Source of the DNA: Gammaproteobacteria bacterium
Lineage (GTDB): Bacteria; Pseudomonadota; Gammaproteobacteria; SZUA-152
Length of the DNA stretch: 64,000 nucleotides
NCBI GenBank assembly: GCA_011321815.1
Contig: DROS01000040.1
Location: forward strand, 1 to 64,000
Direction: 5' to 3'
Under the pieces are notes generated by a model. It was not told the origin of the DNA. It made no database searches and saw nothing but the letters and a program-made list of their open reading frames with translations. Numbering within the stretch: the first letter of the stretch is position 1; the number at the start of each line of letters is the position of its first letter. This document shows positions 1-64,000 of the stretch, one piece after another. Position numbers and translations under genes: made by a program.

Positions 1-3000
1 CGGATATAAAAAGTGGCGCCTTCACCGGGCGCACTGCGGGCCACACCGATTTCCCCACCCAGCATGTCAATGAAGCGTCGACTGATGGCCAGCCCCAGAC
101 CGGTGCCTTCGTGTTCCCGCCCGGCGCCTGTATCCGCCTGTTCAAAGGTATTAAAAATCCGCTGCTGATCAGCACTGGCAATACCTATGCCGCTATCAAT
201 AACCTCAAACACAACATCGGTACCCACCCGTTGGCAGGTCAGTGTGACTGAACCTGTTTCGGTAAATTTGATGGCATTTCCCAACAGATTGACCAGCACC
301 TGCCGTAACTTGCTGCGGTCAGTCATCAGACTGTCCGGACCATTGTTTTCCTGTTGCAGCACCAGCCCTTTCGCATCTGCCAGCGGCTGCATCAATGCCT
401 GAAGTTCTTCCAGCAACGGCGCAAGCAGAAACAGCTCGGCAGAAACCTCTACTCTGCCTGCTTCCACCTTGGAGAGATCGAGAATATCATTAATAAGTTC
501 CAGCAGGTGTTGGGCGGAACGGTACACCATGCCCAGTTGTTTGGCCTGCTCTTCGTTGACGCTTCCCACAATGCCATCTTTGATAATGCCGGTGAAACCG
601 ATAATGGCATTCAGTGGCGTACGCAATTCATGACTCATGTTGGCGAGGAATTCTGACTTGGCGCGATTGGCCTGCTCGGCCTGATCACGCGCGGTGGCCA
701 GTGCCCGTTCCATTTGCATGCGCTCGGTGAGATTCACCAGAATGCCCAGAGATACTGTTTGATCGCCCATTTTTATCAGTATAGCGGACAACAAACCCTC
801 TACGATCCGCCCGGAGTCCGTCCGGAACGTGAGCATCTTGTTACGCACCTGGCCGTACTCTGACAATTCCTTCACCACCACATCACGGTCTGACGGGTCA
901 GCATAAAACTCTGCCATATTACGCCCCACCATAGAACGGGATTTGCTTTCAATCTCACGTTTCGCATGTGGGTTCGCCATCAAAATCACGCCCTCCAACG
1001 AGGCCACCACAATGGTTAAGGGAATGGTGTTCAGAATTGTTTTTAACTGAGCCTCACTTTCCCGCAGCTGTTTTTCCGCCGCTTTCAAAACGGTGATATC
1101 ACGCAGGGTGCCCACCCGCCGAAGCGCATTTCCCGAGGCATCCCGGCTGACCGCACGACCCTCAGCGCGAATGATTGCATATTCGCCATCCCGGCGACGC
1201 ACCCGGTAATCCAGTACCAGAGTCGCTCCCCAGCGCTGAGGGTCGGCTTCGTATTCAGTCAGCGCACGCGCCCGTTCTTCACGGTCTTCGGGATGAATCA
1301 TCTCAACCCATGCCTGATCCGTGCCGGGCATCTCTTCATCGTCATAACCCAGATCATGAAACAAACGCGGACTGAAATAGCGCACACCCGTTTCCACATT
1401 CCATTCCCAGACACTTTCCTGCACGGCCGCAATTGCCTGCTCATAACGCGCATCACTACTGCGCAAGGCGGCTTCTATTTCATGACGATGTTTGATCTCG
1501 TGCTGTAGCCGCCGGTTCCACCAGAGCACAATGCCCAGAATCAGCAAAGCAAACACAACCGTGATTAACACTGCCCGCCACAGCGCCCGGGAATCCACGG
1601 CCTGGGTATGCTCAAAACGCACCGCAAACCAACGGTTTTTGATGTCCTGCCGCTGCTGCGGCGTAATCTGCCCGATGGCCTTGTTGAGTATCGCCACCAG
1701 TTGCGGCCAGTCCTTGCGCACGCCGATGCTTTGCTCAAAATTGTACGGCGTCGGCGCAGCAACCTTGATATCAGTCATACCCAATTTGTCCATTACCCAA
1801 GAGGTCGCACTCAGATTGCCCACGTAAGCACTCACTTCTCCACGACTCAGGGCATACAATGCCTCTGCGGTATTGGTATAGGTGCGCAGTTCAAGCTCTG
1901 GATGTTTGCGCCGCAATAAATCCTCTGTTGCATAGGACTGTTCCACCGCCACCTGCTTGCCCTGCAAATCGGCAAGACTGGTCACAAGGTGAGTATCCTC
2001 ACGAACAAAAATCACATAGGGATAAATGAAATAGGGTTTGGTAAAACGGAGAAACTCCCGACGCTCTTCTGTCATTCCAACCGCAGGCAGAACATCAATT
2101 TCGTGTTTGCGGGCCTTATCCATCACCTCCTGCCAATTCAACCCGGAAACAGGCGCCATGGCCGTATCCAGCACACCATTTAACAACGTAATGACATCGG
2201 CGCCAATACCGCGGTAACGACCCTGTTCGTTAATAAACTCGAAGGGCGGCCAGGAAGGGTCCACCCCTAAACGTATCACGGGATGATCGGCCAGCCACTG
2301 CTTTTCACTTGCTGACAACTGCAAAACAGAAGTTTCAGCATTAGCCCATCCCAGGCCCAGCCATTTACTGGTAATCGTACGTCGTTCGTCAGCAGTGATC
2401 TGGCCCATGTAATAATTGACCGTCTCCAGCAGTCCGGTACGTCCCGTCTTTATTCCTGCCTGATAGGCGCGGGTGTAGAGTGGCGGCTCAAGATAACGAT
2501 AGTGGTTGGGGGCGCCCACATCCGCCAGATAACGCGACAGGTAAAGCGGCTGGGTTACAAAAACAGAAATATCACCACGTTCTGCGGCTTCGAACAAATT
2601 GCGGTAACCTTCAAACAACACCTGCTCAACATCCGGAAAATGTTCACGCAAATAGTCTGCGTGAAAACTGCCTTGTGTAACCCCAACACGGAAACGCGGC
2701 AAATCATCAACACTCAACAAACCACCAACCTGTTCATTAAAATACAGGTGATAGGGGCTGCTTAAAATAGGTTTGGAAAAATCCAGAAACGCCGAGCGTC
2801 GCCGGTTGGAAAAAAGTCCGGCAATAATATCTGCCGTACCTTCATCCACCATCGACTGGGTTTCCTGGCTGTAGGCACCTGTAAAACGCACCGGAATACC
2901 CGACTTTTTGGCCCAGAGACGCCAGACATCAATCAGTATACCGTCTGGCTCACCGTCTGCATTTTCAAACTGAATAGGCGCACTGTCCAGTCGATAGGCG

Positions 3001-3128
3001 ATAACCAGCTCTTTATCAATACCCACCCAAGCCGATGAAGCTGGAACACTCTGCGCCGATACAACACCACAGAAGCCCAGACCGGCCAACAACAAAATAC
3101 AAAATAGGAGACACGAATTCCGTTTCAC
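1..3128 (-). CDS. BvgS-like sensor histidine kinase, two periplasmic solute-binding domains (3' end outside window)
   Basis: The reading frame runs off the left edge, so about 1042 codons are visible. It starts at a GTG (3126-3128) after an in-frame TGA and encodes a signal peptide. Two tandem SBP_bac_3-like periplasmic domains follow (about residues 35-260 and 260-510), then one membrane helix near residue 528 (complement of about 1510-1580), two PAS domains (about 550-675 and 690-800), a HisKA domain with the phospho-acceptor motif NMSHELRTPLNAIIGF near residue 833, and an HATPase_c domain whose last visible part is the GEGATFYI end. A receiver or HPt domain may lie beyond the edge. By family logic it senses a small ligand in the periplasm and autophosphorylates in the cytoplasm; the ligand is not deducible. 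It lies 24 bp after the VOC gene, probably in one transcript. Confidence 0.9.
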   Translation of the reverse strand, partial: MKRNSCLLFCILLLAGLGFCGVVSAQSVPASSAWVGIDKELVIAYRLDSAPIQFENADGEPDGILIDVWRLWAKKSGIPVRFTGAYSQETQSMVDEGTADIIAGLFSNRRRSAFLDFSKPILSSPYHLYFNEQVGGLLSVDDLPRFRVGVTQGSFHADYLREHFPDVEQVLFEGYRNLFEAAERGDISVFVTQPLYLSRYLADVGAPNHYRYLEPPLYTRAYQAGIKTGRTGLLETVNYYMGQITADERRTITSKWLGLGWANAETSVLQLSASEKQWLADHPVIRLGVDPSWPPFEFINEQGRYRGIGADVITLLNGVLDTAMAPVSGLNWQEVMDKARKHEIDVLPAVGMTEERREFLRFTKPYFIYPYVIFVREDTHLVTSLADLQGKQVAVEQSYATEDLLRRKHPELELRTYTNTAEALYALSRGEVSAYVGNLSATSWVMDKLGMTDIKVAAPTPYNFEQSIGVRKDWPQLVAILNKAIGQITPQQRQDIKNRWFAVRFEHTQAVDSRALWRAVLITVVFALLILGIVLWWNRRLQHEIKHRHEIEAALRSSDARYEQAIAAVQESVWEWNVETGVRYFSPRLFHDLGYDDEEMPGTDQAWVEMIHPEDREERARALTEYEADPQRWGATLVLDYRVRRRDGEYAIIRAEGRAVSRDASGNALRRVGTLRDITVLKAAEKQLRESEAQLKTILNTIPLTIVVASLEGVILMANPHAKREIESKSRSMVGRNMAEFYADPSDRDVVVKELSEYGQVRNKMLTFRTDSGRIVEGLLSAILIKMGDQTVSLGILVNLTERMQMERALATARDQAEQANRAKSEFLANMSHELRTPLNAIIGFTGIIKDGIVGSVNEEQAKQLGMVYRSAQHLLELINDILDLSKVEAGRVEVSAELFLLAPLLEELQALMQPLADAKGLVLQQENNGPDSLMTDRSKLRQVLVNLLGNAIKFTETGSVTLTCQRVGTDVVFEVIDSGIGIASADQQRIFNTFEQADTGAGREHEGTGLGLAISRRFIDMLGGEIGVARSAPGEGATFYI

Positions 3129-3152
3129 CGCCTGCTCAGTCCTCTCTACATA

Positions 3153-3530
3153 TCAGTAATGACACAGCTCGATCAGATTCAAATCCGGATCACGAAAATA
3201 AAACGACATCATCGGTCCTGTGGCACCAGTGCGCGCCACCGGCCCCTCCAGAATTTCTATTCCGCAATCTCGCACATGTTGAATCGCAACTGATAGTGGT
3301 GATTGTATGACAAAACATAAATCTGCCGAGCCCGGTGAAGGCGCATTGGCTTTGGGTTCAAACCCATTACCGGCCTGATGAAGATTGATTTTTTGATTGC
3401 CGAATATCAAAGCCACGCGATTATGGGCAAAGGTTTGTTTTTCCATACCAAGAATGCGCTGGTAAAAACTTACGGTAGCTTCGATGTCAGTAACGGTCAG
3501 CACTAAATGATCAATATGGCTGATATTCAT
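3153..3530 (-). CDS. VOC-family (glyoxalase/bleomycin resistance fold) protein
   Basis: A 125-residue protein of one vicinal-oxygen-chelate domain. It has the family opening ISHIDHLVLTVTDI, the mid-sequence 'VALIFGNQKINLHQAG' and the closing FRDPDLNLIELCHY. The H near residue 8 and the E near the C-terminus are the usual metal-ligand positions. It resembles the VOC subgroup often labelled 'virulence protein' or dioxygenase-like; the substrate is unknown. It is immediately upstream of the sensor kinase on the same strand, so the two are probably cotranscribed. I infer no functional link beyond that. Confidence 0.85.
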   Translation of the reverse strand: MNISHIDHLVLTVTDIEATVSFYQRILGMEKQTFAHNRVALIFGNQKINLHQAGNGFEPKANAPSPGSADLCFVIQSPLSVAIQHVRDCGIEILEGPVARTGATGPMMSFYFRDPDLNLIELCHY

Positions 3531-3677
3531 TGTTGGCTCGTTTTATTACGGGCTGGGGTAAAAACCAATATTAACCCGACAACACGTTAAAGTATGTTCC
3601 TGAAAAAAGTCATTCACCTCACATTGTCCAATATTTGTCCACGACAAGCTACAGAAACTTAACCCCTTAAAAGACAA

Positions 3678-3840
3678 ATATACCCGTGGCGCTTGGAATT
3701 CAGGTTTAAGTGCGCGTCATATTTTCTTCACGGCGAGGCGACATGACGCGCCATCGTTATTCTATGGCAAGGACAATAACGTGGCCATGAAGAAAACAGG
3801 GCGTGCAATCAGGCCTGAATCCCAAGCGCTACGGATATAT
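3678..3840. repeat. MITE-like repeat family A, copy 1
   Basis: About 163 bp bounded by terminal inverted repeats of about 24 bp. The left end reads ATATACCCGTGGCGCTTGG and the complement of the right end reads ATATATCCGTAGCGCTTGG, followed on both sides by a near-match to ATTCAGG. An inner inverted repeat (GCGCGTCAT / ATGACGCGC) lies in the left half. A second full copy is at 32288-32448 and a truncated left end at 56594-56640. There is no transposase gene. It occupies most of the 437-bp gap between the divergent VOC and lipoprotein genes; the rest of that gap (3531-3677, 3841-3967) shows nothing I recognise. Confidence 0.8.
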
Positions 3841-3967
3841 ATGCAAACTTAGCTTGACCATTTCACGCAAGAGGAATAGCGTGCGTATTGAGGCCAGATT
3901 CCTGAAACCAACCTCGTATTTCCTGTTGTAGCGCCATCCTATAAAAAATCAATAAAAGGAAATGATT

Positions 3968-4978
3968 ATGCTTACACGGATACTCATAGCTGTCGCCGTT
4001 CTTCTCTCCACGGCATGCTCAAATACAACAATCAAAAGTCTAAGTGACTTCAATCCCAAACCAATGACAAAATCAAACGTCATGCCAAGTGAATCAGCAC
4101 TGGAAAACACACCTTATAAAGTTGTTGTGTTTGACGTTGATGACAATAAGGTTCAACTGGCCAAACAATCCCAGGTAGGTACTTCGGTCAGTGGTGAATT
4201 GGTGGCACAGATCAATAAATCAAATGTGGTTATGGTCAAAAAAACGGGCTTGTCTGATTTAAAAACGGCCATTGAAAACAATGCAACGGATTATAGCGAT
4301 GGCTCTGCCGTTGATTTCGCTGTAACCGGAAACATAAGCATTGCGAACTATTCCAAAAAATATCATAAGCTTGCAACATACAAAGATAAAAAGGGGAAAA
4401 TACATGTTACGGAACCTTATTGTGAATATAAGGCATTGGTCATGGGAAACATCTACATACATGACATAAATTCCATGGATCTTGTTAAAACCATCCCCGT
4501 TTCCGGCGGTGCAGACCGGTCCATTGACGCTGCCAACAGAAGTGTTCGCTCCTGCAATGACCTGTCCACCACGGAGATTTCCAGCCTGGTACGTTCTGCC
4601 GGAAAAAAAGCGATCAGCCGGGAGGATGTTGTTTTCCAAAACCACTTCCGACCCAATGGCTATGTACTGGAACGCCGCACAAATGGAAAATCCAGCATAT
4701 TCAAAGTCACTATCGGTCAGACAAACGGGCTTGTAAAAGGCCAAAAAGCCGAATTTTTTACCGTTTATAAGAATAAAAATCCGATAACAGGAAAGTCCGC
4801 AATGCTCCAAAGCAAAGTTGCTGAGGGTGCGGTAAGCAATAAAGTACAGAAAAAAAGCGCATGGATTGTTGTTGACGATGAAGAAGTCGCTTCTAAAATC
4901 CGGCTGGGGGATGTTGTAAAAATCACCTTTGAAAAAGGTTTGCTCGATAAATTATTTAACCGCTCATATTCGCAATAA
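3968..4978 (+). CDS. Predicted outer-membrane-type lipoprotein with FlgT/CsgG-like C-terminal region
   Basis: A 336-residue protein. The start is set at the second ATG (3968), because AAAGGA at 3955-3960 is 7 nt from it but only 1 nt from the ATG at 3962. The N-terminus is a lipoprotein signal with lipobox LSTAC, so Cys is about residue 18. The middle part (FAVTGNISIANY; 'VMGNIYIHDINS') and the C-terminal part (TIGQTNGLVKGQKAEFF; IRLGDVVKITFEKG) resemble the fold and ending of CsgG/FlgT-like proteins, including the one at 13751-14704. The family link is from pattern only. It is a single gene with repeat family A just upstream and a hairpin downstream. Codon use looks more AT-rich than in neighbouring leuS. 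Confidence 0.7.
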   Translation: MLTRILIAVAVLLSTACSNTTIKSLSDFNPKPMTKSNVMPSESALENTPYKVVVFDVDDNKVQLAKQSQVGTSVSGELVAQINKSNVVMVKKTGLSDLKTAIENNATDYSDGSAVDFAVTGNISIANYSKKYHKLATYKDKKGKIHVTEPYCEYKALVMGNIYIHDINSMDLVKTIPVSGGADRSIDAANRSVRSCNDLSTTEISSLVRSAGKKAISREDVVFQNHFRPNGYVLERRTNGKSSIFKVTIGQTNGLVKGQKAEFFTVYKNKNPITGKSAMLQSKVAEGAVSNKVQKKSAWIVVDDEEVASKIRLGDVVKITFEKGLLDKLFNRSYSQ

Positions 4979-5032
4979 GCAGACCATTTTTACATCCCTT
5001 CTTGAAGGAGATGGCGCGGAGGGTAATTACAT

Positions 5033-5073
5033 CCATACAGCGCGGGCACGTTATTTGCGCCCACGCTGTATGG
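5033..5073. terminator. Hairpin between convergent genes
   Basis: CCATACAGCG at 5033-5042 pairs with CGCTGTATGG at 5064-5073, and GGGC with GCCC just inside, around a short loop. It lies between the stops of the lipoprotein gene (4978, +) and leuS (5109, -) and could end transcription from both sides. No clear T-run follows in either direction. Confidence 0.55.
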
Positions 5074-5108
5074 CGTTACGTCATAAGCTTAAAGAAATTA
5101 AACCGCCA

Positions 5109-7694
<2,586 letters not shown>

Positions 7695-7852
7695 TTATCC
7701 AGCGCATCCCGGCAATTATTACATCACTTTGTTTCCAAAGTATTTTTAGGGAAATAAAGTAAAGTTTCAGTATGAAGGTGCGGCTATGTTGTGTAGCATC
7801 CAGTGGTCACCATCATTTCTGACAACAACCCGCCACTGGCCCAGACTGGAAA

Positions 7853-10234
7853 ATGAATAACGGCACGAAATACAATTCGCTCCAAAGCAACATCAGCGAA
7901 AAACATTTCCGGGGCATGATTGAGTCCACCACAGGCATCCCCTGGATTGTGGATTTTGCCACTTTCCAATTTACCTATGTCGGCCCCCAGGCCGAAAAAA
8001 TACTCGGCTATCCCATAGAGCAGTGGTATGAAACTGATTTCTGGAGCAACCATATCCACCCCGATGACCGGGAGGCCACCCTCAACTATTGCGTGAAGGC
8101 CTCACAAAAGGGTAAGGACTACAATTTCGAATACCGCATGATCCACCGCGATGGCCACAGTGTGTGGATACTGGACTATGTCAATATCGTTACCGAAAAC
8201 GGTGCGCCAGTACAGCTGCAAGGCTTCATGTTCGACATCAGCAAAGACAAGCAGGCGGCACAAACACTGCAGGAACGTACCGTGCTGCTCGATGCCATGT
8301 ATCGAGCCTCGCCCGATATGATTTTTATTCATGACAACGATGGCCGTATCCTTGACGTTAACAACAATGCCGCGCAACGCTACGGTTACACAATAGAAGA
8401 AATGCGTGAACTCAGCATAGCCGATGTCTCCGCTGACCCCGATAATCTGCCGCTGGTCAGCGACTGTATGCGGCGGGTCTTGAGCGGCGAGGAACTTGAC
8501 TTCGAGTGGCAGGCCAGGGACAGCAACAACGAATTCTTTCCCGTCGAAATCCGCCTGCGCAAACTGGAAGGATGCAGTGCGCCCGGCACACCGGCAGTCA
8601 TTGCCACCATACGCGATATCACTGAACGCAAACGCACGGAAGAGTCCATCAAAAATATTGCCGCCGGTGTTTCTGCAGAAAGCGGGGATGTATTTTATCA
8701 GCGGATGGTGACACACCTGGCCAAACTCTTTGGCGCCGATTATGCCTTTATTGGTTTGCTCAACGAAGACGACCCTGAGACTATCAGTACATTGTCAGTC
8801 TTTGCCCACGGCAGTATTGCAGCAAACATGTCCTATTCCCTGCTTGACACACCCTGCGCCAAGGTTATTGGCAAAGGCACCTGCTGCCACCCCTGTGATG
8901 TGCAACAACTGTACCCGAATGACCGGTTACTGGCGGATATGGGAGTGGACAGTTTCATTGGCGTTCCGTTATTTGACAGCAACAGCCGGGCCATCGGCCT
9001 GATAGAGATACTCGACAGCAAGCCAATGGCGCTGCAACAACAGCTCACCGAAATTCTGGAAATTTTTGCCGCAAGGGCCTCGGCCGAGCTTGAGCGCGAC
9101 AGGATTCACCGGCGACTCGAAAATACACGACAAAAACTGGCTCTGCATGTACAACAAACCCCGCTCGGGGTCATTGAATGGGATACCAGTTTTTGTGTAA
9201 CGGACTGGAACCCTGCCGCAGAAAAAATCTTTGGTTACAGCAAACAGGAAGCACTGGGAAAAACCGCCACCGAATTGATTATTCCCGATGAGTCCCTGCC
9301 CTGTGTGGATGCCATTTGGCAAGCGCTTTTGGAAAACCATGGCAGTACCCGCAGCACCAACAGCAACATCACCAAAAATAAAAAAAACATTACCTGCGAA
9401 TGGTACAACACCCCCCTGGTAGCAGATAACGGGGAGGTTATCGGCGTTGCTTCACTGGTGAGTGATGTGACCAAGCGCATCAATACGGAAATAGAGCTTG
9501 AAGTACACCGCGAGCATCTAGAGGAACTGGTGGAACAACGCACCACGGAATTAACCAATATCAACCAGGAACTGGAATCCTTCAGCTACTCCGTGTCACA
9601 CGATTTACGCGCACCACTGCGTCACATTGATGGTTTCAGTCAGGTATTGCAGGAAGACCACGCCAAACAGCTGGACGAAGAAGGCCGACAACAATTACAG
9701 CGCATTCGCAACAGTGCGCAACGTATGGGGCAACTCATTGATGATCTGCTGGTACTTTCCCGGGTATCCCGTGGCAATGTCGAGCGTGAACCACTCAACC
9801 TGTCCAGCATGGCACAGGATATTTTTAACAAACTGCAATACTACGATGCCGACCGAAAAGTCAGCATCAGTATTCAAAGCGACATGCTGGCCACAGCGGA
9901 TCACCGCCTGGTACATGTACTGCTGGAAAACCTCATTGGCAATGCATGGAAATACACCTCTAAAATTGACCATGCAAATATCAGTTTTAACGCGGAAACA
10001 GGCGAAAAAGGTGAAACGGTGTTCTGCCTGCGCGACAACGGTGCGGGCTTTGACATGAAATACGCAGAACGTTTATTTACCGCATTTAAACGACTGCATT
10101 CTGATCGTGAATTTGAAGGTACGGGTATTGGCCTCGCCACAGTACAACGTATTGTCAATCGGCATGCCGGCCGCGTGTGGGCCACTGCGGAAATCGGAAA
10201 AGGTGCGGCCTTTTATTTCACGTTGGACAATTAG
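7853..10234 (+). CDS. Soluble PAS-PAS-GAF-PAS sensor histidine kinase
   Basis: A 793-residue cytoplasmic kinase with no signal peptide or membrane segment. Domains in order: PAS/PAC about 20-130 (PWIVDFATFQFTYVGPQAEK...GFMFDISKDK), PAS/PAC about 143-262, GAF about 275-415, PAS/PAC about 425-545, a short coiled coil (ELEVHREHLEELVEQRTTEL), HisKA of the phytochrome-kinase type with SVSHDLRAPLRHIDGF (His near 590), and HATPase_c with N box ENLIGNAWKY, G1 DNGAGFD and G2 GTGIGLA. There is no receiver domain and no adjacent response regulator, so its partner is elsewhere. The GAF domain contains KGTCCHPCDVQ, a Cys-rich stretch that might respond to redox or metal, which is speculative. Confidence 0.93.
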   Translation: MNNGTKYNSLQSNISEKHFRGMIESTTGIPWIVDFATFQFTYVGPQAEKILGYPIEQWYETDFWSNHIHPDDREATLNYCVKASQKGKDYNFEYRMIHRDGHSVWILDYVNIVTENGAPVQLQGFMFDISKDKQAAQTLQERTVLLDAMYRASPDMIFIHDNDGRILDVNNNAAQRYGYTIEEMRELSIADVSADPDNLPLVSDCMRRVLSGEELDFEWQARDSNNEFFPVEIRLRKLEGCSAPGTPAVIATIRDITERKRTEESIKNIAAGVSAESGDVFYQRMVTHLAKLFGADYAFIGLLNEDDPETISTLSVFAHGSIAANMSYSLLDTPCAKVIGKGTCCHPCDVQQLYPNDRLLADMGVDSFIGVPLFDSNSRAIGLIEILDSKPMALQQQLTEILEIFAARASAELERDRIHRRLENTRQKLALHVQQTPLGVIEWDTSFCVTDWNPAAEKIFGYSKQEALGKTATELIIPDESLPCVDAIWQALLENHGSTRSTNSNITKNKKNITCEWYNTPLVADNGEVIGVASLVSDVTKRINTEIELEVHREHLEELVEQRTTELTNINQELESFSYSVSHDLRAPLRHIDGFSQVLQEDHAKQLDEEGRQQLQRIRNSAQRMGQLIDDLLVLSRVSRGNVEREPLNLSSMAQDIFNKLQYYDADRKVSISIQSDMLATADHRLVHVLLENLIGNAWKYTSKIDHANISFNAETGEKGETVFCLRDNGAGFDMKYAERLFTAFKRLHSDREFEGTGIGLATVQRIVNRHAGRVWATAEIGKGAAFYFTLDN

Positions 10235-10399
10235 GGTGAAAGTCCCGGCCATGAGCAATGTTGCCGTCACCACTACAAATCACCTCCTGCACCTCAGCAA
10301 ATTCGTATTCCGCGCTACTTGAAACTTCATGGCTTGGCACATACTCTGGCACCTTGTTTCAGCTTCACCTATCCAATACTGATTCACAAGGAGTTCCCC

Positions 10400-11008
10400 A
10401 TGAAACCTGGCACTGTCTGTCACAAATCACGCACGCTCTATGGCGTGTTCGCCTTAAGCGTATTGTCTCTTTTCAGCAGCATGTCTGCCTATGCCGGCAG
10501 CGACATTATTGTTACCCGACCGGGTAACATGTCCTCCAATATGTCATCCAACATATACATTGGCGCAAGTCTCGGAAATGCCAAATATGACAAAGCCAAC
10601 GACTCCAGTGCAGCCTTTGGCATCTTCGGCGGGGTTCACATCAATGAGATATTGGCAGTCGATTTTGGCTGGGCAGACTTGGGGGAGGCCTCAGAAGGAA
10701 CATATAAAGCGAAAGTAAATGTGTTACAAGTTGCCCTGCTGGGGAAACTGCACGCCAGCACCGATTTCTCATTGTTTGGCAAGGTCGGGCTCGCTCGGTG
10801 GGCATATGGCTTAAGCACCCCCTCTTTTTCCGGCAGCGACGACGACATTAATGTGTATTTTGGCGTCGGTGCCGATTATCATATCAGCGGCCGATCTGCT
10901 GTGCGCTTTGGTGCCGATTTCTACAATATGAAACCCACCATATCCAACGTTACCCTTGCTGAAGAAAATATTTCATTGTTTTCGATTGGCTATATTTTCC
11001 AACTGTAG
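10400..11008 (+). CDS. Small outer-membrane beta-barrel protein (OmpA/OmpW-like porin fold)
   Basis: The start is the ATG at 10400, with AAGGAG at 10388-10393 six bases upstream, giving 202 residues; the frame is open further upstream but lacks a site there. A Sec signal peptide is cut after SMSAYA. The body is rich in alternating, aromatic-ended strands typical of an eight-stranded barrel: NIYIGASLGNAKYDK, AAFGIFGGVHINEILAVDFG, FSLFGKVGLARWAYG, VYFGVGADYHISGR, AVRFGADFYNM. It ends in a terminal aromatic-rich strand, ISLFSIGYIFQL, a beta-signal-like ending. There is no OmpA peptidoglycan-binding domain. A perfect bidirectional terminator follows 8 bp after the stop. Confidence 0.85.
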   Translation: MKPGTVCHKSRTLYGVFALSVLSLFSSMSAYAGSDIIVTRPGNMSSNMSSNIYIGASLGNAKYDKANDSSAAFGIFGGVHINEILAVDFGWADLGEASEGTYKAKVNVLQVALLGKLHASTDFSLFGKVGLARWAYGLSTPSFSGSDDDINVYFGVGADYHISGRSAVRFGADFYNMKPTISNVTLAEENISLFSIGYIFQL

Positions 11009-11016
11009 GTAGCAAT

Positions 11017-11045
11017 AAAAAAGCGGACCAATGGTCCGCTTTTTT
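11017..11045. terminator. Bidirectional rho-independent terminator
   Basis: An almost perfect palindrome: six A, then GCGGACCA, one base, TGGTCCGC, then six T. It serves both the barrel gene (stop 11008, +) and lpoB (stop 11074, -). Confidence 0.92.
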
Positions 11046-11073
11046 ACGTGGCTTTTACAACCACAGCATTCCA

Positions 11074-11715
11074 CTAAAGACCGAATAAAGACTTCTCTTT
11101 GGACTTGCGAATTTCTTTTTCATCAGACCATTCCACAATGCCGCTCTGTAGATGTATAAGCTTCAATGTGAATTTGTAATAAACATCCTTTCTGCTGCTG
11201 TTACGTTTCACAATACTGGAAAGATTACCGTACATCATATACTCAGCACCGATTTGCTGCCCCATTTTCGTGGCGGTGTTTTGGTTAACCATGCCGCTGT
11301 CATTTTGGTAATCAAGCTGTTTTTTCAGTGCTGCAACCTTGGTCATATCCACAAAGCGGAATTTACCGGAGCGCAGCAATCGTGAAGAAATAGTGTCGGT
11401 AATGGACTCTGTATCAATATGCTCGCTGGTCTTGTTTTTAATGGTATCAACAAACATCACTGGCCGACGCTTTGAAGTAATTTCGACAATAGGTGGAAAG
11501 GTTAACACCGAGTCCACCATTTTTGCGGCAATCTGCTGCAAATCTGTTGAACCAAAACTGGTCGTGGTTGTTTCCACCTCGGCAGCATCACCGTACTTGA
11601 TGGCCTTTGAACAACCGATCAATGACACTGACAGCAAGCCGGCAACAAGCAATACTCCCGCTGATTTGAGTCTTTTGCCCGTTTCCACCTGAATTGACTG
11701 CTTTGATAATTTCAT
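11074..11715 (-). CDS. lpoB: Penicillin-binding protein activator LpoB
   Basis: A 213-residue lipoprotein with lipobox SLIGC near residue 35. In E. coli LpoB sits in the outer membrane and activates the peptidoglycan synthase PBP1B. The conserved C-terminal domain is present: VMFVDTIKNKTSEHID, ISSRLLRSGKFRFVD, 'ATKMGQQIGAEYMMYGNLSS' and LKLIHLQSGIVEWSDEKEIRK. The Pro-rich linker of the E. coli protein is much shorter here and replaced by a T/S-rich stretch. A GGGAG site precedes the ATG. It follows ycfL by 4 bp, the same order as E. coli ycfL-lpoB(ycfM), and closes the four-gene envelope operon at the terminator 11017-11045. Confidence 0.93.
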   Translation of the reverse strand: MKLSKQSIQVETGKRLKSAGVLLVAGLLSVSLIGCSKAIKYGDAAEVETTTTSFGSTDLQQIAAKMVDSVLTFPPIVEITSKRRPVMFVDTIKNKTSEHIDTESITDTISSRLLRSGKFRFVDMTKVAALKKQLDYQNDSGMVNQNTATKMGQQIGAEYMMYGNLSSIVKRNSSRKDVYYKFTLKLIHLQSGIVEWSDEKEIRKSKEKSLFGL

Positions 11716-11719
11716 TTTT

Positions 11720-12124
11720 TTACAACTCCCTTACGTTGACTTTATAGGTTGTTACAGAAGAATTAGGGGCTACGGCTTGCATATTGACACTGGATTTTCC
11801 ATGCAGCACGACTGGAATCCAGGACCGGCTCCCTTGCTCCACTTCAAAATTGTCGCCGTCATACCATGAGAAACGGTACTGGATACTTTTATCCGAGCTG
11901 CTAAGATTGCTTAGCTCTATGTTGACTTCCAGCAGGCCTCCCTTGAAGCGGGATCTCATATCAGTAATGGTGATTACATTCGCTAATGGCTCATTGTGAA
12001 TCACCAGATGTTTGGCGTATGCTGGATCACCTTCGGTTTTCCCCGTCGCCTCCATCCCTGAGGTGGCGCAACCCGCAAGCAGTACCACACCCGAAAGCAG
12101 GGCTGACAATTTCACGATATTCAT
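11720..12124 (-). CDS. ycfL: YcfL family lipoprotein
   Basis: 134 residues with lipobox LLAGC (Cys near 19). The domain matches the YcfL (DUF1425) pattern: VIHNEPLANVITITDMRSRF, 'LLEVNIELSNLSSSDKSIQY', FSWYDGDNFEV and SWIPVVLHGKSSVNMQAVAP. The function is unknown; the persistent neighbourhood with lpoB suggests a role in cell-envelope growth. A GGAG lies 8 nt before the ATG. The gene ends 4 bp before the lpoB start, so translation is probably coupled or at least from one message. Confidence 0.88.
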   Translation of the reverse strand: MNIVKLSALLSGVVLLAGCATSGMEATGKTEGDPAYAKHLVIHNEPLANVITITDMRSRFKGGLLEVNIELSNLSSSDKSIQYRFSWYDGDNFEVEQGSRSWIPVVLHGKSSVNMQAVAPNSSVTTYKVNVREL

Positions 12125-12180
12125 TGTTTCATCTCCTACGCTGTTTCAAATATTACAGCACAATTATTGCAACAGAGGTA

Positions 12181-13593
12181 TTACAGCACAACGGATGCAG
12201 TATGAAAGGTGTTCCCTGTAGCCACAACCCGAATCAGGGTTTTTTTGCCTGGAACAACTTTGATATCCATGGTTCCTGTTGCCGTGCCATTTTGAAATTG
12301 TAACTGGTATTGCCCTTCCGGCAGGCTGCTACGCAGGATTTGTGCATCCTGGGGGAGTGTCAGCCAGCTGCGCCGGTCGGCCTGCTCGGTGACCACATTG
12401 AACACATCTACCGCCAATTTCCCAAAGCCACCAAGCAATTTTCCACTCTGCTCACTCGCCTGACTCTTGGCAACAAGACGTAAAACCTGCCGGACCATCA
12501 TTCCCGGAAGACGTTCGACCAGCGCCTTTGCCGCCAACGCCTGTACATTCACAATGGGGCTGGTTTCACCGATCAGGGTACCGCCGGACACCGAGACGCT
12601 CAATGGTGAGGGGGCCTGCCACTGCTCCACATACGTGGGAAAGGCAATGGAGCGCACACCATTATCTGTAATCAGGGTAACATCCACGTTCGTTTTTACC
12701 GGGGCAAAACCATGCTCAAACAACAGCACGATTTCCCCTTCATCGGCTTTTGGTGGCGGAATATCATTACCAAACTCTTTTTTGAAGCGCTCGTAGTCTT
12801 CTCTCATCCCCAGGCTTTGCGCCAAGCGCAGCACGTCCCGCTGCACGTAAACATTATCAGGAAAAATCTCCAGTGCTTTTTTGTAATCAATATATGCATC
12901 ATTGGGTTTTCCTGTTGCCTCAAACAAGATGCCCGACATATAAAAGGTATAAGCGTTCTGGAAAGAGTTTTTCACCTGCCCTGCGGCAGCCTGCAAGGAA
13001 GCGAATGAATCCATGAAGCCCTCATTTTTTTCCATTTGCTCACGCGCATCTTCTTCAGCATCGGCGACCTCATCTTCAAAACGCTCCAGCTCATATTGCT
13101 GCTCCTGGTTGGCCCGCCTCACCTCCACCATTGCAGCCTCCAGGTTGTGGGACATCAGGTAGTTCATTGCCTGGAACTGATGCACAAATACCCGCTCGTA
13201 ACCTTCTCCTGTGTAAGGAATGGCATTGTCGCTGGTCAGCAGAGAGGCGCCCTGCGCCGCCGTGTCGGACATGGATATCTTCGCTTTCTCGTCATTTTCC
13301 TCAAAGGCTTCAATAACCCGCTTGAAATCTTCGATACTGGCCTCGGTATCACCAGCCAGTTGCTCTATCCGCCCTCTTTCCATGAGATAAAGGATTTTAT
13401 CCGCATCGTCCTCGCGCCCATCGAGCGCTGTTCGTGCCTTCGTGTACTGCTTGCTTTCCAACTGTAGCTTGATGGGTTGTATCTGTTTCGGGTACGAGGT
13501 AAAAATTGAGCCTGTGGCACATCCACCCAAAAATAATACCATCACCCCCAACAGCATCAGCCGTGGCAGTTTTCTGATTAACAAGTGAGACAT
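12181..13593 (-). CDS. COG3014-family lipoprotein (TPR-like N-terminus)
   Basis: 470 residues with lipobox FLGGC. The N-terminal half (about 45-290) is helical and TPR-like: QYTKARTALDGREDD, GDTEASIEDFKRVIEAFEEN, KPNDAYIDYKKALEIFPDN. It is interrupted by an acidic coiled segment (LERFEDEVADAEEDAREQME). The C-terminal half (about 310-470) is beta-rich: GEIVLLFEHGFAPVKTNV ... YQLQFQNGTATG. From memory this matches the COG3014 group, whose genes often sit beside lpoB and ycfL. The function is unknown; it is probably an outer-membrane lipoprotein acting with LpoB or the CsgG-like protein. A strong GGGGAGGAG site precedes the ATG. Intergenic gaps are 157 bp upstream and 56 bp downstream. Confidence 0.82.
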   Translation of the reverse strand: MSHLLIRKLPRLMLLGVMVLFLGGCATGSIFTSYPKQIQPIKLQLESKQYTKARTALDGREDDADKILYLMERGRIEQLAGDTEASIEDFKRVIEAFEENDEKAKISMSDTAAQGASLLTSDNAIPYTGEGYERVFVHQFQAMNYLMSHNLEAAMVEVRRANQEQQYELERFEDEVADAEEDAREQMEKNEGFMDSFASLQAAAGQVKNSFQNAYTFYMSGILFEATGKPNDAYIDYKKALEIFPDNVYVQRDVLRLAQSLGMREDYERFKKEFGNDIPPPKADEGEIVLLFEHGFAPVKTNVDVTLITDNGVRSIAFPTYVEQWQAPSPLSVSVSGGTLIGETSPIVNVQALAAKALVERLPGMMVRQVLRLVAKSQASEQSGKLLGGFGKLAVDVFNVVTEQADRRSWLTLPQDAQILRSSLPEGQYQLQFQNGTATGTMDIKVVPGKKTLIRVVATGNTFHTASVVL

Positions 13594-13750
13594 GACTCCT
13601 CCCCGGAATCTTTTCGGAAGTCTCTGACAAATTTTCCAGCTGGCATTTGCCGGGGCTTCCTTGTTATTTGATTAATTATTGTTTTTTAATTCCAACACCA
13701 TGACGTCATGAGCAACCAGGCGAGCACCGTGAACTATGCGGCCAAATCAG

Positions 13751-14704
13751 TTACCAGTTCACCGGTTTGTCACTTGAGCCTGGCGTCAGCTCCATTGGCT
13801 CTGCCGCTTCGGGCTCAGCCTGCCGTAAGCGTACCAACGCGCCCTTTTTGATGCTTCCCTCCCCACTGGTAATTTTGGCCTTGGAGAATTTCTTCTGAAT
13901 GGATGTCACTTCTACGACGCCCACTTCTTCCTCCATACTGCCCAGTGACTCGCCGGTATCCGGGTCTATCAATCCTTCCCCCTGTGCCAGCACGGTCAAA
14001 AGATCCCCCACTTCAAAATCAACACCGGAACCACGATTGATATACACCGTATTGCCCGTCACTTTGACTATTTTCAGCGGAAACACACCTGCCACCACAC
14101 CGTTGACGATTTCTTTTACCGTTTTTTCCTTTAAGGCCTCCAAAAATTCATCCGCCGTAAGCTCCCCTTTCGGGTTTCGGTCTTCGTGTTCCACAGTAAA
14201 TTTTTCAGCCGCAACGATTTTTCCGCCACGACTGTCCACAATACGCACATTGACGATCATTTTGCCAACGTAGAGAGAACGGACGGTATCAGTGTAGGGG
14301 ATTTTTTTACGTTTCACCCCGGCTTTCAGCATTTCGATTTTGCCCATTACAAAATAGTCGGCACCAATAAGCTGTCCCATTTTTACCGCGCTCTCCGGTG
14401 AAATATATCCGGATTCACTGAACTCCTGTTCAGTAAGAACGTCTTTCATGCGGCTTCTTTCCACCACATTGAACTTGTTGGTCTTGACCAGATAGGTCAT
14501 GAGATCCGATGACAACAAGCGGGTGGTGTCTTCCACAGTCTGCACCACCACAAAACCGGGGGCAATGGTCACGCTTGCCTTGTCGGCACTGAACTCAAGC
14601 ACCGCAATGGTTGGCCGTGCAGCCATCGCCGCCACAGGAATCGCCAACAATCCAAAAAGAAAAAGGGAATGAAACAACCGGGAAAAACCGTGCGAGAAAA
14701 TCAT
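13751..14704 (-). CDS. CsgG/HfaB-family secreted protein
   Basis: 317 residues with a Sec signal cleaved near AVAAMAA; no Cys at the cleavage site, so it is not a lipoprotein, unlike classical CsgG. The CsgG-type domain spans about 32-200: IAVLEFSADKASV, RLLSSDLMTYLVKTNKFNVVERSRM, 'SPESAVKMGQLIGADYFVMG', VNVRIVDSRGGKIVAAEKF. A C-terminal FlgT-like region follows (VYINRGSGVDFEVGDLLTV). AGGA lies 8 nt before the ATG. It is first in the operon leading to COG3014, ycfL and lpoB. CsgG-type domains form outer-membrane or periplasmic assemblies; the task here is unknown and there are no curli genes nearby. Confidence 0.85.
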   Translation of the reverse strand: MIFSHGFSRLFHSLFLFGLLAIPVAAMAARPTIAVLEFSADKASVTIAPGFVVVQTVEDTTRLLSSDLMTYLVKTNKFNVVERSRMKDVLTEQEFSESGYISPESAVKMGQLIGADYFVMGKIEMLKAGVKRKKIPYTDTVRSLYVGKMIVNVRIVDSRGGKIVAAEKFTVEHEDRNPKGELTADEFLEALKEKTVKEIVNGVVAGVFPLKIVKVTGNTVYINRGSGVDFEVGDLLTVLAQGEGLIDPDTGESLGSMEEEVGVVEVTSIQKKFSKAKITSGEGSIKKGALVRLRQAEPEAAEPMELTPGSSDKPVNW

Positions 14705-15115
14705 GACAAGTTCCTGTTCAAATCGCTAAAGTTAAGGGATCTCTGATGCAGATCCGGACAAAAAACTGAACCCCAAATACTCAAATTCACTATAGGACAG
14801 ACGCATTCAGACACCTTAAGCGAAACAAAACATATACCACATCCGACGGTATCAAAAGAGTCTTGCAGAATAATGTACACTTTTGCTGGCACAAGCCAGT
14901 ATCCGGGCAATTTAACACCCACCCTGAAAGATGATCAAGGCTCAACGCAGACCCGCCAATACTCACGAGCATGCGCATCCTTGTCAAGGTGCATTATTAC
15001 CACTTTGGCCCGGCGCCTCCCGAATACCGGGCGGACAAACACGCAATACTGACTATACAGCCCCATGCCCTTCTACCATAATTGGGTTATGGCATGTCAT
15101 GAAAGGACGTAGATC
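14705..15115. other. 411-bp divergent intergenic region
   Basis: This lies between the CsgG-like operon (-) and ybeL (+) and must hold both promoters. No confident -35/-10 pair was found. One notable string, CTCTGATG followed by TCCGGACAAAAAAC (14741-14766), recurs almost unchanged at 39509-39532. Nothing else was recognised. Confidence 0.5.
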
Positions 15116-15670
15116 ATGAACACTAACAACACCCAGCATTCAAAACAGAAGCCTGGGCAAACAGACAACCACGAGAACAATCGACACACCAATGCCTATG
15201 AGCGCATGCAGGAGCGTGCCCGCCGCTTTCTCGACGAAAATACTCAGGGTTTATTACCAAATCTGGCTGATGCGCTTGAATCTGCAAAAGAGCAGGCAAT
15301 CCATCTCGGAGAGCTCACCAAAGATGAAGCCGAACTGATCAGCGCTTATTTGCGCCGCGACCTGCACGACGCCGGGGAATACATCAAACAGCAACGTGGT
15401 GAGCTGGCGGACTGGCTACGCTTTGATGTTGAACAAATCGAAAAAAAGATCTGGGATTCGCTGTCTCTGCTGGTGGATAAAACCACCATCGAACTGGAAC
15501 AATTGAAAACCCGTGCAGACCGTTTGGGCGAATGGCACACGGGAGAAATCACCGGGCCTGGCACATTGGTATGCAGCAGCTGTGGCGAGCAATTACATTT
15601 TCATAAAACCGGACATATACCGCCTTGTCCCAAATGTCATGCCACGGTGTATAAACGCTCTGGTGATTAG
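15116..15670 (+). CDS. ybeL: YbeL-like zinc-ribbon protein
   Basis: 184 residues of the DUF1451/YbeL family. The helical N-terminal part carries the family pattern 'HLGELTKDEAELISAYLRRDL'. The C-terminal zinc ribbon has two Cys pairs, CSSC and CPKC (LVCSSCGEQLHFHKTG ... PPCPKCHATVYKR). Relative to the E. coli protein it has an extra hydrophilic Asn/His/Gln-rich N-terminus of about 20 residues. AAAGGA precedes the ATG. The molecular role is unknown. E. coli also has ybeL close to leuS and the lnt-miaB string, so its location is ancestral rather than acquired. Its stop is 27 bp from the gdh stop on the other strand. Confidence 0.88.
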   Translation: MNTNNTQHSKQKPGQTDNHENNRHTNAYERMQERARRFLDENTQGLLPNLADALESAKEQAIHLGELTKDEAELISAYLRRDLHDAGEYIKQQRGELADWLRFDVEQIEKKIWDSLSLLVDKTTIELEQLKTRADRLGEWHTGEITGPGTLVCSSCGEQLHFHKTGHIPPCPKCHATVYKRSGD

Positions 15671-15697
15671 AGGGCCTGATTCCTGCCTGCCCATGAC

Positions 15698-17125
15698 TTA
15701 GTAAACGCCAATATCCAGATATGAGCGGGCGATCTTGCGAATGGCGTTGACATATGCCGCCATGCGGTAGCTGGTTATTTTTTTACTTGCCTCCCGTGTT
15801 GCACGCATTTCCTGAAAAGCCTGGCGCATGGAATCATCCAACCCCGAGCGCACTAAATCCAGTTCGCTGGCGCCACCATTGATTTTTTTCCGGAAACGAT
15901 CAGGCACCCGTTTTCCTGTCACTTCTTCCAGCGCATCAATTTGATTTTGTCCACGAATCTCATCATAACGCCGCTGCATGCGCCCGAAACGAATATGCGA
16001 CAAGTTGCGAATCCATTCAAAATAAGAAACGATAACACCGCCGGCATTGGCATAGGCATCAGGAATGACAATAATGCCACGCTCGTTGAGTCTCTCATCT
16101 GCGGCAAAGGTAATGGGGCCATTGGCCGCCTCAATAATAATCTTCGCGCTCACCCTGTCCACGTTGGCAAGATTAATCTGTCCCTCCAGCGCAGCGGGAA
16201 TCAAAATGTCGCAATCCATCTCCAGCGCACGGGTAGAGCTGCCTTCTTCATAACGCCCACCCGAAAAACCACTCAGCGTTTTATTTTCCACCTTGTAACG
16301 ATAAGCCTCTTCGATGGCCAGACCATCTTCATTAACCAGTACACCTTTGCTGTCGGCCACCGCAATCACTTTACAACCATCTTCTTCAAACAAAAATTTT
16401 GATGCGTGATAACCCACATTGCCAAAACCCTGTACCACCACCCGTTTACCACCCAGACCACTCTTCAGCCCTGCCTCTTTCACGGCATCATCATGGCGAA
16501 AAAATTCCTGCAAGGCATATTGCACACCCCGGCCCGTGGCTTCCGTGCGTCCTTGAATACCGCCATGCTCCACCGGTTTGCCCGTAACGCAGGCGGTATA
16601 ATTAATATCATCCGGATTAAGGTGTTTATAAGTATCGGCCATCCAGGCCATTTCACGCTGGCCGGTACCCATATCCGGTGCCGGCACATTGGTGGCCGGA
16701 TTGAGAAAGTCCTTGCGCACCAACTCAAGTGTAAAACGCCGGGTGATCAATTCCATTTCATCCCGGTCATATTTTCGTGGGTCAATCAACAAGCCTCCTT
16801 TGGAACCACCAAAAGGTACATCCACAATAGAACACTTGTAAGTCATCAATGCCGCAAGCGCTTCCACTTCATCCTGATTCACGCAGGGCGCATAACGAAT
16901 ACCCCCTTTGGCGGGCAGGCGATGCGTGCTGTGTACTGCCCGCCAACCGGAAATCACTTCAATCCTGCCACGAATCTTGACGGGAAATTTAACCTGTAAC
17001 ACCGCATTACAGGATTTGATGGCCGCGGCCACATCGGCTGACAAGTCTATGGCTTCAAGAGCATGATCCACCATGCGATCAACACTTTCACGAAAAGAAA
17101 TTTCCTGGCTTTGGCCATCTGACAT
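15698..17125 (-). CDS. Glutamate dehydrogenase (Glu/Leu/Phe/Val dehydrogenase family)
   Basis: 475 residues; AGGAGG sits 5 nt before the ATG. It catalyses reversible oxidative deamination of glutamate to 2-oxoglutarate and ammonia. The N-terminal catalytic domain has the substrate and catalytic lysines in HRLPAKGGIRYAP and MTYKCSIVDVPFGGSKGG. The Rossmann domain has VVVQGFGNVGYHASKFLFEEDG, where the acidic residue pattern would decide NAD versus NADP; I cannot call it firmly. The length is that of the bacterial hexameric type. It is 84 bp downstream of lnt on the same strand. With the ammonium transporter at 22746-23942 it suggests active ammonium handling, though the two are not in one operon. 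Confidence 0.94.
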   Translation of the reverse strand: MSDGQSQEISFRESVDRMVDHALEAIDLSADVAAAIKSCNAVLQVKFPVKIRGRIEVISGWRAVHSTHRLPAKGGIRYAPCVNQDEVEALAALMTYKCSIVDVPFGGSKGGLLIDPRKYDRDEMELITRRFTLELVRKDFLNPATNVPAPDMGTGQREMAWMADTYKHLNPDDINYTACVTGKPVEHGGIQGRTEATGRGVQYALQEFFRHDDAVKEAGLKSGLGGKRVVVQGFGNVGYHASKFLFEEDGCKVIAVADSKGVLVNEDGLAIEEAYRYKVENKTLSGFSGGRYEEGSSTRALEMDCDILIPAALEGQINLANVDRVSAKIIIEAANGPITFAADERLNERGIIVIPDAYANAGGVIVSYFEWIRNLSHIRFGRMQRRYDEIRGQNQIDALEEVTGKRVPDRFRKKINGGASELDLVRSGLDDSMRQAFQEMRATREASKKITSYRMAAYVNAIRKIARSYLDIGVY

Positions 17126-17209
17126 GGCTGCCTCCTGATATTTTGGCCGGAACGGCTGACCGGAATGCGTAAACAGTTAATTTACGTTATGAATAAATAT
17201 CGACATCAT

Positions 17210-18760
17210 TTAGCGTTTATTTACACGTAATGTGCATACAACCAATACCACCAACAATGCAAGCAGCACTGGCCAGTTACCCACCCGTACATAAGGTGTT
17301 GTACCCTGCTGTGGCTGAATTTCCCCATCCAGCACTGCAATCTTGAATTGCGGTGAAGTTGCCAATAACGCCCCATGATGATCAATCACCGCAGACACAC
17401 CATTATTGGTTGCCCGCAACATTGGTCGCGACGTTTCAATGGCGCGCATGCGGGCCATTTGTAAATGCTGATGCGGTGCAAAAGAATCACCAAACCAGGC
17501 ATCATTACTCACATTGACTAAAAACGATGCCGCAGGCAGTGCACGGATCACTTCTTCGCCAAAGGCATCTTCATAACAAATGGACATGCCGATTTTGTTA
17601 TCACCCACTTCCAGCAAGGGTTGTGTCGCTGACCCACGGCTGAAGTCCGCCATTGGGACTTGCAGGATATCCAGCAACCCTCCCAGTACCGATTTAAACG
17701 GAATGTACTCACCAAAAGGCACCAGATGCGCTTTCCGGTAAATTTGTGTGGAAACCTCACCGGCAGCATCAACATCCACACGCACCACACCATTGTAATA
17801 CTGACCGTCATCCTGCCCGGACATTACAGGCAGGCCTGTCAATAACGCCGCACCGCCATTTTTACGTTCTCTGCTAACCAGATTTTCCAAAAAAGACTGT
17901 GCCTGATGGAGATAGGCTGGCAATGCTGTTTCCGGCCAAATGATAATGTCACGATCCCAGCGATCGCTGCTCAGCCGTGTATACAGTTCTATGGTCGGAC
18001 CACGCTGTTCGGGCCGCCATTTTATATTCTGTGGCACGTTTCCCTGGATCAGGCTGGCCGTTACCGGTGTACCTTTGGCCTCTGACCACGCCACTTGCGC
18101 CAAGCCACCCGCCACAAGCCAAACTGCCGGTAATGCGGTCAGTGCGATAACACGCTGTTTGTTTTTATTCATCAACGCATAAAGCAACAGGCTGGCGCTG
18201 AGCGCCACCAACCAGGAAGTACCATATACGCCCAGTACAGGCGCAATACCCACTAGCGGTGAATCCGTCTGGCTATAACCTAAATTCAGCCATGGAAACC
18301 CGGTAAAAATCCAGCCGCGCACCCATTCAAAAAACACCCACAGCGCCGGAACAAGTAACACTAAATAAAAACCATCACTGAGTGCAGAAAAATAACGCCG
18401 TGAGACCCAGCCCAACAGTGCCGGAAAAAGTGCAAGAAACAATACAAACAACAGCGTCGCGGCAGCAGACAAAGCCATGCCCATACTGCCAAAACGGTAA
18501 AAGCTCACCGCTACCCAGGAGATACCCACGGCAAAAAACCCTACGCCAAACAGGTAACCACGAACAAAAGCCTGACGGGGCGAAGCACGTAACCAGAAGT
18601 AAAACAATATCGCGGGCATTATGATCGCGAAAGGAAAAAGGTCAACAGGGGCAAAAGCCAGGGGCAAAGCCGCCCCCGCCAACAAAGGAACAACGTACTG
18701 GCGAATATTAATCTTCGTTGCCCGCAGCACTGCCTGATGTGTCAGCAATTTCAATTTCAT
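17210..18760 (-). CDS. lnt: Apolipoprotein N-acyltransferase
   Basis: Inner-membrane enzyme adding the third acyl chain to lipoproteins. At 516 residues it has about six N-terminal membrane helices (LLAGAALPLAFAPVDLFPFA onward), a periplasmic nitrilase domain and a last helix (VLLALLVVLVVCTL). The catalytic triad positions are visible: Glu in IIWPETALPAY (about 277), Lys in RKAHLVPFGEYIPF (about 344) and Cys in MSICYEDAFGEE (about 396). The chosen ATG makes it overlap corC by 53 bp. A GTG at 18730 (overlap 23 bp) is a good alternative start, and family alignment would favour the shorter form. The order miaB-phoH-ybeY-corC-lnt is the standard gammaproteobacterial one. Confidence 0.95.
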   Translation of the reverse strand: MKLKLLTHQAVLRATKINIRQYVVPLLAGAALPLAFAPVDLFPFAIIMPAILFYFWLRASPRQAFVRGYLFGVGFFAVGISWVAVSFYRFGSMGMALSAAATLLFVLFLALFPALLGWVSRRYFSALSDGFYLVLLVPALWVFFEWVRGWIFTGFPWLNLGYSQTDSPLVGIAPVLGVYGTSWLVALSASLLLYALMNKNKQRVIALTALPAVWLVAGGLAQVAWSEAKGTPVTASLIQGNVPQNIKWRPEQRGPTIELYTRLSSDRWDRDIIIWPETALPAYLHQAQSFLENLVSRERKNGGAALLTGLPVMSGQDDGQYYNGVVRVDVDAAGEVSTQIYRKAHLVPFGEYIPFKSVLGGLLDILQVPMADFSRGSATQPLLEVGDNKIGMSICYEDAFGEEVIRALPAASFLVNVSNDAWFGDSFAPHQHLQMARMRAIETSRPMLRATNNGVSAVIDHHGALLATSPQFKIAVLDGEIQPQQGTTPYVRVGNWPVLLALLVVLVVCTLRVNKR

Positions 18761-19655
18761 CGGCTGGCAATATATTCAATTGCAACAGATGAATACGCCG
18801 ACTGTCAGCACGCAGTACTTTAAATTCAAAACGACCTATTTTGCATTGCTCATCCCGCCTGGGCATCCGGCCAAATTCGCGCATCAGCAAACCACCAACA
18901 GTATCCACACCATCGTCACTGAGTTCAGCATCAAAATACTCGTTAAACTCATCAATGGGCGTCAATGCCTTCAGGGTGAATTGCTGTTCTGAATGTTTGA
19001 CGATAAAAGCATCTTCTGCAAAATCATGTTCGTCTTCGATATCGCCCACAATCTGTTCCAGCACGTCCTCAATGGTCACCAGACCGGCCACACCACCATA
19101 CTCGTCCACCACAATCGCCATGTGATTACGATTGGCGCGAAAATCCTTGAGTAAAATATTGAGTCGTTTGCTTTCCGGAATAAACACTGCGGGGCGCAGC
19201 AGATCGTTCAATTGGAAATGCCGGTTACCATCTTCTGTGGACTTTACATCACGCTCACCGATATAGGCCAGCAGGTCTTTGGCCAGCAAAATGCCGACGA
19301 TTTCATCCCTGGAATCACCCACCACAGGAAAACGTGAATGTGCAGATTCAACCACCACCGGTAAAAAGGTTTCCGGCGACGCAGACTCTTCCACTACAAT
19401 CATTTGCGAGCGCGGCACCATCACATCACGCACCTGCATATCCGCAACGGTGAGCACACCTTCAATCATTGCCAAAGCATCATGATTCAGCAGCCCTTCT
19501 TTTTCAGCTTCACGCAGCACTGCCGCAAGTTGCTCGCGGTCCTTTGGTACAGAAGAAAAGGGTTTGTTCAGCAGAGATTGCGTCAGCCTGCCAAGCCAGG
19601 AATGGTGTTGCTGTCCGTTATCGGCAACAGCCCCATTGGGGTGATCTTCACTCAT
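18708..19655 (-). CDS. corC: CorC/YbeX: CBS-pair and CorC_HlyC domain protein
   Basis: 315 residues, no membrane segments. Domains: a short N-terminal segment, two CBS motifs (VRDVMVPRSQMIVVEE ... FPVVGDSRDEIVGILLAKDLL, and LNILLKDFRANRNHMAIVVDEYGGVAGLVTIEDVLE, about 75-200), then the CorC_HlyC transporter-associated domain (FDAELSDDGVDTVGGLLMREFG, about 230-300). YbeX-type proteins have been linked to Mg/Co homeostasis and, more recently, to ribosome metabolism alongside ybeY; the exact activity is unsettled. It lies between ybeY and lnt. Confidence 0.94.
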   Translation of the reverse strand: MSEDHPNGAVADNGQQHHSWLGRLTQSLLNKPFSSVPKDREQLAAVLREAEKEGLLNHDALAMIEGVLTVADMQVRDVMVPRSQMIVVEESASPETFLPVVVESAHSRFPVVGDSRDEIVGILLAKDLLAYIGERDVKSTEDGNRHFQLNDLLRPAVFIPESKRLNILLKDFRANRNHMAIVVDEYGGVAGLVTIEDVLEQIVGDIEDEHDFAEDAFIVKHSEQQFTLKALTPIDEFNEYFDAELSDDGVDTVGGLLMREFGRMPRRDEQCKIGRFEFKVLRADSRRIHLLQLNILPADEIEIADTSGSAAGNED

Positions 19656-19716
19656 ATTGATTTATACATGCCCTGATATTGGTTGTGCATTATTGTACTC
19701 AGCCTGAATCCGTAAG

Positions 19717-20205
19717 TTATACCGAATACGGGTTCGCATAACCCAGCCCGGCCAGTACCACTATTTCCAGTGATTCCATTTTTTGTGCGTCATTGTCCTG
19801 TATATGGTCGTAGCCCAGCAAATGCAGGGTGCCATGCACAATCATGTGCGCCCAATGTGCGGTCAGCGTTTTGCGCTGTTCGGCCGCTTCCTGCATGACC
19901 ACGGCTGCGCATACCACAACATCACCCAGTTCCCGTTCTGTCCGATCAATGGGCATACCCGGTGGTGATTCAAAAGGAAAAGACAACACATTGGTCGGCC
20001 CTGTTTTTTGCCGGTATTGCTGATTCAGTTCAGTCATTTCATTAACATCGACAATGCGCACAGTCATTTGTGTCTCTGCTGTTGTCGTCAATCTGCTTGC
20101 TTCAGCCTGTTGCATAACGGCATCCACCCAGGTTTGTATGTGCCCGACATCAGGCACGCCCTGTTGCGGGGCATTTTCCAGCGCCATTTGCACATCCACC
20201 TGCAT
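19717..20205 (-). CDS. ybeY: Endoribonuclease YbeY (rRNA maturation)
   Basis: 162 residues if started at the ATG (20203-20205); a GTG directly before it (20206-20208) is an equally possible start. The metal-binding signature is [15 protein letters not shown], with three His residues in the spacing expected for the YbeY zinc site. The N-terminal segment '[21 protein letters not shown]' followed by [10 protein letters not shown] is also typical. YbeY acts in 16S rRNA 3'-end maturation and ribosome quality control. The start directly abuts the phoH stop (TAA GTG ATG), suggesting translational coupling. Confidence 0.95.
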
Positions 20206-20208
20206 CAC

Positions 20209-21207
20209 TTAACGCTCTTTGGGGTCAGTGCCGGATTCCGTTTTTTCATAGGCTTCATACGCCACCACCACTTTTTGCACCAACGGGTGACGCACCACAT
20301 CCCGGGACTGAAAAAAAGTGAAGCTGACGCCTTTCACATCCTTCAGTACTTCCACGACATGACGCAGCCCGGAACGGGTGTTTTTGGGTAAATCCACTTG
20401 CGTGACATCCCCCGTGACCACTGCTGTCGAACCAAAACCGATGCGTGTCAAAAACATTTTCATCTGTTCAACAGTCGTGTTTTGCGCCTCGTCCAGGATA
20501 ATATACGAATCATTGAGTGTACGGCCACGCATGTAGGCCAGGGGGGCAACTTCAATCACATTGCGCTCGATAAATTTATCAACCCGCTCGAAACCCAGCA
20601 TTTCATACAATGCGTCATACAGCGGTCGCAAATAGGGGTCGACTTTTTGCGCCAGGTCACCCGGCAAAAAACCCAGCCGTTCGCCAGCTTCCACGGCTGG
20701 CCGTACCAGCACAATACGCTGCACCGTCTGTTTTTCCAGTGCCTCCACTGCACAGGCGACGGCCAGATAAGTTTTGCCGGTACCTGCCGGGCCCACACCA
20801 AAGTTAATATCGTGGGTGAGCACATTGTGTAAATAACGGCGCTGGCTGGCGCTACGCCCTCTGATAATGCCTTGACGGGTGGTGATGCTGATACCAGCCT
20901 TATCGGCTTCCGCACTTTCATCCGCATTATCATGGGACTGTGTTTCCTGCAAGAGCAGGTGTACCCGCTCTGCTTTCAACTCACCCTGAGCCGTGTCGGC
21001 ATAAAGCTGCATCAGCACCTGTTCTGCGGCGCGCACCGGGGCGCTGTCGCCCAGCACGGTAAAATTATTGCCGCGATTGTTCACTTCCACGCCAAGACGC
21101 TCTTCCACCAGACGCAGGTGCTCATTAAATTGACCACACAAGTTGGCCAGTCGCAGATTATCGGCGGGTTCGAGGGTAAAACTTCGGGAATCGGGCTGAT
21201 CGTTCAA
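20209..21207 (-). CDS. ybeZ: PhoH-like P-loop ATPase YbeZ
   Basis: 332 residues from a TTG start (codon 21205-21207); no ATG lies nearby in frame, and the alignment to E. coli YbeZ begins here (ITLEPADN versus FTLEPADN). Walker A is VGPAGTGKTYLA; Walker B is YIILDEAQNTT. Other family segments are RPAVEAGERLGFLPGDL and VTGDVTQVDLP. Ahead of the PhoH domain is the N-terminal KH-like region 'LVEERLGVEVNNRGNNFTVL'. It is predicted to be an RNA-linked ATPase working with YbeY. The gene follows miaB by 36 bp. Confidence 0.95.
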   Translation of the reverse strand: MNDQPDSRSFTLEPADNLRLANLCGQFNEHLRLVEERLGVEVNNRGNNFTVLGDSAPVRAAEQVLMQLYADTAQGELKAERVHLLLQETQSHDNADESAEADKAGISITTRQGIIRGRSASQRRYLHNVLTHDINFGVGPAGTGKTYLAVACAVEALEKQTVQRIVLVRPAVEAGERLGFLPGDLAQKVDPYLRPLYDALYEMLGFERVDKFIERNVIEVAPLAYMRGRTLNDSYIILDEAQNTTVEQMKMFLTRIGFGSTAVVTGDVTQVDLPKNTRSGLRHVVEVLKDVKGVSFTFFQSRDVVRHPLVQKVVVAYEAYEKTESGTDPKER

Positions 21208-21243
21208 ACCGGGAAAGAGAGTTCCTTGGACATAGGGGACAGG

Positions 21244-22611
21244 CTACGCCATTCTGCGCTCGGCTGCCAATACCTTTTCCCGCTGCACGACTTCTCCGCG
21301 TAGCGAATTAGGCATGGCCTGGGTAATCCGCACATCCACGAACTCACCAATAAGCCGCGCTGGCCCGGCAAAATTGACCACGCGGTTATTTTCTGTACGG
21401 CCACTCATTTCATTGGCATCTTTGCGCGAAGGACGTTCCACCAGCACGCGCTGCACCGTGCCCACCATCCCGGCACTGATAGCCGCCGCCATTTCGCTGA
21501 TACGCGCCTGCAAAACCGCCAAACGCTGTTTTTTTACCATCAACGGCACATCATCTGGCAAACCTGCGGCGGGTGTGCCGGGCCGCGCGCTGTAAACAAA
21601 ACTGAAAGAGTGATCAAAACCAATGTCCTCAATCAGCTGCATGGTGGCCTGAAAATCGGCATCGGTTTCACCGGGAAAACCGATGATAAAATCCGACGAC
21701 AGGCTCAGATCAGGACGCACTTCGCGTAAGGCTCGCACTTTTGCCTTGTATTCCAGTGCCGTGTGGCCACGCTTCATCTGCACCAGAATACGGTCTGCAC
21801 CGGTCTGCACCGGCAGATGCAAATGGCTCACCAGCTCCGGCACTTCAGCATAGGCCTGAATCAGCGAGTCTGACAGTTCCACCGGATGCGAGGTGGTGTA
21901 ACGAATGCGGTCAATGCCCTCCACAGCAGCCACGTAGTGGATCAGCAGGGCCAGATCGGCAATTTCGCCGTCGTCCATTACACCCTGAAAGGCATTGACA
22001 TTTTGCCCCAGCAAAGTCACCTCACGCACACCCTGCGCCGCCAGTTGCGCCACCTCGGCCAGTACGTCATCAAAGGGGCGGCTGATTTCTTCACCGCGGG
22101 TGTATGGCACCACACAGAAAGTACAATATTTGCTGCACCCTTCCATGATGGAAACAAAGGCCGTGGGGCCATCGGCTTTAGGTGCGGGCAGATTGTCGAA
22201 TTTTTCAATTTCAGGAAAAGAAACATCCACCTGCGGGGTTTTTTGTTGTTGCAGGGCTTCAAGCATCTGTGGCAGACGGTGCAGGGTCTGTGGACCAAAA
22301 ACCAGGTCCACATACGGCGCACGCTGACGAATGGCATCCCCTTCCTGGCTGGCAACGCAGCCACCAACACCAATAACCACTCCTGGCCGTTGCAGTTTGA
22401 TTTCCCGCCACATGCCCAGTTGCGAGAATACCTTTTCCTGGGCTTTTTCACGCACCGAACAGGTATTGAGCAGCAATACATCCGCCTCTTCGGGGCTGGC
22501 CACCAGGGTCAATCCGTGGCTCTCACCAAGCAGCTCCGCAGATTTGCTGGAGTCGTACTCGTTCATCTGGCAACCAAAGGTTTTAACATAAAGCGTGCGT
22601 GCGGATTTCAT
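21244..22611 (-). CDS. miaB: tRNA-2-methylthio-N6-dimethylallyladenosine synthase MiaB
   Basis: Radical-SAM methylthiotransferase modifying A37 of tRNAs that read UNN codons. The start is the ATG at 22609-22611 ([23 protein letters not shown]), giving 455 residues; the frame is open to 22662 but that extension has no family match. The N-terminal UPF0004 domain holds three cluster cysteines ([24 protein letters not shown]). The radical-SAM motif is CSKYCTFC (C-x3-C-x2-C). A C-terminal TRAM domain closes the protein ([15 protein letters not shown] ... [11 protein letters not shown]). It is first gene of the miaB-phoH-ybeY-corC-lnt string. Confidence 0.96.
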
Positions 22612-22745
22612 GTACCGGCGTCCATCGACGAAAAAAACGAAGATCGGCAAGCGATCATTCAAAAACTGCTACGAAGCCGTGCAGATTAGCATATTTATCG
22701 GGTTTTTTCCTGTACCCCATACTTGCCGGTGGAGCACTGGCAGGA

Positions 22746-23942
22746 TTATTTTTCATATGCGGATTCCGACGCAATTTTATGAATACTGAGATCGGCTCCC
22801 GCATATTCTTCTTCCCGGCTGAGACGGATACCCGCCATTTTTTTGATCATGCCGTAAATCAATAAACCACCACCCAAAGCAATGCCCACGCCGATCAGCG
22901 TACCCGCCACCTGGGCAGCAAAAGTCACGCCACCCATACCACCCAGCGCTTCAAGCCCAAAGATACCGGCCGCAATGCCGCCCCACGCGCCGCACAAGCC
23001 ATGCAGCGGCCAGACACCCAGCACATCATCAATTTTCCACTTGTTTTCGCAAAGGGTAAAGGTCCATACAAACAGAGCTCCGGCAACGGCTCCGGTTACC
23101 AGCGCACCCATGGGGTGCATGATGTCAGAACCCGCACACACGGCCACCAACCCGGCCAGGGGGCCGTTGTGCACAAACCCCGGGTCATTTTTACCCGCCA
23201 CCAGAGCTGCAAGAATGCCCCCCACCATAGCCATCAGCGAGTTAACCGCAACCAGGCCGCTGACGGCGTCAATGGTCTGCGCCGACATCACGTTAAAGCC
23301 AAACCAGCCAACAGTCAGTATCCACGCGCCCAGCGCCAAAAAGGGAATACTGGAGGGAGGATGAGCAGAAATACGGCCATCCTTGTCATAACGGCCATGG
23401 CGCGCTCCCAGCAGCAACACCGCACCCAGCGCAATCCAGCCACCCATGGCATGTACGACGACCGAACCGGCAAAATCATGGAATTCCGCACCGAAGGTGG
23501 CGCTAACCCAATCCTGCATGCCGAAATTGCCGTTCCAGGTCATACCCTCAAAAAAAGGATACAGCAAGGCGACGATAAAAAAGGTCGCCACCACCTGCGG
23601 GTAAAAGCGCGCCCGCTCGGCAATACCACCAGAGACAATGGCCGGTATCGCTGCCGCAAACGTCAGCAGAAAAAAGAATTTCACCAGCTCATAGCCATTT
23701 TTTTCAGAAAGCGCCTGCGCCCCGTCCATGAATCCCATACCGTAGGCGATACCATAGCCGATAAAAAAATAGGCAATGGTGGAAACCGCAAAGTCCACAA
23801 TAATCTTTACCAGCGCATTGACCTGGTTTTTTTTGCGTACCGTGCCCACCTCCAGAAATGCAAACCCGGCGTGCATAGCCAGCACCATAATCGCCCCGAG
23901 AAGAATAAATAAAACATCACTGCCTGCCTGCACACTATCCAC
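22746..23942 (-). CDS. amt: Ammonium transporter Amt
   Basis: 398 residues from a GTG (23940-23942) that has a strong GGGGGGAG site 7 nt upstream; an in-frame TTG at 23975 lacks one. About eleven membrane helices. Family signatures: AGFAFLEVGTVRKKN, FAGSVVVHAMGGWIALGAVLLLGARHGRY (first pore His), WFGFNVMSA, and 'LGVWPLHGLCGAWGGIAAGI' (second pore His). No cleavable signal peptide is seen. It probably takes up ammonium across the inner membrane. No glnK/glnB PII gene is adjacent, which is unusual because amtB is commonly paired with glnK. No convincing sigma-54 -24/-12 site was found upstream. Confidence 0.95.
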   Translation of the reverse strand: MDSVQAGSDVLFILLGAIMVLAMHAGFAFLEVGTVRKKNQVNALVKIIVDFAVSTIAYFFIGYGIAYGMGFMDGAQALSEKNGYELVKFFFLLTFAAAIPAIVSGGIAERARFYPQVVATFFIVALLYPFFEGMTWNGNFGMQDWVSATFGAEFHDFAGSVVVHAMGGWIALGAVLLLGARHGRYDKDGRISAHPPSSIPFLALGAWILTVGWFGFNVMSAQTIDAVSGLVAVNSLMAMVGGILAALVAGKNDPGFVHNGPLAGLVAVCAGSDIMHPMGALVTGAVAGALFVWTFTLCENKWKIDDVLGVWPLHGLCGAWGGIAAGIFGLEALGGMGGVTFAAQVAGTLIGVGIALGGGLLIYGMIKKMAGIRLSREEEYAGADLSIHKIASESAYEK

Positions 23943-24255
23943 TCGCCTGCTCCCCCCTTTAAAGTCCCGGAACAATGTTCACCTGTAAACTGGCTGCAAC
24001 ACGGCTACCGATTGTTGTTATCAACGGTGTATGGCATTTTTTATGCGCGCACCAAAGCCATTCGTCCGGCAAATCGCTCGCACCATACTGGCGCAAACTA
24101 TACCGAACCTGCGGAAAGACATCTATTTCGGGTTTTGGGCACACGGAGGGGCGCACAATACTTGTGCGTCATGGCAACGGCCACCACCCAGGCTGGTGCA
24201 GGCGGGCAGCGTTACAAACGGCAATGGCGGGGTTGGGGGCGTGCAGACTCCTCAG
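23943..24255. other. 313-bp intergenic region between cytochrome gene and amt
   Basis: No gene. A short interrupted palindrome (ACCG-TTG ... CAA-CGGT) lies around 24006-24028, downstream of the multihaem gene on the minus strand. I looked for sigma-54 spacing (GG-N10-GC) for amt and found only mis-spaced candidates. Confidence 0.4.
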
Positions 24256-25575
24256 TCAGTGGGCGATCTTTGGCCAATAACTGTCGAAGTCAAAACCTGG
24301 ACTATGTGGCTGAGTGTGGCACTGGGCGCAGATTTTTTCTTTCGGCCAACCAGCATTGGGTAACGCCTTGCTGCCAGCGGCCTCCACATGCGCCCGCCCC
24401 GCACCATGACAGGATTCACACTGCACCCCCAGCAAATGACCTGTGACATTCATGTCAAAAAAACCACCGGGCTGATCAAACCCCACGGTGTGGCACTGGA
24501 TACAGGCAGGATCAAAAGCTTTGTTTACGTCTTCAAGGTCTTCGTAGGCAATGGCATGCTGGCTGTCAAACCAGATTTTATGCTGTTTTTCATGGCAAGT
24601 CTGACACACGGCCTCTCCCACAAAAGGACTTTGACCCGACTGCTGTTTTTTCCGCGCCGCCACACGCTGCAAATAGTCAGCCTTCACTTTGGCGTTGTAT
24701 TCGTCATACCACGCCTGCAATTGTGGCGCATCGGCAATGCTGTCCGGCATGGGTAAAACCGTATGCCGCCAATCCGCAATACGCCCCGCCTTAAGCGTTA
24801 AATCCAGACGGCCAAGGCGCATGCCACGGGAGCCCGGCTGTACAACAAGGGCGCCATTTTCCCGCCGCGCCTCGCCATACACCTCATAAGCCGCACCTTC
24901 AATCAACACGTCAATATTGTCCAGACCAATCTGCTCGGCAAACTGCTTGCTGCTCAGCGTAGTGCTCACCACGGTTAACTCACCGTCTTTTCTGGCTCGC
25001 AGCAAGGCGGCATGGAGTTTCTTCGGAGAGGCGTCGACCAGACTGTGCTGGCCCTGCATTTTTTGCAATGGCGAATCTGCAACATCCAGCCAACTGAAAA
25101 AACGGACACGCTGCTTGCCACGGGAGATTAAACGGTCTGAAGAAAACGGGGAGGGGACCGCACCCTTCTCCGTATCAGCGTTACTCAATACCCAGGGTAA
25201 TGCTGCATTTGCCGCAAAATCCGGGCCGTAGGCAAGATCACGCCATTGCACGCCCACGGCATCGTAATTCAACAGCTCAAAGCCTTTGAGAATATATTCG
25301 CCCTTGAGGCGATCACCGGGACCATCGGTACTCAATAATCCGCCAGCAGAAATCACCAGCAAATCCGGTGTCGTTTCGCGCAATTGTTGCAGTAAAGTGG
25401 CCCGGCGTTTAATACCACCGAGATTCCCTTCCGCACTGCATCCACAGGGCTCCAGCTCACCATCCAGATTGCCTGAATAAACAATGCTCAGTGTATTATC
25501 AGCCCAGACCAAAGGCAGCCACGCAAACAGCACACACAAAAACATCAATAATTTGCAAAAAGGTTTATTCAGCAT
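24256..25575 (-). CDS. Exported metallophosphoesterase-like/tetrahaem cytochrome c protein
   Basis: 439 residues with a Sec signal cleaved after PLVWA; GGAG sits 6 nt before the ATG. The N-terminal half (about 28-300) resembles UshA-like calcineurin-fold proteins, with the motif NLDGELEPCGCSAEGNLGG; related proteins can carry selenocysteine at the second Cys of such a PCGC motif. The C-terminal half (about 315-439) has four haem-binding motifs: CQTCH, CIQCH, CESCH, CAQCH, in the order seen in cytochrome c554-like domains. It is likely periplasmic and redox-active. Classical phosphatase metal ligands are not obvious (the DxH motif is missing), so hydrolase activity is doubtful. It is divergent from the barrel gene at 25690. 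Confidence 0.85.
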   Translation of the reverse strand: MLNKPFCKLLMFLCVLFAWLPLVWADNTLSIVYSGNLDGELEPCGCSAEGNLGGIKRRATLLQQLRETTPDLLVISAGGLLSTDGPGDRLKGEYILKGFELLNYDAVGVQWRDLAYGPDFAANAALPWVLSNADTEKGAVPSPFSSDRLISRGKQRVRFFSWLDVADSPLQKMQGQHSLVDASPKKLHAALLRARKDGELTVVSTTLSSKQFAEQIGLDNIDVLIEGAAYEVYGEARRENGALVVQPGSRGMRLGRLDLTLKAGRIADWRHTVLPMPDSIADAPQLQAWYDEYNAKVKADYLQRVAARKKQQSGQSPFVGEAVCQTCHEKQHKIWFDSQHAIAYEDLEDVNKAFDPACIQCHTVGFDQPGGFFDMNVTGHLLGVQCESCHGAGRAHVEAAGSKALPNAGWPKEKICAQCHTQPHSPGFDFDSYWPKIAH

Positions 25576-25689
25576 AACGCGCTCCGCTTTAAATTTTCGT
25601 ACACTATCCCCGTCAACCCGTTACGGATTTTTACCCGAAATGATGCCATACTAGCCCCGGGCGCAACAGTAAACGGCGCCAGCGATGTT

Positions 25690-26373
25690 ATGAAAAAAAC
25701 CACTTCCGCCTGGTTGCCCAAGCTGCTGCTCATACTGGCCGTGCTGCCCATTCACGCCACGGAAGCAGCGTATTATCCCGACTTTCGCAAACCATTTGAT
25801 TTCAGCTTATTACTGACCAACAATAATCTTGACTTGCAAACAGGCGCCAACGAATATGGCGTCTCGTTGGACCGCATCAGCATCGAAATATTCACATTAA
25901 TCGAATCACAATTTCAGCTTGGATTTATCTCCGGCTCCAGCAACCTGAGCGTCAATAACGATCCGGTAAGCGCAGGCAGAAGCCTCAATGGTTATCATGC
26001 CGGTTTGGCAATGCACAGCGCTTTAGGCCGCAATCCGCAAATCGGTTTGCGCGCAAATTATATTTACCAGGAAACAAAAACCGCCAATCAGGCGGTAACC
26101 CTTAACTGGCACGAGTGGGCGGCAGGCATTTCCGGAAAGATAACTTTGGCCCGGCAGCTGGAATTAAGTGCCGGCTGGGCATATCACAATGTGGACGCCC
26201 GCCGCCGCGCCACAGGAAACATTAATCAGACACAAAACCTGAAACTGGCATCCGGCGCACAGAAACGGCTGGAAATTGCCTGGCTCGACCACAGCGACGG
26301 CCGCGTGAGCCTGGCGATACAACGTGGCAGTTACCGGCAGGTGGCATTCCGGTTTTCACGAAAATTCAGGTAA
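25690..26373 (+). CDS. Putative outer-membrane beta-barrel protein, unknown function
   Basis: 227 residues; a signal peptide is cleaved near ATEA. The mature part has repeated amphipathic strands with aromatic girdle residues: FDFSLLLTNNNLDLQTG, QFQLGFISGSSNLSV, GYHAGLAMHSALG, QIGLRANYIYQE, WHEWAAGISGKITLARQLELSAGWAYHNV, KRLEIAWLDHSDGRVSLAIQRG. It ends in QVAFRFSRKFR, close to a barrel-terminal strand. I do not recognise the family. The divergent neighbour is an exported tetrahaem protein, with a 114-bp shared upstream region, so the two may be co-regulated. Confidence 0.65.
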   Translation: MKKTTSAWLPKLLLILAVLPIHATEAAYYPDFRKPFDFSLLLTNNNLDLQTGANEYGVSLDRISIEIFTLIESQFQLGFISGSSNLSVNNDPVSAGRSLNGYHAGLAMHSALGRNPQIGLRANYIYQETKTANQAVTLNWHEWAAGISGKITLARQLELSAGWAYHNVDARRRATGNINQTQNLKLASGAQKRLEIAWLDHSDGRVSLAIQRGSYRQVAFRFSRKFR

Positions 26374-26397
26374 CGAACAACAATCAATTGTCGTTAC
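26370..26397. terminator. Bidirectional terminator hairpin overlapping stop codons
   Basis: GTAACGA(a)CAA pairs with TTGTCGTTAC with one bulged base. It spans the 10-bp gap between the convergent barrel gene (stop 26371-26373) and rsd (stop 26384). Confidence 0.5.
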
Positions 26398-26845
26398 GTG
26401 GCGATGCCAGAATCTCAATCAGACGGTCTTCAAGCTCAATACGGTCCGCCAGCTGCTCGCCCAGGCTTGACAGGTCATCGGCAAGGCGGCTGAGGTCACC
26501 ACAATGATCTTCACAATCATACTTATCATTGAAATCGAGAATTTTCTGGGTAATTTCAGAGATATTCGGATAAACCTCATCGGCAATCTCGCGAATAGGC
26601 ACACGACGCTCACGGTCTTCATCTATATGGCGATAAAGCTGAAAGTGCGCGCTTGCAGTATAATCAATAAGCCGCTCACAAAACGTTTGCAATAGGCGCT
26701 GTGTATCCTGTTCGGGCTTGAACGGTTGTCTGGAGGCCAGTTCAGTATACAGAGACAGTGCGCCGGTACGGCATTCAACAAGATCATCGATTTCCTGATG
26801 TGAACGGGCTCGGCGTTCTGGAATCGTGTGAATATCAGACGGCAT
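26384..26845 (-). CDS. rsd: Rsd/AlgQ-family anti-sigma-70 regulator
   Basis: 153 residues from the ATG at 26843-26845, preceded by AAGGGGAAATT; the frame is open to 27031 but without family match. The conserved helical core matches Rsd/AlgQ: LLQTFCERLIDYTASAHFQLYRHI, VYPNISEITQKILDFNDKYD, 'RLADDLSSLGEQLADRIEL' and EDRLIEIL. In E. coli, Rsd binds region 4 of sigma-70; in Pseudomonas, AlgQ affects alginate and siderophore genes. The protein carries a Cys/His cluster (YDCEDHCGD) not found in E. coli Rsd, worth noting as a possible metal or redox site. It sits next to a run of signalling genes on the same strand. Confidence 0.88.
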   Translation of the reverse strand: MPSDIHTIPERRARSHQEIDDLVECRTGALSLYTELASRQPFKPEQDTQRLLQTFCERLIDYTASAHFQLYRHIDEDRERRVPIREIADEVYPNISEITQKILDFNDKYDCEDHCGDLSRLADDLSSLGEQLADRIELEDRLIEILASPRNDN

Positions 26846-27067
26846 AATTTCCCCTTGCTGCGTTTTAAAACACATCGTGGCAGTCTGTAAACTACAACGA
26901 AATGTGCTGGTAATAAAATGTTGTTCTGGCCAGAAATACAGTTCAAGAGCCTGAGTAACAACAACCGGCGCGCAACCTGTTAACAAGTGCGCAGGCCCAT
27001 AGTAGCAACCCTGGCTTTTTTTTGTAAACAATTATTAAGGGGTAAATAATTGCCGGAGGGAGAAAAT

Positions 27068-27433
27068 TCAAGCGCCAATCAGTAATTCAATTTTCCTTAA
27101 AAGGCGCGTGAAATCCACTGGCTTGGTGTCGTAATCTTCACAGCCCGCCTCAATGGCTTTTTCACGATCACCCGCCATCGCATGTGCCGTCAAGGCGATA
27201 ATGGGAATGTCTTTTGTCCCCGGGTTTGCTTTGATACGTCGCGTTGCCTCCCAACCATCCATTACCGGCAGACTCATATCCATAAGAATCAGCGTAGGCT
27301 GTTCGGCATCAGCCAAATCCACCGCAATGCTGCCATCCTGTGCATAAACCACATCAAACCCCTTGCGTTCCAAACGCCGCGATAACATGTCCCGGTTCAT
27401 TTCGTTGTCTTCGACCAACAACACTTTAGACAT
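27068..27433 (-). CDS. Stand-alone response-regulator receiver protein
   Basis: 121 residues, a single CheY-like receiver. The start is the ATG giving MSKVLLVEDNEMNRDML, because AAGGAG is 8 nt upstream of it but only 2 nt from the ATG two codons earlier. Acidic pocket: E-D at VLLVEDNE; phospho-acceptor Asp in TLILMDMSLPVMDGWEATRR; Thr in IIALTAHAMAGD; Lys in DYDTKPVDF. There is no output domain, as in DivK- or Spo0F-type relay proteins. It probably exchanges phosphate with the hybrid kinase two genes upstream (28916-31228) and the receiver of the HD-GYP protein. Confidence 0.92.
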   Translation of the reverse strand: MSKVLLVEDNEMNRDMLSRRLERKGFDVVYAQDGSIAVDLADAEQPTLILMDMSLPVMDGWEATRRIKANPGTKDIPIIALTAHAMAGDREKAIEAGCEDYDTKPVDFTRLLRKIELLIGA

Positions 27434-27556
27434 AACCATGTCTCCTTTTTATCGCCCCATGCTTCATTTCAAAAGTCATGATTACATCCGGGCGCTTCAG
27501 GCTCAGAACTTTTGTTTGTGGCTAAATTAAAAAACCCTGCAATAAAAACAATTCAC

Positions 27557-28699
27557 TTAATCCTGATCCAGATTTTTGTATTCCTGCCGCACTCTTTCAA
27601 AATCGCTTTCCACTTCAAAAAAGGCCAAAACCACATCCGGGTCAAAATGGCTGCCGAGGCCTTCTTCAATAATGCGTCGACTTTTTTTGTGATTGAATGC
27701 ATTTTTGTAACACCGCCGGGATGTCAACGCATCATACACATCCCCCAAAGCCAGAATGCGGGCAACCAAAGGAATGCGTTCACCCGACAGGCCATAGGGA
27801 TAACCTGAACCATCCCATTTTTCGTGATGACTTTCGGCAATTTCAATGCCCGTACATATAAAATCGTTGCCGGGATGCTGCCTGTCCACTTCGCGCAAAG
27901 TCTCCGCGCCAATCACCGGGTGTTGTTTCATGATGATCCATTCATCATCATTCAATGGCCCGGGCTTAAGCAATACATTGTCATCAATACCCACCTTGCC
28001 AATATCATGCAACGGGCTGGCGGCGTAAATGTTATCAACAAATGCCCTGTCAATAATGGATTGAAATTTGGGCATGTGGCTTAACTGCTCTGATAACAGT
28101 TTGCAATATTCCCGCATACGTTCAAGATGCTCGCCCGTTTCAGGGTCTCTCGACTCTGCCAGTTTGGACATGGCAAAAATAGCCGCTAACTGTGATTGTG
28201 ATATTTCCAATACTTTGGCGCGCACCTCTTCAGACAGACTCACATTATTACGTTCAATTTCTGCGCGCCGATGTTCTTCCAGATCGCTCATGCGTTTCCG
28301 TTCCAGATTGGCGTCCACCCGCGCACGCAACAATACCGGGTTAAAGGGTTTGGTCACATAGTCCACTGCTCCCATCTCAATACAACGTACTGCACTGTCC
28401 ACATCATCAAGTGCTGTGATCATGATGATCGGTACACGTCGTAGCACAGTATCGCCTTGAATCACCTTGAGTGTTTCGTACCCGTCCAACACCGGCATCA
28501 TTATATCCAGCAACACTAGGTCAAAAGAATGTGCACGTAACTGTGCCAATGCCTCTTCACCATTCATCGCGGATGATAAATGAAACCCGAAATTGGCCAA
28601 ACGTCGTAGCAACAAATCCCGATTCATTTCATTATCATCAACCACCAGAATAGAGAATGCCTCTCCCGCTTCATCGTTTCTTTGTTCGGCCGCATTCAT
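27557..28699 (-). CDS. Receiver-HD-GYP response regulator (predicted c-di-GMP phosphodiesterase)
   Basis: 380 residues. The N-terminal receiver spans about 15-135 (FSILVVDDNEMNRDLLLRRL, acceptor Asp in LVLLDIMMPVLDGYETL, Lys in YVTKPFNPVLL). It is followed by a short coiled linker and an HD-GYP domain at about 180-370. The HD motif is SPLHDIGKVGIDDNVLLKPG and the GYP motif is HHEKWDGSGYPYGLSG, so both metal-binding signatures are intact. It resembles the RpfG-type regulators that hydrolyse c-di-GMP on phosphorylation. It is in line with the single-receiver gene and the hybrid kinase on the same strand, but repeat B lies between it and the kinase gene. Confidence 0.94.
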   Translation of the reverse strand: MNAAEQRNDEAGEAFSILVVDDNEMNRDLLLRRLANFGFHLSSAMNGEEALAQLRAHSFDLVLLDIMMPVLDGYETLKVIQGDTVLRRVPIIMITALDDVDSAVRCIEMGAVDYVTKPFNPVLLRARVDANLERKRMSDLEEHRRAEIERNNVSLSEEVRAKVLEISQSQLAAIFAMSKLAESRDPETGEHLERMREYCKLLSEQLSHMPKFQSIIDRAFVDNIYAASPLHDIGKVGIDDNVLLKPGPLNDDEWIIMKQHPVIGAETLREVDRQHPGNDFICTGIEIAESHHEKWDGSGYPYGLSGERIPLVARILALGDVYDALTSRRCYKNAFNHKKSRRIIEEGLGSHFDPDVVLAFFEVESDFERVRQEYKNLDQD

Positions 28700-28752
28700 G
28701 ACAATTCCACCTTTTTATTGCAACAACGTTCCAACACAGTGTTTATTCATTT

Positions 28753-28919
28753 CTAGGAGAATGTCGGACTTAGGGAATCGTCGCGGGAGAAAACCATTTT
28801 GCGTCCATTTTTTTGATCGTTTGAGGCGAATATTGGATATATTCAACGAAAAGGATCGAGAAAATGGGCTGAAATGGTTTTTTCGCAGTAGATTCACCCT
28901 AAGTCCGACAGACTCCTAG
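28753..28919. repeat. Palindromic MITE-like repeat family B, copy 1
   Basis: A 163-bp core (28755-28917, AGGAG...CTCCT) with terminal inverted repeats AGGAGnnTGTCGGACTTAGGG and flanking CT/AG. The palindrome continues inward (AAAACCATTT / AAATGGTTTT, CCATTTT / AAAATGG, GATC / GATC) to a centre near 28835, so the whole element can fold as one hairpin. The second copy is at 57647-57809, differing by only a few bases. No coding capacity and no transposase. It lies between the HD-GYP gene and the hybrid kinase gene and touches the stop codon of the latter. Confidence 0.88.
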
Positions 28920-31228
28920 CCTGTTGCCGTTTTTGATTGTGAAGAACCAATCAGTTCACGCAGACGGCGCAACAGGGTATCCAGACTGTATGCGCCTTTT
29001 TCAATCACCATATCCACATGAGTCAATAATTTTTCACGTTCTGCATCGCTGATAGAATGCCCTGTCAACACCAATACCGGAATGGATTTCCATTTTTCAT
29101 TTTTTTCCAGTTCCTGCACAAATGTCGTGGCACTCATCGTCGGCAGATCAGTGTCCAGCACAATAACCGAAGGCATTTTTTCAGCTACCCGCATCAAGCC
29201 CACTTCGCCATCGGTGCCTTCCACAATGTCCCAGCCCTCGTTTTCAAAGACCATTCTCGCCAGCCGTCGCGCGTCAACACCGCCACCGATCAGCAATACC
29301 ATAGAAGCCACATTGCGCCGCAAATGAGTGCTGATAATATTCAACAATTCATTTTTATCTGCCGGTTTGTTGAGGTAATCTGCCGCACCTAATGTCGTCG
29401 CCATCGCACGTTCGTCAGTCATACTGTGCATAACCACCGGCACATGCAGCAGCGCCGGATTTTTTTTCAACTGTGACAACACGGACCAGCCGCTCATATC
29501 GGGCATAACCACATCGAGGATGATCAGGTCCGGCACCAGGTCAACAGCCCGCTCCAGGCCTTCCTGTCCACTGTTAACCGCTTCAATATAAAAGTCCTCG
29601 TCTTTTAATGTCCGCTGTAGTAAATCACCCACTGATGGGTCATCATCAATGACCAGAATGGCAATGGAATTTTCACCTCGTTCAGTCCTGTTTTTCGCCG
29701 ACTTTACATTAACCACATGTGCCGGTGACAACGTCGGCGGCTGATTCAGCATATTGACAACATCACCCCCTCCGGCCGCACCAACCACTTCTGCTGGAAT
29801 TTTTATCACAAACTCTGACCCGCTTTTCAGTTGACTCGATACCGTGATTTCACCCCCCATTAACCGGCATATGTTGTAACTGATAGCCAACCCCAGGCCA
29901 GTACCGCCATACTGGCGTGTTGCGGACTCATCTATCTGTGTAAAAGCTTTAAATAACTGTGTCTGCTGTTTTTCACTGATGCCAATTCCGGTGTCGATTA
30001 CACGAAATACCGCCCACTCGCCAGCCTCATCCACCACCCGCTCAACAAATAAGCTGACCTCTCCGTTTTGAGTGAACTTTGCAGCATTACCCAAAATACT
30101 GACCAATACCTGTTTCAGCTTGCCCGCATCGGTATGAATGCTGCCAATATTCTTGTCGCAATCTACCGTGATAGAATTTCCATTCGAGGCAATAAGTGGT
30201 GCAATGTTACCCATTACCTCATTAACCAGTTGTGGCAGACTGACATCCTTCAAATAAAGCTGCATTTCACCCGCATCTATTTTTGAAAGATCCAGAACAT
30301 CATTAATCAGCGAAAGCAGATGTTTTCCGGAACTGACAATGTTCTCCAAATCCATCGCCATATCTGCATTACCCGTTTTGCCAATATCTTCATACAGCAT
30401 TTCGCTATAGCCGATAATGGCGTTTAGTGGCGTGCGCAGCTCGTGGCTCATGTTTGCCAGAAACTGGCTTTTCTCCTGATTGGCTGCCTCGGCCTCCAGC
30501 TTGGCCTGCAATGCGGCCTGAGCAGCGCTATGCCCTTCTTTCAACGCATCATTACGCTGACGCAGGCGCGTGAACAATTGCTCGATTGAACTCCACACCT
30601 GTCGGATCTCGGTACTTACCGAACGGTCTGCGGGAGGCAGGCTGACCTGTGAATCCAGGTCCACATGTGCCAGACGATTTGATAAATCCGTCAGCGGTTT
30701 AAGCAGGCGACGCACCCAATATTGCATGCCCAGTAACAACAGAAAGGCCAACCCCATGGACACACCCATTTCCCACCACATTTCGTTGACCAGACGATTG
30801 TAAAATTCATCGTTGTATTCCAGCGCCACATTACCCAATAACGTCCCTGTGCGCGGTGAAAAAATTGTCATTTCCGCTCGGAAAGGTACGGCCTTGTGGT
30901 CTGCTTTGTTACGGCGTTCGATCACCTGACCATCCAGCAGAGAAATTTTCAGGCTCAACACGATAGGCTCGTGGTAAGTTGAATCCTCCAATAAAACAAG
31001 CTGCTCTAAAATTTTGCCTAATTGGATATCATTACCTTCATCCACTGCCGCTTCCAGCAGCTGTGTGTACGGCGTTACCAGCAGCTCAGCCTTGGTTTGC
31101 TCAGCAGCCTTTAGTGTAGGCGCCACCACAAAAGCCCAGTGGCGGGCAATCACGGCCATACTCAATACCACCACCACGACCATCGCCAGCGATACACGGG
31201 TCGTCAGTCGTGAGAAAATATCATTCAT
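28916..31228 (-). CDS. Membrane hybrid sensor histidine kinase with two receiver domains
   Basis: 770 residues. Membrane helix 1 is about 12-32 and helix 2 about 155-175 (VSMGLAFLLLLGMQYWV), enclosing a periplasmic sensor of about 120 residues; then HAMP (about 175-235), coiled coil, HisKA with NMSHELRTPLNAIIGY (His about 275), HATPase_c (GTGLGLAISYN), and two receivers. The first receiver (about 535-650) has VIDDD, LIILDVVMPDMSGW and LNKPAD. The second (about 660-765) has the acceptor region VIVLDTDLPTMS but ends EKGAYS, and its opening is LLIGGGVDARR, without the acidic pair, so it is likely degenerate. The stop TAG (28916-28918) lies inside the end of repeat B. Confidence 0.93.
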   Translation of the reverse strand: MNDIFSRLTTRVSLAMVVVVVLSMAVIARHWAFVVAPTLKAAEQTKAELLVTPYTQLLEAAVDEGNDIQLGKILEQLVLLEDSTYHEPIVLSLKISLLDGQVIERRNKADHKAVPFRAEMTIFSPRTGTLLGNVALEYNDEFYNRLVNEMWWEMGVSMGLAFLLLLGMQYWVRRLLKPLTDLSNRLAHVDLDSQVSLPPADRSVSTEIRQVWSSIEQLFTRLRQRNDALKEGHSAAQAALQAKLEAEAANQEKSQFLANMSHELRTPLNAIIGYSEMLYEDIGKTGNADMAMDLENIVSSGKHLLSLINDVLDLSKIDAGEMQLYLKDVSLPQLVNEVMGNIAPLIASNGNSITVDCDKNIGSIHTDAGKLKQVLVSILGNAAKFTQNGEVSLFVERVVDEAGEWAVFRVIDTGIGISEKQQTQLFKAFTQIDESATRQYGGTGLGLAISYNICRLMGGEITVSSQLKSGSEFVIKIPAEVVGAAGGGDVVNMLNQPPTLSPAHVVNVKSAKNRTERGENSIAILVIDDDPSVGDLLQRTLKDEDFYIEAVNSGQEGLERAVDLVPDLIILDVVMPDMSGWSVLSQLKKNPALLHVPVVMHSMTDERAMATTLGAADYLNKPADKNELLNIISTHLRRNVASMVLLIGGGVDARRLARMVFENEGWDIVEGTDGEVGLMRVAEKMPSVIVLDTDLPTMSATTFVQELEKNEKWKSIPVLVLTGHSISDAEREKLLTHVDMVIEKGAYSLDTLLRRLRELIGSSQSKTATG

Positions 31229-31261
31229 GATGTTTGCAGGTTTTTGTTAACAAGGTATTAA

Positions 31262-31283
31262 CCGTCACGTTTAAACGTGACGG
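31262..31283. promoter_or_regulatory. Perfect 22-bp palindrome upstream of hybrid kinase
   Basis: CCGTCACGTTT followed by its exact complement AAACGTGACGG, 34 bp upstream of the kinase start codon. It could be a dimeric regulator's operator or a short hairpin. The factor is unknown. Confidence 0.5.
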
Positions 31284-31563
31284 CACGGGAAGATTGAGAT
31301 AGACCTCCGCTCGCTTATTCATTGGGATGCTGCCCATAACACCGCGCCCATATCACCCGGCTCTCAGCAACACGTATCATGGCTGGAACACCATATCCTG
31401 GAAATGTTTTTACCACACTGATTACCCGTGTCGCGGCAAACATATTGTCAATATTGTTGTTATCTTTATCCACATGGTTAGCAAGCTCCTGCGCAAACCC
31501 CTTAATTTCCATCGTAAAAAATAACCATTAGTTCTTTTATTTTCTTCGAAAGCAACTATCTTC

Positions 31564-31598
31564 TGCCCCGACACACAAAGCCTTCGGACGGGCATTTT
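31564..31598 (+). terminator. Terminator-like hairpin with T-run, no gene assigned
   Basis: TGCCC (31564-31568) pairs with GGGCA (31590-31594), with CGA/TCG pairing inside, followed by TTTTT. It points to the plus strand, where no upstream protein gene exists, so it might end a small RNA or be left from a lost gene. Confidence 0.35.
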
Positions 31599-32180
31599 TA
31601 TAATTAATGTTAATAAACCTGTTTTATTATTGACATAAGCAGCTCATATTCAGATTTTAAACGGCCAACTCCGCGTTGATTTTTTCGGCAATACATATAA
31701 AAACTTAAGCGATGATAAAAAACCCGAAACACTCGCTTTCAACAGGCATGGTAAAAACAACAAACTGATGCACGTTGGTGTTGTTTTCACGTCACCAGAC
31801 CATCCGAAGGCAATAATACAAATCCGGCAATAAATCATTGAATATGATATCCTTATCTCTCTACTCTAATACTGCTAAAAAAAACAGGGAAATAAAGAAA
31901 CCCGCGAATACTATTAAAAAATTACACGCTGATCAATAAACCATTTTCAACGAAATATTTAAACTTTTATCCGCCAGAAAAACCGGGCCGGATTCCCGGC
32001 ACTTGTTTTTTATCCACTGCATTTAGTGGAAAGCTTATCTCAACAGAAACTGGACAACGTCCTTAATATAGTCTACCTGTGAAATTCATTTGCCTGAATG
32101 ACTATAAAACCCACATTAATTTAAACGTGCAGAAATTTGTCGGTCGTAATTGGCAAACGGTTGATACGTACTATAGTTGA

Positions 32181-32254
32181 GCATTCTGATAGTAAAACCT
32201 GATCTTGATATGAATACAGGCTTTATGTCATCAATGATACTCGGATCAGAATGC
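32181..32254. repeat. Inverted repeat pair of unknown role
   Basis: GCATTCTGAT (32181-32190) is the exact complement of ATCAGAATGC (32245-32254), separated by 54 bp that themselves contain partly pairing segments. It may be a structured RNA or the remains of a small element. Confidence 0.4.
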
Positions 32255-32287
32255 CTGAAAGGCTAAATGTTGTACTGCATTTGGTAC

Positions 32288-32448
32288 TACACCCGTGGCG
32301 TTTGGGATGTCGGTTTAAGTGTGCGTCATATTTTCTTCATGGCGAGGCGAAATGGCGCGTAATCATTATCTATTACAAGGAGTTTCAACGTGGCCATGGC
32401 GGAAACAGGGCGTGCAATGAGACCTGAATCCCAATTGCTACGGGTATA
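32288..32448. repeat. MITE-like repeat family A, copy 2
   Basis: About 161 bp, colinear with 3678-3840 along its whole length. The ends read ACCCGTGGCGTTTGGGAT (left) and, complemented, ATACCCGTAGCAATTGGGAT (right). The interior shares long identical blocks such as GTCATATTTTCTTCA and ACAGGGCGTGCAAT. No coding capacity. Confidence 0.8.
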
Positions 32449-32567
32449 ACCCGGGAAAGGAAATAAAAAACACGCGCTCATTGGTGCGGCGCCTGTTTCG
32501 CGCCGAAATTTTCAACGACATCAGTGTTGGCGCATCCGGTAAAATCTGAAGAAGGCCTTCCGGATTA

Positions 32568-34688
32568 TCATACCTTGCCGTATTGCAAACCATCACCCAG
32601 CCAGCGTCGCATCAGTGGGACAACATTTGCAGAATGCTCTTTCAATAAAATTTCAGCACACCGGGTAATGCGTGGAATCAATGCCTGGTCCCGTTGAAAG
32701 TCTGCAATACGCAAATTTACCAAACCGGTTTGCCGTGTGCCCAACAGTTCACCCGGGCCACGAATTTCCAGATCACGCTGCGCCACGACAAAACCGTCAT
32801 TGCTTTCCCGCAAAATGGCCAGGCGCGCTTGTGCCGTTTTTGACAGTGCGGCACCATAAAGCAACACACAACTGCTTTGCTGCGTCCCCCGGCCCACGCG
32901 GCCACGTAACTGATGCAGTTGTGACAACCCCAGACGCTCCGCATTATCAATAATCATCAGCGTGGCATTGGGCACATCGACACCCACTTCAATCACCGTA
33001 GTGGCTACCAGCAAATCAATTTCACCCGCCTTGAACACCTCCATCACCTGGGCCTTTTGCACCGCTTTAAGCCGACCATGCACCAAACCGATACGCAAAT
33101 CCGGCAACGCCATCTGCAAGGCCTCCGCTGTTTCCTGCGCTGCCTGACATTGCAGTTTTTCAGACTCTTCCACCAGCGGGCACACCCAGTAAGCCTGTCG
33201 GCCACCCTGACAGGCTTTGTGGGTGCGCGCCACAACCTCGTCACGGCGCTGCTCTGAAACCACCACCGTTTCCACCGGGCTACGGCCTGGTGGCAGCTCG
33301 TCAATAATCGACACATCCAAATCGGCATAAGCCGTTTGCGCCAGGGTGCGCGGAATAGGCGTCGCGGTCATCACCAGCTGATGCGGATAACGTTCACCGT
33401 GCATGCCATCACTTGCGCCTTTGTTACGCAATGACAGACGCTGATGCACACCAAAACGGTGTTGCTCATCAATAATCACCAGCCCGAGCTGCCTGAATTC
33501 CACACCTTCCTGAAACAGCGCCTGCGTACCGACAATCACCTGCGCACTGCCATCACTCAGGGCTGCCAGAGTATCTCTGCGCGTCGGTCCTTTTGTTTTA
33601 CCGGAGAGCCAAAATACCGATATATCCAATGCAGACAACCATTGCGTAAAATTGATACGGTGCTGCTCTGCCAGCAATTCGGTTGGCGCCATCACCGCCA
33701 CCTGAAAACCAGCCTCCACCGCCTGTAAGGCTGCCATTGCTGCGACAATGGTTTTACCGCTGCCGACATCACCCTGCACCAAACGTTGCATGGGGTGCGG
33801 CTGATCCAGGTCCCGTTTTATTTCATTCACCACTCGCTGCTGGGCTGCGGTCAATTCAAACGGCAGGTTTTTCTCCAAAGCCTTTTTTAAATGGCCGTTG
33901 ACCTGCATCGCCATCGCGGCTTTTTGTTGTTGTTTGTGGCGCAGCTGACGCAGACTGACCTGGTGCGCCAACAACTCCTCAAAGGCAAGGCGCTGCTGCA
34001 TGGGGTGTTCACCGGCCTGTAGTTCATGCACATTTGCATCCACAGGCGGATAATGCACGTAGCGAATGGCTGCTTGCAGGGTCGGCATTTTTTCCCGCTG
34101 CAATATTTCTGTGGGTAAAAATTCTGTGAGTTGTGCGGCAAACAGCGCTGGCTCCGCCAATACCGTATTAATCAGGGTGCGCAGCTTTAGCTGGCGCAAG
34201 CCTTCTGTGGTGGGGTACACCGGTGTCAAGCGGGCTTCTGTTTTAACCGGCTCGGCATCGTTTTCCAGCAGGCGATATTCCGGATGCACCATCTCCAGTG
34301 CGCCACCTGCCGCCCGTACCTCACCAAAACATTCCACATAAGCACCACGCGCCAAACCCGCTTGCTGCTGTGCGCTGAAATGAAAAAACCGCAGCGTTAA
34401 AAAACCGGTGCCATCGCTGATGCGCGATAACAACATGCGGCGGCGGCCATATTTTATTTCTGTAAGCTGTATCTCGCCACGTACGGTAATTTCATCGCCA
34501 TTGCGCAAACTGCCAAGTGCGGCAGTACGAGTGCGATCCTGATAACGCAGCGGCAAATGGAATAATAAATCGGCAATGCAATGAATACCCAGATTGGCCA
34601 GCTTTTGCTGCACACTGGGGCCCACCCCTTTTAACCGGGCCAGTGACTGGCTCTGGGAATGGTCAGGTATTGGCGCGGATCGTTTCAA
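32568..34688 (-). CDS. recG: ATP-dependent DNA helicase RecG
   Basis: 706 residues (E. coli 693). The N-terminal wedge/OB domain (about 20-190) includes FHLPLRYQDRTR and LRNGDEITVRGEI. Helicase motifs: Walker A in LVQGDVGSGKTIVAAMAAL (about 306), DEQH box in LVIIDEQHRFGVHQR, TATPIPRT (motif III), and motif VI QLRGRVGRG. It remodels stalled replication forks and Holliday junctions. It follows the membrane haem-protein gene by 51 bp and belongs to the conserved gmk-rpoZ-spoT-...-recG neighbourhood. Confidence 0.97.
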   Translation of the reverse strand: MKRSAPIPDHSQSQSLARLKGVGPSVQQKLANLGIHCIADLLFHLPLRYQDRTRTAALGSLRNGDEITVRGEIQLTEIKYGRRRMLLSRISDGTGFLTLRFFHFSAQQQAGLARGAYVECFGEVRAAGGALEMVHPEYRLLENDAEPVKTEARLTPVYPTTEGLRQLKLRTLINTVLAEPALFAAQLTEFLPTEILQREKMPTLQAAIRYVHYPPVDANVHELQAGEHPMQQRLAFEELLAHQVSLRQLRHKQQQKAAMAMQVNGHLKKALEKNLPFELTAAQQRVVNEIKRDLDQPHPMQRLVQGDVGSGKTIVAAMAALQAVEAGFQVAVMAPTELLAEQHRINFTQWLSALDISVFWLSGKTKGPTRRDTLAALSDGSAQVIVGTQALFQEGVEFRQLGLVIIDEQHRFGVHQRLSLRNKGASDGMHGERYPHQLVMTATPIPRTLAQTAYADLDVSIIDELPPGRSPVETVVVSEQRRDEVVARTHKACQGGRQAYWVCPLVEESEKLQCQAAQETAEALQMALPDLRIGLVHGRLKAVQKAQVMEVFKAGEIDLLVATTVIEVGVDVPNATLMIIDNAERLGLSQLHQLRGRVGRGTQQSSCVLLYGAALSKTAQARLAILRESNDGFVVAQRDLEIRGPGELLGTRQTGLVNLRIADFQRDQALIPRITRCAEILLKEHSANVVPLMRRWLGDGLQYGKV

Positions 34689-34739
34689 GGCAACCTGTCC
34701 CCTGGCGGGACCCGCTGCGATTTATGGGGAGCGCATTTA

Positions 34740-35501
34740 TCAAGATACATTTCCACCATTTTCCTGCACATCTTCCGGCAAGGTATAAAACCACATCTGG
34801 TAAATCGAAATTACCCACTGCAACGCAAATGAAACCCCCATCAACGCGCCACTGATCATCACCACCCATGCGAATGGCTGATAGACTTTAGTAAGGTACC
34901 AGGAGCCGATATCCAATACGATTGCCAGAAAAGGGGTCACAATCAATGCACACTTCACCCAAACAGGTTTGATGTAAGCATGACAAAAAATTGAACCCAC
35001 GATATAAAAAATAAACGTAATGCCAAACAAATGAATATGCGACACGCGCACGAGTGTGAAAATATCCATGCCTGTATCCAGCTCCGCCATTGACATCACA
35101 CCTTCGTATTCTCTGAAGCTTGCGATATGCGGGTTTGATCCGTTATGACACACCATGCAGCGTTTTTCGATAATCGGCTCAATGGATGCCACATATTCTT
35201 CCTGCACCGCTCCACGACGCACCCAGGCGATGATTTCATCCCGCTCATTCTGTGGCAGCATGTTGGCCATGGGGCCTTTCAACGCCCCCTCAAGACGGGT
35301 ATCCGATTTACTGCCGCTGTAGGCAATGATCAAGTCATTCACTGACAAACCCGGATTCCCGTCTCGCCCCGCGTGTGAAGCAAAAATATAGATCATCGCA
35401 AACAGGTAACCCACTCCCAACACAACCAGCGTGCTGGTAAACATTACCCGCATGCCAATGGGCAACATGGAAAAATGACGACAATGTTCTTTTCCAAGCA
35501 T
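34740..35501 (-). CDS. Membrane-anchored c-type haem protein, unknown function
   Basis: 253 residues; GGGGAG sits 7 nt before the ATG. One N-terminal helix (MRVMFTSTLVVLGVGYLFAMIYIF), then a periplasmic stretch of about 100 residues with one haem motif, CMVCH (about residue 115, 'IIEKRCMVCHNGSNPH'), then about four helices (HIHLFGITFIFYIVGSIFCHAY, VKCALIVTPFLAIVLDIGSWYL, FAWVVMISGALMGVSFALQWVI). Several membrane-embedded His residues (VSHIHLFGI, FCHAY) could bind further haem, so a membrane electron-transfer role is plausible. Similar proteins are, as far as I recall, widespread but unnamed. It is divergent from a small cytochrome lipoprotein at 35702, an arrangement that suggests they work together. 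Confidence 0.8.
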   Translation of the reverse strand: MLGKEHCRHFSMLPIGMRVMFTSTLVVLGVGYLFAMIYIFASHAGRDGNPGLSVNDLIIAYSGSKSDTRLEGALKGPMANMLPQNERDEIIAWVRRGAVQEEYVASIEPIIEKRCMVCHNGSNPHIASFREYEGVMSMAELDTGMDIFTLVRVSHIHLFGITFIFYIVGSIFCHAYIKPVWVKCALIVTPFLAIVLDIGSWYLTKVYQPFAWVVMISGALMGVSFALQWVISIYQMWFYTLPEDVQENGGNVS

Positions 35502-35701
35502 TTAAAAGCTCCCCTCGGTTACTGTCATTATGCGCAATTGCAAGTTGATGTTTGGACATCGTTTCGATTATGAATACATAAGATTCTCGAAAACCTGCTC
35601 AACGCTGAGCATATACCCGTTACATTTCCTATATTAATAATCATGTGCTGTATACACTGCTTCGTACTATACTTCCTGGCAACCATTATCGGAGACACTC
35701 C

Positions 35702-36085
35702 TTGCACCACTCCCAACTCACCCCTCTCCTGGCCATCGCATTACTGCTCAGTGGTTGTGACAGCTCTCCCTCTGTTGCCAACATCAGTTTCTCCAAACAG
35801 ATCCAACCCATCTTTGCCCAACACTGTCTGACATGCCATAACGAAAAGGGCGAGGGAGCCATCGCCAGCGGTTTGAAGTTATCAAACTACAAAGAAGTGC
35901 TGAAAGGCACCAGATTCGGGCCGGTCATCAAACCTGGGGACAGCCTGTCCAGCACCCTGGTTATTTTGGTTGAAGGGCGCGCAAACCCCGCCATTAATAT
36001 GCCACATGGCAACCAGGCGCCATTGAGCAGTGAGCAAATTCAGATATTGCGTCAGTGGATTGACCAGGGCGCGCGCAATAATTAA
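35702..36085 (+). CDS. Small monohaem c-type cytochrome lipoprotein
   Basis: 127 residues from a TTG (35702-35704) chosen because GGAG lies 7 nt upstream and the product then starts with a clean lipoprotein signal ending LLLSGC; an in-frame ATG at 35645 has neither. One haem motif, CLTCH, in FAQHCLTCHNEKGEG (about residue 43), and a likely distal Met in INMPHGNQAP, followed by SEQIQILRQWIDQGA, the closing helix of class I-like cytochrome domains also seen in planctomycete-type cytochromes. It is predicted to be lipid-anchored facing the periplasm. It shares a 200-bp divergent promoter region with the membrane haem protein. Confidence 0.82.
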   Translation: MHHSQLTPLLAIALLLSGCDSSPSVANISFSKQIQPIFAQHCLTCHNEKGEGAIASGLKLSNYKEVLKGTRFGPVIKPGDSLSSTLVILVEGRANPAINMPHGNQAPLSSEQIQILRQWIDQGARNN

Positions 36086-36091
36086 GTCTAC

Positions 36092-36206
36092 CCTGAATCC
36101 GTGCCTTCAGGGCGGATGCCGAGCGCACCAAAAACAGGCACGCTTGGGCGAGATATTGGTTTCACCATGCCCCAAAAAAATTCTGGCATGAAGGTACGGG
36201 TTCAGG
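36092..36206. repeat. Inverted-repeat element between convergent genes
   Basis: CCTGAATCCGTGCCTTCA (36092-36109) matches the complement of 36189-36206 (CCTGAACCCGTACCTTCA) at 16 of 18 positions, with about 80 bp between. It fills the gap between the cytochrome stop (36085) and the ridA stop (36208). It might be another small non-autonomous element or a large bidirectional terminator. No second copy is seen in the window. Confidence 0.55.
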
Positions 36207-36207
36207 T

Positions 36208-36618
36208 CTAAGTCAACACCATAATGGCATCCATCTCCACCGGCACGCCTTTGGGCAGGCTGGCGACACCCACCGCCGCACGCGCCGGATAGGGCTGCTG
36301 AAAATAATCGGCCATTATTTCATTCACCAGTGCGAAATGAGAAAGGTCCGTAAGAAAAATATTTAACTTGGCGATATCCGCCAGACTGCCGCCCGCCGCC
36401 GTGGCAACAGCTTGCAGGTTATCAAACACCCGACGGATTTGCGCAGCCATATCCCCATCAAGTACTTCCATGGTTTCTGGCACCAGTGGAATCTGCCCGG
36501 AAAGGTACACGGTATCACCAACCTTCATTGCCTGCGAATAAGTGCCAATGGCTCCAGGTGCTGCATCGGTGTGTATCGCTTCGCGTTTTTTTATTTCCGT
36601 ATTAATACCCTGACTCAT
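36208..36618 (-). CDS. ridA: RidA family enamine/imine deaminase
   Basis: 136 residues from the ATG at 36616-36618; GGAG overlaps the earlier in-frame ATG at 36630 and is 6 nt from this one. Rid/YjgF signatures: [52 protein letters not shown], and [22 protein letters not shown], with the catalytic Arg in PARAAV. It hydrolyses reactive 2-aminoacrylate-type enamines. It is 33 bp after spoT on the same strand, a commonly seen pairing. Confidence 0.94.
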
Positions 36619-36651
36619 CAGTTTCTCCATTAGTAGTTTGGTTATTAAACA

Positions 36652-38823
36652 TTATGATTTTGATCGTGCAATTTTCACCACACCGTCGGTGGATTTTATA
36701 CGCCGCATCAACTGCGCCAGATGCACACGATCCCTCACGGATACAGTAAACATCATTGTGGAATAACGACCATCATGTTCTGTAATGGATACATTTTCAA
36801 TATTGGATTCAAGATCTGAAATAGCCGCCGCCACTGTGGCCAAAACGCCGCGCCGGTTAGCCGTATCCACACGAATGTCCACTGGGTAAAAACCCTCAAC
36901 ATCTTTTTCCCACTGTACATCAACCCAGCGTTCCGGGTTGTTTTTAAATTCACCCACGTTTTTACAACCACGCAAATGTATGACGATGCCCCTGCCTGCA
37001 CTTACAAACCCCAGAATCGGGTCGCCGGGAATCGGGTGACAACATTTGGCATAAGTGACAACCGATCCCTCCGTACCACGAATGGCCAATGGGCGGCTGG
37101 CTGAACGGTTTACTGATGTTTTCATCCAGCTGGGTGCATAACGGTTGAACATGCCTTTCACACCAGCACTTTCCTGGTTACGCAGATTTTTGCTTGACTG
37201 AAAATCGGCAATTTGCCGGGCAACCACCGACGCCACCCGTTTCCCCAGACTGATATCCTCGTAAAGATCGTCCAGGGTTTTCACATTCAGGCTTTTTAAA
37301 ATCTCCTGCTGTAATTCCGGTGAAAACTTGTCCCAGGAAATTGAAATGGCGGCCATCGCTTTTTCCAGCAGGCGTTTCCCTAAGCTGATCGCCTCATCCT
37401 GCTGCATGTGCTTCAAAAAATAACGAATATTGGCGCGCGCTTTACCTGTAGTGACAAAATCCAGCCAGACCGGGTTTGGTTTTGCACCAGGGGCAGTAAT
37501 AATTTCCACCGTTTGCCCGTTGAGCAATACACTGCGCAACGGCGACAAGCGCCGGTCGATCATTACCGACACACAGGTATTACCCACATCGGTGTGTACC
37601 GCATAGGCAAAATCCAGCGCCGTTGCACCACGCGAAATATTCATGATGTCGCCTTCCGGCGTAAACACATATACCTCATCGGGAAACAAATCGATTTTTG
37701 CATTTTCAAGAAATTCTTCGGAGTTACCGGCATTTTGCTGCATTTCCAACAAGCGCTTGAGCCACTCAGTGGCATGTACCGGCGTGGCATCGCCTGTTTT
37801 ATACTGCCAGTGTGCAGCAATACCCGCTTCTGCCACACGCTGCATGTCTTCAGAACGAATCTGCACTTCAATGGGGATGCCATAGGGACTGAACAAAATA
37901 GTATGCAGGGATTGATAACCATTGGCCTTGGGTATGGCAATGTAATCCTTGAACCGGCCCGGTACCGGTTTATATAAATTATGTACAACACCTAGTGCGC
38001 GATAACAGGTATCAACCTTGTCGACAACCAGCCTGAATGCAAAAACATCAGCAATTTCTTTAAACGTTAACACTTTGTTGCGCATTTTCTGGTAAATGCT
38101 GTAAAGGTGTTTTTCTCTGCCAATAACCGGAACATCCAGCCCTTCGCTGCGCAAGCGTTCTTCAATGGCGACTCGGATTTTATCGACGATTTCCTTGCGA
38201 TGCCCGCGAGCCTGTTTTACCGCCTTGTCCAGCACCCGGTAACGTAATGGGTGGATTGCTTCAAAACACAAGTCCTCTAACTCTAAAGAAATATTCTTCA
38301 TGCCCAGACGGTTGGCAATAGGCGCATAAATATCCAGCGTCTCGCGCGCAATACGCCGTTTTTTATCGGGCCGCATCACGTCCAGGGTACGCATATTGTG
38401 CAGGCGGTCTGCCAGTTTGATGAGAATAATGCGGATATCCTTCGCCATGGCGAGGATCATTTTGCGAAAGTTTTCGGCTTGTGCTTCGGCCTTGCTGCCA
38501 AATTTAACCTGGGTCAGTTTGGTCACACCGTCCACCAGGGTGGCCACTTCTTCGCCGAAGTTGCTCACCAGGTTTTCTCTGACGGTATCGGTATCTTCAA
38601 TCACATCATGCAACAGGGCTGCAATGATGGTGTTGCAGTCCATGCGCATTTCGGCCAGGATTCTGGCCACGGCAAGTGGATGATAAATGTAAGGCTCACC
38701 GCTAAGGCGGTGCTGGCCTTCATGGGCTTCCGCGCCAAACTGATATGCCCGATAAACTTCCTTTACCTGATCCGGTTCAAGATACCCTTCCAGCAGAGTA
38801 CACAGATCATGGATTAAAAACAC
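36652..38823 (-). CDS. spoT: Bifunctional (p)ppGpp synthetase/hydrolase SpoT
   Basis: 723 residues from a GTG start; the family length is about 700. Domains: HD hydrolase about 40-190 with the intact motif AALLHDVIEDT and KLADRLHNMRTL; RelA/SpoT synthetase about 230-345 (GREKHLYSIYQKMRNK, FAFRLVVDKVDTCYRALG, YIAIPKANGYQSLHT, EVQIRSEDM); TGS about 390-450 (VYVFTPEGDIMNISRGATALDFAYAVHTDVG); helical region; zinc-finger-like CCHP region (YAKCCHPIPGD); and C-terminal ACT (about 650-723). Both catalytic halves look complete, so it should make and break (p)ppGpp. It lies in the rpoZ-spoT-ridA group. Confidence 0.97.
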   Translation of the reverse strand: MFLIHDLCTLLEGYLEPDQVKEVYRAYQFGAEAHEGQHRLSGEPYIYHPLAVARILAEMRMDCNTIIAALLHDVIEDTDTVRENLVSNFGEEVATLVDGVTKLTQVKFGSKAEAQAENFRKMILAMAKDIRIILIKLADRLHNMRTLDVMRPDKKRRIARETLDIYAPIANRLGMKNISLELEDLCFEAIHPLRYRVLDKAVKQARGHRKEIVDKIRVAIEERLRSEGLDVPVIGREKHLYSIYQKMRNKVLTFKEIADVFAFRLVVDKVDTCYRALGVVHNLYKPVPGRFKDYIAIPKANGYQSLHTILFSPYGIPIEVQIRSEDMQRVAEAGIAAHWQYKTGDATPVHATEWLKRLLEMQQNAGNSEEFLENAKIDLFPDEVYVFTPEGDIMNISRGATALDFAYAVHTDVGNTCVSVMIDRRLSPLRSVLLNGQTVEIITAPGAKPNPVWLDFVTTGKARANIRYFLKHMQQDEAISLGKRLLEKAMAAISISWDKFSPELQQEILKSLNVKTLDDLYEDISLGKRVASVVARQIADFQSSKNLRNQESAGVKGMFNRYAPSWMKTSVNRSASRPLAIRGTEGSVVTYAKCCHPIPGDPILGFVSAGRGIVIHLRGCKNVGEFKNNPERWVDVQWEKDVEGFYPVDIRVDTANRRGVLATVAAAISDLESNIENVSITEHDGRYSTMMFTVSVRDRVHLAQLMRRIKSTDGVVKIARSKS

Positions 38824-39024
38824 CGGGCTCTCTTTATCGTAAAGTCTTTAATGGGGAAACGGGCATCCTGACAAAAGGGGCTTTTTTACCCTTGAAGGGG
38901 GCACCCTCCGGGGCATAAAAAAGTGGGGTACGAGCTGTACGCACAGACATTGCTACGCACCTCTCCGGGGTTTTTCCAGCTGTCACACACTGTCGGTAAA
39001 AAGCATGTGAAAACATAAATGCTG

Positions 39025-39312
39025 TTAATCCTCGTTTCGCTCGGCAAATTCAGCCGCTTCCGCCGCTGCCGCTTCTGCTTCAGCGGCCTCACGCGCCACG
39101 CGCTCATCCGTCGCCATTTTTTCCAGGATTTTATTGCTGATTTTACCTTCACCAATTTCACGCAGGGCGACTACTGTGGCCTTATCATTTTCCCATTCCA
39201 CCATTGCCTCCTTGCCGTTAACCAGCTGCCGGGCACGCTTGCTCGCCAACAACACCAGCTCAAAACGACTGCTGACGTTTTCCAGACAATCTTCAACGGT
39301 GACTCGCGCCAT
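39025..39312 (-). CDS. rpoZ: RNA polymerase omega subunit
   Basis: 95 residues. Opening [30 protein letters not shown] and '[22 protein letters not shown]' are characteristic. The C-terminal tail is a long Ala/Glu-rich stretch ([19 protein letters not shown]). It promotes assembly of RNA polymerase and takes part in the ppGpp response, consistent with its position just before spoT. CAGGAG lies about 10 nt before the start. A possible promoter (TTTGCG, 17 bp, TAAATT) lies upstream around 39357-39396, with weak support. Confidence 0.96.
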
Positions 39313-39543
39313 GATACAAAACTCCTGAATGTGAATCGTAAAAAACGGATTCTGATAATTTAAATGAGGCCCTCAGCACCGCAAAACCGGCAAATTTCCA
39401 CGAGGGCGGAAAATTGTACAAAAACGTGCCCGGCTTTACCAGTTCTAATAGCATGAATTCAGTGCTGAATTTAATCATGCTTTTGCTTTTCATGCACACT
39501 GCAAGGGGCTCTGATGAGTCCGGACAAAAAACAGGCAGCTGCA

Positions 39544-40173
39544 TTATTCCAGCAAATCGGCCAGCAGATCCTTCAGCTGCACGCGCTGGCGCTCGATCCC
39601 CAGCCGTTGGCTACTGATGATTGCCTGCAAATCTGCCACTGCGGTATCAAAATTATCGTTCACCACCACATAGTCAAATTCATCATAGTGCGACATTTCG
39701 GTCTCGGCATCCCGCATGCGCCGGGCAATAATGGCTTCGTCGTCCTGACCGCGTCCGGTGAGCCGCTCCCGCAATGCCGTCTTGGAGGGCGGTAAAATAA
39801 AAATACCCACCGCATCATCAAAACGTTTCCGTATCTGGCGGGCTCCCTGCCAGTCAATCTCCAGAATAATATCCTGTCCTGAAGCCAGCTGCGCCATTAC
39901 TGCCGCCTGCGATGTACCGTAATAATGATCAAACACCCGGGCATGTTCCAGAAAATCCCCCTGAGTGATCATTTGCTTGAAGGTGTTTTCATCCACAAAA
40001 TGATAATGCACACCATTCTGTTCGCCGGAACGCATGGCGCGCGTAGTATGAGATACCGACAGCCCGATGCCATCCGCATTCTCAAGCAATACCTTTAACA
40101 GGCTCGTTTTGCCCGCGCCGGAAGGAGCCGAAACGATGTAAAGCGTGCCGTCGACACCCTGCTGCTGTGCCAT
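39544..40173 (-). CDS. gmk: Guanylate kinase
   Basis: 209 residues from the ATG at 40171-40173, preceded by GGGGGG; an ATG 15 bp further upstream lacks a site. The P-loop is [14 protein letters not shown]-binding region: [22 protein letters not shown]; lid region: [20 protein letters not shown]. It phosphorylates GMP to GDP. It is upstream of rpoZ by 231 bp and 73 bp after yicC on the same strand, matching the E. coli/Pseudomonas order. Confidence 0.97.
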
Positions 40174-40246
40174 GCAGATACCCCCCAAAACATAAATACT
40201 GTTAACGTGCGCCTAAAATACAGGCTAATGTGGCAAACGTGCCTGA

Positions 40247-41122
40247 TTACTCGATGTTTTGAATCTGCTCCCGCATCTGTTCAATCAGTACCTTTAATTC
40301 CACCGAAACGATGGTGGTATCGGCATGCACCGACTTCGACCCCAGCGTATTGGCCTCGCGGTTCAGTTCCTGCATCAGAAAATCCAATCGCCGGCCTATA
40401 GGCCCACCCTGGGCCAGCACCCGCCGTACCTCATCAACATGGGCCTTGAGACGTTCGATTTCTTCGTCCACATCCGCCTTGTTGAGCAATAACACCACTT
40501 CCTGCTCTAACCGTGCCGGGTCCAGTTCACCCTGGATTTCGGCCAGGCGTTTCTCCAGCCGTTCACGTGCCGCCTGTAAAATCGCTGGCAAACGCGCCAT
40601 CACTGTCTTTATCTGCGCATCAATAGCAGCACAACGCGCCTCGATCACCGCCTTGAGTTTTTCGCCTTCTCGCGCCCGCGCATCCAGCAAATCGGCCAGT
40701 GCGGTCTCCAACAAGGCCTGGGCATCAGCCGCCAGCTGCTGGGTGTTTTTTTCCGGTACTTTCAATACACCCGGCCACTGCAACACCTCCAGGGCATTGA
40801 TCGGCGCAGCATTGTATAACAACTGATCAATCTCTCGGGTGACATGCGCCAGTTTTTCCACCAGGGCCTTGTCAATTTCCAGCGGTGGTGACTCGTTATC
40901 TGCCCGGCCTGTGGTTTGAAAACGCAAAGTGGCATCAATTTTTCCACGCTTGATTCGTTTGGCCACCTGCTCCCGGATTTTCGGCTCCAGAAAACGCAAC
41001 TCCTCCGGCAAACGCAGACTGACTTCAGAAAACCGGTGATTGACCGATCTTAGTTCCCAGATGAGGTGTCCATTTTCAGTATCGCCTTCCTGTCGGGAAA
41101 ACGCCGTCATGCTGTGAATCAT
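40247..41122 (-). CDS. yicC: YicC family endoribonuclease-like protein
   Basis: 291 residues from the ATG at 41120-41122, where GGGAG is 8 nt upstream; the frame is open to 41185. The family opening is MIHSMTAFSRQEGDTENGHLIWELRSVNHRFSE-like and the close is 'LDFLMQELNREANTLGSKSVHADTTIVSVELKVLIEQMREQIQNIE' in part, both diagnostic. YicC proteins have been shown to act as endoribonucleases and RNA-turnover factors. It is divergent from the Ser/Thr kinase gene and upstream of gmk. Confidence 0.94.
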   Translation of the reverse strand: MIHSMTAFSRQEGDTENGHLIWELRSVNHRFSEVSLRLPEELRFLEPKIREQVAKRIKRGKIDATLRFQTTGRADNESPPLEIDKALVEKLAHVTREIDQLLYNAAPINALEVLQWPGVLKVPEKNTQQLAADAQALLETALADLLDARAREGEKLKAVIEARCAAIDAQIKTVMARLPAILQAARERLEKRLAEIQGELDPARLEQEVVLLLNKADVDEEIERLKAHVDEVRRVLAQGGPIGRRLDFLMQELNREANTLGSKSVHADTTIVSVELKVLIEQMREQIQNIE

Positions 41123-41256
41123 CTTCATTGCTCCCGAAAGGTTGTGCACTGTAAACAAACGCGCAGTGTAACTCCAATCCGGCATGCAGAGAACCGGCTT
41201 TTGTGGCAGAACATTTTGTACAAATACACCGTGATCAAAAAAATTGTAATGTATTT

Positions 41257-42186
41257 ATGATTGAACCTGACACCGCTCTTCCTGCCGGTACAGAACTGGA
41301 ACACTACCGCATCAACAGTACATTGAGCGCCGGTGGCTTCGGCATTGTATACCTCGCCACGGATTTACAGAATAACCTGCAAATTGTCATCAAAGAATAC
41401 ATGCCCAACAAGCTGGCACAGCGCCTGCCTGATGGTTTTGTCATGCCACAGGGCGAGCAACAACAGGAACACCACAATGAAGGCATGCGCCTGTTTTTGC
41501 AGGAAGCCGCCGCACTGATCAAACTCAAACACCCCAACATTGTGCGCGTGCTGAATTTTTTTCGCGCCAACGGCACTGTTTACATGGTGATGGAATACCG
41601 GCCTGGTAAAAATCTGCAACGCTATATCAAAAACCGTAGCGGCAATCTCAGTGAAAATTTTTTACGCACCATTTTTCCTCCTTTACTGAAAGGGCTGCGA
41701 GTCGTACACGAAACGGGATTTCTGCACCTGGATATCAAACCCGGTAACATCCATTTGTGCCCCGGCGGCATTCCACTGCTCCTGGATTTTGGTGCCGTAC
41801 ACCCCCGCAACACCAGCCGTAAACTACAGATTACCCAGGTGGTTACTGCTGGATTTTCGCCCATGGAACAATACAACCTTGGCGGCTATGTCGGCCCCTG
41901 GACTGACATCTACGCCATTGGCGCCTCCATGCGCGCCTGCATTGAAGGTGGCGCTCCCGTATCGGCCAAAGACCGCAACGAAAAAGATAAAATGAAACCC
42001 GCCGCCACCGCTTTTAAACGGCGTTACTCAGCCAGTCTTTTGCAGGCACTGGATTGGGCCATGGAAATGGACCCTCTGTTACGCCCGCAAACCGTCGATG
42101 AATTTCTCGACGCAATCAACCAGCAAAACGATGAAGGCAACAATCTGTTGGGCAAAATTGTCGATACTCTGACCCGGCCGCTTTAA
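41257..42186 (+). CDS. Soluble Ser/Thr protein kinase (Hanks type)
   Basis: 309 residues from the ATG at 41257; the frame is open to 41203, but the kinase fold starts just after this ATG, and no strong ribosome site is visible. Glycine loop LSAGGFGIVYLA; invariant Lys in IVIKEYMP; Glu in the following helix (FLQEAAALIKL); catalytic loop FLHLDIKPGNIHL (HLD instead of HRD, so non-RD type); Mg loop LLDFGAVH. No membrane segment and no PASTA or other sensor domain, unlike many bacterial kinases. The stop is 1 nt before the start of the PP2C gene, so the kinase and its opposing phosphatase are expressed together. Confidence 0.93.
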   Translation: MIEPDTALPAGTELEHYRINSTLSAGGFGIVYLATDLQNNLQIVIKEYMPNKLAQRLPDGFVMPQGEQQQEHHNEGMRLFLQEAAALIKLKHPNIVRVLNFFRANGTVYMVMEYRPGKNLQRYIKNRSGNLSENFLRTIFPPLLKGLRVVHETGFLHLDIKPGNIHLCPGGIPLLLDFGAVHPRNTSRKLQITQVVTAGFSPMEQYNLGGYVGPWTDIYAIGASMRACIEGGAPVSAKDRNEKDKMKPAATAFKRRYSASLLQALDWAMEMDPLLRPQTVDEFLDAINQQNDEGNNLLGKIVDTLTRPL

Positions 42187-42187
42187 C

Positions 42188-43027
42188 ATGAAATATCAAC
42201 TCGCCAAAACCTCCCGCCTCGGTAATCGTGTTGTCAACGAAGACCGTATCGGTGTGGTGGAACACAATAATACCGTACTACTGGTTTTGGCGGATGGTAT
42301 GGGTGGATATCGCGGCGGGCAGATTGCCTCCAAAGCCATGGTCAATCGCATGTTGCGACAATTCAAACGCAGCAAATTACCCGCCGCCGATCCCGCAGCC
42401 TTTCTCAAAGACCTGATCATTGATGCCCATCTCGCCGTACTGCGCGCAGGCAATGAACAATACCCTCCCATTGAACCACGCACCACCTGCGTGGTGTGCC
42501 TGATTCAGGAAGGCAGCGCCTGGTGGGCGCATGTGGGGGACAGCCGCCTGTATCTTTTCCGTGGAGGCAAGCCATTTATGCGCACAATTGACCACTCAAA
42601 AATTGAAGAACTGCGCCGCAAAGGCAAACTCACCAAAGAAGAAATGGATAAACACCCGCAACGACATCTGGTTACACGTTGCGTAGGCTACCAGGAACAC
42701 CCACCCATTCCCACGATAAGCGGCAAAATACCGTTAGAAAAATATGACATGCTGTTACTGTGCAGTGATGGTTTGTGGGGACCGCTCACAAAAGAAAACA
42801 TTGCCAATACATTAACCCAGAATCCATTGGCGGAAGCCGTTGAACGTATTGCTTATCAGGCCGAATTTCGCAGCTACCCGGAAGCCGACAACATCAGCGT
42901 GATTACCCTGCGCTGGATTTCCAATGAAACAGATGAAACTGAAAAAACACAAAAAGAAGACGTGCAGGATGAATTAACACAAACCATCACCGCCCTTGAC
43001 AATGCCATGGACAAACTCAACCCCTGA
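42188..43027 (+). CDS. PP2C-family Ser/Thr protein phosphatase
   Basis: 279 residues. All PP2C metal motifs are visible: VNEDRIGVVE, LVLADGMGGYRGG, WAHVGDSRLYLFRGG, LLLCSDGLWGPL and EADNISVITL. A charged tail of about 40 residues rich in Glu/Thr/Gln follows the domain (ETDETEKTQKEDVQDEL). Manganese-dependent dephosphorylation of proteins phosphorylated by the neighbouring kinase is the obvious inference. Substrates are unknown; no type VI secretion genes are present, which are a frequent home for such pairs. Confidence 0.93.
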   Translation: MKYQLAKTSRLGNRVVNEDRIGVVEHNNTVLLVLADGMGGYRGGQIASKAMVNRMLRQFKRSKLPAADPAAFLKDLIIDAHLAVLRAGNEQYPPIEPRTTCVVCLIQEGSAWWAHVGDSRLYLFRGGKPFMRTIDHSKIEELRRKGKLTKEEMDKHPQRHLVTRCVGYQEHPPIPTISGKIPLEKYDMLLLCSDGLWGPLTKENIANTLTQNPLAEAVERIAYQAEFRSYPEADNISVITLRWISNETDETEKTQKEDVQDELTQTITALDNAMDKLNP

Positions 43028-43070
43028 GCATACTGATCTTGAACGCCCCATCGGGTTTCCCATAATCAGG

Positions 43071-43745
43071 TCAGATCAAACCCCGCTCGGCAAACGACAC
43101 CGTTGCACCATCCCCCACTACCACATGATCCAGCACCCGCACATCCACCAAGGCCAGTGCATCGGTTAATTGCCGGGTCACCTGCTGATCTGCCATGCTG
43201 GGCTCCGCCACGCCGGATGGATGGTTATGCGCAAAAATCACCGCTGCTGCGTTATGCCCCAACGCCTTTTTCACCACTTCCCGTGGATGCACACTCGCGC
43301 CATTGATGGTGCCACGAAACAGCTCTTCAAACTGAATCACCCGATGACGGTTATCAAGATACAAACAGGAAAAAACCTCAAACGAATAGTCCCGCAAACG
43401 CGCCACCAGAAAATTTTGTGTCTGCTTTGGGTTTTCCAACGCACAGCCACGCTGCAAGGTCTCGGAAAAATGTCGCCGCGTCATTTCCACCGAGGCCTGT
43501 AGGTGCGCAAACTTTGCCTTACCCAATCCCGGGGCCTCGCAAAACTGTTTCAGATCCGCATTTAACAGCGCGCGTAAACTGCCAAAACGATTTAACAAAT
43601 CACGCGCCAGATCCACTGCCGTCTTACCAGGGATGCCCGTACGCAAGAATATCGCCAGCAATTCTGCATCCGACAACGCGCCGGCACCACGTTCTAACAA
43701 TTTTTCCCGTGGACGCTCTTCCTCTGGCCAATCGGTAATCTTCAT
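43071..43745 (-). CDS. radC: RadC/JAB-domain DNA repair-like protein
   Basis: 224 residues from the ATG at 43743-43745 with GGGAA upstream ([20 protein letters not shown]); frame open to 43838. N-terminal helix-hairpin-helix region ([27 protein letters not shown]) and C-terminal JAMM metalloprotease-like motif: [16 protein letters not shown] (HxHPSG...SxxD), preceded by [18 protein letters not shown]. The true biochemical role of RadC is unresolved. It is divergent from coaBC as in E. coli. Confidence 0.95.
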
Positions 43746-43849
43746 GAGCAAATTCCCTTTATTCCTGTATCCCTGTGTTTTTAAACACCATAATTCGGTT
43801 AAACTGCTGGCTTGAATATTATACCCAAATACACACACACGGACAGACC

Positions 43850-45052
43850 ATGATCAGTCTCAACAATAAACGTATTCTGCTTGGCGTCAGCGGTTCCATT
43901 GCCGCCTACAAATCCGCCGAACTGGTGCGGCGTCTCAAAGAGGCCAACGCAGAGGTGCGAGTGGTACTCACCAAAGGCGGCGCCGAATTCGTCACCCCGT
44001 TAACCTTTCAGGCGTTATCAGGAAACCCCGCACATACAAACCTGCTGGACACCGAAACCGAAGCCGCCATGGGCCACATCGAACTGGCGCGCTGGGCCGA
44101 TGCCATTTTGATTGCACCTGCCAGCGCCAATTTTATCGCCCGACTCGCACAAGGCCGCGCCGATGATTTACTCAGCGCCATTTGTCTGGCCACAAGCTCC
44201 ACCGTTGCCATTGCCCCTGCCATGAATCAGCAAATGTGGGCCAATGCTGCCACCCAGGAAAACCTGCAACAACTCAAACAGCGTGACATATTGCAATTCG
44301 GGCCCGGTGACGGAAATCAGGCTTGTGGCGAAACGGGCCCAGGCCGTATGCTGGAAGCCAGCCAGCTTGCGGCACACGTCGCTGAAATTTTTGAAACGGG
44401 TCTACTGTCTGAGGATACAGTACTACTTATTGCAGGTCCTACGCAAGAGGCGATTGACCCTGTACGTTATCTCAGCAACCGCAGTTCCGGAAAAATGGGG
44501 TACGCTATCGCCCAAGCTGCCGCCGAAGCGGGGGCGAAAGTCATTTTAATCAGCGGCCCCACCTCACTTGCCACACCACCGCGTGTTGAACGCATCAACG
44601 TGCGTAGCGCACAACAAATGTTTGATGCTGTTATGCAGCACGTCGCCCATAGTGATATTTTCATCAGCGCCGCCGCCGTTGCCGATTATCGGCCTGTCCG
44701 CATTGCTGGACAAAAAATTAAAAAAACCGAAGATACCCTCACATTGGAGTTACAACGTAACCCCGATATTCTTGCCGAGGTGGCCGCATTAAAAAATGCC
44801 CCTTTCACCGTCGGTTTTGCTGCGGAAACAGAAAATCTTGAACAGTATGCCCGAGAAAAACTGGCGCGAAAGGGGATTGATATGATTGCTGCAAATTTAG
44901 TGGGAGAAGATATCGCTTTTGAGGCTGATGAAAATACATTGTTAGTACTTACTGCGGAAAACAAACAACCACTAGCGAGAGCGTCAAAATTTATACTTGG
45001 GCGACAGTTAATTGATATTATTGCCAAACAAAAATACAACGTGAGTATATGA
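43850..45052 (+). CDS. coaBC: Bifunctional phosphopantothenoylcysteine decarboxylase/phosphopantothenate--cysteine ligase
   Basis: 400 residues (E. coli Dfp 406), starting at the ATG 43850. The N-terminal CoaC flavoprotein domain (about 1-180) has [21 protein letters not shown], the active-site His in [32 protein letters not shown] and the substrate-clamp Cys in [15 protein letters not shown]. The C-terminal CoaB domain (about 190-400) has [23 protein letters not shown] and [11 protein letters not shown], with KIKK following. Two consecutive steps of coenzyme A synthesis. The broken comM copy begins 47 bp after the stop. Confidence 0.97.
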
Positions 45053-45098
45053 TCCACGCCAGAACAGGTTTCTGACAAAAAAACAGGCAAGGAGCACC

Positions 45099-45230
45099 AT
45101 GTCGCTCGCAGCGATTTACAGCCGGGCCCAATCGAGCATCGAGTCTCTGCTGGCAACCGTTGAAGTTATTATGCGTCCATTCCTCACCCAGTCTGCCCAT
45201 TGTTGACCAGCCTGAAGCCGCATATCACCA
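45099..45230 (+). pseudogene. comM: Truncated, frameshifted 5' fragment of comM
   Basis: Starting with its own GGAG and ATG (45099), this stretch matches the first part of the intact comM at 46527, offset 1428 bp; the match begins upstream of the ATG near 45072. The first 23 codons read MSLAAIYSRAQSSIESLLAT against MSLATVYSRAQSGIESPLVT, about 15 base changes in 95, many in third positions. One extra base near 45170 then shifts the frame, and in the new frame it continues as PSLPIVDQPEAA against PSLSIVGLPETA before homology fades near 45230. It is too diverged for a recent duplication and cannot make ComM. Confidence 0.85.
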
Positions 45231-45348
45231 AAAATCTTTGCCCACATAATTGATGAAGTATTGTAAAATAACGGGCAGTTTTATATTGTTATGGCACGAA
45301 TATGTCATTTTTTACCACCCAATTTCACGAGATTAAAGGAACCGCGTT

Positions 45349-45915
45349 GTGACTACCCAATCAAGGCCTACGTACACTCAAGTAAAAACCAGATTTGAGT
45401 TTTTGAGGGAAGTGGCACGTGAATCAACCTGGGAAGGATTGTCGGCAGTAATGTCCAACAAGCGTGACATGGCCATTTTAAAGAATTCTATTTCGCTTGA
45501 TGGATTGACCTTTAATTCACAAAGAGAATTACGGAAGTGGGAAAAGACTGGTCTTAGGCGAGTGGCTTGGGATTGGGATGCTGTGCAAAAGAAGTACAGA
45601 ACACACCCCAAACGCTTTGAGCTATCAATTTGGTATCGTGGCCCAATGCTTTGTGCCGCAAGCATTGGCAGACCTACATGGGGCGGTGGAAAACTTCGGT
45701 TAGATTATCTTGAGTCTTCCCCAATGGGAACACCATTAGATGGATTAGTCGCGGACATAACCATTGCGGCTTGTGCCACGTACGCAGATTCAATTGGGGC
45801 AACCCAATTGCGAGTAATGAATCCTGTAAATACTGACGTTAAAAATCATTACCTAAGTAAGCCAGGATTTTCATATGATCAACATGGTAATTTTTGCTTT
45901 ATGGACTTGGTATGA
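45349..45915 (+). CDS. GNAT-fold-like protein, divergent acetyl-CoA site
   Basis: 188 residues from a GTG with AAAGGA 8 nt upstream. The C-terminal half looks like a GNAT acetyltransferase: strand 'ELSIWYRGPMLCAASIG', LRLDYLESSP, a long helix (DITIAACATYADSIGA), TQLRVMNPVN and HYLSKPGFSYD (Y-x-x-x-GF). The usual Q/R-x-x-G-x-G/A pyrophosphate loop is absent (MGTPLDGLVAD instead), so catalysis may be altered or lost. The N-terminal half is basic and Trp-rich, without a known match. It overlaps the next gene by ATGA, so the two are translationally coupled. Base composition is more AT-rich than coaBC and comM on either side. Function unknown; I would not call it a toxin without evidence. Confidence 0.7.
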   Translation: MTTQSRPTYTQVKTRFEFLREVARESTWEGLSAVMSNKRDMAILKNSISLDGLTFNSQRELRKWEKTGLRRVAWDWDAVQKKYRTHPKRFELSIWYRGPMLCAASIGRPTWGGGKLRLDYLESSPMGTPLDGLVADITIAACATYADSIGATQLRVMNPVNTDVKNHYLSKPGFSYDQHGNFCFMDLV

Positions 45916-46184
45916 CCGACAAAGACTCAACAAGACCGCCAGAAGGAACACCTGAATTTAAAGAGTGGTTGAAAGCGCGATCACGGAAACACATGGATGC
46001 GATTTTTGGTGACGACTACAAACCCGCTGAGTTTGAAAATGGCGGCGCAATCTTTGGCGATATTGAAAACCTTGACAAGACGGACGCCGAACTTTTTCCC
46101 GATGAATTGGAAGAATATACACCAGAAGAACGCAGGAAAAAGTTCAAGGTTCATTCTGATAATAAGAAAAAGGGTGGCGGCTGA
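45912..46184 (+). CDS. Small acidic protein coupled to GNAT-like gene, unknown function
   Basis: 90 residues, starting in the ATGA overlap (45912-45915) with the upstream stop. It is strongly hydrophilic: a Pro/Glu-rich start (STRPPEGTPEFKEWLKARSR), an acidic middle (GDIENLDKTDAELFPDELEEYTPEER), and a basic tail (RRKKFKVHSDNKKKGGG). No signal, helix-turn-helix or ribbon-helix-helix motif is visible. The coupling suggests a complex with, or control of, the GNAT-like protein. I do not recognise the family. Confidence 0.6.
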   Translation: MTDKDSTRPPEGTPEFKEWLKARSRKHMDAIFGDDYKPAEFENGGAIFGDIENLDKTDAELFPDELEEYTPEERRKKFKVHSDNKKKGGG

Positions 46185-46199
46185 TTTTTATGACCCTTT

Positions 46200-46433
46200 T
46201 CATTCCACATAACCACCAGCGTATTCAACTGGCTTGGGAAATCGCAAACTCATTTGCGCTTCAATTTTGTCCAATAGCAGCAAGTCAGCTGAACGTGTGA
46301 TAGATTCCAGCGATTGACAAGCGCAGTCAAACAATGAAATCAGTTCTTCATCAGACGCAATGGTCATACCTCCGGCTTCATGGCAAATCGCCCTGTAATC
46401 ATTTTTCGGGTTAATCTTGCGATCATTGCCCAT
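46200..46433 (-). CDS. Hypothetical protein at right side of comM island
   Basis: 77 residues if started at the ATG 46431-46433 (MGNDRKINPKNDYRAICH); the frame is open to 46514, into the comM leader. The sequence is soluble and partly helical (DEELISLFDCACQSLESITRSADLLLLDKIEAQMSL). No strong ribosome site is visible. It is convergent with the GNAT-like pair, 15 bp from its end. Reality is uncertain, but the ordered residue pattern argues for a protein rather than a random frame. Confidence 0.4.
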   Translation of the reverse strand: MGNDRKINPKNDYRAICHEAGGMTIASDEELISLFDCACQSLESITRSADLLLLDKIEAQMSLRFPKPVEYAGGYVE

Positions 46434-46526
46434 CGTCGGCCGGTCTGATAGTGGAAGTATGCGCTCACCGTACCTTGGGACATCCGTCAGGGCATGCCCC
46501 TGACGAAAAAACAAGCAAGGAGCACC

Positions 46527-48038
46527 ATGTCACTCGCAACGGTTTACAGCCGGGCCCAGTCGGGCATCGAATCCCCCCTGGTCACCGTCGAAGTCCATCT
46601 TTCCAATGGCTTGCCCAGTTTGTCCATCGTTGGCTTGCCCGAAACGGCAGTAAAGGAAAGCAAGGACCGGGTGCGTGGCGCCGTGCTGAATTCGCGGTTT
46701 AATTTTCCGAAGCGACGCACCACCATCAATCTTGCCCCTGCTGATTTGCCCAAAGAAGGCGGGCGTTTTGATCTGCCCATTGCATTGGGTATCCTCGCGG
46801 CGGCCGGTCAATTGTCCACAGATACCCTGGCACGTTATGAATTTGTAGGGGAACTGGCATTGAGTGGTGCATTACGCCCCCTGCGCGGCGTATTGCCCGC
46901 CGCCATCGCTGCCCGTGATGCCGGGCGCATTTTGATTGTACCGCAGGAAAATGCCGCCGAGGCCAGTTTGGTAGACGGAGTGGAGGTATTGGCAGCAACA
47001 CATTTACTGGAAGTGTGTGCTCACATCAATGCCATCGGGCAACTGAGCCCGGCGCCACGGCAGACACAGGTACACGGTGAATCCTCGCCAGACGATCTCA
47101 GTGAAGTACACGGCCAGCAACATGCCAAACGCGCCCTGGAAGTGGCTGCCGCCGGGGGGCACAGTTTGTTGATGATCGGCCCGCCAGGCACGGGCAAAAC
47201 CATGCTTGCCAGCCGCCTGCCCGGCATTTTGCCCACCATGAGTGAAGACGAGGCGCTGGAAGCCGCTGCGGTAGCGTCCATCAGCGAGCGCGGATTTAGC
47301 GTCGAACAGTGGCAACAGCGGCCTTTCCGCACACCGCACCACACCGCCTCCGGCGTGGCTTTGGTGGGCGGTGGCAGCAATCCACGCCCCGGAGAAATTT
47401 CTTTAGCGGACCACGGTGTGCTGTTTTTGGACGAGTTGCCGGAATTTGACCGCAAAGTGCTGGAAGTGCTGCGCGAGCCACTGGAGTCGGGCCACATCAC
47501 CATCTCCCGTGCGGCACGACAGGCGGAATTCCCCGCACGCTTTCAACTGGTGGCGGCAATGAATCCCTGCCCTTGCGGTTACCTTGGCCACAGCAACGGC
47601 CGCTGTCATTGCACTGCTGAGCAGGTGCAACGCTACCGCGCCAAAGTCTCCGGTCCTCTGCTGGATCGCATTGATATGCATGTGGAAGTACCCAGTGTGC
47701 CCCAAACAATGTTGCGCGCGGCCTCACAAGAAACGGCTGAAAGCTCTGCAACGGTGCGCCAGCGTGTCGAAACGGCCCGAAACCGGCAAATTGCCCGCAA
47801 CGGTAAAGCCAATGCCATGTTAAAGAATCGTGATGTGCAACAGCATTGCCGCATCAATGATGCAGACAGCCATTTGCTGGAACAAGCTATCGACCGGCTG
47901 GGACTGTCGGCGCGTGCTTACCACCGTATTCTCAAGGTGGCGCGCACAGTGGCCGACCTTGCCGGTGAAAAAGATATCGCCACACCTCATCTCACCGAAG
48001 CCATCGCCTATCGGCGGCTGGACCGTTCGGCCCGTTGA
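46527..48038 (+). CDS. comM: ComM/YifB-family Mg-chelatase-like AAA+ ATPase
   Basis: 503 residues (E. coli YifB 506) from the ATG at 46527 with AAGGAG upstream. The N-terminal Lon-like ChlI domain has VEVHLSNGLPSLSIVGLPETAVKE and INLAPADLPKEGGRFDLPIALG. The AAA+ core has Walker A GPPGTGKTMLASRLPGIL and Walker B GVLFLDELPEF; a zinc-binding Cys cluster is in MNPCPCGYLGHSNGRCHC. ComM is a hexameric helicase promoting branch migration during natural transformation. Its 5' end is duplicated as a decayed fragment at 45099-45230, with foreign-looking genes between. Confidence 0.96.
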   Translation: MSLATVYSRAQSGIESPLVTVEVHLSNGLPSLSIVGLPETAVKESKDRVRGAVLNSRFNFPKRRTTINLAPADLPKEGGRFDLPIALGILAAAGQLSTDTLARYEFVGELALSGALRPLRGVLPAAIAARDAGRILIVPQENAAEASLVDGVEVLAATHLLEVCAHINAIGQLSPAPRQTQVHGESSPDDLSEVHGQQHAKRALEVAAAGGHSLLMIGPPGTGKTMLASRLPGILPTMSEDEALEAAAVASISERGFSVEQWQQRPFRTPHHTASGVALVGGGSNPRPGEISLADHGVLFLDELPEFDRKVLEVLREPLESGHITISRAARQAEFPARFQLVAAMNPCPCGYLGHSNGRCHCTAEQVQRYRAKVSGPLLDRIDMHVEVPSVPQTMLRAASQETAESSATVRQRVETARNRQIARNGKANAMLKNRDVQQHCRINDADSHLLEQAIDRLGLSARAYHRILKVARTVADLAGEKDIATPHLTEAIAYRRLDRSAR

Positions 48039-48127
48039 TATTCAGCATTACGCCACTGCGGCATGTTACGACCCCATGTGCTAACCTTGGCATCGTTTTT
48101 TTAACCGCGATGAGCATAGTAAATATC

Positions 48128-48598
48128 ATGTTTTTATCACATCAAAATAAAGGGTATCAATGGCGTCTGACTTTGGGGTTGCTGCTGTTATTGGCGCTGG
48201 CAGCCTGCGAAAAAGGTGAAGAGCGCGCCCTTAATGTTTCCACCAACCCTGCCGTAGAAGCATTGGCAGGCACGCTGTTTGATGCCATACAAAGTGGTGA
48301 CGACGAACTTATCATCAAACAATACAACTCCGCTTTTTTCGCTCAACAATCCCAGAAACAGTGGCTGGATCATTTAAAGGCACTGATGGCCGAGCGCGGG
48401 CCCATGCGGACGTACCGGCTGCATCGCAGCCAGGCCGACACACGTTTTTCCGGTAAATTTTACATGCTCGAATATGAGACCGTGCATACAGGCAACAAGC
48501 GTCTGCATCATGTGTTGACTTTTTTACTGCCCGTGACGGGCGGAGACATTCAGCTCAATGGCCATAAAATCACACCGTGGGAAACAGACGAGGAATAA
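48128..48598 (+). CDS. Uncharacterised lipoprotein preceding RND efflux genes
   Basis: 157 residues from the ATG at 48128; an ATG at 48110 is an alternative, and neither has a good ribosome site. Lipoprotein signal ends LALAACEKGEE. The mature domain of about 130 residues (EALAGTLFDAIQSGDDELIIKQYNSAFF, FYMLEYETVHTGNKRLHHVLTFLL) resembles the small alpha+beta (cystatin/NTF2-like) folds common in such lipoproteins. No family recognised. Upstream of the RND adaptor by about 100 bp, so possibly cotranscribed. Confidence 0.7.
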   Translation: MFLSHQNKGYQWRLTLGLLLLLALAACEKGEERALNVSTNPAVEALAGTLFDAIQSGDDELIIKQYNSAFFAQQSQKQWLDHLKALMAERGPMRTYRLHRSQADTRFSGKFYMLEYETVHTGNKRLHHVLTFLLPVTGGDIQLNGHKITPWETDEE

Positions 48599-48616
48599 AC
48601 AAGTGTGGGTAACAAA

Positions 48617-48703
48617 CACAGAGACCACCGGGACACAAAGGCCACAGAAAAAGGCAAAAGCTTTCAATGGCATTTGCTTTTTGCGCCCTGGCACTTCTGT
48701 GAC
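48617..48703. repeat. CACAGAG-type intergenic repeat, copy 1
   Basis: CACAGAGACCACCGGGACAC followed by AAAGGCCACAGAAAA, and on the other side GCGCCCTGGCACTTCTGTG, a weak inverted arrangement. This is the pattern of a widespread bacterial intergenic repeat; a related element is at 60126-60243. It overlaps the open frame of the RND adaptor gene and argues that translation starts after it. Confidence 0.55.
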
Positions 48704-49772
48704 AACCATACGATTCGCAAAATACCTGATAGCCGGATGGGCACTGCTCGCTGTTTTCCTGGCAACATCCACGGCCCAGGCCGCACCGGGGGGCGGGCGC
48801 AGTTCGCCGGTTAAAGTTGCCGAAGCAAAACAAGTATTGATGGCACCACAAACCTGGGTGGCCGGTACAATAATCAGTCGCCATGATGTACGTCTGGCGG
48901 CAGAAGTGGCCGGCAAACTGGTGCAGGTGAAAGAAGTAGGCACCCAGGTAAAAGAAGGCACAATAGTGGCGCGGATTGACCCAACCTTTGTTGAACTGAA
49001 AATCGAGGAATTCCAGGCACAGATAGCGGCAGACAAGGCGCGACTGGAATTTCTCAAAAGTGAAGTACGTCGCAACGAACGTCTGGCCACGCAAAACAAT
49101 GCCGCACAAACCCGCCTGGATGAATTGCGCGCCGACCGGGAAGTGGCGCGCAGCGAATTACAGATATCACGGGTACGACTCAAACAGGCCCGGGAGGAAT
49201 TGCGCCGGCATGTGATTCGTTCGCCGTTCGCAGGTGTCGTGGTAGAGCGCCTGATGCGCCGTGGAGAACGTGCGGCGGTGGGTGATGATGTGGTAAGGGT
49301 TATCGACGGCCAGACACTGGAAGTGCAGGCATGGGTACCACTGAGCACGCTGAACGTTGTGCACGCGAATGATTCGCTCACATTAAAAATCGACCGTCAG
49401 GAAATCAGCGCGCCGGTACGCACCCTGGTGGCTGCCGGTTATGGGCGTTCACGCCTGCTTGATTTGCGCATCAGCCTGCACAACGGCACCTGGACAGCCG
49501 GCCAGACCGTGCTGGTTGCCGTGCCCACGGCGGCGGCAGAAAATGTGCTGGCTGTCCCACGTGATGCGTTGGTATTACGCCGTGACGGTGCATTTGTATT
49601 TCGTATCAACGCAGAAAACAAGGCTCAGCGTGTGGCGGTAGAACCGGGTATCGCCAGTGGTGCGCTGGTGGCAGTGTCTGGTGAGCTGACCGCAGGCGAC
49701 CAGATAGTGGTACGTGGTGGTGAACGCTTGCGGCCAGGCAGCACAGTGAAAATTATTGGTGAGTCGAAGTAG
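48699..49772 (+). CDS. RND efflux periplasmic adaptor subunit (membrane fusion protein)
   Basis: 357 residues from the GTG at 48699. The frame is open back to 48558, and a GTG at 48603 has GAGGA upstream, but that extension translates a CACAGAG-type repeat, so the short form, beginning directly with the signal/anchor KYLIAGWALLAVFLATSTAQA, is preferred. Domains: barrel/lipoyl halves (ISRHDVRLAAEVAGKLVQV ... RSPFAGVVVERLMRRGE) around an alpha-hairpin (IEEFQAQIAADKARLEFLKS... REELRRH), beta-barrel, and membrane-proximal domain. It links the RND pump at 49808 to an outer-membrane channel; no tolC-like gene is present here. Confidence 0.85.
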   Translation: MTTIRFAKYLIAGWALLAVFLATSTAQAAPGGGRSSPVKVAEAKQVLMAPQTWVAGTIISRHDVRLAAEVAGKLVQVKEVGTQVKEGTIVARIDPTFVELKIEEFQAQIAADKARLEFLKSEVRRNERLATQNNAAQTRLDELRADREVARSELQISRVRLKQAREELRRHVIRSPFAGVVVERLMRRGERAAVGDDVVRVIDGQTLEVQAWVPLSTLNVVHANDSLTLKIDRQEISAPVRTLVAAGYGRSRLLDLRISLHNGTWTAGQTVLVAVPTAAAENVLAVPRDALVLRRDGAFVFRINAENKAQRVAVEPGIASGALVAVSGELTAGDQIVVRGGERLRPGSTVKIIGESK

Positions 49773-49807
49773 TCCGTAATGTATATCGACACAAGGCGCT
49801 ACGTTTC

Positions 49808-52800
49808 ATGAAACTCACCCGTTTAGGACTTGGCAACCCTGTCGCCGTCGTGGTCGGCGTATTGCTGGCCATCATGTTTGGCCTGATCAGCCTGGACCGT
49901 CTGCCCGTTCAACTGACCCCCGAGGTTGAACTCCCCGAAATCACTATCAGCACCGTCTGGCGTGCCGCCGCGCCGGAAGAAATAGAATCGGAAATCATCG
50001 AACCCCAGGAAGATGTACTACGCGGCCTGCCGGGCATGACCAAAATTCTCGCCCGCGCGCAACGCGGACGTGGCAGCATCACCCTCACTTTTCAGATTGA
50101 TACCGATTTGCGTCGCGCCCTGCTGGAAGTGATGTCGCGCCTCAACCGTGTGCAACGCTACCCTGCCGATGCCAGCGAGCCTACCATCAACTCCATCGGC
50201 GGCCGCTCGCGGGCCATTGCCTGGTTCATTTTAAAACCGGTGGCAGGTAATGACCGCGACGTCGCCAGCTACCAGAATTTTGTGGAAGAAGTGGTGCAAA
50301 CCCGTTTCGAGCGGGTGCCGGGTGTCGCCATGTCTGAAGTTCGCGGCGGCCGCGAGAGCGAACTGCGCGTCACTTTTGATGCCTACAAAGCAGCCAGCCT
50401 GGGCATCGAGCTGCCTAGAGTGGCAACACTGGCAGGCGGTGCAAAAAATACTTCAGGCGGCTTTGCCGACGTAGGCAAACGCCGTTACACCCTGCGTTTT
50501 GCCGGTCAGTACGATGTCGATGACCTGGGTAAAATGGTACTGGACTGGCGTGAAGGTCAACCCGTGTATTTACGTGACGTGGCCGACATTGAAGTACGCA
50601 TGGTGGATCGCAGCGGCTTTGTGATTCAAAACGGTCGGGCGGCAATGGCCGTTAACGCACACCGCGAAACAGGCGTTAACGTACTGGAGGTGATGGCGGG
50701 TCTGCGTCAGGCCGCCGAAGAACTACGCGAAGGCCCGCTGAAACGCGCCGGACTCAGCTTTGTGCAGGTCTATGACGAAACCCGTTACATCGACCGCTCC
50801 ATCAACATGGTATCCAACAACTTACTGTTAGGTGTGCTGCTTGCCATAGGCGTACTCTGGTGGTTCTTCCGCAAATTCCGCGCCACGCTGATGGTGGCCG
50901 TCGCCATTCCCATTTGCGTGATTTCCACTTTTATGCTGCTGGACGCAACCGGCCGCACCCTCAACGTCATCTCCCTGGCAGGCCTCGCCTTTGCTGTAGG
51001 CATGGTGCTGGACGCCGCCATCGTCGTACTGGAAAGCGTCGTACGCCTGCGTGAGCGTGGCATGCCCAGCGCACAGGCTGCCGACGAAGGCACACGCAAA
51101 GTATGGGGCGCATTGCTGGCCTCTACCGCCACCACTGTGGCAATCTTCCTGCCCATCGTTTTTTTAAAAGACGAAGCAGGGCAACTATTCGCTGATCTGG
51201 CGTTGACCATTGCCGCTACCGTCAGCATTTCGCTTTTGGTGGCTGTTACCGTATTGCCTGCGGCGGCATCCACCTGGTTGCGCAACGCCAACATGCACGA
51301 CCCGCATGCCCACTGGTGGGATGCGGCCAGTAACGTTGTCATGCGCCTCACCGACACCCCCCGGCGGCGGGCATTATGGATTATCGGCCTGATCACCATC
51401 CCCTTGGCGCTTGCCACATGGCTTAAACCCGAAGCGGATTTTCTGCCCAACGGCAATCGCAACCTGGTCTTCGCATTTATTCTGCCACCGCCGGGCAGCA
51501 GCGTGGACACACTGGAAAAAGAATTGGGGAAAGTAGTGGCGCAACGTATGCAGCCCTACGTCGACGGCGTCGCCGAACCTGCGGTGGACAATTATTTCTT
51601 TGTCGCCTTTGGCTCAGGCGTATTCATGGGCGCACGCACCGTAGACCCGGACAAGTCCGATGAACTGGTGCCGCTGATCAACCGGCTTATCGGCAGCTTC
51701 CCGGACACCATCGCCTTTGCCCAGCGCTCATCGCTATTCAGTGGCTTTGGTGGTGGCCGTACCGTGGATATCGACATTCAAGGTTCGAACATTGACGCGT
51801 TACTCGACTCGGCCCAGACCGGTTTTGCCGCAGTGATGCAAACCATTCCCGGGCGCCCACCACGCCCACGCCCCGGACTGAGCCTTGCCGAACCGGAATT
51901 ACGGTTAATCCCGGACGAACGCCGCATCAGCGAAGCAGGATGGACCCGTAGTGACATGTCACAAATTATTCGCGCACTGGGAGACGGCCTGTTTGTCGGC
52001 GACTACTTTGATGGCCAGCAGCGCCTGGACATCATCCTGCGGGGGCAGGACTGGCAAACCCCGGAAGAACTGGCCGCGATCCCCCTGGCAACACCCAACA
52101 GCGGCATATTGCCGTTAGGTGAGCTGACAAACATTGTGCGCACCGCCGGGCCGGATGAAATTCGCCGCCTCAATCGTCGGCGCACCATTACGCTGGAAGT
52201 GAAGGCGCCGGAAGACATGTCGCTGGAACAAACCATGTTAGTGCTCAAAGAAAAAGTGAACCCGCAAATTGAACCTCTGTTGCCGGAAGACGGTGAAATT
52301 CACTACAGCGGTACCGCCGAAAAACTGGATGTCGCACTGAAAAGCATGAGCGCAAGCTTCCTGCTGGCTATTGCCATTTTGTATTTGTTGATGAGCGCGT
52401 TATTCCGTTCCTTTCGTGACAGCCTGCTGGTGATCCTCGCCATACCACTGGCCACCGTCGGCGGTGTACTCGCCCTGCAAATCGTCAACATCTTCATCGC
52501 CCAACACATGGATTTACTGACCATGATCGGCTTTATTATCTTGTTGGGACTGGTGGTCAACAACGCCATTTTGCTTGTCTATCAAACACGTGCTGCTGAA
52601 CGTGAAGGGCTGGAACGCCGTGAAGCGGTGAATCAGGCGGTGCATCTGCGGCTGCGCCCCATCCTTATGAGTACGCTCACCAGCATTTTTGGTATGTTGC
52701 CATTGCTGCTGATGCCCGGCGCCGGCACGGAATTATATCGCGGGCTGGCTGCTGTTATTGTCGGTGGCATGAGTGTAAGCACCGTGTTTACACTGATACT

Positions 52801-52861
52801 GTTACCCAGTTTGTTACGCATTGGTGAAGATACAAAAAACAGCAGAATGAAAACAGCCTGA
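49808..52861 (+). CDS. RND efflux transporter permease
   Basis: 1017 residues, the usual length, 35 bp after the adaptor gene. Twelve membrane helices in the 1+5 / 1+5 arrangement; first helix AVVVGVLLAIMFGLISL, then QLTPEVELPEITISTVW of the pore domain. Proton relay: helix 4 reads GMVLDAAIVVLES, keeping the first Asp of the AcrB DD pair (407) but with Ala in the second (408); helix 10 reads GLVVNNAILLVY, with Asn where AcrB has Lys940. Such variants are known outside the AcrB subgroup, so it may export something other than classic drugs. Downstream is a strong hairpin. Confidence 0.94.
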   Translation: MKLTRLGLGNPVAVVVGVLLAIMFGLISLDRLPVQLTPEVELPEITISTVWRAAAPEEIESEIIEPQEDVLRGLPGMTKILARAQRGRGSITLTFQIDTDLRRALLEVMSRLNRVQRYPADASEPTINSIGGRSRAIAWFILKPVAGNDRDVASYQNFVEEVVQTRFERVPGVAMSEVRGGRESELRVTFDAYKAASLGIELPRVATLAGGAKNTSGGFADVGKRRYTLRFAGQYDVDDLGKMVLDWREGQPVYLRDVADIEVRMVDRSGFVIQNGRAAMAVNAHRETGVNVLEVMAGLRQAAEELREGPLKRAGLSFVQVYDETRYIDRSINMVSNNLLLGVLLAIGVLWWFFRKFRATLMVAVAIPICVISTFMLLDATGRTLNVISLAGLAFAVGMVLDAAIVVLESVVRLRERGMPSAQAADEGTRKVWGALLASTATTVAIFLPIVFLKDEAGQLFADLALTIAATVSISLLVAVTVLPAAASTWLRNANMHDPHAHWWDAASNVVMRLTDTPRRRALWIIGLITIPLALATWLKPEADFLPNGNRNLVFAFILPPPGSSVDTLEKELGKVVAQRMQPYVDGVAEPAVDNYFFVAFGSGVFMGARTVDPDKSDELVPLINRLIGSFPDTIAFAQRSSLFSGFGGGRTVDIDIQGSNIDALLDSAQTGFAAVMQTIPGRPPRPRPGLSLAEPELRLIPDERRISEAGWTRSDMSQIIRALGDGLFVGDYFDGQQRLDIILRGQDWQTPEELAAIPLATPNSGILPLGELTNIVRTAGPDEIRRLNRRRTITLEVKAPEDMSLEQTMLVLKEKVNPQIEPLLPEDGEIHYSGTAEKLDVALKSMSASFLLAIAILYLLMSALFRSFRDSLLVILAIPLATVGGVLALQIVNIFIAQHMDLLTMIGFIILLGLVVNNAILLVYQTRAAEREGLERREAVNQAVHLRLRPILMSTLTSIFGMLPLLLMPGAGTELYRGLAAVIVGGMSVSTVFTLILLPSLLRIGEDTKNSRMKTA

Positions 52862-52935
52862 AAAATGAAATATGCCCTGTGTTTTTATCTCTTCTGTCTT
52901 CGAGGGAAGAAAGCCGGAGAGGATTGGCTTTAACC

Positions 52936-52966
52936 GGACACATCAGTTGAATCTACTGATGTGTCC
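52936..52966. terminator. Bidirectional terminator hairpin
   Basis: GGACACATCAGT (52936-52947) pairs perfectly with ACTGATGTGTCC (52955-52966) across a 7-nt loop, then AGTTTAATTTATTT. It lies between the RND permease stop (52861, +) and the ABC permease stop (52975, -). Confidence 0.85.
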
Positions 52967-52974
52967 AGTTTAAT

Positions 52975-53727
52975 TTATTTGTCACGCCAAGGTGTCAAAC
53001 GACGCTCAAGAAGATTCAGCGCCAGAGAAAAAAACAGGCCCAGAACACCAATCACAAAAATTCCCGCATACATGGCCTTGATGGAAAAGGTTTCCCACGA
53101 TTGCCAGATCAAATAACCAATGCCCGCATCAGCACCGGAAAATTCTGCGGCCACCACAATCACCAGACTGTAGCCGATGGCCAGTTTCAGTCCAGTGAAA
53201 ATTGCCGGCAGTGCCCCAGGCAATATCACCCGCAATACAAAGCTGGTTTTTTTGATGCGATAAACCTGCGCAACATCGTGGTAAATTTTTGCTACGCTGT
53301 CCACACCATGCAGGGTATTGATAAGCACCAGAAAAAAACTACCAATGGCAACAACCACAATTTTGGACATTTCACCAATGCCAAAAACGAGCATAATCAG
53401 CGGCAGAACAGCAATTTTAGGGATGGGATAAAGTAAAGCGACTAACGGATAAACCATTATACGTACTATATGGTTGAGCCCCATGGTCACGCCCAAAGCA
53501 ATACCACCGGCACAGCCAGCCAGATAACCCCAGAAAATACGATAAAGGCTGGCGCTGACATCTGTCCACAAACCCTCTCCAGGACTGGTAAAAATCAGAT
53601 AATGAAAAACAGCACTGGGTGCAGGAAAAAACCGGGCATCAAGAAAGCCACTGCGGGTGCATGCTTCCCATAGCAGTAAAATGCCCAGTGGTGATGCAAA
53701 CAACCAAAAATAGCGGTTCTTGAACAT
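52975..53727 (-). CDS. ABC transporter permease, NitT/TauT/SsuC type
   Basis: 250 residues, about six membrane helices. The BPD_transp_1 EAA-loop region is ILPGALPAIFTGLKLAIGYSLVIVVAAEF, typical of the sulfonate/nitrate/thiamine-precursor class. N-terminal helix FWLFASPLGILLLWEACTRSGF. The start overlaps the ATPase stop in TGATG. With the ATPase and the binding protein it forms one importer; the substrate is not readable from the permease. Confidence 0.92.
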   Translation of the reverse strand: MFKNRYFWLFASPLGILLLWEACTRSGFLDARFFPAPSAVFHYLIFTSPGEGLWTDVSASLYRIFWGYLAGCAGGIALGVTMGLNHIVRIMVYPLVALLYPIPKIAVLPLIMLVFGIGEMSKIVVVAIGSFFLVLINTLHGVDSVAKIYHDVAQVYRIKKTSFVLRVILPGALPAIFTGLKLAIGYSLVIVVAAEFSGADAGIGYLIWQSWETFSIKAMYAGIFVIGVLGLFFSLALNLLERRLTPWRDK

Positions 53728-54518
53728 CAGAAAGATTGTTTGTCCTTATGGCGAAAGGGTTCACATTCTTCACGCAGCAACGCCATCAACTCGCTGACCT
53801 GGTTTTGATAAGCCGGTAGTTTACGCAGAGCCAGGAACTCCCTCGGTCGTGGCAACTTGATCTCAATAATATTTTTTACCGTACCAGGATGAGCGCTCAT
53901 CACCAGCACCCGATCAGCAAGAAAAACGGCTTCTTCGATATCATGAGTGACAAACACCAAGGTCTTTTTTTTGCGCTGCCAGATATCCAGTAACAAACCA
54001 TGCAATGCACAACGTGTCTGATAATCAAGAAACACAAATGGTTCGTCCATCAACAAAATATCCGGTTCGTTGGCAAAACTGCGGGCGATACTGATTCGCT
54101 GACGCATACCGCCAGATAATTGATGCGGAAAATAATCAGCAAATGCCTTCAGCCCAACCAGATCAATAAATTCGTTAACAATGGCATCAAGATCACGGTT
54201 AATCATTTGCACATTGTTTTCCAGCAGGAAACGAATATTGTTGCGTGTCGTCATCCACGGAAACAGGCCATGTTCCTGAAACACCATACCAACAGTACCT
54301 TGCTTTAAAGAATCTGTTGATCGAATGCTTAACTCACCGGATGTGGCGGTTTCCAGGCCTGCGATGGTACGCAACAAGCTGGTTTTACCACAACCGCTGG
54401 GGCCAAGGATACAAAAAAATTCGCCCTGCCTGATTTGAAAATTCAGATTTTTATAAGCAACCGTTTGCTGTTTTTTACGGGAAAAAGTTTTGCTAAGCTG
54501 GGTGACAGAAATTTGCAT
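53727..54518 (-). CDS. ABC transporter ATP-binding protein, NitT/TauT/SsuB type
   Basis: 263 residues from the ATG at 54516-54518 (MQISVTQLSKTFSRKKQQTV); the frame is open to 54602 without family match. Walker A LGPSGCGKTSLL, Q-loop VFQEHGLFPW, signature LSGGMRQRI, Walker B ILLMDEPFVFLD, H-loop FVTHDIEEAVFLADRV. It drives import with the permease at 52975; 19 bp separate it from the binding-protein gene. Confidence 0.94.
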   Translation of the reverse strand: MQISVTQLSKTFSRKKQQTVAYKNLNFQIRQGEFFCILGPSGCGKTSLLRTIAGLETATSGELSIRSTDSLKQGTVGMVFQEHGLFPWMTTRNNIRFLLENNVQMINRDLDAIVNEFIDLVGLKAFADYFPHQLSGGMRQRISIARSFANEPDILLMDEPFVFLDYQTRCALHGLLLDIWQRKKKTLVFVTHDIEEAVFLADRVLVMSAHPGTVKNIIEIKLPRPREFLALRKLPAYQNQVSELMALLREECEPFRHKDKQSF

Positions 54519-54537
54519 AATATTTTTGTGCAGATTG

Positions 54538-55557
54538 CTACGGATAACGTCCCAGTTTTTTAGCCGCAGTATGTGCATAACCAAGATCAACAATGGCATC
54601 AATATCCGGCATGGCCTTCAGGTAACCTTGTTGAAAATACCACTGTGCATCGTCTTTCAGACTCTGCACATTAACCAGACCATCCGGGCTTAAACCAACC
54701 GGCACCACCTCCTGATAAACCGAGGCGTCTTTAATCCGTGTGGATTTTGTAAGAATGTTAATAACATCCTGCTTGCCTTTGCCTTTTTCAAAGGCATCGT
54801 TGTAATCGCGTAAACCACGCACGTAGGCATTCATGAAACCCTGCGCCTGTTTTGGGTATTGCTGCATAAATACCGGTGAATAGTAAATAACTGCGCTTTG
54901 CTGGTTGGGATAGATTTCATCATTACCTGCTACACGCACGGCAAAACCGTGTTTAATCGCAGCGGCAACAAACGGTTCGATTTGTACAGTAGCGTCAATG
55001 GATTTATTGGCCAACGCAATATTCATATCCGCATAGGCCAGCGTCACCAAGTGGATGTCTTTTGATGTTAACCCGGCCTTGCGTAAATATTTTTCAATGA
55101 CGATTTGTTGCGAAACGCCCTTGGCGGTAACTGCCAGGGTCATACCTTTCAGGTCTTTGAGACTACGATAACGGCCGTTATCCAGATGGTCTTTGCGTAC
55201 GATTAATGCGAGATAACCATGGCCAGGGCTCACTGTGCCTTTGTCTGAAACAATTTTAATGGGAATACCCTGGGCAATGGCGTTATACATGCCGGCGTTG
55301 ACATTGCCGCCAGCGACAAACAATTGACCTGTGGCTAAAAAAGGCACCATTTTTGCGCCAGAGGCCTTGAAGGGATTAATCACTACATCGATTCCCTCTT
55401 CGCGGAAATAGCCCCGTTCTTTGGCGATAAACATGGCGGCGGAACTCATTACCGGAGAAATGCCCACGGGCACTTCCAGCCGCTCGGAAGCAAAGCTGTT
55501 GCTGGTTAACAAAACGGTCCATAAAAAAAAGGTGGCAAACCGATAGCGTAAACACAT
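54538..55557 (-). CDS. ABC transporter substrate-binding protein (NMT1/THI5 / SsuA-like)
   Basis: 339 residues; Sec signal cleaved near SNSFA; GGGAA precedes the ATG. Type 2 periplasmic-binding fold of the NMT1/SsuA class: ISPVMSSAAMFIAKERGYFREEGIDVVINPF, 'LKDLKGMTLAVTAKGVSQQIVIEKYL', LANKSIDATVQIEPFVAAAIKHG and IYYSPVFMQQYPKQAQGFMNAYVRG. The class takes up sulfonates, nitrate or pyrimidine precursors of thiamine. The thiS-thiG genes 3.4 kb away make a thiamine precursor conceivable, but no TPP riboswitch is visible upstream, so the substrate stays open. Confidence 0.9.
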   Translation of the reverse strand: MCLRYRFATFFLWTVLLTSNSFASERLEVPVGISPVMSSAAMFIAKERGYFREEGIDVVINPFKASGAKMVPFLATGQLFVAGGNVNAGMYNAIAQGIPIKIVSDKGTVSPGHGYLALIVRKDHLDNGRYRSLKDLKGMTLAVTAKGVSQQIVIEKYLRKAGLTSKDIHLVTLAYADMNIALANKSIDATVQIEPFVAAAIKHGFAVRVAGNDEIYPNQQSAVIYYSPVFMQQYPKQAQGFMNAYVRGLRDYNDAFEKGKGKQDVINILTKSTRIKDASVYQEVVPVGLSPDGLVNVQSLKDDAQWYFQQGYLKAMPDIDAIVDLGYAHTAAKKLGRYP

Positions 55558-55624
55558 GGCATATTCCCGTTGTTATAAAAATTCGCGGACAGGTTCTCAG
55601 AGTATGCTTATCATATCGTATTCA

Positions 55625-56503
55625 TCATAAACTTAAACTGCTGAAATACAGGCCAATGCCAGCAACAGCGGTTAATGCGCCAATGATCTCACGCAAAGTG
55701 ACATGCTCTTTCAGCCAAAAAACCGCCAGTGGCAAAATGAACAGAGGACTGGTGGAGTTAAGTGTGGCGGCAACAGCGGCATAAGTGTACTTCAGCGCCA
55801 CGATGGACAACCAGGTACCCAATAAAGCGCCGATCAGTGAGGCGGCAAGTAGCGTTTTCAGCCGTTTCCCATTGCGCAATGGGCTGACCCAGCCCAACAA
55901 GTCACGCACCATCAATCCCCAGAAGGTCAGGCCGGCAATGGCAAAGACCTGGCGAACAAAAGTGGCCTCCAGTGCGGGAATATCCGCCACACCGACCTTG
56001 GTGGCAATAATGCCCAAAGCGTTGGCGGCCACGAATAACAGGCCAAAAAAAAGTCCGCTGCGATATTTTTCACGTGACTGCTGTTGCGTGTTTTCTTGTG
56101 GTGCGCGCTGCCACAATACATAAGTAACACCGACAATGGCCAACGACATGCCGAACCAGGCCAATGCGGAAATTTGTTCGCCTAAAAAAACCACGGCGAT
56201 AAACGCGGTAGTAACCGGGATCAATGAACCCAGCAACAGGGTGCGCCGTGCTCCCAGTCGCATCAGAGTCAGAAAATAGAGCGTGTCACCAAAACAGATA
56301 CCGATAATACCGCTAAGCGCTAATGCAGCAAGACTGTTTGCATCAACCAATGCCAAGCTGGAATAAAATCCGGGCAACAGCAAAACAGCCATAAACAGCA
56401 TCGCCACCAATCCCTTGGCCAGATTAATACCCATGGCTGGAACATGGTCACCGATACGCCGGAACAAGATGGCGGCAACAGCCCAACAAAAGGCTGATAA
56501 CAA
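55625..56503 (-). CDS. EamA/DMT-family transporter
   Basis: 292 residues with ten membrane helices in two EamA repeats (LLSAFCWAVAAILFRRIG ... ; FFGLLFVAANALGIIATKVGV ...). The only ordinary start codon is the TTG at 56501-56503. An in-frame TAA lies 19 codons upstream and no ATG or GTG lies between, yet family alignment suggests some 8-13 more residues (the segment HILGAVAA is in frame). An ATT preceded by AGGA at an 8-nt spacing would give them, so a rare start or a sequence error is possible. It is probably an exporter of small metabolites. The gene is 67 bp upstream of the binding-protein gene, on the same strand. Confidence 0.85.
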   Translation of the reverse strand: MLSAFCWAVAAILFRRIGDHVPAMGINLAKGLVAMLFMAVLLLPGFYSSLALVDANSLAALALSGIIGICFGDTLYFLTLMRLGARRTLLLGSLIPVTTAFIAVVFLGEQISALAWFGMSLAIVGVTYVLWQRAPQENTQQQSREKYRSGLFFGLLFVAANALGIIATKVGVADIPALEATFVRQVFAIAGLTFWGLMVRDLLGWVSPLRNGKRLKTLLAASLIGALLGTWLSIVALKYTYAAVAATLNSTSPLFILPLAVFWLKEHVTLREIIGALTAVAGIGLYFSSLSL

Positions 56504-56593
56504 TGCGGCAACAGCGCCTAAGATATGAGACTGGAATGAAGTAATGAAAACAATCCTGTGTGAACGTTACGCGGGTGAATCTGACATAACATG

Positions 56594-56640
56594 ATATACC
56601 CACAGCGCTTGGGATTCAGGTTTAGGCGGCGTGATATTTT
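56594..56640. repeat. Repeat family A, truncated left end
   Basis: ATATACCCACAGCGCTTGGG then ATTCAGGTTTA matches the family A terminus, followed by a short GTGATATTTT resembling its interior. The remaining two thirds are missing. It lies upstream of the methyltransferase-like gene. Confidence 0.65.
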
Positions 56641-56709
56641 ACTGATCACATGCTGGTACCATAGCATCGCACTCAAACAAACCTATTCCACATACTATTG
56701 GGATCAAGG

Positions 56710-57471
56710 ATGGTACAGAAAATTTTTAAAACAAGTCTGTTATTGTTCGCCACGGCGCTTATCAGTAGCTGTATGCATGCAACACATATTGGCCAGCCGC
56801 TCATGACGGTTCCTCACCCGGGAAAATATCAGCTGGCTTATCATACGTCACAGGCATTTCCGTTGTACGCCATGGCCACGGTCGATGGCCGGGAGTTTCT
56901 GGTGGTGGATGACGTTGTTCTACCGTCGGTACAAAGCCTGTATCTGCTGACTCACTGGAAAATCTTTGAGGATGAAACTGTATTGGATATGGGCACAGGC
57001 TCCGGCGTGCAGGCTGTTTTTGCCGCAGACAAAGCCAGCAAGGTCGTGGCCACAGACATCAATCCGACAGCCGTTAAAATGGCCCGTTTGAATGCAGAAA
57101 GAAACGGGGTAGGGGATGTTATTGACATCAGACAAGGTGATTTATTCGCACCAATAAACACGGGTGAAAAATTTGATGTCATTCTGTTCAATATTGATTA
57201 TCCCCACAATGAAGCAACCCAGGGGCTCTGGAAATTGCATGAACGCTTTTTCGCCGAAGTGAAAAATTATCTTAACCACGGTGGACGTATTTATTACCAG
57301 TCGGGCCGCATTGATAACATAGCACGCATCGACAGCATGGCCAGCAAGAATGGCATGAGTATTCTCAGTATACGCATGGACGTTGCGCTGGAAGCTGACA
57401 GACAGCCCGTTGTGTATCTTATTAAACGCAGCCTGGATGTGGAGGTGAAAACCACGACTTGGGGCGGGTGA
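56710..57471 (+). CDS. SAM-dependent methyltransferase-fold protein with lipoprotein signal
   Basis: 253 residues from the ATG at 56710 with GGGA upstream; a TTG at 56698 is an alternative. The N-terminus is a textbook lipoprotein signal (KIFKTSLLLFATALISSC, lipobox ISSC, Cys about 21). The rest is a PrmC/UbiE-like class I methyltransferase domain: motif I VLDMGTGSGVQAVFAADKA, motif II VVATDINPTAVKMARLNAE, and motif IV FDVILFNIDYPHN in place of NPPY. Since SAM is cytoplasmic, an exported methyltransferase makes little sense: either the signal is not used, the fold has another role, or the true start is internal. No partner gene is evident. Confidence 0.75.
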   Translation: MVQKIFKTSLLLFATALISSCMHATHIGQPLMTVPHPGKYQLAYHTSQAFPLYAMATVDGREFLVVDDVVLPSVQSLYLLTHWKIFEDETVLDMGTGSGVQAVFAADKASKVVATDINPTAVKMARLNAERNGVGDVIDIRQGDLFAPINTGEKFDVILFNIDYPHNEATQGLWKLHERFFAEVKNYLNHGGRIYYQSGRIDNIARIDSMASKNGMSILSIRMDVALEADRQPVVYLIKRSLDVEVKTTTWGG

Positions 57472-57494
57472 TGAAGTGCCCCCATGCAGGAAAA

Positions 57495-57568
57495 TGGAGC
57501 GGGTGATGGGAATCGAACCCACGTCATCAGCTTGGGAAGCTGAGGTAATACCATTATACGACACCCGC
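57495..57568 (-). tRNA. glyU: tRNA-Gly (anticodon CCC)
   Basis: 74 nt on the minus strand with encoded CCA. Acceptor stem GCGGGTG/CACCCGC; anticodon stem TCAGC/GCTGA enclosing loop TTCCCAA, so the anticodon is CCC; T-loop GGTTCGATTCC. It reads GGG codons. The body otherwise resembles the TCC isoacceptor of E. coli (GTATAATGGTATTACC D-arm). Confidence 0.95.
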
Positions 57569-57589
57569 ATGACCTGCCACGACAGGTCT

Positions 57590-57619
57590 ATCGTAAGGGC
57601 ATTATTCTGTGATCGCAAA
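57590..57619 (-). promoter_or_regulatory. Possible promoter of tRNA-Gly
   Basis: On the minus strand TTTGCG (57619-57614) and TACGAT (57595-57590) are 18 bp apart and 22 bp upstream of the tRNA. A small hairpin (GACCTG/CAGGTC, 57571-57588) lies in the leader. Confidence 0.4.
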
Positions 57620-57646
57620 CGGTGAGCCTAAATCCGGCAGGCTCCC

Positions 57647-57809
57647 AGGAGTCTGTCGGGCTTAGGGAATCGTCGCGAGAGAAAACCATTTTGAGTCCAT
57701 TTTGTTGATCGCTTGAGGCGAATATTGGACATATTCAACGAAAAGGATCGAGAAAATGGGCCGAAATGGTTTTTTCGCAGTAGATTCACCCTAAGTCCGA
57801 CAGGCTCCT
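57647..57809. repeat. Palindromic MITE-like repeat family B, copy 2
   Basis: 163 bp, AGGAG to CTCCT, colinear and nearly identical with 28755-28917. Ends are AGGAGTCTGTCGGGCTTAGG and, complemented, AGGAGCCTGTCGGACTTAGG. It sits about 28 bp upstream of the putative tRNA-Gly promoter and about 75 bp before the diguanylate cyclase start. No coding capacity. Confidence 0.88.
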
Positions 57810-57883
57810 AAGACAAGAAAAAGGTTCGCCCTACGTCACCAAACCTGTGCTAATATTCTGCGCATTACCCCACACCGAGTGAC

Positions 57884-58894
57884 TTGAAATTGTCTTTTTC
57901 GGTAGACCACCCATTACTTGACGCCATCATCAAGCTCACGGCGCAACGCGATCAGGAAACGCTCGCAGATGCTTTGGTTGATGCCATTTTGACACTCACC
58001 AATACAGACTTTGCCAGTATTTATGCCTTGGGTGGTGAACTGGGCCATCTTTCTGCCAAAGTGCTGGCCAGCAATAACGAACCCGTTGGCAGTCACATCA
58101 CGCCACTGGACATCCGTCCCGGTTTGCGTGCCTGTATCGAAGGCCATAGCACAATTACTGTGGCGACAAAAAACGGGCACCAGATGATTCACCCTGTACT
58201 GGAGCAGGGCAACGTGGTGGGGCTGATGATTCGTGAACATACGCATGCCTACGACCATCAAAGTGATGTGATCGAAGGCCTGTTATCCATTTACGCAAAC
58301 CAGCAATCCCTGTTGAATCATCAGCAACGCGACGGGCTGACGGGACTGTACAACCGGGTGGCGCTACAAAACTGGATGGGCAAGGCCCTTACCACTGATC
58401 GCCACGCCGAGCGCCGCGCCAGTGACGCGGGTAATGACGTGCCGCTGGGTTGTTTTGCCATGTTCGATATTGACTTGTTTAAACGCATTAATGATAGCAA
58501 AGGCCATTTGTACGGTGACGAAGTGTTGTTGGTATTTGCTGACCTGATGCGTGAATCATTTCGCTATAACGATCTTTTGTTTCGCTACGGCGGTGAAGAG
58601 TTTGCCGCCGTACTCAGTGACACCGATCTCGATACCGCACTGATGGTGCTGGAACGTTTTCGTGAAACCGTGGCGCAACACAACTTTGCCCAGCTCAACC
58701 AGGTCACCGTGACCATCGGTGTGACACAAATCGCCCCGTATCTGGCCGCCGACAAGCTTATTGAGCGCGCCGACAAAGCCTTGTATTTCGGTAAAAACCA
58801 CGGCCGTAATCAGGCAAATGCTTTTGAATGGCTGGACAAGGGCGACATCGTGCCCACAATCAACGAGCACCCGCAAAGTTACAAATTGTTTTGA
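57884..58894 (+). CDS. GAF-GGDEF diguanylate cyclase
   Basis: 336 residues from a TTG start with only a weak GAG upstream; no ATG is near. The N-terminal GAF-like domain (about 10-150: LVDAILTLTNTDFASIYALGG ... IHPVLEQGNVVGLMIRE) is followed by GGDEF (about 160-320) with FDIDLFKRINDSKGHLYGDEVL and the active-site loop RYGGEEF. An inhibitory RxxD site (RYND) lies five residues before GGEEF. It is predicted to make c-di-GMP with product feedback, opposing the HD-GYP enzyme at 27557. Soluble; the signal sensed by the GAF domain is unknown. Confidence 0.93.
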   Translation: MKLSFSVDHPLLDAIIKLTAQRDQETLADALVDAILTLTNTDFASIYALGGELGHLSAKVLASNNEPVGSHITPLDIRPGLRACIEGHSTITVATKNGHQMIHPVLEQGNVVGLMIREHTHAYDHQSDVIEGLLSIYANQQSLLNHQQRDGLTGLYNRVALQNWMGKALTTDRHAERRASDAGNDVPLGCFAMFDIDLFKRINDSKGHLYGDEVLLVFADLMRESFRYNDLLFRYGGEEFAAVLSDTDLDTALMVLERFRETVAQHNFAQLNQVTVTIGVTQIAPYLAADKLIERADKALYFGKNHGRNQANAFEWLDKGDIVPTINEHPQSYKLF

Positions 58895-58935
58895 ATGGTT
58901 GACCGTCGGTTACGCTCTCGCTAATCTCCGCATCC

Positions 58936-59136
58936 ATGCAAATCCAACTCAACGGTGAAAGCCGCTACATCCCCGACCACAGCAACGCCCAGGATCTGGT
59001 CGAATTACTGGAACTCACCGGCAAACGCCTGGCCATGGAAGTCAACCGGAAGATTGTGCCACGCACCGCTTATGCACAACACCCACTGCACGAGGGTGAT
59101 CAAATTGAAATAGTGCATGCCATCGGGGGTGGTTGA
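58936..59136 (+). CDS. thiS: Sulfur carrier protein ThiS
   Basis: 66 residues of the ubiquitin-like ThiS fold: MQIQLNGESRYI, LVELLELTGKRLAMEVNRKIVPR, LHEGDQIEIVHAIGGG. The C-terminal Gly-Gly that becomes the thiocarboxylate is present, with one extra Gly before it. It donates sulfur for thiazole synthesis by the ThiG product 166 bp downstream. No ribosome site stands out, and no TPP riboswitch was seen in front. Confidence 0.94.
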   Translation: MQIQLNGESRYIPDHSNAQDLVELLELTGKRLAMEVNRKIVPRTAYAQHPLHEGDQIEIVHAIGGG

Positions 59137-59302
59137 GGCCGTTGCGGGAAAATACACCACCCAGCCTGCAATAAACCGTGCGCCCTGTGCAATTGTTCAC
59201 CAACGGCTATAATGGCCGCCATTTTATAGGAACGCGCACGCGATAATTTGTACGCTCCTTACATTTACGGCGCCACGCGCCACATGCTTTTGGTATTACG
59301 CT

Positions 59303-60103
59303 ATGTCAGAGAACACAAATTTGCAGGACGGCGGCTTCGTCGTTGCCGGCAAGACCTACCACTCCCGACTGCTGGTGGGGAGCGGCAAATATAAAGACCT
59401 CGATGAAACCCGGCAAGCCACCGAAGCCAGCGGCGCGGAGATCATCACTGTGGCCATCCGCCGCACCAATATTGGCCAGAACCCCGGCGAACCCAACCTG
59501 CTGGATGTGGTGCCCCCCAGCCGATACACCATTCTGCCCAACACCGCTGGCTGTTACACCGCCGAAGACGCCGTGCGCACCTGCCGCCTGGCACGCGAAC
59601 TGTTGGACGGACACAAACTGGTAAAACTGGAAGTGCTGGGTGATGAGAAAACCCTGTATCCAGACGTTACCGCCACCCTCGAAGCAGCAGAAACGCTGGT
59701 GAAAGACGACTTCGACGTAATGGTCTATACCAGTGACGACCCCATTCTTGCCAAGCGCCTGGAGGATATTGGCTGCTGCGCAGTGATGCCATTGGCCGCA
59801 CCCATCGGTTCTGGTTTGGGTATTCAAAACAAATACAACCTGCGCACCATTGTTGAAAACGCCAGCGTGCCTATTTTAGTAGACGCCGGCGTGGGCACCG
59901 CATCCGACGCGGCCATTGCCATGGAGCTGGGGTGTGACGGTGTATTGATGAACACCGCCATTGCCGGTGCGCAAAACCCCGCACTCATGGCTTCAGCAAT
60001 GAAAAAGGCCATTGAAGCCGGGCGTGAAGCCTTTCTTGCCGGGCGCATCCCACGCAAGCGTTACGCCTCGGCTTCGTCGCCGGTGGATGGCATTTTTTTC
60101 TGA
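59303..60103 (+). CDS. thiG: Thiazole synthase ThiG
   Basis: 266 residues, slightly longer than usual owing to a short N-terminal extension ([19 protein letters not shown]). TIM-barrel motifs: [48 protein letters not shown]-like ([15 protein letters not shown]), [14 protein letters not shown] (with the substrate Lys in the first part), '[16 protein letters not shown]' and [29 protein letters not shown]. Forms the thiazole phosphate of thiamine from deoxyxylulose phosphate, dehydroglycine and ThiS-COSH. Follows thiS as in many proteobacteria. Confidence 0.96.
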
Positions 60104-60125
60104 GCCCGTTTGGCTTAAAATCTGA

Positions 60126-60243
60126 CGCGAAGACACCAGGGCGCAGACACGCAGCACTTTAACCGGGAAAGCAACATTTCCAACCTGGAAAAACAGCACG
60201 TTACTTGATTTTTCTCTGCGCCTTTTGCACCTTTGCGTTGGAC
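60126..60243. repeat. CACAGAG-type intergenic repeat, copy 2
   Basis: The left arm CGCGAAGACACCAGGGCGC followed by AGACACGCAG resembles the complement of the right arm (CGCAAAGGTGCAAAAGGCGC then AGAGAAAAA). The arms are about 30-35 bp with a 50-bp centre. Related in type to 48617-48703. It fills the gap between thiG and trmB. Confidence 0.55.
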
Positions 60244-60253
60244 GTTTTTCTGG

Positions 60254-61003
60254 ATGCCCGAAAAATCTATGCCTGAAGACACACACCGCCCTATCCGCAG
60301 TTTTGTACGCCGCGAAGGCCGTTTGACCAGTGGCCAGCAGTGCGCCCTTGATACCTTGTGGTCACGGTATGGCATCGACAGTGCCGGGCCCGATATTCTG
60401 GAACCAGAACGCATTGCCCGCAACGAGCCCGTGCTGCTGCTGGACGACTGTTTCCAGCGCAAGCCCGACGCCAACCGACAGACGGTGCTGGAAATCGGCT
60501 TCGGTAACGGCGGTTCACTGGCGGAAATGGCTACCGCCCTGCCGGATCACGACTACCTCGGTATTGAAGTACACCGCCCCGGTGTCGGTAATCTGTTACG
60601 GCTGCTGGAAGCGCACGGGTTGAATAACGTACGGATACTCTGCGACGATGCTGTACAAATCCTCAAACACCGCCTGCCCGACGCCTGTCTCGACCGGGTA
60701 CAGCTGTTTTTCCCTGACCCCTGGCATAAACGACGCCATCATAAACGGCGCATCGTCAACCCGGAATTCGTGGCGCTCGTCGCAACAAAACTCCGGTCTG
60801 GCGGGGTATTTCATCTGGCCACTGACTGGCGGCACTATGCCCAACAAATGATGAACGTGCTTGAAGCTGCACCTGATTATCAAAATTGCGCCGCCATGGG
60901 TGAATTTTCACCACGGCCGGACTGGCGTCCACTGACCAAATTTGAACACCGCGGCCAATGCCGCGGCCACGGCGTATGGGATTTGCTCTTTAAGCGGATC
61001 TGA
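60254..61003 (+). CDS. trmB: tRNA (guanine-N7-)-methyltransferase TrmB
   Basis: 249 residues from the ATG at 60254; an internal ATG at 60269 (MPEDTHRPIRSFVRREGRLT) is equally possible, and either start lies just behind the repeat. Methyltransferase motif VLEIGFGNGGSLAEMA, acidic GIEVHRPGVGNLL, family loop LFFPDPWHKRRHHKRRI, HLATDWRHYAQQMM, and C-terminal 'RPLTKFEHRGQCRGHGVWDL'. Methylates G46 in the variable loop of tRNAs. Its place after thiG is usual in gammaproteobacteria. Confidence 0.95.
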   Translation: MPEKSMPEDTHRPIRSFVRREGRLTSGQQCALDTLWSRYGIDSAGPDILEPERIARNEPVLLLDDCFQRKPDANRQTVLEIGFGNGGSLAEMATALPDHDYLGIEVHRPGVGNLLRLLEAHGLNNVRILCDDAVQILKHRLPDACLDRVQLFFPDPWHKRRHHKRRIVNPEFVALVATKLRSGGVFHLATDWRHYAQQMMNVLEAAPDYQNCAAMGEFSPRPDWRPLTKFEHRGQCRGHGVWDLLFKRI

Positions 61004-61371
61004 AGAGCCTGTCGGTTTTTAGTGCCTTGGTTAACCCCCCCTCCATTCGTGGTTTCAGTTGGGGAGCAGAGCTAAATTAGTGTATTATAATTTAGTTTTT
61101 TTAGGGCCACGCTCTGTATACGCAAAGCGTACGAAGGAAGAGAAGGCAAGCTGGGTATAATTATTCTAATAAAATTTGCGCGGATATTTTTCGGTCTTCA
61201 GCGCATTGGGCAGGCGGGCATAGTAAACCATGTGACCAAAGCAACAACGCAAAAGGCCGGAAAACAAACAAGCGAATGTTAGAATAATGATGACCACCTA
61301 CCCCATGGTGGCGTATAAAAAATGTCGTTACCAAACCATCTGCTATGTTTGATTTTTGGAGAAGAGACCCG
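61004..61371. other. 368-bp intergenic region before SLC13 gene
   Basis: Contains the AT-rich terminator-like hairpin at 61072-61102 and, at 61006-61016, a short string (AGAGCCTGTCGG) resembling the end of repeat family B. No gene was seen. The ribosome site GGAG of the next gene is at 61356-61359. Confidence 0.45.
61072..61102 (+). terminator. Probable rho-independent terminator of trmB
   Basis: CTAAATTA (61072-61079) pairs exactly with TAATTTAG (61088-61095) and is followed by seven T. The stem is AT-only, so its strength is uncertain. Confidence 0.5.
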
Positions 61372-63342
61372 GTGAGTGACTCTGACAAACCGACATTTAA
61401 CCCTGCTTTACTCAAACAGCTTGTTGCCGCTGCACTATTTGTCCTGCTCGGCCTGTATCTGGCCAGTGTGGTGCCAAGTATCGAGATCGCCTGGGTCACC
61501 AGCATTCTGCTGCTGACGATTTACCTGTTTGCTTTCGAGGTTGTGAGTGTTGATGTGGCTGCGGTCAGCATTATGGTGATCCTTGGGCTGAGCACCCTGC
61601 TGGCGCCACTCATGGGATTGGACAGGGGATTGGTGGACACTCAATATCTGTTCGATGGTTTTTCCAGCAATGCGGTGATGTCCATTATTGCGGTAATGAT
61701 CCTTGGTGCCGGGCTGGACAAAACCGGATTGATGGGCCAAGTGGCGACCTTTATTCTCAGAGTCGGCGGCAGCAACGAAAAGCGCATTATCCCCATTATT
61801 TCCAGCACTGTGGGAGTAATCTCCTCATTCATGCAAAACGTGGGGGCAGCAGCACTTTTTCTGCCCGTGGTATCACGCATTTCAGCACGTTCCGGCCTGC
61901 CTATGTCACGCTTGCTGATGCCCATGGGCTTCTGCGCCATTCTTGGTGGCACCGTCACCATGGTAGGCTCCAGCCCACTGATTTTGCTCAATGATCTGAT
62001 TCTCACCTCCAACACCGCACTGCCTGCCACACAACAAATGGAAACCTGGTCGTTATTTTCAGTGACGCCCATAGGCCTGGCGCTGGTGATCACCGGCATT
62101 GTCTATTTTGTGGTAGCCGGACGTTTTGTGCTGCCGGTCACCCAAAAACAGGAGGTCGGCTCAGCAACCAGCACCATGGCCTATTTTCAAAATATCTACG
62201 GTCTGGATTATGCGCTGTTTGAAGTTTCTGTACCGTCAGACAGCCCACTGGTGGGGCACATGCTCGATGATGTGGAGCACGCCTGTAAAATCCGTGTTAT
62301 CGCCTCGCAACGCGGTGCCGATAATCTGCGTATCGGCCCCGGAGGGCTGGCGCGCGACGTCGGTATCGAAGCCAACAGCGTATTGGGCATTCTTGCCTCA
62401 CCAGAGAACCTCAATGCTTTCGTGGAAAAATTCGGCCTGGAGCTGCACAGTGATTTACTGACATTTTCCGAATCCCTCGCCGCCACCAAGGCAGGTATCG
62501 CTGAAATGGTCATCCCACCCGGGTCGGGCCTCATTGGCAAAAGTGCGCGTGATGTATGGATGCGCAAAACCTATGGCATCGCCATGGTGGCCCTGCACCG
62601 CAACGGCGAAACCCTGCGAGAAGGCGAGGGCATCCGCGATCTGCCGCTACAAGCGGGAGACACACTTGTCGTACACACCACCTGGGATGCATTTGCACGC
62701 CTGCGGCACAACAAGGATTTTGTGTTGGTAACTACGGAATTTCCGCACGAAGAAATACGCCCGAACAAAGTGGGTGCCGCATTATTTTTCTTTGCTGTGG
62801 CATTAGCGCTGGTATTATTCACAGATTTACGCCTGTCAGTGGCGCTACTCACCGGAGCCATCGGCATGATCCTGTCCGGCGTATTAAAAATCGAGGAGGC
62901 ATACACCGCAATCTCGTGGAAAACAGTGTTCCTTCTCGCCAGTTTGATCCCTCTGGGACTGGCGGTGGAAACCTCGGGAACGGCCAAGTGGATCGCCGAG
63001 CAAACCCTGTCCGTGGTGGGCGACATGCCCACCTGGGTCATTCAAGGCTCAGTAGCCCTGTTGGCTACCTTCTTTACGTTAGTCATGTCCAATGTGGGGG
63101 CCACCGTATTGCTCGTGCCACTGGCGGTAAACATTGCCGTTGGCGCAGATGCGGACCCGGCAGTCTTTGCACTCACCGTCGCTATTGCCACCTCCAATTC
63201 GTTTCTGATCCCCACTCATCAGGTAAATGCGCTGATCATGGGCCCAGCCGGCTATCGGGTGTCCGATTTTCTGAAAGCTGGTGGTATCATGACGATTCTG
63301 TTTTTGGTAGTGATGATGCTGATGATGAATATTGTTTTTTAG
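61372..63342 (+). CDS. SLC13-family anion permease with RCK_C (TrkA-C) domains
   Basis: 656 residues from the GTG at 61372 (GGAG 10 nt upstream); an ATG nine codons earlier (61345) is the alternative. About five N-terminal membrane helices lead to the conserved core 'ISSFMQNVGAAALFLPVVSRI' and LGGTVTMVGSSPLILLNDL. Two cytoplasmic TrkA-C/RCK_C domains follow (about 290-470: FEVSVPSDSPLVGHML, and EMVIPPGSGLIGKSARDVWMRKTYGIAMVALHRNG). A second set of helices closes the protein (LVMSNVGATVLLVPLAVNIA, SNSFLIPTHQVNALIMGPAGY). This layout is that of bacterial sulfate or dicarboxylate sodium symporters; the substrate is undetermined. It is followed by nhaD, so a sodium-coupled pair is plausible. Confidence 0.9.
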   Translation: MSDSDKPTFNPALLKQLVAAALFVLLGLYLASVVPSIEIAWVTSILLLTIYLFAFEVVSVDVAAVSIMVILGLSTLLAPLMGLDRGLVDTQYLFDGFSSNAVMSIIAVMILGAGLDKTGLMGQVATFILRVGGSNEKRIIPIISSTVGVISSFMQNVGAAALFLPVVSRISARSGLPMSRLLMPMGFCAILGGTVTMVGSSPLILLNDLILTSNTALPATQQMETWSLFSVTPIGLALVITGIVYFVVAGRFVLPVTQKQEVGSATSTMAYFQNIYGLDYALFEVSVPSDSPLVGHMLDDVEHACKIRVIASQRGADNLRIGPGGLARDVGIEANSVLGILASPENLNAFVEKFGLELHSDLLTFSESLAATKAGIAEMVIPPGSGLIGKSARDVWMRKTYGIAMVALHRNGETLREGEGIRDLPLQAGDTLVVHTTWDAFARLRHNKDFVLVTTEFPHEEIRPNKVGAALFFFAVALALVLFTDLRLSVALLTGAIGMILSGVLKIEEAYTAISWKTVFLLASLIPLGLAVETSGTAKWIAEQTLSVVGDMPTWVIQGSVALLATFFTLVMSNVGATVLLVPLAVNIAVGADADPAVFALTVAIATSNSFLIPTHQVNALIMGPAGYRVSDFLKAGGIMTILFLVVMMLMMNIVF

Positions 63343-63510
63343 GTTTATACCTGAATTCCGCCAGCGCCTGTCGTGCCGGGCATTGCAACCCAAGGCATTC
63401 TGTAAATATTCAATACCGCATTCCATTTAGAATCATTTTGTTTTTTTATTACTGATCATTGCAGTCTACAGGGTGATAATTCACCTTCAGGCAAATAAAG
63501 GAATCTGTTT

Positions 63511-64000
63511 GTGAACAAATTTTTATTGGTGATAGTAGCCATCCTGTTGCCAGGATTCGCGGCAGCATCTACAACAGTTGGCGAAACACTGGACCTGACC
63601 AGACATCCTGTTGGTTATGCCGCCATCGCGGTTTTTGTGCTGGCCTACCTGTTTGTGATGGCAGAAGAGTTCACCCAGCTACGTAAATCCAAGCCGGTAG
63701 TGCTTGCCGCTGGCATCATTTGGGCAATGATCGCTGCGGTATACGTCAGCAATGGCATGACCCACGAGGCTGAAGCAGCGGTGCGCCACAACCTGTTGGA
63801 ATACGCTGAATTGATGCTATTCCTGCTCGTGGCAATGACCTATGTCAACACCATGGAAGAGCGTCGGGTATTCGATGCGCTGCGCTCCTGGCTTATTCGC
63901 AAAGGCTTCAGCTTCCGTCAACTCTTCTGGCTCACCGGCATCCTCGCTTTTTTTATCTCGCCGGTGGCAGACAACCTCACCACGGCCCTGCTGATGTGCG
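63511..64000 (+). CDS. nhaD: NhaD-type Na+/H+ antiporter (3' end outside window)
   Basis: 163 codons visible from a GTG with AAAGGA 8 nt upstream. Signal-like first helix (KFLLVIVAILLPGFAAAS) then HPVGYAAIAVFVLAYLFVMAEEFTQLRKSKPVVLAAGIIWAM-type helices, 'NLLEYAELMLFLLVAMTYVNTMEERRVFDALRSWLI' and ISPVADNLTTALLM, the last being the ion-transporter-superfamily loop typical of NhaD. NhaD expels sodium in exchange for protons and is frequent in marine, halophilic or alkaliphilic bacteria. The gene continues past 64000. Confidence 0.9.
   Translation, partial: MNKFLLVIVAILLPGFAAASTTVGETLDLTRHPVGYAAIAVFVLAYLFVMAEEFTQLRKSKPVVLAAGIIWAMIAAVYVSNGMTHEAEAAVRHNLLEYAELMLFLLVAMTYVNTMEERRVFDALRSWLIRKGFSFRQLFWLTGILAFFISPVADNLTTALLMC

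Follow-up and report, generated by a model that had tools for sequence, protein, structure and literature searches.

A narrow gammaproteobacterial family of predicted exported lipoproteins with a conserved AdoMet-type methyltransferase pocket

The stretch of DNA analyzed here (the window, 64,000 nucleotides long) encodes a 253-aa protein, at 56710..57471 on the + strand, that is predicted to be an exported lipoprotein with a class I methyltransferase fold. Bacterial AdoMet-dependent methylation is taken to be cytoplasmic, so the joint presence of an export signal and an AdoMet pocket is a paradox. The paradox is real and conserved; the function, including the reaction, the substrate, and the AdoMet supply of the exported family, we infer. 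Sequence comparison across the family points to a conserved export signal, a common fold, a conserved pocket, purifying selection, and envelope-linked neighbors. We propose that the protein is an exported lipoprotein methyltransferase that has an AdoMet-type pocket and still methylates a partner outside the cytoplasm, a reading to which we assign a probability of a little under one half (about 0.47).

The protein belongs to a compact family. Among the loci examined, the 32 distinct members score between 240 and 379 bits, the next protein scores 87 bits and has no signal (G587), and below it come HemK-like enzymes at 76 bits and lower. Members were counted as distinct by core sequence, and duplicate records were dropped (e.g., L021-L023, which equal L002-L004). 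At E 1e-30, a member is found in 15 of the 24 genomes of the window's own taxonomic family (which is also its own order), in 1 of 3 and 2 of 5 genomes of two other orders, and in 5 of 369 genomes of the class sample, four besides its own. In the phylum sample (n = 398), only the window's own genome reaches this threshold, and three more reach 1e-20; the top six to seven candidates per genome were scored in both samples. Copy number is two in the window's genome (the second copy on C33), five in G011, and three in G059. The family is narrow and often multi-copy. One weak match, G018:C151 (L151), was rejected as a member: by eye it looks like a membrane protein whose C-terminal domain resembles spermidine synthase.

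The reading frame runs from the ATG at 56710 to the TGA at 57471, and its N terminus, MVQKIFKTSLLLFATALISSC, has a positive start, a hydrophobic core, and LISS before Cys21, with Met at +2. The signal peptide (residues 1 to 20, MVQKIFKTSLLLFATALISS; 56710..56769, + strand) has a best 10-residue mean KD of 2.46 preceded by a net charge of +2, and the Cys21 codon lies at 56770..56772 (+ strand). The lipobox reported by the sequence-only reading is thus present, with a hydrophobic segment that ends in LISSC and matches both the looser and the stricter of the two lipobox patterns used for scoring. An upstream TTG at 56698 would give a protein of 257 aa. It is less likely to be the start, because the alignment of the gene with its five closest orthologues begins at the ATG, and all five have letters resembling a ribosome-binding site just before it (AGGA in four, GAGGGG in one).

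These observations bear on whether the protein is cytoplasmic after all, with the segment serving as an anchor or the true start lying downstream, and with a cytoplasmic substrate at the membrane. ATG codons do follow the Cys in close orthologues (at positions 22-23, 32-33, and 55-57, two of the three positions being common to 6/6), and these favor a downstream start, but they are not family-wide. In the linker, scanned in the 32 members from the script's lipobox position to 20 residues before motif I, 9 members lack an ATG and 2 lack any of ATG, GTG, and TTG. The possibility that orthologues start after the hydrophobic segment therefore fails, and a start-site artifact is out, given the linkers without ATG and the alignment of orthologues from an ATG with ribosome-site-like letters.

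An N-terminal hydrophobic segment is found in all 32 members (best 10-residue mean of at least 1.83). A lipobox-type Cys closes this segment in 27 of them, and the signals of the other five look by eye like signal-peptidase-I substrates (G015:C122, G012:C118, and the three of G059, with sites such as ATASA, NTFA, GTAA, AFA, and AQA). The script's total of N-terminal Cys was 29; in L096 and L055 the residue sits within the hydrophobic stretch and does not qualify as a lipobox, which leaves 27. Of these, 22 fit the looser pattern and 17 the stricter one, the looser being missed by three LINGC, one LYSAC, and one CGSAC. For comparison, the script's rule found a lipobox plus hydrophobic segment in 10 of 229 neighboring ORFs, a background of unverified genes; since the filter recognized family members by GTGSGVQ or GTGSGIQ alone, a few of the 10 positives may themselves belong to the family. 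Given 27 lipobox-type Cys and five sites that by eye resemble those of signal peptidase I, the lipobox occurs more often than expected by chance. Among 19 control methyltransferases, two match the lipobox pattern, but their hydrophobic segments are weak (1.33 and 0.8); a third has a strong segment (2.33) and no lipobox. Orthologues conserve the pattern of the signal more than its letters: in six close orthologues, mean dN divided by mean dS gives 0.28 for the signal region (from 14 usable pairs out of 15) and, over 15 pairs, 0.12 for the remainder of the protein. The signal region is translated and under coding constraint.

The window's genome encodes LspA, the signal peptidase II (PF01252, 149.2 bits, on C66). 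As judged from sequence, export of the family members is near certain, and from the signal we infer that Sec export would be followed by a signal peptidase II cut and lipidation at Cys21. In enteric bacteria, Asp at +2 governs whether a lipoprotein resides in the outer or the inner membrane. In all 27 lipobox members, the +2 residue is something other than Asp, which suggests an outer-membrane location; provided that the enteric rule applies, the lipoprotein would probably be carried there.

Two further features speak to the compartment. The N-region carries a net positive charge in 27 members, no net charge in four, and a negative one in the last, and under the positive-inside rule this charge places the C-terminal part outside. 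The mature parts are also poor in cysteine: the script counted 6 in 7,628 aa across the 32 members, and 4 were left after two had been removed by eye (one in L104_-_1164 that is the lipobox itself and one in L055 that lies inside the signal), so that 28 of the 32 mature parts have none. The 19 chosen, presumably cytoplasmic methyltransferases have 92 cysteines in 5,627 aa, each at least two (Fisher's test, P of ~2e-28, with a first count of 5; residues of related proteins are not independent). These controls, from the same and other genomes, were picked from the non-family matches and read from the first Met of the frame, with their cytoplasmic location presumed from kinship; the set omits the long frames L100 and L111 as well as L025. 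Methyltransferases counted later have 0 (L061), 8 (L046), and 6 (L047) cysteines. The signal-less relative G587 also has no cysteine, and the lack is not unique to exported members. The sequence-only reading had offered two options, a domain with another ligand or role outside the cytoplasm or a protein that stays inside with a membrane-anchoring N terminus. The second is disfavored by the signals in all members, the N-region charge, and the cysteine-poor mature part, and, with lipobox or signal-peptidase-I-like sites conserved in signals that otherwise vary, we consider a cytoplasmic protein very improbable. The first gains support as to location, from the same three features; another ligand is possible but is not our preferred reading, as the AdoMet-type residues are near-invariant.

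The class I assignment rests on several lines of evidence. The protein matches PF05175 (54.1 bits, cut-off of 23) and PrmA (52.2 bits) in Pfam, and the 25 best of 80 NCBIfam matches all fall below their curated cut-offs. An AlphaFold2 model built from five sequences is of moderate quality (pLDDT of 65.1, pTM of 0.63, with residues 1-51 low). In structure comparisons, which included Foldseek, it aligns with MJ0882 (PDB 1dus) over 181 residues (Z of 20.3, rmsd of 3.1), with PrmA at Z up to 18.9, with HEMK2/N6AMT1 entries at 17.9-18.7, and with 9l4q, which contains AdoHcy, at 18.8. The modeled core plainly has a class I methyltransferase fold, to which the profile (PF05175), the structure (1dus), and the motif I pattern DxGxGxG with an acidic residue after strand 2 all assign it.

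The residues that line the pocket are almost unchanged across the family. Motif I, DMGTGSG (residues 93-99; 56986..57006, + strand), keeps D93 in 31 of 32 members and G95, T96, G97, and G99 in all; Asp116 at the end of strand 2 (57055..57057, +), which presumably contacts the AdoMet ribose, is kept in 32/32. In the motif III region, GDLF (residues 143-146; 57136..57147, +) has G143 in 30, D144 in 31, and L145 and F146 in all 32 members. Motif IV, FNIDYP (residues 160-165; 57187..57204, +), has N161 and Y164 in 30 and P165 in 31, and it is followed by HERFF (residues 177-181; 57238..57252, +), with H177 in 31, E178 in 29, R179 and F180 in 32, and F181 in 31. Identical in all members are V91, L92, G95, T96, G97, G99, A105, A114, D116, N128, R141, L145, F146, E153, F155, R179, F180, N203, and I218, and HERFF and YYQxG serve as family signatures. 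Motifs I and IV are therefore where the sequence-only reading had placed them, and its remark that motif IV is modified was correct: the motif is mostly N-I/L-x-Y-P (column 162 being I or L in 32/32 and the middle D in 18/32) and occupies the place where HemK-type enzymes have NPPY. Since NPPY is absent from the family, one would not expect its targets to be amino groups of glutamine or adenine.

The near-invariant AdoMet-type residues argue against a lost ligand, and the apparently intact pocket suggests AdoMet binding. A dead methyltransferase is disfavored by the same residues and by the dN/dS of 0.12. The near-invariance of residues that usually contact AdoMet is most simply read as retention of an AdoMet-like ligand by a protein located outside the cytoplasm. 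Periplasmic AdoMet is not known, which, like the unusual motif IV, is a point against a periplasmic methyltransferase. Both points fit an exported protein that is not a methyltransferase and whose pocket binds another nucleoside-like or heme-related ligand; such a lipoprotein would serve the transport or cytochrome systems encoded next to it by binding, by sensing, or as a chaperone. However, the complete set of AdoMet-type residues recurs in the different neighborhood types described below, which would be unusual after a change of ligand, and we regard such a protein as possible but doubtful.

The surroundings were examined for 31 of the 32 members, with the G005 member left out. The window gene is one of 12 type A members. 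Divergent to it lies an EamA/DMT transporter gene (55625..56503, - strand; PF00892, 115 bits; no PDB sequence match at E 0.01), followed by genes for an NMT1/SsuA-like solute-binding protein (54538..55557, -), an adjoining ABC ATPase (53727..54602, -), and an ABC permease (52975..53727, -; best NCBIfam match TauC, below the cut-off). A tRNA-Gly gene (anticodon ccc; 57495-57568, - strand) lies directly behind the window gene, and downstream of it is a near-palindromic element of ~164 bp (57647-57810, also at 28755-28918) with 66 alignments in its own genome. Many of these pair the two strands at a single site, and many lie where a contig ends, so that the element looks like a MITE or REP-like repeat.

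The divergent EamA gene is found at 11 type A loci and at G768, and the solute-binding protein comes next at 10 of these 12 loci, the contig ending at the others (G006 and G768). The remaining type A member, G011:C22, has a solute-binding protein in EamA's place. A HemN-like radical SAM gene lies near the type A genes of G014, G012, G059:C75, and G011:C22, and also occurs at G010, where there is no exported methyltransferase gene. This gene (L053:8621-10057, also at L050, L056, L143, and L028) is best matched as STM4012-like, below the cut-off, and lies near SsuA-like transporter genes. EamA is not upheld as an obligate partner: 12 of the 15 EamA orthologues found are divergent to the family gene and three are not, and 19 of the 31 members examined have no adjoining EamA. 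EamA and ABC genes occur without the family gene in G010 and G001, and EamA stands apart from both at G011:C86. Within the window's own taxonomic family, a member is present in 11 of 12 EamA-bearing genomes and in 4 of the 12 others, a difference that kinship alone could explain.

Type B comprises eight members that form one clade (support of 100/100); at the seven loci examined, the order is TatB, TatC, the family gene, and a DeaD-type helicase, with YggX called in five of the seven. Type C comprises seven members at six loci, all six with a beta-propeller and a multiheme cytochrome and five with ResB, mostly as part of ResB/CcsA/TlpA. At five of these six loci, the family gene follows an ICMT-like membrane protein, whose kinship to ICMT/PEMT is weak (30.6 of 160 bits in NCBIfam; 20.2 and 17.8 of 25 in Pfam) and confined to ~80 C-terminal residues; the G017 copy has no Pfam match at E 0.001. 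The ICMT-like protein is likewise not upheld as an obligate partner, since the cytochrome locus exists without the family gene in G021 and G019, where the tblastn ends of the two neighbors are 78 and 50 bases apart. ICMT-like and cytochrome genes without the family gene are also seen in G016, and in G018, a genome with no member found, the contig ends just after an ICMT-like gene that accompanies ResB. The cytochrome clusters (L048, L049, L063, L052, L147, and L149) encode long multiheme cytochromes with doubled CXXCH, lactonase-type beta-propellers, mostly ResB/CcsA/TlpA, and a ~420-aa membrane protein with a C terminus weakly like ICMT/PEMT; they look like an electron-transfer module, which accompanies the exported methyltransferase at some loci and stands alone at others.

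Around the four remaining members, no such setting is present in full; upstream of one of them, G059:C57, a TlpA-like gene lies at a distance of three ORFs. On the tree, the neighborhood groups change label 7 times, against a mean of 17.3 after shuffling (as low in 0 of 200 shuffles). At G768, ResB, the ICMT-like gene, the family gene, and EamA are consecutive. Because this locus joins types A and C, both settings may descend from one cluster. The family gene looks like an accessory part of these loci, and its neighbors, EamA at 12 loci, multiheme cytochromes at six, and TatBC at seven, point to the envelope.

The neighborhoods also bear on the alternatives. Solute-binding protein and ABC genes at type A loci, four of them with the HemN-like gene, and multiheme cytochromes with mostly cytochrome c assembly genes at type C loci would suit a ligand-binding lipoprotein that does not methylate. 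Scavenging or sensing of AdoMet or AdoHcy outside the cytoplasm, with uptake by the neighboring EamA or ABC system and without methylation, would fit the presence of EamA and ABC genes at type A loci, and a SAM-importing EamA is known in Rickettsia, where it moves SAM inward. However, we saw no EamA at type B and type C loci, and the conservation of motif IV and HERFF, neither of which is among the usual AdoMet contacts, suggests an additional site on the substrate side, so that we consider scavenging or sensing quite improbable.

Returning to an exported methyltransferase, we hypothesize that its globular class I domain most likely still transfers a methyl group outside the cytoplasm, to a partner that could be an envelope protein, a cytochrome-related molecule, or an exported small molecule. 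More speculatively, the divergent EamA would move AdoMet outward, which we offer as a testable lead and not as a result, with AdoHcy as its assumed counter-substrate. That some Gammaproteobacteria carry out periplasmic AdoMet methylation of envelope or cytochrome-related partners by such a lipoprotein, fed at many loci by a dedicated EamA antiporter of the inner membrane that exchanges AdoMet from the cytoplasm for AdoHcy from the periplasm, is in this full form unlikely. With an export-type signal and the AdoMet residues kept in every member found, extracytoplasmic AdoMet chemistry becomes directly testable with one small protein and one neighboring transporter. If the pocket binds something else, the family would be a case of a methyltransferase fold redeployed in the envelope, next to electron-transfer genes in some of the genomes.

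Among known systems, the best NCBIfam match is to HemK2/MTQ2-like enzymes of the class I fold (NF011529, PRK14968; residues 65-217), at 97.8 of 162 bits and, for TIGR00537, 76.8 of 87 bits, both below the curated scores; unlike them, the family described here has an N-I/L-x-Y-P motif IV and an export signal. A profile match to the PrmC/HemK structures (PDB 1nv8 and 1sg9; E of 6e-15) extends over motifs I to IV. However, the score for the N5-glutamine methyltransferase TIGR03534 is 62.9 bits (cut-off of 199.1), the window protein is predicted to be exported, and its motif IV reads N-I-D-Y-P in place of NPPY. MJ0882 (1dus) and PrmA, among the best structural matches, share 19-24% identity with it in those alignments. 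COG4798, a family of signal-bearing predicted methyltransferases, yielded no paper in the open-licence literature, and phrase searches of that literature, by title and opening of the abstract, yielded none on a bacterial envelope methyltransferase or on periplasmic AdoMet. Exported methyltransferases as such are not new: papers on Mycobacterium tuberculosis and on a plant protist speak of a "secreted methyltransferase", and those of M. tuberculosis are said in the abstracts to act on the host. In the host compartment, AdoMet is available to these enzymes.

Methylation of surface proteins exists in Gram-negative bacteria, through the outer-membrane protein lysine methyltransferases KmtA and rickettsial PKMT1/2, as described in an excerpt of PMC11784438. 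The likeness is by description; the excerpt mentions no export signal and gives KmtA ~516 residues and PKMT1 a dimerization domain, unlike the 253-aa window protein (PMC11784438). EamA proteins carry many substrates, and the divergent neighbor shares with the rickettsial SAM antiporter the same broad EamA family, a likeness at the family level only. Excerpts describe a rickettsial EamA as a SAM antiporter (PMC5615194), EamA as the SAM importer of many intracellular bacteria (PMC7750005), and a characterized SAM carrier in Amoebophilus (cited in PMC8831229). Because EamA proteins carry SAM elsewhere, the divergent EamA is a natural suspect for an outward supply of AdoMet.
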